Assembly (NCBI GenBank): GCA_000995135.1
Contig: LBWY01000017.1
Span: 1 to 36,507 of the forward strand
Direction: 5' to 3'
DNA from: Parcubacteria group bacterium GW2011_GWE2_39_37
Lineage (GTDB): Bacteria > Patescibacteriota > Patescibacteriia > Patescibacteriales > GWE2-39-37
Length of the DNA stretch: 36,507 bases
Part shown: piece after piece, positions 1-36,507 of the stretch
How positions within the stretch are numbered: position 1 is the stretch's first letter
Layout of the letters: each line of letters begins with the position of its first letter
The notes under the pieces: generated by a model
Databases searched by the model: none
Told to the model about the DNA's origin: nothing
The model's input: the letters and a program-made list of their open reading frames with translations, nothing else
Program-made: the position numbers and the translations under genes

Positions 1-76
1 AAAGACAGCCCAAGAGGGACTGTTCCGTTTCAACGCTTTGTGGTGGCAATTTGCCGACTGCTGGGTTATTACTCAT
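1..76 (-). CDS. dnaB: Replicative DNA helicase DnaB, N-terminal fragment (runs off the window)
   Basis: Minus-strand ATG at 76 reads MSNNPAVGKLPPQSVETEQSLLGCL, matching the DnaB N-terminal motif 'LPPQSxEaEQSxLG'. Not in the ORF track because truncated. Confidence 0.85.
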   Translation of the reverse strand, partial: MSNNPAVGKLPPQSVETEQSLLGCL

Positions 77-83
77 GTATTCT

Positions 84-112
84 ATACTACACGTTCAAAG
101 CCTTTTTATCAA
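84..112 (-). promoter_or_regulatory. Candidate sigma70-type promoter for dnaB
   Basis: Minus strand TTGATA - 17 nt - TAGTAT, ending about 8 nt before the dnaB ATG. Confidence 0.4.
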
Positions 113-149
113 GCCGATTCTGTCCACTTTTTATCCACCGTCTTGCATT

Positions 150-180
150 TTAACCCCCTTTTACAAAGGGGGGTTGAAGG
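150..180. repeat. Palindromic GC-rich repeat arm (AACCCCCTTT tac AAAGGGGGGTT)
   Basis: Hairpin AACCCCCTTTTACAAAGGGGGGTT followed by GAAGGGATT, similar in layout to the arms at 33774-33904. Confidence 0.5.
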
Positions 181-325
181 GATTTATTTGTTTTTCTTAC
201 ACTATTGCAAAGTTTACAATATTTTGTTATTATATTTTTAAATAAGCAACCAGCCCCAGCGCTGTTTTATTTTTTGCTTGTTTCTCGAAGTTAAAAGTTA
301 ATTGTCAATTGTTAAAAGTTAATAA

Positions 326-398
326 GCGCCCATAGCTCAGCCGGTAGAGCAGATCCCTTTTAAGGATAAGGTCCTAGGTTCGAATCCTAGTGGGCGCA
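326..398 (+). tRNA. tRNA-Lys (anticodon UUU)
   Basis: Acceptor GCGCCCA/TGGGCGC, D-arm GCTCAGCCGGTAGAGC, anticodon loop CTTTTAA, T-arm CTAGG-TTCGAAT-CCTAG; CCA not encoded. Confidence 0.93.
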
Positions 399-437
399 CA
401 ATTTAAAAAGCCAGCATCCGCTGGCTTTTTAAATTGT
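398..437 (+). terminator. Intrinsic terminator after tRNA-Lys
   Basis: 18-bp perfect inverted repeat ACAATTTAAAAAGCCAGC-atcc-GCTGGCTTTTTAAATTGT. Confidence 0.85.
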
Positions 438-649
438 GTGTTTATTAGGTAACAATTATTATATTTAACGGATTTGATTATGAAGACGTTGGCCTAGTTC
501 GTCGTGGGGCTTTCGCCCCTTCGAATCCCCGCCCGTACCGAACGTTCGAGCGGGAGTTGGGCACAATAATACCCTTAAAAGGCTCATAGTTGTTGAAATT
601 TAAAAAGTCCATTGATATACTTTAAAAGGAATAAAATATAATTATATTT

Positions 650-1485
650 ATGGATTTAAAAACAATAGCTGATTATTACGATTATACATTACCTTTTTAT
701 AATTTTTTTATCATGGAGAAACTAATGGGATACATTATGGTTATTGGGACAAAGAAACAAAAGATCATGATGAAGCGCTGATAAACACAAATAAATTTTT
801 AGCTGAAAAAGTCAACTTAAAAGCAAATGACTATGTATTAGATGCAGGTTGTGGAATCGGAGGTAGTTCAGTTTGGATTGCAAAGAATTACAAGGCTCAT
901 ATTGCTGGAATTACATTAAGTGAAAAACAGGTAGTTGAAGCAGAAAGAATTGCCAAGGTAAACCGCCTGGATCACTTATTAAAGTTTTATAAGAGAAATT
1001 ATTTAGATACGAAATTTAATGAAAATTCATTTTCAGTTGTCTGGGCAGTTGAGAGTGTGTGTTATGCCGAAGATAAAGAAGAATTTATTAAAGAAGCTTA
1101 CCGTGTGTTAAAAAAGGGAGGAAGGCTGATAATTTGGGATGGCTTTTTGGCAAGAAAGCCCATTAATAAAAAAGAAAAAGAAGAATTGGATATTTTTCTT
1201 GAAGGCTGGGCACTTCCGAATTTAGACGGAGTTTCTGAATTTAAAAACTCTCTTGTGTCAGTTGGATTTAAAAATATAAAAGAATACGATGTCAGTAAAG
1301 AATCTTTACCGTCAGCTGATAAAATCTATAAAATGAGTAGGTGGAGTTATCCTTTTTCAATTTTGCTAAATAAATTTAAATTAATTCCCTTGTTGTTGGT
1401 AAAAAATAATCGTTCAGGAATTATGCAGCATCGAATTATAACGAACGGCATTATGGAGTTTAGAGTTTATTACGCTGAAAAATAA
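650..1485 (+). pseudogene. Class I SAM-dependent methyltransferase, interrupted by one frameshift at a T7 run (703-709)
   Basis: Frame from ATG 650 gives MDLKTIADYYDYTLPFYNFF; the -1 frame continues YHGETNGIHYGYWDKETKDHDEAL...VLDAGCGIGGSSVWIAKNY... to the stop at 1485. SAM-binding motif VLDAGCGIGG present. Confidence 0.75.
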
Positions 1486-1527
1486 CAACAGCTATCACTG
1501 AAAAAATTGATAAAATTGAGTAATTGC

Positions 1528-1556
1528 TTGACAACAATCCAGATTCCTGCTATTAT
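1528..1556 (+). promoter_or_regulatory. Sigma70-type promoter for the DEAD-box helicase
   Basis: TTGACA - 17 nt - TATTAT. Confidence 0.7.
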
Positions 1557-1601
1557 AAGTTATTAGCTATTAATTTAAATAGATTCGAGTCTCCTGTCAT
1601 T

Positions 1602-1683
1602 AAGTGGCCTGTAGAAATCGGGTCACTTATTTTTTATTCGCTTTATTCGAATGCACCTCATAATTGGGGTAGCCGAAGGCGAA
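1602..1683 (+). promoter_or_regulatory. Structured 5' leader (two hairpins) of the DEAD-box helicase gene
   Basis: AAGTGGCC...GGTCACTT followed by ATTTTTTATT, then a nested stem TTCGC..TTCG..ACCTC-ataatt-GGGGT..CGAA..GCGAA ending 8 nt before ATG 1691. Confidence 0.5.
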
Positions 1684-1690
1684 AAACATT

Positions 1691-3058
1691 ATGACAGAAC
1701 AAAAAAACATTGCCAATCCAGGGTTTGAAGGATTGGGTATCAGCGCTTCGATACTTGAAGTGCTGAAAAAAATGGAATTGGCTACACCAACGCCAATTCA
1801 AAAAAAGGCCATTCCAGTTGCTATTGATGGCAAGGACTTAATCGGAGTCGCACAAACCGGCACCGGCAAAACTTTTGCCTTCGGCATTCCGATGTTGCAG
1901 CGTCTAGCCTTGTACAAGGGCAGAGGCTTGGTTTTATTACCTACTCGAGAACTTGCATTGCAGGTTGAGGAAAGTTTGCAAAAACTGGGTTTAACTCTTG
2001 GCTTGCGTACCGCGGCCTTAATCGGCGGCGAGCCGATCGGCAAACAGATGCAGGTTTTGCGAAGGAATCCACACATCATTGTTGCTACTCCTGGCCGATT
2101 GAATGACCATCTCAAAAGAAAATCAATCAGTTTGAAAGAAGTTAAAGTGTTGGTTTTGGACGAGGCGGACATGATGCTTGATATGGGCTTTTTGCCACAG
2201 GTAAAAGAGATTCTATCTCATGTGACTCATACTCATCAAACCATGTTGTTTTCAGCAACCATGCCGGTAGCGATTGTAAGACTCGCTTCAGATCATATGG
2301 CTTTGCCAGTAAGTATCGAGGTTGCGCCAGCCGGTACTACTGCTGAACATATCAGGCAAGAAATGTTCATCATGAAAAAAGAGGACAAGCTGACCCATCT
2401 GGAAAAATTGCTGAAGCAATATACAGGTTCGGTCTTAGTCTTTGCTCGCACTCGACATAGCGCCAAGTCTTTGACCAGAAGCATTCATTTGATGGCCCAT
2501 ACGGTGGCAGAAATACATTCCGATCGCTCCCTTGACCAACGCAAGAAGGCTTTGGCCGGATTCAAGGCAGGTAAATTTCGTGTCCTTGTAGCTACTGATA
2601 TTGCTGCCCGTGGAATCGATGTTAAAGACATTGAGTTGGTATTGAACTATGACTTGCCGGATAATTCAGAAGATTATGTTCATCGTATCGGGCGTACAGC
2701 CAGAGCCGGCAAAAAGGGAATTGCCATTTCATTTGCGATGCCAAGCCAATCGAAAGAAATCCGCAGCATCGAAAGGTTGATTAATAAAAATCTGCCTTTA
2801 ACCAAGTTCGCTGAATTAGATAAGGCGCCTGCTTTTACTTCTGGCCGTCGTAAAAAAGGCGGTTTTAGCAGGCCGAAATCAGCCGCTTTTGCCGGCAGTA
2901 AATTTTCCAGCAGCAGCCAGCAACGTCCAGGCGGGCAAAATCGATCTCCTTGGCAAAGAACGGAAGCGTCAGCAAGAAGCGGATATAAGCCAGGCGGCGA
3001 GCGACCTGTTGCCCGTGCAAAACAAGATTTTGGTTCACGAACAAATAGATCGAGATAA
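1691..3058 (+). CDS. DEAD/DEAH-box ATP-dependent RNA helicase
   Basis: Motifs AQTGTGKT, PTRELALQ, DEAD, SAT, HRIGRTARAG; basic low-complexity C-terminus. Confidence 0.95.
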   Translation: MTEQKNIANPGFEGLGISASILEVLKKMELATPTPIQKKAIPVAIDGKDLIGVAQTGTGKTFAFGIPMLQRLALYKGRGLVLLPTRELALQVEESLQKLGLTLGLRTAALIGGEPIGKQMQVLRRNPHIIVATPGRLNDHLKRKSISLKEVKVLVLDEADMMLDMGFLPQVKEILSHVTHTHQTMLFSATMPVAIVRLASDHMALPVSIEVAPAGTTAEHIRQEMFIMKKEDKLTHLEKLLKQYTGSVLVFARTRHSAKSLTRSIHLMAHTVAEIHSDRSLDQRKKALAGFKAGKFRVLVATDIAARGIDVKDIELVLNYDLPDNSEDYVHRIGRTARAGKKGIAISFAMPSQSKEIRSIERLINKNLPLTKFAELDKAPAFTSGRRKKGGFSRPKSAAFAGSKFSSSSQQRPGGQNRSPWQRTEASARSGYKPGGERPVARAKQDFGSRTNRSR

Positions 3059-3101
3059 ATCTTGCCAAAATCTAAAAAATACTTTAATATATTATAGTAA
3101 C

Positions 3102-3130
3102 AGAAATAAAGCACTTGGTGCTTTATTTCT
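3102..3130 (+). terminator. Intrinsic terminator after the DEAD-box helicase
   Basis: AGAAATAAAGCAC-ttg-GTGCTTTATTTCT followed by TTT. Confidence 0.8.
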
Positions 3131-3235
3131 TTTGTAAATATTAGCCAGCTTAGCTGTCAGTTCCGCCAAGCCGCGGATAAAGTCTGAGAGCAGAATGTAA
3201 AAGTGAAGTTAATAATTTGTAGGTTAAAAATCTAG

Positions 3236-3311
3236 GCCAGCTTAGCTCAGTTGGTAGAGCAGCAGTTTTGTAAACTGCGGGTCACGGGTTCGAGTCCTGT
3301 AGCTGGCTCCA
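3236..3311 (+). tRNA. tRNA-Thr (anticodon UGU), CCA encoded
   Basis: Acceptor GCCAGCT/AGCTGGC, anticodon arm GCAGT-TTTGTAA-ACTGC, T-loop TTCGAGT, 3' CCA at 3309-3311. Confidence 0.93.
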
Positions 3312-3312
3312 G

Positions 3313-3343
3313 AAAAAGCTCCGCATTACGTCGGAGCTTTTTT
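3313..3343 (+). terminator. Intrinsic terminator after tRNA-Thr
   Basis: AAAAAGCTCCG-cattacg-TCGGAGCTTTTTT. Confidence 0.85.
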
Positions 3344-3369
3344 GAAAGCTAAGTTTTTAAATTACATTA

Positions 3370-3546
3370 CCTCTGTCATCTCGAATCCCGTTAGGGTGAG
3401 AGATCTCGGGTAAATAATGGAATATATTATTGGGTAAAAGGTTTAAAAATATAATAATTAGAATTTAAGATGCTATTTCTTTAAAATTAGTTATTACTAA
3501 TTTCCGAGATCTCTCCTCATCTGCTGATTCGTCGAGATGACAGAGG
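3370..3546. repeat. REPIN/MITE-like element, family 1 copy A
   Basis: Left arm CCTCTGTCATCTCGA-ATCCCGTTAGGGTG-AGAGATCTCGG; reverse-complemented right arm CCTCTGTCATCTCGA-CGAATCAGCAGATGAGG-AGAGATCTCGG; AT-rich core. Confidence 0.85.
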
Positions 3547-3569
3547 AGTAAGAACATCTAAAAATAATA

Positions 3570-4961
3570 ATGAAAAGACCAACTTATAAAATATACACCC
3601 TCGGTTGCAAGGTTAACCAATACGATTCAGAAAGTTTGAGCAGAAAGTTGACTTCTGCTGGATTTGTCGTGGCGGAAAACAATGCTGATTTAGCGATTGT
3701 AAACACTTGCACAGTTACTCATTCTGCGATTGCCAAGGATAAGAAAATGATTGAAAAAGCTAGGACAGAAAATACAAATGCGAAGATTGCAGTGGTCGGC
3801 TGTATGCCGGTTAACTATAAAAAAGAAGTTGAAGAGTTGAGCGTGGATTTTATTTACGGCACGAAAGATGCGGATAAGCTAATTGAAGAATTTATTTCTG
3901 TCATTCCCGAGCAGTCGGGAATCCAGTTTGAAGAGTGTAGGATGGATCCCCGCCTACGCGAGGATGACGACAAGGAGGTGGGTTCATGTGAGCTAACTGA
4001 AAATTCATACAAAACCGGCAAGTCCAGGTATTTTTTAAAAATCCAAGACGGTTGTCAGCAGTTCTGTTCTTATTGTATCATTCCATACAATCGTGGAAAG
4101 CTCACTAGTAGACCAGTTGAAGAAGTTCTAGCAGAGGTTGAAAAAATCGTTGCAGCGGGGTATAAGGAAATAATTTTATGCGGCATTCATTTGGGGTTGT
4201 ATGGGGTGGACTTTAGTCGCACAACGCGTAACGCACAACGCGTAACGAATCTAGTAGGTCTTTTAAAAGAACTAATCAAGATTGAAGGTTTAGAAAAAAT
4301 TCGCTTGAGTTCCATTGAAGTAACAGAGGTGAATGACGAATTAATTGACTTGATTAAAACTAACAGAAAAATTTGTCGGCATTTACATATCCCATTGCAA
4401 TCCGGTTGTGATAAGATTTTGAAATTGATGAACCGGCCTTACACAACCGAGTTTTTTGTGGAGCGGATTGAAAAATTAAGAACAGCCGTGCCCGAAATAG
4501 CGATTACCAATGATGTGATTGTCGGTTTTCCTGGAGAGACCGAAGGAGATTTTAATATCACTTTTGATTTTATAAAAAAAATAAATTTCAGCAAACTGCA
4601 CGTCTTTCCATTTTCCGCCCATGAGAAAACTCCTGCTTTTTCAATGCCAGATCAATTACCGACATCCATAAAAAAAAAGCGTGCAAAAATTCTTTCTGAA
4701 TACAGCTTGGAATTAGAAAAAAAATATAAACAACAATTTGTCGGTCAAGAACTTGAAGTAATAGTTGACGGACGCAGTCAAGGAAAAGTTCATAGTGGCC
4801 AGCATCAAGAAGGCATAGATTCTTTTCGCGGCCAGCCGCGAGAGAGCAAAGCTCTTTTTCGTGGGAAGACCGAATATTATTTTGATATTGAATTTAACTC
4901 CGATAAAAAATTAAAGGCAGGGGATTTGGTAAAAGTTAAAGGCTGGAAATTTCTTGAATAA
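3570..4961 (+). CDS. mtaB: tRNA threonylcarbamoyladenosine (t6A37) methylthiotransferase MtaB
   Basis: TLGCKVNQYDSE N-terminus, radical-SAM motif FLKIQDGCQQFCSYCIIPYNRG, MiaB/MtaB architecture with unusual linker insertions. Confidence 0.92.
   Translation: MKRPTYKIYTLGCKVNQYDSESLSRKLTSAGFVVAENNADLAIVNTCTVTHSAIAKDKKMIEKARTENTNAKIAVVGCMPVNYKKEVEELSVDFIYGTKDADKLIEEFISVIPEQSGIQFEECRMDPRLREDDDKEVGSCELTENSYKTGKSRYFLKIQDGCQQFCSYCIIPYNRGKLTSRPVEEVLAEVEKIVAAGYKEIILCGIHLGLYGVDFSRTTRNAQRVTNLVGLLKELIKIEGLEKIRLSSIEVTEVNDELIDLIKTNRKICRHLHIPLQSGCDKILKLMNRPYTTEFFVERIEKLRTAVPEIAITNDVIVGFPGETEGDFNITFDFIKKINFSKLHVFPFSAHEKTPAFSMPDQLPTSIKKKRAKILSEYSLELEKKYKQQFVGQELEVIVDGRSQGKVHSGQHQEGIDSFRGQPRESKALFRGKTEYYFDIEFNSDKKLKAGDLVKVKGWKFLE
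3900..3968. repeat. Palindromic repeat pair embedded in frame in mtaB
   Basis: GTCATTCCCGAGCAGTCGGGAATCCAG ... TGGATCCCCGCCTACGCGAGGATGAC; 69 nt (23 codons). Confidence 0.8.
4218..4245 (+). repeat. 14-nt tandem repeat in mtaB
   Basis: CGCACAACGCGTAA x2, perfect. Confidence 0.95.
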
Positions 4962-4965
4962 AAAA

Positions 4966-4995
4966 GCCCCCATCATCTTATGAAAAATGATGGGG
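4966..4995 (-). terminator. Terminator for the minus-strand lipoprotein gene
   Basis: CCCCATCAT-N10-ATGATGGGG with a T-rich tract (GCTTTTTTATTC) on the minus strand. Confidence 0.75.
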
Positions 4996-5011
4996 TGATG
5001 CGTGGGCACTG

Positions 5012-5689
5012 TCAGTAGACGATGCCAGTGACGGTGATGGCGGGGAGTTTGAACGTCCCCGGCTTTCTCGGATTGGGATCGTACATGGTAGGGTTGTAAC
5101 CGAACTGACTTCCCCAAGGAGCAAGCTCGAATTTGGTTTCACCCTTTTTCTTACCTATCACCATGATATTTCCCAACTTGACCATGCCTTCGTAGGGGCT
5201 GTAAGGGTTAAGCCCCGTAAGAACCGCTGTTGTTAAGCCCTCGGTCGTGTTTTTTTCCAGGAGTATTTTTTCTTCAGAAGTTGGTGACGCCGCGTCAGGA
5301 TTTGTGAAAAGGAAAAAACCCGAGAAGGCGTTTTCTTCTTTGGCGGGTGTAAACCCGATGTACCCCACGTGGTCCGCGTTGTAGCCGAAGGCGATTGTGA
5401 AGCCGTGGAAGGGGAGAGTTGTGGAAGCGTAGACCGGCAACTCTCTTACCTCGCCGACACCTATGCTGAAATTTCCCATCAGCAACTGATCCGTGGGCGT
5501 TGCTTCGGCGGCAGACATTGTTTTGATGGTCTGGTCCGCGGATGTCTCCTGTCCAGGAGCGTCGTTCGTTTTTGCCACGGCTGTTGCGACGTTTGCGGTC
5601 GCCGACGTGGATCCATCATTGCTGCCGCAGCCGGGCAGAACAGACATTGCGAGCGAAACAATTATCATTGCGACGATGCTTCTTTTCAT
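5012..5689 (-). CDS. Predicted secreted lipoprotein, possible cohesin/Ig-like domain
   Basis: Start at 5689 (MKRSIVAMIIVSLAMSVLPGCGSN) preceded by TAAGGAGG; LPGC lipobox; visibly more GC-rich than its surroundings. The track start (5719) is upstream of the RBS-supported start. Confidence 0.75.
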   Translation of the reverse strand: MKRSIVAMIIVSLAMSVLPGCGSNDGSTSATANVATAVAKTNDAPGQETSADQTIKTMSAAEATPTDQLLMGNFSIGVGEVRELPVYASTTLPFHGFTIAFGYNADHVGYIGFTPAKEENAFSGFFLFTNPDAASPTSEEKILLEKNTTEGLTTAVLTGLNPYSPYEGMVKLGNIMVIGKKKGETKFELAPWGSQFGYNPTMYDPNPRKPGTFKLPAITVTGIVY

Positions 5690-5819
5690 GGTATTCCTCC
5701 TTACGGTTTGTACTCTCAAAATTCGAGAGGAAGTTGGCTACCGAAAATCGTGTATTTTAAATTAAGAAGGTCCATTAACCGGACCTTTAGCTAGTGCTAG
5801 AGAATCTAGTTAACATGTA

Positions 5820-5848
5820 ATCATAGTATATAACTAAACTTTTGTCAA
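5820..5848 (-). promoter_or_regulatory. Sigma70-type promoter for the lipoprotein gene
   Basis: Minus strand TTGACA - 17 nt - TATGAT. Confidence 0.65.
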
Positions 5849-5936
5849 GGGAAGAGGGCTAATATTAGTATTAAGAATATTTAGCTAATATTAGGTAACA
5901 GTTGCTCAATTAGCTAAAATAAGATAAACTGAGGAT

Positions 5937-7421
5937 ATGGAAAAATTATATTTATACAACACATTAAATAAGAGAAAAGAGGAATTCAGGCCTCTTGTTG
6001 ATAATAAAGTCGGTCTATATACTTGTGGGCCGACCGTCTATAACTATGCCCATATCGGCAATCTTCGCACTTATATTTTTGAAGATATTTTAAAACGGGT
6101 GTTGCTATATAATGGCTACAAGGTTAAGCACATAATGAATATTACCGATGTCGGCCACTTGACTGGTGATATGAATATGGGTGAGGACAAATTGGAATTG
6201 GGTGCAAAAAGAGAGGGCAAGACTGCCTGGGAGATTGCGGAATTTTATACCAAAGCATTCAATGAAGATGTCAGTAAGTTAAATATTTTAAAACCGGACA
6301 AGCAACCAAAGGCGACGGATTATATTCAAGAGCAAATCGATTTGATAAAAAAATTAGAAAAAAAAGGCTATACCTATAAAACTTCGGATGGCATTTATTT
6401 TGATACTGCAAAGTTTAAGAATTACAATAAACTTTCACATTTGAAGTTGGATGAATTGAAAGAAGGGGCACGGGTAGAGAGAAATTTGGAGAAAAAAAAT
6501 CCGACAGATTTTGCTTTGTGGAAGTTTTCGGAACCCTTGACCCCTCCGTCGCTTCGCGCCACCTCCCCTTATAAAGAGGAGGATAAAATTAGTAGACGTC
6601 AGATGGAATGGGAATCACCTTGGGGGGTTGGTTTTCCTGGTTGGCACATAGAGTGCTCGGCGATGAGTTTGAAATTGTTGGGTAAGCAGTTGGATATCCA
6701 TTGCGGTGGCATTGATCACATCAATATTCATCATACTAATGAGATTGCACAGTCTGAAGCCGCCACAGGTAGGAAATTTTTTAACTACTGGCTGCATGGT
6801 GCATTTTTAAATATCGCCGGCGGAAAGAAAATGGCCAAAAGCGATGAGAATTTTTTGACTTTGGAAAATGCTTTGGTAAAAAAAGGCATCAATCCATTAG
6901 CCTATAGATATGGTGCCCTAAGCACTCATTACAGGAAGCCGATGGAATATTCAGAAGAGGCGATCAGATCTGCACAGAAAGGGTTGGACAAGCTTTGGAA
7001 AAAAATAATGGAACTAAAAGAACAGAAGGCAGAAGGAAAGGATCGGAAAGTAAATGCAGAATTTAAAATTCAATTCTTAAAAGTAATCAATGATGATCTT
7101 AATACTCCCAAAGCATTGGCTTTAGTTCAGAAAGTTTTGAAATCCGATTTATCACCCGAAGAGAAGTTTGCCACTGTCTTGGATTTTGACCAGGTGCTGG
7201 GGTTGGGACTAGATATAATTAAGATTAGGGTTGAGAAGTCCGTTATTTTTAAATGGGACATTGAAGGAACACAGCCAGAGGCAGCTAGATTATTGAAATT
7301 GCGAGAAAAAGCCCGTGCAGAAAAAAACTGGCCAGAGTCTGATAGATTGAGAGAGGAAATCGAAAAACTAGGCTATTCAGTTGAAGATACTAAAGAGGGG
7401 ATGCGGATAAAAAAGATTTAG
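5937..7421 (+). CDS. cysS: Cysteinyl-tRNA synthetase
   Basis: [47 protein letters not shown]-like C-terminus. Confidence 0.96.
6534..6590. repeat. Palindromic repeat arm embedded in frame in cysS
   Basis: CCCTTGACCCCTCCGTCGCTTCGCGCCACCTCCCCTTATAAAGAGGAGGATAAAATT; layout matches the arms of 33774-33904; translated as [19 protein letters not shown]. Confidence 0.65.
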
Positions 7422-7430
7422 CTTTTCTTT

Positions 7431-7535
7431 GTGTCATTCCGGATGGAGCAGAGCAGCGGAAGTCCGGAATCCAGAAAAATATTAAGCATAAACTTGATTG
7501 TAATTTCTGGATTATTGCTTTCGCAGGAATGACAC
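7431..7535. repeat. REPIN/MITE-like element, family 2
   Basis: Outer arms GTGTCATTCC/GGAATGACAC, inner AATCCAGAAA-type arms, nested ATTCCGGA...TCCGGAAT hairpin. Confidence 0.75.
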
Positions 7536-7584
7536 TGTTTAAATCTTCCCTCATAATTTTAATTCATAATTCTTACTACTTCAA

Positions 7585-8784
7585 ATGTCCTTAATTTTTC
7601 ATCACAATCATCATGTCCATGATTTTTTCAAGCAGAAAGAATTGAATGAACTTTATATTTCCCATGGAATCATGAACTTTGCTCTCGGCTTAGTTTCAGT
7701 TTTCGTACCAGTATATCTGTATACTCTTGGTTATTCTATCGTAGCCATTCTTGGATATTTTTTCTTAAACTCTTTGAGCTTTGTGCTACTTTCTTATGTT
7801 GGCGCAAGAGCGGTTGCTTGGTTGGGGGTCAAACATTCGATGCTGACATCAGTTGTTTTTTTAATACTTTATTTCATCGGATTGCGCCAAATAGAAGCTT
7901 ATCCTTGGCTTTTTTTTATACTGCCTATTGCTCGGACAATGGAAATGATGCTTTATAATTATAGCTTCCATTTAAATTTTATCAGTCATGCGGACAGGAA
8001 GGATCATGGCAAAGATGTGACTTTTGATCAGACCATCGCGTTGTTAGCAGGTTTGGCAGCGCCTTTTGTTGGTGGACTGCTGGCCAAATTTTTCGGCTTC
8101 AACGTTTTATTCTTTGTCGGGCTTTCAATAATTGCCGTTTCAGTTATTCCGCTTTTTTTCTCTGCGGAGAGTTACGCAAAATTAGCATTCAACAAGAAAG
8201 GTTTATATAAAGATTTGTGGTCCAGAGAAGGTAGGCCACTTTTGTTTAGTTATTCAGGCTATGCAATAGAATCTTGGATCGGGTTGATCTTGTGGCCGAT
8301 TTTTTTGATGATTATTTTAACGGATACCAGTAAAGTCGGTGCCTTAATTTCCTTACCGGCATTTATAACTTTGATTTTCTTTTATTTTTTTGGTAAAAAA
8401 ATCGACCAACTAAATAAAAATAAATTGTTATCTATCGGCAGCATCTTGCATTTTTTTGGTTGGGTAGGCAGATTGTTTGTTCAAGGTTTCGATTCGGTTT
8501 TCTTGGTCGATGCCTACAAAAGATTGAGCGAACGGTTCGTCCAAATTCCTTGGTCAGCGATTTTTTATGACATAGCTTCTGATGGAAATTATTTTAAGAT
8601 GATCGTGCAGAGAGAGGTAGCTTTGAACGTAGCTAGAATGATTATTGCCCCCGTATTAATGGTTGCATTTACTCTTGATAAGCCAAATAATTTTTTAGCG
8701 GCGTTTATAATTGCTGCCTTAGCAAGCCTTCTTTATCCAGCCATCAGTAAATTTTTATCTCCGGCTAAGGAAACTAGCATATGA
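7585..8784 (+). CDS. MFS-like multi-pass membrane transporter
   Basis: ~399 aa with repeated hydrophobic segments; two-halves MFS-like layout. Confidence 0.7.
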   Translation: MSLIFHHNHHVHDFFKQKELNELYISHGIMNFALGLVSVFVPVYLYTLGYSIVAILGYFFLNSLSFVLLSYVGARAVAWLGVKHSMLTSVVFLILYFIGLRQIEAYPWLFFILPIARTMEMMLYNYSFHLNFISHADRKDHGKDVTFDQTIALLAGLAAPFVGGLLAKFFGFNVLFFVGLSIIAVSVIPLFFSAESYAKLAFNKKGLYKDLWSREGRPLLFSYSGYAIESWIGLILWPIFLMIILTDTSKVGALISLPAFITLIFFYFFGKKIDQLNKNKLLSIGSILHFFGWVGRLFVQGFDSVFLVDAYKRLSERFVQIPWSAIFYDIASDGNYFKMIVQREVALNVARMIIAPVLMVAFTLDKPNNFLAAFIIAALASLLYPAISKFLSPAKETSI

Positions 8785-9740
8785 GGAAAACTTTTTGGCA
8801 GAAATTAAATACCCCGATTTACGCTCTGGCACCGATGGCAGGGGTAACAGATAGCGCTTTTCGACAAATTTGCAAGAATTTTGGGGTTGATGTAGTGTAT
8901 TCGGAATTAGCGTCGGCAACGGCATTGAACTATGCTCCGGCCAAAACTTTGGAGTTGCTTAAATTTGTCCCTGCCGAAAGGCCTTATGTGGTCCAACTTT
9001 TCGGTTCCAACCCCAAGCATTTTGCAGTCGCCGCAAAGATGGCCACTCAAAAATTAAAACCCGACGGTATCGACATAAACTTTGGCTGTCCGGTAAAGAA
9101 AGTGCAAAAGCAAGGTGCGGGAGCGATACTGATGAGCGATCTCAAGCTTTCGCACGAGGTGATAAAAAGCGTCATTGATAACACACATTTGCCTGTTTCA
9201 ATTAAGATTAGGGCAAGAGTAGAAAAGGATGACGGAGCTACAAAGAAAAAAGTCGACGCTTTGATTTTTTTAGAAAAAATGAAAGATTTGCCGATTGCCG
9301 CAGTGATGATTCATGGGCGCAGTTTGGCACAAGGGCATAAAGGCGAAGTCGATTGGCAGATTATAAAAGAGGCAAAAAAAATATTTCCTGGAATTTTATT
9401 AGCCAACGGGGGAGTGAATGATTGGCAAACGGCCGAAGCTTTGTTAGAAAAAACTGGGGCAGACGGTCTGGGCATCGCTCGCGGAGCGATGGGTAGGCCT
9501 TGGATTTTTGAGGAGGTACGAAGTAAGAACGCAGAAGTCAAAAGTAAAAAAGAAATATTTAAAATCGCTCTTAAACATGCCAAGCTGGCAGAAAAGATGG
9601 GCGGAAGAGCCGGTATTGTTGAATTACGTAAACATCTTTGCTGGTACGTCACCGGCCTGGAAGGTGCAAGTGAATTGCGGCAGGAGTTGGTTAAGGTTGA
9701 GAGCTATAGGGATATTAAGAAGATATTGTCTGGAAAATAA
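8781..9740 (+). CDS. tRNA-dihydrouridine synthase (Dus family)
   Basis: LAPMAGVTDSAFRQICKNFG, DINFGCPVKKVQKQGAGAILM, MIHGRS, ANGGV, GIARGAMGRPWIF. Confidence 0.93.
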   Translation: MRKTFWQKLNTPIYALAPMAGVTDSAFRQICKNFGVDVVYSELASATALNYAPAKTLELLKFVPAERPYVVQLFGSNPKHFAVAAKMATQKLKPDGIDINFGCPVKKVQKQGAGAILMSDLKLSHEVIKSVIDNTHLPVSIKIRARVEKDDGATKKKVDALIFLEKMKDLPIAAVMIHGRSLAQGHKGEVDWQIIKEAKKIFPGILLANGGVNDWQTAEALLEKTGADGLGIARGAMGRPWIFEEVRSKNAEVKSKKEIFKIALKHAKLAEKMGGRAGIVELRKHLCWYVTGLEGASELRQELVKVESYRDIKKILSGK

Positions 9741-9749
9741 AAAATTTTT

Positions 9750-9958
9750 GTCATCTCGTACGGAACGATGCCTTTAGCCCCGGACATGATCCGGGGGATG
9801 TGAGAGATCGGGTTAAAGTAAAAAAAACAATAGCAGGAAAGGTTTAAGAATAATTTTAAGTTTTAATATTTGAAGATTTCTTTAAATTCCAATATTACGA
9901 TATATTCCTGCCACACTCCGAGATCCCTCACCCTAAAGGGATTCGGGATGACAGAGGG
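9750..9958. repeat. REPIN/MITE-like element, family 1 copy B
   Basis: TTGTCATCTCG...GAGAGATCGGG left arm (with nested CCCCGGA-catga-TCCGGGG); right arm reverse complement CCCTCTGTCATCCCGAATCCCTTTAGGGTGAGGGATCTCGG; core shares AAAGGTTTAAxAATAAT and ATTTCTTTAAA with copy A. Confidence 0.8.
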
Positions 9959-9963
9959 AGAAT

Positions 9964-9995
9964 AAAAACAATCGCCCGCAGGCGATTGTTTTTGT
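9964..9995. terminator. Bidirectional terminator between convergent dus and corA
   Basis: AAAAACAATCGCC-cgca-GGCGATTGTTTTTG. Confidence 0.85.
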
Positions 9996-10032
9996 ATAGG
10001 TTAATTGTCAATGGTTAACTGTTAATTGTTGT

Positions 10033-11007
10033 TTACAGCCATTTCTTTCTTTTGAAAAACATTATAAATCCTACCCCGACTAAAGCCATGAATCCGAAGA
10101 TCAGCCAGAAACCGTATCTGGAGTCGACAAAAGGCATGCCTTCTGCTCGCATACTGAAAGTTGCGGCGATCAGGGTCAGATAAAAGCTGATAATCGAAAA
10201 GATTGTCAGAGTTTTCATGATATCACTCAGACGATAATTGAGTAGAGATTCGTTAGTGCTATTCAATACCTCAACGATTTCTTTTTGGCTTTCCATGATT
10301 TCCCAAATGGTAATAGAGTGATCAATCAATTTTTTGTAATAACCTTGCAGTTGACTGGTCGGCACCAAGCGGCTTTTCATTTCCATGAATTTGGTCAGGA
10401 TTTTCTTGTGGCTGTGCATGATCTTGTGAAAGCTCGTTATGTTATGTCTGAGTTTGAGGATATCGGTCACTGCCTTTTTTTGTTCCTGGGCGAAAATTAT
10501 CTCTTCGACCCTGTTGATCGCCAAACTGTTTTGATCAAGAATCGGGTAACAACTGTGCATCAATTTTTCTAACAGTTCATATAATAAGATGGTTGAAGAT
10601 TCAAATTGATAGGTGAGAAGGGAATCACCATCTTTTTTACATAGGTTGAAAAATTCATTCAATGCCTGCATGTTGCCATTGTGCAAGGTTATCATATAGC
10701 CATGACCGATAAAGAAATCGATTTCCGTTGCAGTGATTGTGCCATTCACAAAGATTGGGAAATGCATGATTGCAAAAATGTAGCCTTCGACATCACAATG
10801 TTTGACCGTTGGTCTTTGGGCAAAAACATTAGCAGAAGAGGCGTGGAGGTGTGGTAGTTGGAAATTGTATTTTTTTCTTAAGTATTCGATTTCTTTTTTC
10901 CCCGCATTAGTAACATTAATCCAGCGAATCTTATGATTGAGCGTCCGCGGATTATCGATGATTACCTCTTGGATGTTTTTGGTGATTTTTATTTCGTTTT
11001 TAATCAT
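10033..11007 (-). CDS. CorA-family divalent cation transporter
   Basis: CorA-like cytoplasmic domain and two C-terminal TM helices ending FFKRKKWL; canonical GMN appears as AEGMPF-type loop. Confidence 0.8.
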   Translation of the reverse strand: MIKNEIKITKNIQEVIIDNPRTLNHKIRWINVTNAGKKEIEYLRKKYNFQLPHLHASSANVFAQRPTVKHCDVEGYIFAIMHFPIFVNGTITATEIDFFIGHGYMITLHNGNMQALNEFFNLCKKDGDSLLTYQFESSTILLYELLEKLMHSCYPILDQNSLAINRVEEIIFAQEQKKAVTDILKLRHNITSFHKIMHSHKKILTKFMEMKSRLVPTSQLQGYYKKLIDHSITIWEIMESQKEIVEVLNSTNESLLNYRLSDIMKTLTIFSIISFYLTLIAATFSMRAEGMPFVDSRYGFWLIFGFMALVGVGFIMFFKRKKWL

Positions 11008-11088
11008 TTTTGAAATTGTGTATAACTATATTATGGCATAGATTGACAATTCGTGCAAAAAGATTTAAATTGTTCAAATGTCCTTTGG

Positions 11089-11094
11089 TATAAT
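11089..11094 (+). promoter_or_regulatory. -10 element (TGG TATAAT) of the small ORF at 11113
   Basis: Extended -10-like TGGTATAAT about 19 nt before the ATG; weak -35. Confidence 0.4.
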
Positions 11095-11112
11095 TAGTAT
11101 GAGGAGGTCGAC

Positions 11113-11361
11113 ATGAAGTATGACAAGATTGACTTGGAGCAAAAGATTTCCGACATGGGCGAATATGAAATCCCTTCGCTTGCTACACACATCAGGTTGT
11201 TCGCCGGTAAAGTCAGCTTCGGCATTTCAGACCGTCATGGAGATTTGAAAACTGCAAGGGGAAAGTTTTTTCAAATCCCACCCGGTATGAAAAGAGTTTC
11301 TTTCCCCGAATACATCAATGACGGCAATCATATTTATGGCCGTCCTCAATTCACCCGTTAG
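11113..11361 (+). CDS. Small protein of unknown function (82 aa)
   Basis: Strong SD GAGGAGG 6-7 nt before ATG, -10 box upstream, terminator overlapping the stop. Confidence 0.75.
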   Translation: MKYDKIDLEQKISDMGEYEIPSLATHIRLFAGKVSFGISDRHGDLKTARGKFFQIPPGMKRVSFPEYINDGNHIYGRPQFTR

Positions 11362-11384
11362 CAATTGCTAGCGGTTTTTTATTT
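11357..11384 (+). terminator. Terminator of the 82-aa ORF
   Basis: CCGTTAGCAATTGCTAGCGGTTTTTTATTTTT. Confidence 0.8.
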
Positions 11385-11415
11385 TTTCTAAAATATGTTA
11401 TAATTTGGTTAATAT

Positions 11416-11934
11416 ATGGTACAGGGAAAAGAGATTGCAAAAAATTTAGGACAAGAAAAACTTCAAGAATCTATTGAGGCTAAAAAACCAATCGTTCAGG
11501 CAGAAAAAGAAACTGTTGCTGAGCGGTTTGATTTTGGTGTGCAAGAAAGAATGAAGGATTCTTCAACAAATACCGGCCAGGCAGAGGGCGAAAAATTAGT
11601 TTCTGTATCGGGGGGTTCAAATCCTCTGGGCGATCAGTTTGCAGCTAGACAGAAAAAGATTGAAAAAATCATGGAAGAAGGGATGGCGGATATCTATGTT
11701 AATTTATCGCCAGAAAAAAAGAATGAATTTAAGACAGTGGGTGAGAGAACTGCCTATCAAGTAAATATCCTATTAAGTGAAACTAAAGTAAAAGTTAAAA
11801 AAGTGATTGAATTAATCATAAATTGGCTGAAAATAATTCCAGGAGTAAACGCATTTTTCTTGGAAAAGGAAGCCAAAATTAAAGTCGAAGAAATGATAAG
11901 ATTAAAAAATGAGAAAGGGGGTGAGAGTGAATGA
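11416..11934 (+). CDS. Hypothetical protein upstream of the VirB2/VirB4-like genes
   Basis: 172-aa ORF overlapping the next start (ATGA-type coupling at 11931). Confidence 0.7.
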   Translation: MVQGKEIAKNLGQEKLQESIEAKKPIVQAEKETVAERFDFGVQERMKDSSTNTGQAEGEKLVSVSGGSNPLGDQFAARQKKIEKIMEEGMADIYVNLSPEKKNEFKTVGERTAYQVNILLSETKVKVKKVIELIINWLKIIPGVNAFFLEKEAKIKVEEMIRLKNEKGGESE

Positions 11935-12347
11935 AAAAGATGTTAAAACAGATGACTGCTTTCGCGGCAGTATTAGTTATCGTCTCACCTGTATTTTTAT
12001 TATCAGCTCCCGCAAATGCTTTAGACGTAAATGACGCTTTTGGTGGGGATACAACAAGACAAAATATTGAAACCAATTTAGGTCTTGGCAATGGGAACAA
12101 AGGACCGCAAGAAATCGCTGCCAGCATAATCAATGTTGCCTTAGGATTTTTAGGAATTATCGCAGTCGTATTGATCTTGATCGCCGGTTTCCAATGGATG
12201 ACTGCCGGAGGCGACACGGGCAAGGTTGATAGTGCGAAAAAAACTTTGGGTGCAGCCTTGATCGGTTTGGTCATAATCTTGGCTGCTTGGGGAATCGCAA
12301 ATTATGTATTGAAGAATTTGATTAATGCCACTGGCACCAATACTTAA
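11931..12347 (+). CDS. TrbC/VirB2-like pilin or small T4SS membrane protein
   Basis: Signal-peptide-like N-terminus ending SAPANA, two hydrophobic helices separated by a short loop. Confidence 0.7.
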   Translation: MKKMLKQMTAFAAVLVIVSPVFLLSAPANALDVNDAFGGDTTRQNIETNLGLGNGNKGPQEIAASIINVALGFLGIIAVVLILIAGFQWMTAGGDTGKVDSAKKTLGAALIGLVIILAAWGIANYVLKNLINATGTNT

Positions 12348-12365
12348 TCTTTAATAAAAAGTTGT

Positions 12366-14921
12366 ATGGATTTCGGCATTGAGCAATCAAGCAACAGCTT
12401 GGGCGTTAATCTTGGGAATAGCGTCAATAATTATTCATATGATTATAGTTCACTTTTGGTGAGCCTGTTCTGGTTGGCTTTAGCAGTGGTGATCCTGGTT
12501 TTACTTAAAAAAATGATTACCAGAGTATCAGTCATGACAAGTTATCAGGATCACATCATTTATTTAGTAAGATTGCCAAAAGAAAAGCCAAAAGATCAAG
12601 ACAAGGATTTGACAGTCCAACAAGTACGAGAAGAGATTGCTCGTGGCGAAATTATTTTTTCCTCGATTGGAGGCCTTAGGGCGAAACGCGGCCCTAAGGC
12701 CTGGTTATTGGGGCGAAAAGATCATTTTTCTTTTGAAATAGTGGCTAGCAAGAAACATATTTCATTTTATTTGGTTGCACCGAAAGAGATGGGGCGCTAT
12801 CTTGAACAGCAGGTGCAGGCACACTATCCGGAAGCAGTGATGGAGCCGGTGCGTGATTATAATATTTTTAATCATCATTCTAGTATTTGTGCCGGTTATT
12901 TAAAAACCAAGCGCAGTTTTATTTTCCCAATCAGGACCTACAACAAGATGGACACCGATCCATTGAATTCCATAATCAATGTGATGTCAAAATTGGGGCA
13001 TGATGAGAGCATGGCTATTCAGTATGTAGTCAGAAGCGCCAAGGGCGTATGGCACAATAGAGCGAGCAGTGTGTTTAGTAAGATCCGCAAGGGTAAAACG
13101 ATTGATGAGGCTTTAGGTGGAAGCTATACTAGCAGTGTCATGGCAGGATTAACAGACCTGGTGAAAGCGGCAAACCCCAATTCTGCCAAAGAGCAGCAAA
13201 AGAATCAGACCATGATGCCCAAGCAAAATGCGATGGATGAACAGATTATGAAAAATCTGGAAGAAAAAAATGCCAAGGCCGGCCTGGATGTAAATGTCAG
13301 AATAATCGTAAATGCAAAAAATTTAAGCCAGGCAAAACTTTACCTAGATAATATCATAGGAGTTTTTGGCCAGTACAATCTGTATGAATACGGCAATATT
13401 TTCAATAACAAGATCAACCGTTTAGTAAGTATAGTCAAGCACAAAAGATTGATTCGGGATTATATTTATCGCCGATTTGATGAGCATATCAGCTTCCTAT
13501 TGAACACCGAGGAGTTGGCAAGTATTTTTCACTTACCGCTTCGTTGGACAGAAACGCCTAATATCCTTTGGCTGACCGCCAAGCATGCCCCGGCTCCTAC
13601 TAATGTCCCAGATGAAGGGATAATTCTTGGCACCAATCGTTATCGCGGATTGAGCAAGGAGATCAAAATCAAAAGAGATGATCGCCGCCGTCATACCTAT
13701 ATAATCGGTAAATCCGGCGTGGGTAAATCGGTGCTTTTGGCCAACATGGCTATTCAGGACATAATGAATGGCGAAGGGGTCTGCGTAATCGACCCGCATG
13801 GCGACCTGGTTGATGATATTTTGATGCGCATCCCGCCGGAAAGGGCAGAGGATGTGATCTTGTTTTCTCCCGCGGATATTGAACGGCCGTTGGCACTCAA
13901 TTTATTGGAATTTGATCCACGATATCCGGAACAGAAATCTTTTGTTATCAATGAAATGATCAAGATTTTTGATAAGCTTTATGATTTGAAATCTACCGGC
14001 GGTCCAATTTTTGAACAGTACATGCGGAATGCGATGCTTTTGATAATGAGCGACCCAGAAAGCGGCTCGACTTTAATGGAAATTCCTAAAGTCTTATCCG
14101 ATGCCAATTTCCGTCGCATGAAATTAGAGCGATGCAAAGATCCGACAGTGGTGGATTTCTGGCGCAAAGAGGCGGAAAAAGCAGGCGGCGATGCCGCTCT
14201 GGCCAATGTAGTGCCTTACATTACCTCAAAACTTACCTCATTTATTTCTAATGACATGATGAGGCCGATCATCGGCCAACAGCAAAGTTCTTTCAATCTT
14301 CGTGATGTGATGGACAAGCAAAAAATCTTGTTGATAAGCTTACCCAAAGGCCAAGTTGGAGAATTAAATGCCTATCTTTTGGGTATGATTTTGGTAGGTA
14401 AAATTTTGGTTAATGCACTTTCTCGCACAGATATGCCAAGAGAACAACGCAAGGATTTTTATCTATATATTGATGAATTTCAAAATTTTACCACTGATTC
14501 GATCTGTTCCATACTTTCTGAAGCTAGAAAATATAATCTGAATCTGATAATGGCGCATCAATATCTGGGGCAGTTAGTTAAAGGTCAAGATACTTCGATA
14601 AAAGATGCTGTTTTTGGAAACGTCGGCACTTGGGTGTCTTTTAAAATCGGCACTGAAGATGCGGAGGAAATTGAAAAAGAATTTTCACCAGTATTCAATC
14701 AATACGACTTGATAAATATTGACAAAGGCACGGCCTATATCAAATTATTGATCGATAACAGTGCTGGACGAGCTTTTTCTATGTCTACCACCTGGCCGCT
14801 TTTGGGTATAAAAAGAGAGGATTTGGCTAGTAGAATCAAGTCTTTAAGCCGATTGAAATATGGTCAAGATAGGAATATTATTGAGGCAGAAATAATGAAA
14901 AGAGCTCAGATTGAAATGTAG
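12366..14921 (+). CDS. Type IV secretion DNA-binding/VirB4-TraD-like ATPase
   Basis: Walker A IIGKSGVGKSVLLANM, VCVIDPHGDLVDDIL, Walker B FYLYIDEFQNFTTDSI, N-terminal TM. Confidence 0.85.
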   Translation: MDFGIEQSSNSLGVNLGNSVNNYSYDYSSLLVSLFWLALAVVILVLLKKMITRVSVMTSYQDHIIYLVRLPKEKPKDQDKDLTVQQVREEIARGEIIFSSIGGLRAKRGPKAWLLGRKDHFSFEIVASKKHISFYLVAPKEMGRYLEQQVQAHYPEAVMEPVRDYNIFNHHSSICAGYLKTKRSFIFPIRTYNKMDTDPLNSIINVMSKLGHDESMAIQYVVRSAKGVWHNRASSVFSKIRKGKTIDEALGGSYTSSVMAGLTDLVKAANPNSAKEQQKNQTMMPKQNAMDEQIMKNLEEKNAKAGLDVNVRIIVNAKNLSQAKLYLDNIIGVFGQYNLYEYGNIFNNKINRLVSIVKHKRLIRDYIYRRFDEHISFLLNTEELASIFHLPLRWTETPNILWLTAKHAPAPTNVPDEGIILGTNRYRGLSKEIKIKRDDRRRHTYIIGKSGVGKSVLLANMAIQDIMNGEGVCVIDPHGDLVDDILMRIPPERAEDVILFSPADIERPLALNLLEFDPRYPEQKSFVINEMIKIFDKLYDLKSTGGPIFEQYMRNAMLLIMSDPESGSTLMEIPKVLSDANFRRMKLERCKDPTVVDFWRKEAEKAGGDAALANVVPYITSKLTSFISNDMMRPIIGQQQSSFNLRDVMDKQKILLISLPKGQVGELNAYLLGMILVGKILVNALSRTDMPREQRKDFYLYIDEFQNFTTDSICSILSEARKYNLNLIMAHQYLGQLVKGQDTSIKDAVFGNVGTWVSFKIGTEDAEEIEKEFSPVFNQYDLINIDKGTAYIKLLIDNSAGRAFSMSTTWPLLGIKREDLASRIKSLSRLKYGQDRNIIEAEIMKRAQIEM
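12671..12702. repeat. Perfect 12-bp inverted repeat inside the VirB4/TraD-like gene
   Basis: AGGCCTTAGGGC-gaaacgcg-GCCCTAAGGCCT. Confidence 0.95.
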
Positions 14922-15025
14922 GGAAAGCAGATTTTTTAAAAATTGATCATTTGTCCTGGCGCATTGCATTGAAAAGTGTTATAATGTACTTACTTTCAAA
15001 AAATAAAAAATTTTTAAAATAAATT

Positions 15026-15421
15026 ATGAAAAAGGAGAAAAAAACCATCGTCTTAGTCGATGATGATAAATGGTTAATCGACTTGTACGGTGAAAAACTT
15101 AGACTAGAAGATTTTAATGTCTTCACTGCGCATAATGGTAAAGATGGTTTTGAAATGATCTTGAAGCACAAGCCTGCTTTGGTTTTGTCGGACGTAGTGA
15201 TGGCCGGCGGAGATGGTTTTTATGTTTTGGAAAAAGTCCGTGCAAATCCGATTACGCATGATATTCCGGTAATCAGTCTCACCAACCTTTCAAATGAGCA
15301 GGATAAAGATGCTTTATACAAGCTCGGTACTAATGAATATCTGGTTAAAGCTGATTTTACTCCAACCCAGGTAGTGGAAAAAATCAGGAAGATTCTAGAC
15401 AAGCAGGCAAGGGCGAAATAA
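15026..15421 (+). CDS. CheY-like response regulator (stand-alone receiver)
   Basis: VLVDDDKW, LVLSDVVMAGGDGF, PVISLTN, EYLVKADF. Confidence 0.92.
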   Translation: MKKEKKTIVLVDDDKWLIDLYGEKLRLEDFNVFTAHNGKDGFEMILKHKPALVLSDVVMAGGDGFYVLEKVRANPITHDIPVISLTNLSNEQDKDALYKLGTNEYLVKADFTPTQVVEKIRKILDKQARAK

Positions 15422-15466
15422 TTTCTGATTTAGTATTTACAAAATGAAAAATTTGCTATAATATAC

Positions 15467-15494
15467 AAAAAATAAGCTGACATGCTTATTTTTT
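15467..15494 (+). promoter_or_regulatory. Leader/terminator hairpin between the response regulator and the 209-aa gene
   Basis: AAAAAATAAGC-tgacat-GCTTATTTTTT, 11-bp perfect stem, just after TATAAT at 15457-15462. Confidence 0.7.
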
Positions 15495-15519
15495 ATTACT
15501 TATAAACAAAAATAAAAGT

Positions 15520-16149
15520 ATGGAAAACCAAGACAAAAACATTGACAATGTGCTTGAAGAAGATCAAGCCGAAGAAACAAAGGGGGGAGAGAACGCAATT
15601 ATACCCAAATCGAAAATAATCTTAATAAAAAAGCTATTGCAGAATGTCAAAGAGAATAATGAACAGATCATCAAATTGCTTTCAACTTTTGTTGCGACTG
15701 AAGAGAATTTGAGGATAAGCGTCGGACAAGCTATCGATGAGAGTAGTAAAGGTTTGTCAAATAGTTCAGGCGCTGAGGAAAAGATTATTGAAGGAGTTTT
15801 TGATGGAGAAAATATGATCGGTCCGGACGGCAAGTCATATAATATATCCGCCAACTATGCTTCCAAGTCAAAATTAGTTGAAGGCGATGTCTTGAAATTA
15901 TCAATAACCGGCAACGGTACTTTTATTTATAAACAGATCGGCCCGATTGAAAGAGAGAGGGTTTCCGGCATTTTAAAAAGAGTGGGGGAGAATGAATTTA
16001 TCGTTACGGCTGAAGGCAAGAGTTGGCGGATAATCAATGCCAGCGTCACTTATTTCAAAGGCGAAGAAGGAGACGAGGTAATTATCTTGGTGCCAAAAGT
16101 CGGAGAAAGTAAGTGGGCAGCGGTGGAGAATATTATCAAGAAGCAATAG
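15520..16149 (+). CDS. Hypothetical protein (209 aa)
   Basis: Long ORF with acidic N-terminus and beta-rich C-terminal half; no family recognised with confidence. Confidence 0.75.
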   Translation: MENQDKNIDNVLEEDQAEETKGGENAIIPKSKIILIKKLLQNVKENNEQIIKLLSTFVATEENLRISVGQAIDESSKGLSNSSGAEEKIIEGVFDGENMIGPDGKSYNISANYASKSKLVEGDVLKLSITGNGTFIYKQIGPIERERVSGILKRVGENEFIVTAEGKSWRIINASVTYFKGEEGDEVIILVPKVGESKWAAVENIIKKQ

Positions 16150-16169
16150 AGCACGTGAGCATGTAGCAC

Positions 16170-16208
16170 AGAGCACGTGAGCATTTATGGTGTTCACGTG
16201 CTTTTTTG
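16170..16208 (+). terminator. Terminator with duplicated 5' arm
   Basis: AGCACGTGA-N13-TCACGTGCTTTTTT; AGAGCACGTGAGCAT also occurs 22 nt upstream (16148-16162). Confidence 0.8.
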
Positions 16209-16285
16209 CTCAGGTGTTTTAAGTGTTTTCTCCTTGATTTTTTTTGTCTAAAGAGTTAGAATTAGGTTAGAATTTATTATAATTT

Positions 16286-16306
16286 AAAGCGAATAGTTGT
16301 CGCTTT
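16286..16306 (+). promoter_or_regulatory. Leader hairpin upstream of dnaX
   Basis: AAAGCGA-atagttg-TCGCTTT followed by TTATCTATTTTT, just after TATAAT (16278-16283). Confidence 0.55.
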
Positions 16307-16324
16307 TTATCTATTTTTACCCAC

Positions 16325-17926
16325 ATGTTGACGCTTTATAGAAAATATCGACCGCAAAATTTTACTGAAATTGTCGGGCAGAATCATATCAAAATGGTAT
16401 TGCAGCATGAAGTTGAATCTGGCAAGGTGGCCCATGCTTATCTTTTTTGCGGACCACGAGCAGTGGGTAAGACTACCTTTGCCAGAGTGATGGCAAAAGC
16501 AGTCAATTGTTTGAATTTAGAATCAGGTAAGTACGAGCCTTGTGGCACCTGTGATAGTTGTCAGGATATCGCTCAAGGCAAAAGCTTGGATATGATAGAA
16601 ATAGATGCCGCTAGCCACACTGGCGTCGACAACGTTCGAGAAAATATTATCGCCAGCTCCAGAGTATCTCCCTCTAAATTAAAACGAAAAATATTCATTA
16701 TTGACGAAGTCCACATGTTGTCGATCTCTGCTTTTAACGCGTTGCTGAAAACATTGGAAGAACCGCCTGAAAAAGTCATCTTTATTTTGTGTACGACTGA
16801 AATCCACAAAGTACCGGCGACCATCATTTCTAGATGCCAACGTTTTGATTTTAAAAAGATCAGTCTAGCCGATCAGGTCAAGCGTTTGAATGTCATTGCA
16901 ACTAAAGAAGAAATAAAGATTGATAAAAGAGTGTTGGAAGCAATTGCCAGGAATTCCGGGGGGCATATGCGAGACGCAGAAAGTTTGCTTGGTCAACTAG
17001 TAACCATTGGCGGAAAAAAAATCACCGAAGAAGAGGCAGACCTGGTAATTCCTAGAAGTGATTTGTCTGAGGTGGCTAATCTGATTGACTTTCTAGCGCG
17101 TAAAGATGGAGCGGGCGGTATTCGCTTGATAAATAAAATGGTTGATGAAGGAGTTGATTTGAAAATCTTTACCAATGATCTGATTGAGATTCTTAGAAAG
17201 TTGATGTTGATTAAAATAAACCCGAGTTTGGCGGAAGCTTTCGGCCTGGAGGTTGGCGAGGCTCTCGAGTTGAAGATTGGTGAAGTCAATAAAAATTTAT
17301 CTCTAGAACAATTGATCCTTTTTATCGAGCAGTTTATGAAAACTGTAAATGAAATCAAGGGAAGTTTCATTATTCAACTGCCGATAGAATTAGCGATCGC
17401 CAAGCTATGTCAGAATATAACAGTCATTAATCCGCCTGAATCATTTAAAACCACCGCAACCATACAGAAAAAAGAAGAAGTGAAACCGGCTACACCAGCC
17501 TTAGAGTCGGCTAAGAACGGCGGAATTATTAATTATGAAGAAATCCTAGAAAAATGGAATGAGCTCTTAGTGCGAATAAAAAAATATAATCACTCTTTGT
17601 CATTTATATTGAGAGTTTGCCAGCCAAAGAGTCTCAAGGGCAACGAGCTTTGTTTGGCTTTTAAATATAAATTTCATAAAGACCGTGTTAACGACCCCTC
17701 GATAAAGCAATTAGTGGAGCAGGTCCTTTTGGAAACCTATAATACTAATATGACCATTGAAACCATAATCGACGAAAATCTGGAAGTGGATAATGGTTCT
17801 TTGGAAAAAGAATCTTCCTCAATACCTGATAGCCAGTCGGAAAAAGTGGATAAGCCTGATACAGGGATGAACGGCGGAGTAATAGATAATCTGCTAAAGA
17901 CTTTTGGCGGTAAAGTGGTGGGTTGA
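16325..17926 (+). CDS. dnaX: DNA polymerase III subunit gamma/tau
   Basis: YRKYRPQNFTEIVGQNHI, FCGPRAVGKTTFARVMAKAVNC, zinc CGTCDSC, EVHMLSISAFNALLKTLEEPP. Confidence 0.96.
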   Translation: MLTLYRKYRPQNFTEIVGQNHIKMVLQHEVESGKVAHAYLFCGPRAVGKTTFARVMAKAVNCLNLESGKYEPCGTCDSCQDIAQGKSLDMIEIDAASHTGVDNVRENIIASSRVSPSKLKRKIFIIDEVHMLSISAFNALLKTLEEPPEKVIFILCTTEIHKVPATIISRCQRFDFKKISLADQVKRLNVIATKEEIKIDKRVLEAIARNSGGHMRDAESLLGQLVTIGGKKITEEEADLVIPRSDLSEVANLIDFLARKDGAGGIRLINKMVDEGVDLKIFTNDLIEILRKLMLIKINPSLAEAFGLEVGEALELKIGEVNKNLSLEQLILFIEQFMKTVNEIKGSFIIQLPIELAIAKLCQNITVINPPESFKTTATIQKKEEVKPATPALESAKNGGIINYEEILEKWNELLVRIKKYNHSLSFILRVCQPKSLKGNELCLAFKYKFHKDRVNDPSIKQLVEQVLLETYNTNMTIETIIDENLEVDNGSLEKESSSIPDSQSEKVDKPDTGMNGGVIDNLLKTFGGKVVG

Positions 17927-17965
17927 TTTTATAAAATTAACTGCTAAACTATAAAAGTTGTTGAT

Positions 17966-18781
17966 ATGAAAAATCCAAAAATCGGATTAGCCTTGGGTGG
18001 TGGTGGAGCAAGAGGCTTGGCGCACATCGGTGTATTGAAGGTGCTACATGAGGCCGGTATAAAAATTGATTATATTTGCGGTGTCAGTATGGGAGCCTTG
18101 ATCGGCGCCGGTTATAGTTTGGGTATGGATATCCTGGAAATGGAAAAAGAGGCTAACAGCTTTACAAAGACCAAGGCGATGAGGGAATTGGTTGATCTTT
18201 CAACTTTTAGGCGATCTATAATCAAAGGCAAAAAAATCTTTAAGTATATAGATAATTTTTTGGGAGAAAAAGATTTTAATGACACCAAGTTTCCTTTCAA
18301 GATTATCGCCACCAATCTTTCAGACGGTAGTGTGGTAGCTTTGACTAAAGGCAATTTAGCAAGAGCGGTTGAAGCTAGTATCTGTGTGCCTGGCATTTTG
18401 CCACCGGTTAAAATCGGTAATGATTATTTAGTAGATGGTGGCGTAGCAAATCCGACTCCGATTGATGAGACGATAAAAATGGGTGCCGATTTAGTGATAG
18501 GCGTAGATTTGATTATAAAGAAGCCGGTAAAAATAATTGACAACCCCAATATGATATTCACCCTGATGCAGTCTTATGAAATAATCAGAAACAAAGTTTT
18601 TGATTCCTGCATTAATAGTGGATATGACGGCAAGGTAGTCTTGATCAAGCCGGATTTGAACGGATATGGCGTGGTAAATAGTTTTAAGTTTTATAATATT
18701 AAAGAATTTATTGAAGCAGGCGAAGCAGCGGCAAGAAAGATGATGCCAGAGATCAGGAAGAAGATGGAAGGTTTGAAATAA
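17966..18781 (+). CDS. Patatin-like phospholipase (RssA-type)
   Basis: LGGGGARGLAHIGVL, GVSMGALIGA (GXSXG), DGGVANPTP. Confidence 0.93.
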   Translation: MKNPKIGLALGGGGARGLAHIGVLKVLHEAGIKIDYICGVSMGALIGAGYSLGMDILEMEKEANSFTKTKAMRELVDLSTFRRSIIKGKKIFKYIDNFLGEKDFNDTKFPFKIIATNLSDGSVVALTKGNLARAVEASICVPGILPPVKIGNDYLVDGGVANPTPIDETIKMGADLVIGVDLIIKKPVKIIDNPNMIFTLMQSYEIIRNKVFDSCINSGYDGKVVLIKPDLNGYGVVNSFKFYNIKEFIEAGEAAARKMMPEIRKKMEGLK

Positions 18782-18786
18782 AATAA

Positions 18787-18812
18787 ATTATTCGGGGATC
18801 GTCTAATGGTAG
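18787..18812 (+). repeat. Partial 5' copy of tRNA-Gln (26-nt direct repeat)
   Basis: ATTATTCGGGGATCGTCTAATGGTAG, identical to 19121-19146 at the start of the intact tRNA-Gln. Confidence 0.95.
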
Positions 18813-18860
18813 TCGCCTCATCGGCGACCCGCCGGAGAGTCGGGGACAATAAATTTGTTT

Positions 18861-19117
18861 ATGTGGTATGTATACATATTACAGAGCATAAAAAATAAAA
18901 GGCTATATTGTGGTTATACTGATAATTTAAAAAGGAGATTTGAAGAGCATAATAATGGTGAGGGCGGAAAATTTACCCACGACAACAGACCCTTTAGCTG
19001 ATTTTTTATGAAGCATTCATAGAGAAGAAAGATGCTACTGTACAAGAGCTTTTTTATAAAACCGGGTATGGTCGGGAAGTACTTAAAGGTAAATTAAAAA
19101 ATTTTTTATCAAAATAA
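18861..19117 (+). pseudogene. Small GIY-YIG endonuclease with one frameshift near 18996
   Basis: MWYVYILQSIKNKRLYCGYTDNLKRRFEEHNNGEGGKFTHDNRPF then, one frame over, LIFYEAFIEKKDATVQELFYKTGYGREVLKGKLKNFLSK*. Confidence 0.85.
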
Positions 19118-19125
19118 AATATTAT

Positions 19126-19196
19126 TCGGGGATCGTCTAATGGTAGGACAGCTGGTTCTGGTCCAGTCAATCGGGGTTCGAATCCCTGTCCCCGAG
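19126..19196 (+). tRNA. tRNA-Gln (anticodon CUG)
   Basis: Acceptor TCGGGGA/TCCCCGA, anticodon arm GCTGG-TTCTGGT-CCAGT, T-loop TTCGAAT. Confidence 0.92.
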
Positions 19197-19232
19197 CATA
19201 AAAATAAAATACACCTGAGCGAAGCGATAGCG

Positions 19233-19267
19233 TAGGGGTAAATCCCTGTCCCTGATCATACAAATAA
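19233..19267 (+). repeat. Partial degenerate 3' copy of tRNA-Gln
   Basis: AATCCCTGTCCCTGATCATA (19241-19260) vs AATCCCTGTCCCCGAGCATA (19181-19200), 18/20, offset exactly 60 bp, with related flanks. Confidence 0.75.
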
Positions 19268-19303
19268 AGAAGTACTAAGCGAAAGCGTAATACTCCTTTA
19301 TTT
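19262..19303 (+). terminator. Terminator downstream of tRNA-Gln
   Basis: AAATAAAG-a-AGTA...TACT-c-CTTTATTT followed by TATTGTTT. Confidence 0.7.
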
Positions 19304-19451
19304 TATTGTTTCAGAAAAGAATGAGACCTGCCCGACTGCCGAGACGAAAGTTTACTTTAGTATAAAGTAATTCAAAATTAAATAGTCTCATAAATAGCTA
19401 GGTATTTGATGTTAAGGCTAAAATAAGATATAATTTAAGCATTGGTAACAG

Positions 19452-20210
19452 TTGCTGAATAGGGAGAATTATATGCAAAAAATAATTCAAACAGAATCTA
19501 AAAAACTTAACCAGTCTTTAACAGAAAGATTGGGGTATTATGTATATTTATTGAAGGACCCAAGTACTGAGACTATTTTTTATGTTGGGAAGGGATGTGG
19601 AAAAAGAATTTTAGCTCATGAAAAAGATGCGCTATGTAAAATTATTAAAGATAACGAAAAGAGTAGGATAATAAGAAAAATTAAAAAGACTGGTAAAAAA
19701 GTAGAGGAAATAATTCTAAGACATGGAATGAGCTCAAGAGAAGCATTTGAAGTTGAAAGTGCAATGATCGATTATTTGGGTAAAAATAATTTGGTAAATA
19801 TTGTTAGCGGACATCATTCTCAAGGCAGAGGTATTATGACACTGCAGGAACTAAATGCAAAATATAAAGCAGTTGCGGCAGAATTTCAAGAAGAGGTATT
19901 ATTAATAAATATTAACAATTCCTTTAAGAGAGGGATGAGTAATGATGATTTATACGAAGTAACTAGAAAGCATTGGAGAGTAAGTAAAAAAAATGTTGAT
20001 AAAATAAAAATAGTTTGTGCTGTTTATCGTGGTTTAATAAGAGAGGTATTTAATGTTGAAAAATGGTGCGTTTCACCTGCAAGTAGAAAGGGGAGATGCT
20101 ATTTTATTGGAAAGCCGGCAGGTAAAAAAATTAGACAAAAATATTTAAACAAATCAGTAATAAAATATTGGCCAAAAGGAGTTGCGACTCCAGTAAGATA
20201 TGCCAGCTGA
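19452..20210 (+). CDS. GIY-YIG domain-containing protein (larger type)
   Basis: YYVYLLKDPSTETIFYVGKGCGKRILAHEKDA: GIY-YIG-like N-terminal motif; probable start at the internal M (19473). Confidence 0.75.
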   Translation: MLNRENYMQKIIQTESKKLNQSLTERLGYYVYLLKDPSTETIFYVGKGCGKRILAHEKDALCKIIKDNEKSRIIRKIKKTGKKVEEIILRHGMSSREAFEVESAMIDYLGKNNLVNIVSGHHSQGRGIMTLQELNAKYKAVAAEFQEEVLLININNSFKRGMSNDDLYEVTRKHWRVSKKNVDKIKIVCAVYRGLIREVFNVEKWCVSPASRKGRCYFIGKPAGKKIRQKYLNKSVIKYWPKGVATPVRYAS

Positions 20211-20238
20211 ATTGGACTAATTATCTTAATAGATAAAA

Positions 20239-20721
20239 ATGAAAAATAAATTAACAGAAAAATTTTTTATCAAGATTAATCCTGCTTTTTTTTGGACTTC
20301 CATGGCTATTGTTATCATGTTGTCATTGTATGTTATTTTTGAAAATTATAAAATATCGGCCAGTAATTATGCTTTGGCTGCTGACTTAAATTATGTGATT
20401 GACAAAAATGTTGTAAAACATAAAAAAAATGAATTTATAGAATGCGATTGTGAGAAAAGATTCAAGAGAGACTACCCGATAATGTGGAGTGGAAGAGTAA
20501 TAGCATCTTTTGTTAGTGGTGAAGATGTTGGAGTGGAACGGTATGATAAAAAAACAAGATATAATCAGTTTTATTTAAGCACTCAAGGAAAATACGATGA
20601 AAAGTTAGGATCTGACATTAGGGTGAATGGTCGAATGGTGGGCATTACTTGTGCTTACGCTAATTCAATTTTTGGTGCTTGTGTTGCCGATGTTATAGCG
20701 GATAAAATAACATATTTATAA
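20239..20721 (+). CDS. Hypothetical protein with N-terminal TM helix
   Basis: FFWTSMAIVIMLSLYVIF helix, then a soluble domain. Confidence 0.6.
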   Translation: MKNKLTEKFFIKINPAFFWTSMAIVIMLSLYVIFENYKISASNYALAADLNYVIDKNVVKHKKNEFIECDCEKRFKRDYPIMWSGRVIASFVSGEDVGVERYDKKTRYNQFYLSTQGKYDEKLGSDIRVNGRMVGITCAYANSIFGACVADVIADKITYL

Positions 20722-20831
20722 ATGAAATAATTCCTCAATTCGATTGTAATATAGATATACAATATAAGCCTTAAGTTAAGGGGTCGGGTTAATTTAAGGG
20801 TATCTGTTATCTAATATTAATCAAAAAAATT

Positions 20832-21413
20832 ATGAAAAAAACAATTTCAACTCTAGTCTTGTCAACGATGATTTTTGCTGCTTTCTCAGTCATGGCTAAA
20901 GAAGGTGAATTTAAGGGGCCAAAAAATGAAATCAAGGCAGTGTCTTCCTCTGCCGCAACCTCGACCAAAACTGAGCTAAAGACAGCCAGAGAAAATTATC
21001 AGGCAAAGCTAAAGACTTTGAGGAGCGACTTTCTTGCTCTACGCAGAAATATCATTTCGGAAAAGAATGCAGGTCTAAAAACACCGAGCCAGACTTATGC
21101 CAGTTCCTCCAAGCAGATCCGAGAAGATCGGAATAATGCGATCAAAGCTGCCCAAGACGCTTATAAAAGCGGTACCACTACTGCCAGCAGCACCCTTAGT
21201 CTGAAAGAGATCCGCAAAACAGCAATCAAGACTGCAAATACTACCTACAATCAAAAATTAAAGGAAACGAAAGTTTTATATCAGGAGAGTAAAAAAGCAG
21301 TGATGGATAAATACTATAAAGCCATAAAAGAGGCTGAAACTGCTTATAAAGCAGCAGTTAAAGCAGCTCAAAGTGCTTATGCAGCGGCAAAAAAAGCTGC
21401 ATTTGCGAAATAA
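20832..21413 (+). CDS. Secreted Lys/Ala-rich coiled-coil protein
   Basis: Signal peptide MKKTISTLVLSTMIFAAFSVMA; KxAxxxAYKAAVKAAQSAYAAAKKAA C-terminus. Confidence 0.7.
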   Translation: MKKTISTLVLSTMIFAAFSVMAKEGEFKGPKNEIKAVSSSAATSTKTELKTARENYQAKLKTLRSDFLALRRNIISEKNAGLKTPSQTYASSSKQIREDRNNAIKAAQDAYKSGTTTASSTLSLKEIRKTAIKTANTTYNQKLKETKVLYQESKKAVMDKYYKAIKEAETAYKAAVKAAQSAYAAAKKAAFAK

Positions 21414-21421
21414 CTAATCTC

Positions 21422-21463
21422 GATAAAAATAACCCAAGTTTTACTTGGGTTATTTTTATTTTA
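21422..21463 (+). terminator. Intrinsic terminator
   Basis: AAAAATAACCCAAG-tttta-CTTGGGTTATTTTT. Confidence 0.85.
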
Positions 21464-21507
21464 TTGCTAAAATGTAATTGTTAAAATAACTCTTAATTTG
21501 CAATTAA

Positions 21508-22080
21508 ATGTATTTATTTTTTGATACCGAGACTACGGGGTTGCCGAAAAACTGGAATGCGCCCTTGAATGATTTGAATAATTGGCCGCGCATCGTCCAA
21601 CTCGCTTGGCAATATTATGATGGAAAGGGAATTGTGCAAGCGAGCGCCAATCGCATCATCAGGCCTGAAGGATTTGTTATTCCTGAGCAGGCTTCAAACG
21701 TGCATGGCATTACTACGGAAAAAGCTTTGGCCGAAGGAGTTCCATTAAAGGAAGCACTCTTGGAGTTTGCGGACGTGCTTAGCGCTTCTCAATTCTTAAT
21801 CGCTCATAATATAAATTTTGATGAAAAAGTGACCGGTGCAGAATTCTTACGAAATAATATCCCATACGATTTGTTTTCCTTGGCAAAAGTTTGTACAATG
21901 AATTCGGCAGTAGATTTTTGCGCTCTGCCTGGCAATTATGGCTATAAATGGCCGACGCTCATGGAATTACACAATAAATTGTTCAAGGAAGGTTTTGATG
22001 GCGCTCATGATGCGTTGGCAGATGTCACCGCCTGTGCCAGGTGCTTTTTTGAGCTCAAAAATAGGGGGATTATCGGTTAA
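21508..22080 (+). CDS. DnaQ-like 3'-5' exonuclease (DEDDh)
   Basis: YLFFDTETTGLP (ExoI), IAHNINFDEKV (ExoII), HDALADVTA (ExoIII). Confidence 0.88.
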   Translation: MYLFFDTETTGLPKNWNAPLNDLNNWPRIVQLAWQYYDGKGIVQASANRIIRPEGFVIPEQASNVHGITTEKALAEGVPLKEALLEFADVLSASQFLIAHNINFDEKVTGAEFLRNNIPYDLFSLAKVCTMNSAVDFCALPGNYGYKWPTLMELHNKLFKEGFDGAHDALADVTACARCFFELKNRGIIG

Positions 22081-22144
22081 TCTTGACTTTTCTTTTTGAA
22101 TTCTATAAACTTCAAAATCAATATCACATTCCAAGGAGATGCTG

Positions 22145-22417
22145 ATGGCAAATCTTATTTGCAAAAAAGCGATAGCCGCATGCTATCAGCCAGACTGTAA
22201 ACATGTTTTGATTGAAGTTCTTTTGAAAGAAAAAAAAGATCGACCTAAATTTAACCAAATAGGGAGATTTTGTTGGGAGTCAGGACAAGCCAGATTTTAT
22301 AGCTTGTATGAATATGAAAACTGCCCCAGATGCGGAACCCTGTTCACGTTAGTGATAAAATTGAATAAGAATCCGCTCTCCGCAGAATTTATCGGCTATG
22401 ATGCTGACCCTGAATGA
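22145..22417 (+). CDS. Small zinc-ribbon-like protein (90 aa)
   Basis: AAGGAGATGCTGATG: SD-supported ATG at 22145; CPRCG motif. Confidence 0.7.
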   Translation: MANLICKKAIAACYQPDCKHVLIEVLLKEKKDRPKFNQIGRFCWESGQARFYSLYEYENCPRCGTLFTLVIKLNKNPLSAEFIGYDADPE

Positions 22418-22421
22418 AACT

Positions 22422-22451
22422 ATAACGCTAGTAACTCTGGCGTTTTTTTAT
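22422..22451 (+). terminator. Terminator of the zinc-ribbon ORF
   Basis: AACGCTAG..CTCTGGCGTTTTTTTATTTT. Confidence 0.65.
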
Positions 22452-22513
22452 TTTGACTTTTTTTAAGTCTAGTTATAAGCTAATAGTAAGTCTTATTTAA
22501 TTAAAATAAATTT

Positions 22514-22804
22514 ATGGCAAACGCAAAAAATAAGCAAAAGCAAGAAAAATGTGAAAATTGTAGTGAAGAATTTAGCAAAGAATTTAAGTTGTCAGGGGAA
22601 AAATTGGTTAAGAAAGTTAAAGAATTAATTAAAGAGGGTAACGCAAGAAAGATCATTATCAAGAACGAAAAAGGAAAAGCGATAATGGAGATTCCAGTGA
22701 CAGTCGGAGCAGTGGGCGTAGTATTGGCTCCGGTTCTGGCAGCAGTCGGTGCCTTGGCTGCGCTAGTTACGGAATGTACAATCGAGGTAGTTAAGAAAAA
22801 ATAA
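22514..22804 (+). CDS. DUF4342-like protein
   Basis: KVKELIKEGNARKIIIKNEKGKAIMEIPVTVGAVGVVLAPVLAAVGALAALVTECTIEV resembles the DUF4342 family. Confidence 0.75.
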   Translation: MANAKNKQKQEKCENCSEEFSKEFKLSGEKLVKKVKELIKEGNARKIIIKNEKGKAIMEIPVTVGAVGVVLAPVLAAVGALAALVTECTIEVVKKK

Positions 22805-22816
22805 AAGAAAATATTA

Positions 22817-22846
22817 AAAAAACCGCCGTATGGCGGTTTTTTTTAA
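22817..22846. terminator. Bidirectional terminator
   Basis: AAAAAACCGCC-gtat-GGCGGTTTTTTTT. Confidence 0.85.
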
Positions 22847-22869
22847 TATTTCAGTTCAAAAGAAATTCC

Positions 22870-22905
22870 GGAGCCAGGCTCCGTCAGCTGACGGAGCCGG
22901 GCTCC
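22870..22905. repeat. 36-bp near-perfect palindrome 3' of gyrB
   Basis: GGAGCCAGGCTCCGTCAG|CTGACGGAGCCGGGCTCC, one mismatch over 18-bp arms. Confidence 0.95.
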
Positions 22906-22911
22906 ATAGTT

Positions 22912-24948
<2,037 letters not shown>

Positions 24949-24973
24949 TTATTTAACATTAGCATATTAATTT

Positions 24974-25005
24974 AAAAACAACCCAAATCATCTAGGGTTA
25001 TTTTT
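24974..25005 (-). promoter_or_regulatory. 5'-leader hairpin of gyrB
   Basis: Minus strand AAAAATAACCC-tagatgattt-GGGTTGTTTTT, 11-bp stem with one wobble. Confidence 0.65.
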
Positions 25006-25013
25006 ATATAAAT

Positions 25014-25042
25014 ATTTTAGCAAAATTACGGCTTAATATCAA
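25014..25042 (-). promoter_or_regulatory. Sigma70-type promoter of gyrB
   Basis: Minus strand TTGATA - 17 nt - TAAAAT. Confidence 0.65.
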
Positions 25043-25132
25043 GTTTTTGCGATTATTTTTACTGATAAAAATGTTTGTCAATTTAGCTTAGTCTATGTTA
25101 AAATAAAGCTATAAAAAATAACCATAAAAATT

Positions 25133-26083
25133 GTGATTGACAACGATCCTCAAAAGATAAACTTGGAAAGGTATCAAGATTTAGACGGTGTAACTTTAAA
25201 AAAGTTGAACTTCGGCCTTTGGTTTGTCGGCCATGTAAAGCTGATAAAAAATATCTTGTTTTGGCTCTTGATGGTTGCCGGCGGAATAGCCTGGCTTTAT
25301 TTTATTTACACTTTCGGGTTTTATGTTATTAAGGGCATGAAAGACGACGACAAGTTGCTGGCCAATATGGTTGCTGTACGTCCAATAGACCATAGATTTA
25401 TTCTCAATATTTCCGCCAAGCCTCTAGCAGCATCTGAAGTTCAGGTTTTTAATACCTCTGGTAATAAATATGATTTTTTGGTTCTAATTGAAAACCCAAG
25501 CCAACGGCACTGGGCGGATTTGAGCTATTATTTTTTGATCGACGGCCAACCATCAGAAAAGTTAAAAAATTATATTTTTCCAAATGAGTCTAAATATTTA
25601 ACCCTCTTGGCCAAAGAATTGAATTTCAAACCGAGCAGTGTTGAATTGATAATGGAAAATCCGAACTGGCATAGAATTGATGCTAAAAAAATACCTAATT
25701 GGGAAATATATAAAACCGAGCATATGAATATTGAAATTAAAAACGCCGGTTATGTCCCGCCGAGAACTAGTGGACTATCAGAAAAAATCAATCTAGGGCA
25801 GGTAGGTTTCACAGTGTCAAATCTTTCTCCTTATAATTACTGGAAGGTTAACTTTACAACGTTACTATATAGTTATGGCAGTGTAGTGGGAGTTAACCAA
25901 TATTTCGCCGATAGCTTGAAATCCGGCGAGACAAGGGTAATTGAGGCCAATTATCCTGGTCAGTTTGGTCGTATCGATAAGGTAGAAGTCATCCCGGATG
26001 TTAATTTTATGGATCCTACGGTTTATGAGAAATTTATCGGCAGCGGAATATTGCCGATTGAAGAAGTAAAGAAAGACAGATAA
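25133..26083 (+). CDS. Hypothetical membrane-anchored protein next to rodA
   Basis: GTG start, one N-terminal TM, 3' end abuts rodA start. Confidence 0.7.
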   Translation: MIDNDPQKINLERYQDLDGVTLKKLNFGLWFVGHVKLIKNILFWLLMVAGGIAWLYFIYTFGFYVIKGMKDDDKLLANMVAVRPIDHRFILNISAKPLAASEVQVFNTSGNKYDFLVLIENPSQRHWADLSYYFLIDGQPSEKLKNYIFPNESKYLTLLAKELNFKPSSVELIMENPNWHRIDAKKIPNWEIYKTEHMNIEIKNAGYVPPRTSGLSEKINLGQVGFTVSNLSPYNYWKVNFTTLLYSYGSVVGVNQYFADSLKSGETRVIEANYPGQFGRIDKVEVIPDVNFMDPTVYEKFIGSGILPIEEVKKDR

Positions 26084-26084
26084 T

Positions 26085-27188
26085 ATGTTCAAAAAAATCT
26101 TCATATATTTAAAGAACATGGACTGGATAATGCTTTCTTCAGTCCTTTTGTTAATGGCCTTCGGTTTGGCAGAAATTTATAGCGTTTCTTTGGGTAAGGG
26201 GACTGATCTGCTTAATTTTAAAAAACAGCTTTTGTTCATAGCTATAGGGGTGGTGCTGATGCTATTCTTTGCTTTCTCTGATTATCACAATCTCCGCAGT
26301 TATAGTGTCTATCTTTATATTCTCGGGATAATCTTATTATTAGCAGTCTTGTTTTTTGGGAAGGTCATCAACGGTACCAAAGGTTGGTTCAGCATTTTTG
26401 GTTTTGGTATCCAACCGGTTGAATTTGTTAAATTATCTCTGATTATTTTTTTGGCAAGATATTTTTCTGGATCATCGATGAGAATCAATCAGTTGAGGCA
26501 TTTTGTCGTGACCGGAGGTGCAACCCTGATTCTTTTTGTCCTGATTCTGTTCCAGCCGGATTTCGGTTCAGCGATGTTGCTGTTTGCTCTATGGTTTTCG
26601 ATAATAATTTTTACCGGTCCGGAAAAGAAATATCTGTTTGCCATTTTCTTGATTATCGCTTTGTTGGCTGGAGGAGCCTGGTCTTTCTATCTCAAAGATT
26701 ATCAAAAGCAAAGAGTTCTTACCTTCTTTAATCCTTCCTTTGATCCGCTTGATCAAGGTTATAATGTCGCCCAAGCGATCATTGCGGTCGGATCTGGCGG
26801 ACTGGCCGGGAGAGGAATTGGTTTTGGCTCTCAATCTCAATTAAAATTTTTGCCCGAAAGCCAAACCGACTTCATTTTTGCCGTAGTAGCAGAAGAGCTA
26901 GGATTTTTGGGGGTAAGCTTGGTGATGCTTTTCTTCGCTGTATTCTTTGTTCGGTGCATTACTTCTTTGAAAAAAGTTAATAACGACTTCGGCATATTTT
27001 TCATTTTGGGTGTAGTTAGCTTGATTTTTATTGAAATGTTTATTAATATAGCAATGAATATGGGATTGCTTCCTGTTGTGGGAATATCATTGCCATTTAT
27101 CAGTTATGGAGGCAGTGCAATAATAATTAACCTAATATTAGTAGGTATTTTGCAAAGCATAATAATTAGGTCAAAAACGATTTATTAA
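26085..27188 (+). CDS. rodA: RodA/FtsW/SpoVE (SEDS) family protein
   Basis: KQLLFIAIGVVLM, FQPDFGSAMLL, AQAIIAVGSGGLAGRGIGFGSQSQLKFLPESQTDFIFAVVAEELGF, LPFISYGGSA. Confidence 0.92.
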   Translation: MFKKIFIYLKNMDWIMLSSVLLLMAFGLAEIYSVSLGKGTDLLNFKKQLLFIAIGVVLMLFFAFSDYHNLRSYSVYLYILGIILLLAVLFFGKVINGTKGWFSIFGFGIQPVEFVKLSLIIFLARYFSGSSMRINQLRHFVVTGGATLILFVLILFQPDFGSAMLLFALWFSIIIFTGPEKKYLFAIFLIIALLAGGAWSFYLKDYQKQRVLTFFNPSFDPLDQGYNVAQAIIAVGSGGLAGRGIGFGSQSQLKFLPESQTDFIFAVVAEELGFLGVSLVMLFFAVFFVRCITSLKKVNNDFGIFFILGVVSLIFIEMFINIAMNMGLLPVVGISLPFISYGGSAIIINLILVGILQSIIIRSKTIY

Positions 27189-27204
27189 TTTAACAAAATA
27201 TTTT

Positions 27205-27834
27205 ATGAGTGAAAAAATCGAATTACAGGCGCAAAGCCGTGACGCGAAGAAAGAGAAGGTAAATACAGTACGAGCTGAAGGGTTTATTCCTGCTGTAATT
27301 TATGGTACAGGGTTGCCCAGTTTAAGCATCAAAGTCAAAGAAAGTGATTTTGGCAAAGTTTTTACCAAAGCCGGCGAGACAAATTTAATCGAACTGACTG
27401 TTGATGGAAAAACCGAGAGAGTATTGATATATGATGTATCAAAAAATCCGATCAAGAGAAAAATTGAGAGCATCGATTTTATCCGAGTGGATATGAAGAA
27501 GAAAATCACCGTGGAAGTTCCTTTGGTGTTTGTTGGCGAAGCTAGGGCGGTGAAGGACTTGGGCGGATTTTTGGTTAGAAATGCTGACCACGTTGAGGTG
27601 GAGTGTTTGCCAGAAGATTTGATCAACCAGATTGAGGTCGATGTTTCTTTGTTGAAAGAAATTGAAGACTCAGTTAAAATGAGCGATTTGAAATTGCCTG
27701 CCGGCGTTGAGCTTACCAGCGTATCAGACGAAGTCTTGGCAATTGTCATTAAGCAAGAAGTCGAAGCTGAAGAACCAGTTGCTACTGCGGAAACTCCAGC
27801 TGAACCAGAAAAAGAAAAGGAAGCTGCAAAATAA
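27205..27834 (+). CDS. rplY: 50S ribosomal protein L25/Ctc
   Basis: L25 N-terminal domain followed by TL5 domain pattern (VPLVFVGEARAVKDLGGFL...VECLPEDL). Confidence 0.9.
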   Translation: MSEKIELQAQSRDAKKEKVNTVRAEGFIPAVIYGTGLPSLSIKVKESDFGKVFTKAGETNLIELTVDGKTERVLIYDVSKNPIKRKIESIDFIRVDMKKKITVEVPLVFVGEARAVKDLGGFLVRNADHVEVECLPEDLINQIEVDVSLLKEIEDSVKMSDLKLPAGVELTSVSDEVLAIVIKQEVEAEEPVATAETPAEPEKEKEAAK

Positions 27835-27854
27835 TAAGTTTAATATAAAAGGAG

Positions 27855-28946
27855 ATGTTAAACAAAGATATATTTTTTGATAAAAAAAAGCGGTTATTTT
27901 TAATAACTAGCTTTTTTTTATTGTTTTGTTTGTCTGTTTTTATTTCGTGGGCATATCTTAGGCTGGAAAAAAATGAAACCAAAGATTCTTTAATAAAAAC
28001 TAGCGAAGAAAAAAAAGCCGAAATCGACTCTTGCGATAATCAGCAATGCGCTAGCCAACTGAATCTGGTAAGAAGAAAAATCGACGGTATCTTGGTTGCG
28101 TCTGGAGAAGAAAACCCTCAGATGATAGGGGTTATGATCGATAATCATATGGACGCTCGTCCCCAGGCAGGATTGGCTCGAGCAAGTTTGGTGTATGAAG
28201 CTGAAGCCGAAGGGGCAGTCACCAGATTTCTGGCCTTTTTCTCTTCGGATGATGTGGTGGAAAAAATCGGTCCGGTCAGGAGTGCCCGGCCGTATTTTAT
28301 TGATTGGGCGACTGAAATCAATGCTTTGTATGTCCATTGCGGTGGTAGCCCTGATGCACTGAGCAAAATCAAAAATAAAGGAATCCTGGCTTTGGATGAA
28401 TTTTATAATAGCCGCTTTTTCTGGCGAGACAATAGCCGTCCAAGACCGCATAATCTTTTCACCTCGATAGAAAATTTGAATGATTACTTGGCCAGGAAGA
28501 AGGTAAAAGACCATGATATTCAAGCCTGGAAATTCAAAGATGATTTGCCGGCATCTCAGCCTGCGACGAGCACGATAATGATTAATTTCCGATTGCCGGA
28601 TTTTGTGGTAGAATGGAAATACGACAAGGAAAAAAATAATTACATCAGATATCAGAAAGGAAAAATACAGAAAACTGAAAAAGACGAGACAATCGTTGCA
28701 AAAAATGTTATAATTCAATACGTAGCTAGCCGGGTAATGGATGAGAAGGCTCGCCTGTCAATGGATAATGTCGGATCGGACAAAGCAATCGCTTGTATTG
28801 ATGGCAGGTGCGAAGAAGGAAAATGGAAAAAATCAGCCTCTGATTCGAGAAATTTATTTTACAAGAGCAATGGCGAACAGATAGAATTTAATGCAGGAAC
28901 AACCTGGGTAGAGGTAGTAAAAAATAATTATAACGTAGTATATTAA
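27855..28946 (+). CDS. DUF3048 (YerB-like) domain protein, membrane-anchored
   Basis: MIDNHMDARPQAGLARASLVYEAEAEGAVTRFLAFF, GPVRSARPYFIDWA. Confidence 0.85.
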   Translation: MLNKDIFFDKKKRLFLITSFFLLFCLSVFISWAYLRLEKNETKDSLIKTSEEKKAEIDSCDNQQCASQLNLVRRKIDGILVASGEENPQMIGVMIDNHMDARPQAGLARASLVYEAEAEGAVTRFLAFFSSDDVVEKIGPVRSARPYFIDWATEINALYVHCGGSPDALSKIKNKGILALDEFYNSRFFWRDNSRPRPHNLFTSIENLNDYLARKKVKDHDIQAWKFKDDLPASQPATSTIMINFRLPDFVVEWKYDKEKNNYIRYQKGKIQKTEKDETIVAKNVIIQYVASRVMDEKARLSMDNVGSDKAIACIDGRCEEGKWKKSASDSRNLFYKSNGEQIEFNAGTTWVEVVKNNYNVVY

Positions 28947-28955
28947 ACAAAGATT

Positions 28956-29441
28956 ATGGCAAAACAAAAAAACAATAAAAAGGGCTTTACCCTTATTGAA
29001 CTCCTGGTAGTTATTTCGATAATTGGCTTCTTGGCGGTTCTTGCTCTAGTGGCAGTAACCACGGTTAGAAGGGGTGCAAGAGATTCTTTGAGAGTGAATG
29101 CGATTTCTGCAATGCGTAAATCTCTTGAGTTGTATGCCAATGACAATGATGGTAATTATCCGGTTTCTGCCGGCGAATGTGTCGCTACAACCGGGTCAGT
29201 AGGGCCTGCTTTATTAGCATCCAAAGCTTTGGAAAGCGTAATGGTTGATCCTTCTTGGCCTACAGCCGTTCCGGCAAATGTGACTCCCGGAGGAACTGTA
29301 ATCGCGCCTTCGAATTCTTTTTGTTATTATTACTTTTCAGCTACTTCGACCAAAGATTTTACAGTTAACTATTACTTAGAAACTGATTCCAGGGCAGGGG
29401 CAAGCGGTATACATGTTGCCGGACCCAGCGGAGAGAAATAA
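28956..29441 (+). CDS. Type IV pilin/type II secretion pseudopilin
   Basis: KKGFTLIELLVVISIIGFLAVLALVAV prepilin motif. Confidence 0.93.
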   Translation: MAKQKNNKKGFTLIELLVVISIIGFLAVLALVAVTTVRRGARDSLRVNAISAMRKSLELYANDNDGNYPVSAGECVATTGSVGPALLASKALESVMVDPSWPTAVPANVTPGGTVIAPSNSFCYYYFSATSTKDFTVNYYLETDSRAGASGIHVAGPSGEK

Positions 29442-29462
29442 GAATTAGTACATAAAATAATA

Positions 29463-29490
29463 AAAATCCCCGAATTATTTCGGGGATTTT
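29463..29490. terminator. Bidirectional terminator
   Basis: AAAATCCCCGAA-ttat-TTCGGGGATTTT. Confidence 0.9.
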
Positions 29491-30332
29491 ATTATTGCCA
29501 GACGATCATAACCGCCCAGGTCTTTTTTTATTTGGAATTCTTTATCTGGTAATTCAGTTTCGACAAGTTTTTTAAATGCGACTGTCTGTGTATGGTCGAT
29601 TTCACAATATATAATGTATTTATTTATTTTATATTCTTTAATTTGCTGGAAAAGCTCTCGATAGTATTTTAATCCATCATTGCCAGCTACCAAAGCCAAT
29701 TTTGGCTCTCGTTTTATCGAAGGCGATTCCTTGACTTGCTTCGGCGTCAGGTAGGGGAGGTTGGCAAGGACTGTCAGGCTGGAGTCAGGAGTTAAGAATT
29801 TAGAATTAAGAATAGGGGAGAGAAGATTCCCTTTTTTGAAATTTATAATTTTATTAACTTTGTGTGTTAGTGCATTCTTTTTAGCAACCGCAAGTGCTTT
29901 GGATGAAATATCGATAGCATAAAACTTATAGCTCGGTTTATCGTAACTTTTCAACAACTTAGCTAGGGTGATAATTATGCAGCCAGAGCCAGTCCCCACA
30001 TCCACAAGCGTTACGTGTTCCAAGTTATGCGTTACGAGTTTTAATGCCTCCTCTACCATCAGTTCAGTTTCAGGTCGAGGAACCAAGACGTCTTCATTTA
30101 CAAAAAAATTCAAACCATAGAATTCTTTTTCTCCAGTTATGACGGCGACTGAGAAGCCTTTAATTCTTTTAGTTAATAATTTAATAATGTTTTTGATCTT
30201 TGTTCTAGTCAGTTCTTGTTCAGGATGTGATATGATGTACTCTCTCGGTTTTTTTAAAGAGAAGGCTAAAAGAAGATCTAAGTCTAGCGGTGAAACTTTT
30301 GAATATTTATTTTTTAATTCTTGAATAGTCAT
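29475..30332 (-). CDS. prmC: Peptide chain release factor N5-glutamine methyltransferase
   Basis: VLVPRPETELMVEEAL, VDVGTGSGCIIITLAK, ANLPYLTP (NPPY-like). Confidence 0.9.
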   Translation of the reverse strand: MTIQELKNKYSKVSPLDLDLLLAFSLKKPREYIISHPEQELTRTKIKNIIKLLTKRIKGFSVAVITGEKEFYGLNFFVNEDVLVPRPETELMVEEALKLVTHNLEHVTLVDVGTGSGCIIITLAKLLKSYDKPSYKFYAIDISSKALAVAKKNALTHKVNKIINFKKGNLLSPILNSKFLTPDSSLTVLANLPYLTPKQVKESPSIKREPKLALVAGNDGLKYYRELFQQIKEYKINKYIIYCEIDHTQTVAFKKLVETELPDKEFQIKKDLGGYDRLAIIKSPK

Positions 30333-30344
30333 TTGGTGAATATA

Positions 30345-30367
30345 AAAAAGGAGCTAAGCTCCTTTTC
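30345..30367 (-). terminator. Terminator/intergenic hairpin between prfA and prmC
   Basis: AAAAGGAGC-tta-GCTCCTTTTTT on the minus strand. Confidence 0.7.
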
Positions 30368-30369
30368 TT

Positions 30370-31422
30370 TTATTGTTCGGACCTTAATCTATTTTCTTCG
30401 GTTTTTAGAGCGGAGATAATTTCGTCCAATTCTCCATTCATGATCCGATCGATGGAATGAAGGGTGAGTTTGATGCGGTGATCGGAAATGCGATCTTGGG
30501 GAAAGTTGTAAGTCCTGATTTTTTCACTCCGGTCGCCAGTGCCGATTTGCGCCTTTCTTTGAGCGGCCTCTTTCTGCTGTTGTTCAAAACGGATTTTTTC
30601 ATAAAGACGAGAGCGTAAGACTTCCAAGGCCTTGACCTTGTTCTGCTGTTGAGATTTCTGGTCTTGGCAGGTTACAACCAGGCCGGTCGGCAGATGAGTG
30701 ATGCGGATCGCTGAATTGGTGGTATTGACTTTTTGTCCACCAGGGCCGGAGGCGGCATAGGTATCGATACGCAGATCCTCCATTCTGACTTGGACATCGA
30801 CTTCTGTCGCTTCCGGCAATACGGCAACGGTTGCAGCTGAGGTGTGAATGCGTCCGGCTTTCTCTGTTTCCGGTACTCTTTGTACACGATGCGTGCCGCT
30901 TTCATATTTCATATTGCTATAGACATTTTTACCGGCTACCGAAAAAACGATTTCTTTATAACCGCCGATGCCGGTTGGATTTGAATCCAAGAGTTCGATT
31001 TTCCAGCCCATCTTGCCGGCAAAAAGAGAGTACATACGGAAGAGATCGGCGGCGAAAAGTGCGGATTCATCTCCACCGGTACCCGCGCGGATTTCCATGA
31101 TGATATTTTTCTTGTCGTCTGGGTCGGCCGGATGAAGTTCAGTTTCAATTTGAGCTTTGAGGGTTTCCGCTTTTGTTTCTAGCTCTTTATTTTCTTCCTC
31201 GGCCATTTCCAAGTATTCTTTATCACTTTCATTCTGCAGAATCTCTTTGTTCTGTGAAATGCTATTATTGATTTTTTCTAATTCCAATATCAAATCAACC
31301 ACGTCTTTGATTTCGGCGCGTTGTTGAGAAAGGGTTCTGATCTTGTCCTGGTCGTTGGCATTGGCCGGATCAGAAAGCTGTTCATCTAGCAGTTTAAGTT
31401 TTTCTTTTATATCTTCGTACAT
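30370..31422 (-). CDS. prfA: Peptide chain release factor 1
   Basis: [20 protein letters not shown]-type [24 protein letters not shown]; long RF-1 N-terminus. Confidence 0.95.
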
Positions 31423-31480
31423 GAGAGATTTTAATTTATAATTTTCAATTTCTAAACAATGATTTAATTATTCAATTTCC

Positions 31481-31659
31481 TTCCTGTCATCTCGACGAGT
31501 CAGCAGACGAGGAGAGATCTCGGAGAATGGCAGGAATAATAAAAACAGAATAATAAACTTTAAAAATAAATCGATGATTTTAATAATACTAATTGTAAAT
31601 CAAGTTTTTACCTCTTCCCGAGATCTCTCACCCGTGAAGGGATTCGAGATGACAAGGAA
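31481..31659. repeat. REPIN/MITE-like element, family 1 copy C
   Basis: TTCCTGTCATCTCGA-CGAGTCAGCAGACGAGG-AGAGATCTCGG and reverse-complement TTCCTTGTCATCTCGA-ATCCCTTCACGGGTG-AGAGATCTCGG. Confidence 0.85.
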
Positions 31660-31662
31660 TAA

Positions 31663-31728
31663 AAAACGGTTATCTTATTTTATTCTGGTATAAACATTAT
31701 ACCACAAACAAAACAAGATAACCGTTTT
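31663..31728 (-). terminator. Two-tier hairpin terminator 3' of rpmE
   Basis: Outer 14-bp AAAACGGTTATCTT/AAGATAACCGTTTT enclosing inner 8-bp TGGTATAA-aca-TTATACCA. Confidence 0.8.
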
Positions 31729-31734
31729 GGATTG

Positions 31735-32022
31735 CTATTTTGAACTTTTTTTGTCTTCTTTGGCTTTGGCCTTGGTAGCTCTTTTGACTTTCTTGCCAAC
31801 TCTTGTTTTGGCCGCATCGTCTTTGGCGCTTGCTTTGGCGCGGAATTTTTCAACACGTCTAGCCGGGTCGACTAATTTTTGTTTGCCAGTGTAAAAAGGA
31901 TGGCAAGCAGAACATAGTTCAGTCTTGATTTCTTCCATGGTTGATCCAGTTACAAAGCTATTGCCGCATGCGCAAATAACTTTAGCTTCCGGATAGTATT
32001 TCTGGTGGGTATCTTTTTTCAT
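31735..32022 (-). CDS. rpmE: 50S ribosomal protein L31 with basic C-terminal extension
   Basis: [52 protein letters not shown]. Confidence 0.93.
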
Positions 32023-32234
32023 AGGTATATTAATTTATAATAAAAAAGAGTCTCAAATGGACTTTTTAAAGATGTTATTATAATATTAAATATAGTCCTT
32101 CTTGTCAAGGCCTAATTTTGACAAAGTGATAGAATTTACTACGAAGATTACGAAACAAATCAAAACAATTGTCATTATTTCCCTTAACTCAACATTTATA
32201 AAGCGTTAGTTTGCAAAAATAATTAATAAAACAC

Positions 32235-33419
32235 ATGGAATTGAATGATTTGGAATTTCTCACTTCATCTGCTGGCCAGGAATTGTTGGATAAATATGCT
32301 AATATCAAAGAAAAGGAATTGAATGACTTGGCCTTGGCTTTGTCAAAAAAAGGCTTGGAACATATTCCGTCCTTGATTTCATTGATAAAACTGAGAATAA
32401 AGGCTAAAGATAAATTCACAAGAAGTGAGCAGATGTTTTTTACCAGCCTCGGTTTTGAGCAATCAACCGGGGAAAATATAGCCAGTTATATCGCTGGCCG
32501 GTTCGGTCAAGTCGGTAAAGTTGTTGATCTGACCGCCGGCATCGGAGGTAACCTGATATTCCTCGCAAAAAATAACCGGGTGATAGCAGTAGATCAGAAC
32601 GAAGTCCATCTGGAGTGCGCTCGACTCAATGCTGGTGCATATGGAGTTTTAAAAAATACTGAATTTATTCTTGGTAGAGCAGAGGATAATTTCATAAAAG
32701 ACGCTGATGCTTTTTTTATCGACCCGGCGAGAGATAGAGAGGGTAAAAGCAAAACTCGTTCAATTTTAAATTCTAGCCCAAATATTCTAGCTATCTTGCC
32801 GGAGCTTTTGAAAACAACAGACAAAATCTGTATAAAGATCTCTCCGGCTTTTGATTATAAAGAATTAGACAGTTTGCCGGGAAAGCCGGAGGTAGAAATT
32901 ATCTCCGAAGACAACGTTTGTAAAGTGTCGCTCTTGTGGTTCGGAAGCTTCAAGACCACGGAGAGAAGAGCAACGTGTTTGCTTGGCGATGAAACTTTCA
33001 GCTTTGTTGAAGCAGTACAAAAAAAACAGGCACCAGTCCTTGAACAGCCTTTAAAATTTCTTTTCGAACCTAATAAGGCGATCATCAAAGCTCATTTGAT
33101 TGATGAACTGGCTCAGAGGTTTGATCTAAAAAAAATAAATTCCGAAACCGCTTTTTTGACCAGCGATGTAATGGTTAGTGAAAAAAAATTATTTCGTTCC
33201 TTTGAGATTATCAGCATAGAAAAATTTTCTATCAAAGATTTGAAGAAAAAATTTAAAGCACTGGGCATTGAGCGAGCCGACATTCTGACTAGAAGATTTC
33301 CAGTGGCAGTAGAAGAATTGTATGAAAAACTTAAAATAGGGGAAGGCGGGGACTATGTTTTGATTTTTACCGTTTTAAAAGATAACAAGCGGTATTGCTT
33401 GTTGACTAGAAGAATTTGA
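32235..33419 (+). CDS. Class I SAM-dependent methyltransferase (THUMP-like/RNA methyltransferase type)
   Basis: VVDLTAGIGGNLIFLAKNNRVIAVDQNEVHLECARLNA, FFIDPARD. Confidence 0.8.
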   Translation: MELNDLEFLTSSAGQELLDKYANIKEKELNDLALALSKKGLEHIPSLISLIKLRIKAKDKFTRSEQMFFTSLGFEQSTGENIASYIAGRFGQVGKVVDLTAGIGGNLIFLAKNNRVIAVDQNEVHLECARLNAGAYGVLKNTEFILGRAEDNFIKDADAFFIDPARDREGKSKTRSILNSSPNILAILPELLKTTDKICIKISPAFDYKELDSLPGKPEVEIISEDNVCKVSLLWFGSFKTTERRATCLLGDETFSFVEAVQKKQAPVLEQPLKFLFEPNKAIIKAHLIDELAQRFDLKKINSETAFLTSDVMVSEKKLFRSFEIISIEKFSIKDLKKKFKALGIERADILTRRFPVAVEELYEKLKIGEGGDYVLIFTVLKDNKRYCLLTRRI

Positions 33420-33439
33420 AAAATTCTGGTTATTTTATA

Positions 33440-33468
33440 TTGACATTTTTGTTTATTTTAAGTAAATT
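33440..33468 (+). promoter_or_regulatory. Candidate promoter of the 52-aa ORF
   Basis: TTGACA - 17 nt - TAAATT. Confidence 0.45.
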
Positions 33469-33504
33469 TATATGTCCATGTTATTTCGAAGGGGGGGGTG
33501 AGCA

Positions 33505-33663
33505 ATGGCAGATATTATGGTAGTTTGTGAAAAAGATTGCACTTTTCAAATGTTGATTTCCATGAAGCAATGGGGACAGGTAAGCAAAAAGGATGACAAA
33601 GGGATATGCCCTGATTGCAGTAATTATTCTGTTGTTGCAAGCGAACAGAATGCATCTGGATGA
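33505..33663 (+). CDS. Small cysteine-containing protein (52 aa), missed by the ORF track
   Basis: MADIMVVCEKDCTFQMLISMKQWGQVSKKDDKGICPDCSNYSVVASEQNASG*; GGGGGGGGTGAGC before the ATG; CxxxC and CPDC; terminator downstream. Confidence 0.6.
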   Translation: MADIMVVCEKDCTFQMLISMKQWGQVSKKDDKGICPDCSNYSVVASEQNASG

Positions 33664-33674
33664 TTCAGCCTTAA

Positions 33675-33712
33675 CCGCCATACAAAATGTGTGGCGCTTT
33701 TTTAATTTTTTT
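33675..33712 (+). terminator. Terminator of the 52-aa ORF
   Basis: CGCCATAC-aaaa-TGTGTGGCG followed by CTTTTTTAATTTTTTT. Confidence 0.65.
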
Positions 33713-33773
33713 AACTTTTTTAAATTTGAGTTTTGAGCAAAAAATACGAACGCTTATGCTTTCGTATTTTTAA

Positions 33774-33904
33774 AATTCCCCTCTTGAGAGGGGTGCCCGC
33801 AGGGCGGGGTGTGTAATGAATGCGATTAAATATTTTTTTATTTTTACTCATCATCGAACAACCCTGCCAGCCTTCGGCTGTCTACCCCTCTCAAGAGGGG
33901 AATT
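33774..33904. repeat. REPIN/MITE-like element, family 3
   Basis: 21-bp perfect terminal inverted repeats AATTCCCCTCTTGAGAGGGGT / ACCCCTCTCAAGAGGGGAATT, secondary hairpins and AT-rich core. Confidence 0.9.
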
Positions 33905-33913
33905 GAATCAGTT

Positions 33914-35833
33914 TTACTCCAAATATTTCAACGGGTCAACATTTACTCCATTGACCAAGACTTCGAAATGAAGATGGGGGCCGGTGGAGTAGCTGCCGGA
34001 GCCGATGCTGCCGGGTTGGCCGCCGCTCAAGGCGATCACCTGGTCTCTTTTGACGAAGTCGCCGACATTGATTTTGATTTGCGATAGGTGGCCGTATCTG
34101 GTTTTGATGCCATTGTCATGACGGATGGTTATGTAGCTATAGCTGGATGAATTGGTTTTTTCTGCTACTTCGACATAGCCGTCGGCAGCTGCTCTAACGC
34201 TACTGCCTTGGCCGGTCTCGATATCGATTGCATTATGTTCAGATATGTTTCGATAAGGATAGATCGGATCTTTAAAATAGTAGTTGATTGTTCTTCCGTT
34301 GGTTGGCCAAGAAAGATTATTCGAATTAACTAAATTCTTATTGTAAACATAAGCATTGTTAGTGTTGGAAACTATTACTTTTTCTGTCGGATCACCTTTG
34401 ATGGTAATCTTGCGATTTGTCTTGACGCCTCGGGCTTCTAATTTTTCTAAATTCAAGAAGAAACTATCCTTTGGCGTGTCCTTGCTATCCACTATGATCT
34501 CAAAGATATTTTCTTGCCCTGGCTGCATCAGATAATTATAAAAATGAAGCTTGTTGGCGCCGGCTACCGGCTCTTCAACATTACCGATCCTGTATTCTTT
34601 CTTGGAAAGAATTGCCAGATTATTGTAGCCGATACTTTTCGAAAACCCTTCTCCATTAGTGGCGACAATGATGTTCTCTAAAACGATCGGTTCATCGCCG
34701 GTATTTTTTATAGAAAAAGTAGCTACTCGGTTATTTTTGCTATTACTGATCAATTTGCCTCCGCCAAGAATATTAAGCTCAGCATTGGTTTGGCCGAAAT
34801 ATATTTTTTCACTGACAGCATTTATCCGAGAAAGGATTATTTCTTGGTTTGTATTGATATCCTTGATAGCGATACTGCTTAATTTCAACTGGGCTTGGGA
34901 AATTTTTAAGTTGGTGTTGGTATCGCCATAAACGTCCACCACCACGCGGTTGCCGCCGTAAATTCTGGCATCAAAATTTTCAAAAGAATAATTAGTATCG
35001 CCTGGTTTGGCAATGGTGTTTTGCGACCTACCATAGTTGATGTAGGCGCGTAAGTTACTGAAACCGTTGTAGTTATTAACTGCGTTAATGATTCCGGAAT
35101 TGTTGGTAAGATTAATTTTGGAAATGTTGATTTCTTTGCCTGCCGGTACTTCAAGAATGAAACTAGCTAGCTTGATATCTTTCTGGCCTTTTACAAAACG
35201 TTTTTCTTTGACTTCTTTGTTGTTGTAGACAAAGACGGCTGGAGCAGGGTAGTTGTTGTCCAGAATCAAATTGTTGCCTCCACCTGCCAAGTTACTGTTG
35301 TTCGCGATATAAAATATCAACCCGGCTTGCTTGTAATCTACATTGCTGTAGCTGTTCAGGTCGGTTTTGCTTACCATGATAATGTCTGAAGATTTGAAAC
35401 CAAAACTGTTGAAGTCATCTTCGTTTTTTATCAAGGTCTTTTTGCCAGAATTGATGTAGTAAACGGCTCTGTCACCGGGGACTTGGATCAAGTGAGCATC
35501 TGGCCATTGTTTCAAATCCCAGGCATAGATGGTTTTAACTTTCGACCATTTGTTGCCATAAGAAAGAAAAGCCTTCTCGTTGTTATATAGTTTTTTTACT
35601 TTCCTCTTGTGATCCAGATAGTAGATATTCGGGCTACCAGCCGTTTTTACTTGGGTAATGTTCTTGTCCAAATCAAATGCCGCTTCGGCCGCAGTAGTGC
35701 TAAAGAGGATGATTGCCAAGCCGACAGCCGAAACTAACAACTTTAGCATTGCTGCCCAGAAAATGTATCTGTTCCTGCGCAGTAGGTTTAATTTTTCTAA
35801 AAGTATTTTCATTTTATTGCTAATATTATACAA
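33914..35833 (-). CDS. Secreted/membrane-anchored M23 (LytM) peptidase
   Basis: C-terminal HNAIDIETGQGSSVRAAADGYVEVAE...GIKTRYGHLSQI...GSYSTGPHLHFEVLVNGVNVDPLKYL; N-terminal TM. Confidence 0.93.
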   Translation of the reverse strand: MYNISNKMKILLEKLNLLRRNRYIFWAAMLKLLVSAVGLAIILFSTTAAEAAFDLDKNITQVKTAGSPNIYYLDHKRKVKKLYNNEKAFLSYGNKWSKVKTIYAWDLKQWPDAHLIQVPGDRAVYYINSGKKTLIKNEDDFNSFGFKSSDIIMVSKTDLNSYSNVDYKQAGLIFYIANNSNLAGGGNNLILDNNYPAPAVFVYNNKEVKEKRFVKGQKDIKLASFILEVPAGKEINISKINLTNNSGIINAVNNYNGFSNLRAYINYGRSQNTIAKPGDTNYSFENFDARIYGGNRVVVDVYGDTNTNLKISQAQLKLSSIAIKDINTNQEIILSRINAVSEKIYFGQTNAELNILGGGKLISNSKNNRVATFSIKNTGDEPIVLENIIVATNGEGFSKSIGYNNLAILSKKEYRIGNVEEPVAGANKLHFYNYLMQPGQENIFEIIVDSKDTPKDSFFLNLEKLEARGVKTNRKITIKGDPTEKVIVSNTNNAYVYNKNLVNSNNLSWPTNGRTINYYFKDPIYPYRNISEHNAIDIETGQGSSVRAAADGYVEVAEKTNSSSYSYITIRHDNGIKTRYGHLSQIKINVGDFVKRDQVIALSGGQPGSIGSGSYSTGPHLHFEVLVNGVNVDPLKYLE

Positions 35834-35923
35834 AATTAATACTATATATGTCGTAAAATTTAATTAATATAATATCATAGCATAAATTAATGATATTGTC
35901 AACATCAATAAGAACAGATTGGT

Positions 35924-35951
35924 TTGACAAATGTTATTGTTTTATTATATT
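35924..35951 (+). promoter_or_regulatory. Sigma70-type promoter of rpsB
   Basis: TTGACA - 16 nt - TATATT. Confidence 0.6.
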
Positions 35952-35963
35952 ATTGTCTTATCA

Positions 35964-36011
35964 AAAGCAGGCAGTCTGCTTTAAAAAGGTTACTGATTTC
36001 AGTAGTCTTTT
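35964..36011 (+). promoter_or_regulatory. Two leader hairpins of rpsB
   Basis: AAAGCAG-gcagt-CTGCTTT then AAAAG-gt-TACTG-attt-CAGTA-gt-CTTTTATT. Confidence 0.55.
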
Positions 36012-36104
36012 ATTATTATTAAATCTCATACTCTAAATTTATATTTTCCTTGTTCTTCGCTTCGCGGAGGATGATGTAGAGTAGAGGCTAAAAGGAAAAA
36101 ACCT

Positions 36105-36507
36105 TATGATTAAGTTCCCAACAGTCGAGGAAATGCTCCATGCAGGAATGCACTTCGGACATCGTACCTCAAAATGGCATCCAAAAATGGCGCCATTCAT
36201 CTTTACCTCCAGAAACGGAGTACACGTTATCGATTTATCAAAAACCAGAAAGCAATTGAAAATTGCCTTGGATTTTATTGAAAAGAGCGTTGCGGAAGGC
36301 AAGACTATCTTATTAGTCGGTACCAAGACTCAAGTCAAAGAGCATATCAAGAGAATCGCCGAAGAAGTCGGCGTGCCTTATGTAAACGAAGGCTGGCTTG
36401 GTGGTGCATTGACTAATTTTACGATTATCAAAAAAGCGATCAGTAAATATGTCACTTTGCGTGCAGAAAAAGAAGCAGGCAAATTGGATAAATATACCAA
36501 GAAAGAA
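36105..36507 (+). CDS. rpsB: 30S ribosomal protein S2, N-terminal part (runs off the window)
   Basis: MIKFPTVEEMLHAGMHFGHRTSKWHPKMAPFIFTSRNGVHVIDLSKT, GGALTNFTIIKKAI. Confidence 0.96.

Follow-up and report, generated by a model that had tools for sequence, protein, structure and literature searches.

Closest described systems

The palindromic repeats that come closest to the one described here are the CGTC REPs, which at the time of the survey by Di Nocera, De Gregorio and Rocco (2013, PMC3733652) were known from five phyla, Patescibacteria not included, with A. lipoferum and S. meliloti among the species named. That survey assigns Neisseria dRS3 and Rickettsia RPE-6 to CGTC-1 and RPE-4 to CGTC-4, and describes intragenic CGTC inserts as often being dimers or groups that encode 20-30 residues. 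It found neither a dedicated transposase for these repeats nor a tyrosine transposase gene flanked by them, and left the mobilising enzyme open. The CGTC-1 REPs, including dRS3, share with the repeats in the mtaB gene considered here a T/CGTC tag, an 8-bp stem starting with AT, a 4-nt loop and a CCA tail, as well as an arrangement in head-head dimers that are mainly intergenic, some of them being intragenic and coding for 20-30 residues. Whereas these REPs have been described without a dedicated transposase, a GIY-YIG nuclease gene is their recurrent partner in the present data.

Several other systems show partial likeness. Rickettsia RPE-4 and RPE-6 are, like the mtaB insert, in-frame palindromic insertions in conserved proteins, but they come from a different phylum and the likeness is one of the mode of insertion, with the CGTC-1 equivalence of RPE-6 being taken from PMC3733652. 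The GTAG REPs and REPINs with RAYT (TnpA-REP) are also short palindromes in inverted pairs tied to one small enzyme; however, they combine a GTAG tag with a Y1 HUH transposase, as opposed to the TGTC/CGTC tags and GIY-YIG nuclease seen here. The mtaB repeats fall outside that group both by these tags and by the near absence of REPs from RAYT loci (see below). MITEs offer a parallel as non-autonomous, inverted-ended units arising through internal deletion of a gene-bearing element, but the present units end in REP hairpins, show no target duplication and have a partner other than a classical transposase. Finally, the UPF0213 proteins and GIY-YIG homing endonucleases belong to the same superfamily as the nuclease, the nearest solved structures being 1zg2 and 1ywl, but the REP-flanked nucleases form a distinct clade and the structural scores are weak.

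A head-head CGTC-1 dimer inserted in mtaB

The window, i.e., the whole stretch of 36,507 nucleotides that was analysed, contains on its forward strand the mtaB gene (tRNA t6A methylthiotransferase; 3570..4961), an open reading frame of 463 aa with the radical-SAM CxxxCxxC motif, which TIGR01579 recognizes as MtaB with a score of 404 bits (cut-off, 357). Within it, window positions 3900-3968 are taken up by a facing pair of hairpins, GTCATTCCCGAGCAGTCGGGAATCCAG and TGGATCCCCGCCTACGCGAGGATGAC, with 16 nt between them. The original prediction had pointed to an in-frame palindrome pair of 69 nt, or 23 codons, at this place, and the segment indeed corresponds exactly to V111-D133 of MtaB with both ends on codon boundaries; the peptide given for it had one D too many. 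The left REP (3900..3926, forward strand; GTCATTCCCGAGCAGTCGGGAATCCAG) consists of GTC, the hairpin ATTCCCGA-GCAG-TCGGGAAT and CCAG, is translated as VIPEQSGIQ, and forms a perfect 8-bp stem (8/8) closed by the 4-nt loop GCAG. It is followed by the 16-nt spacer (3927..3942, forward strand) and by the inverted right REP (3943..3968, reverse strand), a GCGAGGATGAC variant translated as (M)DPRLREDD, whose 8-bp stem pairs at 7/8 positions with one wobble around a 4-nt loop. Both stems begin with AT, the tags are TGTC on the left and CGTC on the right, within the CGTC/TGTC/CCTC range of CGTC-1, and the unpaired tails CCAG on the left and CCA on the right agree with the CCA tail of that family.

As read from the DNA, both halves are by stem, loop, tag and tail CGTC-1 REPs, and the insert is an already known kind of repeat in a new host group, the Patescibacteria. 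The left half fits ATTCCC-GAGCAGTC-GGGAAT, in accord with the form ATTCCC-N8-GGGAAT that the prediction had given for dRS3, itself a CGTC-1 repeat (PMC3733652), while the right half reads ATCCTC.. and lacks that core. The resemblance also drawn to Rickettsia palindromic elements holds in the sense that the insert works like them, being inserted in frame and missing in orthologs. As dRS3 and the RPEs both belong to the CGTC superfamily (PMC3733652), the two analogies are not rivals. On the outer sides, the left REP is flanked by the pyrimidine-rich tract ATTTATTTCT (3890..3899, forward strand) and the right one by CCTCCTTGTC (3969..3978, reverse strand, read inward), with pyrimidines at 15/18 positions of both sides together, as is generally the case at REP ends. 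The spacers of the other dimers of the genome measure mostly ~56-67 nt, against 16 nt in mtaB. Since the GCGAGGATGAC variant of the right REP is also present in the intergenic 117-nt dimers of this genome, the insert is a member of the same subfamily with its spacer shortened from ~60 to 16 nt.

At the protein level, Pfam locates UPF0004 at residues 6-95 and the radical SAM domain at 157-335, and the insert falls in the linker between the methylthiotransferase domain and the radical-SAM core, where the prediction had placed it. The alignment with relatives that it had proposed shows the peptide to be missing elsewhere: the central insert columns hold residues in only 1/29 MtaB proteins of related genomes, and the two genomes of the same family (G002 and G003) have an ordinary, short linker without the insert. 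MtaB is 51-52% identical to its relatives, aligned over the full length, inserts included. Judged by this comparison, a CGTC-1 REP dimer of the head-head type, 69 nt long, has inserted into mtaB, in the RPE-like manner of an in-frame insertion into a conserved protein that is missing from the orthologs. Its length in multiples of three, the lack of a stop codon and the position in a linker would explain how the dimer persisted as 23 extra residues of MtaB.

Further unusual segments occur in and around this gene. Positions 4218-4250 form another short in-frame extra segment relative to the relatives, a CGCACAACGCGTAACG repeat (SRTTRNAQRVTNL) with a similar segment in one related genome (G001), and positions 4788-4853 (in 4788-4871) add ~22 residues near the C terminus (VHSGQHQEGIDSFRGQPRESKAL) from hairpin-like DNA. 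No second copy of the C-terminal segment (in 4788-4871) was found in the genome, and it is therefore not called a repeat. The MtaB proteins of four relatives (L023, L024, L031 and L077) carry other odd in-frame segments (LPTGRQV, QIPRPRQAKRGGQ, FPPEADPSSRAGRQPW, TRPVKSGVAGARDSERFNG), which suggests that MtaB tolerates repeated in-frame insertions. Upstream of the gene lies a 167-nt element (3375-3541) with the ends GTCATCTCGA and TCGAGATGAC, strong internal hairpins and a GTCAT start, which may represent a sibling repeat family.

Copies in the genome and in relatives

The half-palindrome pattern GTCATTCC-N-GGAATCCAG occurs twice in the window as against 0 in 100 shuffles, and is not a product of chance. 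The search for other genomic copies that had been suggested for the element returned 26 exact-edged halves in the 970-kb genome by this pattern, with 0 for the reversed pattern, and 49 matches to a 117-nt dimer query, ten of them near full length. The total comes to ~50 unique REP halves and 10 head-head dimers, mostly intergenic, with only 4 halves falling inside ORFs of at least 120 aa; the high copy number, the mainly intergenic location and the head-head dimers are all as in CGTC-1. Both mtaB halves match dispersed copies of the genome at up to 96%. The intergenic element to which the insert had been likened is a second head-head dimer (7433..7535, no strand assigned), with a long loop in its left half and a degenerate right half; it belongs to the same superfamily and is the more degenerate of the two. 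Beyond this genome, the strict CGTC-1 pattern was found in 68/193 related genomes, the reversed control giving 0.

A GIY-YIG nuclease clade bracketed by the repeats

The original prediction did not see the link of the repeat family to a nuclease gene. In two relatives, perfect CGTC-1 pairs are spaced ~340-400 nt apart, each around a GIY-YIG ORF of ~98-100 aa. With the seeds excluded, the loci of related genomes have REPs on both sides in 11 cases, on one side in 8 and on neither in 5, and contain 50 halves in 20.5 kb near the gene versus 1 in 53.7 kb far from it. A further 80 loci were drawn from named genomes by the GIY-YIG protein alone; the 67 with a ranked phylum name cover 17 phyla. With the strict detector, head-head REPs are seen on both sides in 34 of these 80 loci and on one side in 17, and 127 halves lie in the 66 kb near the gene versus 25 in the 177 kb further out (reversed, 0). 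Additionally, exact inverted matches of at least 12 nt between the two flanks are present at 46/80 loci as opposed to 0/65 for windows further out.

The association tracks the nuclease clade. When unique proteins are classed by profile score, a REP lies within 200 nt of 83/100 clade members (at least 125 bits; 56 with REPs on both sides) versus 0/26 proteins outside the clade (below 60 bits), in a pool of two collections in which a few genomes may count twice under near-identical proteins. At the remaining 17/100 members the detector found no REP; this relaxed detector gave 339 halves versus 14 in reversed sequence. In the nuclease tree, many inner forks of which are weakly supported on account of the short protein, all REP-flanked rows fall within one clade of 127, none of the 28 rows outside it is flanked, and the flank label changes 22 times versus a mean of 46 when shuffled. 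At the level of genomes, at least five CGTC-1 copies are present in 17/37 with a strong nuclease hit versus 12/156 without one (Fisher p = 2e-7, with counts entered by hand and cut-offs picked after seeing the data), and CGTC-1 copies also abound in some genomes that lack a strong hit to the clade. The control MtaB loci have 0 REP halves in 108 kb. Around the 30 highest-ranking hits to PF01541 in the class there are likewise 0 in 90 kb, a null result that spoke against the GIY-YIG lead until the profile of the REP-bracketed clade was used. CGTC REPs and this GIY-YIG clade are thus associated.

An intact REP-GIY-YIG-REP copy lies on contig C15 of the host genome, and some of the scattered copies share its REP variant; nine of the ten GIY-YIG hits in this genome have no bracketing CGTC REPs. 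Searching plasmid records by protein recovered the nuclease, usually in the midst of CGTC-type REPs, from A. lipoferum, Aeromonas, Rhizobium, Shinella, S. meliloti and further sources. It is also encoded in two records of chromosomal size that are listed as N. gonorrhoeae plasmids; in the one examined it sits inside a dRS3-like array. The gene is surrounded by several dimers, and not by two single REPs, in Azospirillum and Neisseria. The nuclease keeps conserved GIY-YIG residues, with Y-x-G, R, H, E and N among those conserved across the clade, and the predicted fold is compact, with a mean pLDDT of 95. Foldseek gave no match to the predicted structure at E <= 0.001, the nearest being UPF0213 and, weakly, Slx1, and PADLOC assigned the nuclease to no defence family. 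A literature search, with preprints and most subscription papers outside its coverage, retrieved no link between GIY-YIG proteins and REPs, and as far as could be searched the REP/GIY-YIG element is undescribed.

Some GIY-YIG genes in other settings were also encountered. On a Planktothrix plasmid (L337), such a gene has a type IIL restriction enzyme on one side and DISARM drmA on the other, and repeated GTCATTCTGAG motifs lie next to it. One relative (G073; L341-L344) has four GIY-YIG copies of >400 nt, 84-92% mutually similar and without CGTC REPs, the ends of which may belong to another repeat family. In the window itself, a GIY-YIG pseudogene with two stops (18861-19022) lies between a 23-nt copy of the tRNA-Gln 5' end (18790) and a complete tRNA-Gln (19126-19197), an arrangement (18790-19197) suggestive of an insertion that duplicated a portion of the tRNA-Gln gene.

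The REP-bounded unit and its sites

The two REPs of a locus resemble each other: left and right arms differ by 0.83 mismatches as against 1.95 by chance, the lowest of 2000 shuffles being 1.62. In one genome (G049; L352-L354), three GIY-YIG genes are each bracketed by their own matched REP stem variant; scattered related REP variants are also present there. Three genomes have two copies each at unrelated sites, which are 80-91% identical from GTC to GAC, and the 40-nt flanks beyond the outer REP ends of these pairs have identities of 0.25-0.42 (one right flank was too short to compare on account of a contig end). In another genome (G148), one more copy has lost the middle of the gene while retaining the gene's two ends and the two REPs, and represents an internally deleted derivative. 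Hence, as this comparison of copies indicates, the unit bounded by the REPs is found at different sites and in an internally deleted form. No target-site duplication was detected at its ends (2.9% versus a null of 3.4%). The bases outside the REPs are, read inward, pyrimidine-rich, at 70% in the host genome and 60-61% elsewhere, falling to background by ~18 nt.

Proposed mechanism and alternatives

We consider it likely that a mobile element encoding a GIY-YIG nuclease has CGTC REPs as its termini, and that what sits in mtaB is a minimal non-autonomous copy of it. The element would measure ~390 nt and consist of a REP, the nuclease gene and an inverted REP, with the gene-less dimers being its non-autonomous derivatives. 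The nuclease would recognise the hairpin of its own REP and cut at the hairpin base, beside the Y|GTC boundary, whereupon the REP-bounded unit or its dimer would be copied into new sites rich in pyrimidines, with no duplication of the target. Members of the GIY-YIG superfamily hydrolyse DNA and have no known joining activity, so that the joining step would need host repair or another factor, host repair being the simplest guess. That the nuclease mobilises the REPs, where it cuts, how the unit is joined and that the mtaB copy was mobilised by it are all inferred. Against this reading stand the 17/100 clade members at which the detector found no REP, the nine GIY-YIG hits of the host genome without bracketing CGTC REPs, the CGTC-1-rich genomes that lack a strong clade hit, and the placement of the gene among several dimers in Azospirillum and Neisseria. 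A clade-specific GIY-YIG gene with matching REP ends in many phyla offers a concrete, testable candidate enzyme for CGTC REPs, including dRS3 and RPE-4/6. In a wider form, to which we lean no more than we lean against it, all CGTC REPs, dRS3 and RPE-4/RPE-6 included, would descend, as non-autonomous forms, from a single pan-bacterial class of elements whose only gene product is a ~95-residue GIY-YIG nuclease matched to its own REP hairpin and which has repeatedly written in-frame segments into conserved proteins.

The main rival, which we regard as rather unlikely, is that the gene is a homing endonuclease that landed in REP dimers spread by other means. GIY-YIG is a homing-endonuclease superfamily, the nuclease has a weak match to TIGR01453 (group I intron endonuclease), and homology ending at the REP ends would also be expected had the gene entered members of a repeated dimer family. 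However, the sequence between REP and gene in the element of the host genome, compared by eye with the spacers of the 117-nt dimers, matches at only a few bases. Further, the internally deleted derivative runs from gene-bearing to gene-less, the direction expected if the dimers derive from the element, and the three distinct matched REP variants in a single genome also speak against homing.

A spread of the REPs by RAYT/Y1 transposases, as is thought for GTAG REPs, is very improbable: Y1_Tnp (PF01797) genes are present in 41/60 related genomes, but only 1 REP half was found in 85 kb around 30 RAYT loci, on which ground RAYT was rejected as the mobiliser, and Di Nocera 2013 (PMC3733652) reports no CGTC-flanked tyrosine transposase gene. 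We see equally little chance that mtaB is decayed to a pseudogene or misassembled, so that the insert would have no consequence for the protein. The assembly is a MAG in 49 contigs and this mtaB copy has two further extra segments, but no stop interrupts the 463 codons, the motifs are conserved, the protein aligns over the full length at 51-52% identity with relatives, and the 69 nt are a multiple of three. The least credible reading takes the 23 residues to be an ancestral, functional portion of MtaB that resembles the repeats by accident at the DNA level. The linkers of the relatives do vary in length and composition, but the residues are missing in same-family relatives and the reading is refuted by the genome copies, which the halves match at up to 96%, the right half sharing a subfamily-specific variant.

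In-frame copies in other proteins

In-frame REP copies are not confined to MtaB. Among the 50 unique halves of the genome, in-frame copies are found in MtaB, a Wzy_C ligase (after the domain) and a methylpurine-DNA glycosylase (MPG), and among 45 halves of 30 related genomes in TruB, an ELP3-like radical SAM protein, FemAB, a UPF0020 methyltransferase and UvrC, the host proteins being confirmed by Pfam except for the ELP3-like protein, which is named from its sequence alone. One ORF made wholly of repeat (L151) was judged spurious. The in-frame REPs use several reading frames, giving VIPxxxGIQ, CHSRESGNP, SFPRRRES and DSRLRGND. Together with MPG, TruB, FemAB, UvrC and others, the mtaB case shows that protein-coding palindromes recur in small-genome bacteria far from Rickettsia, and annotators should beware of peptides like VIPAKAGIQ or HSRESGNP as translated REPs. 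The FemAB and UvrC proteins of two relatives (L150 and L163) contain several more repeat-like segments beside the CGTC REP (e.g., LTPTLSQGERG and NPPAPPFAKGGLGGI).
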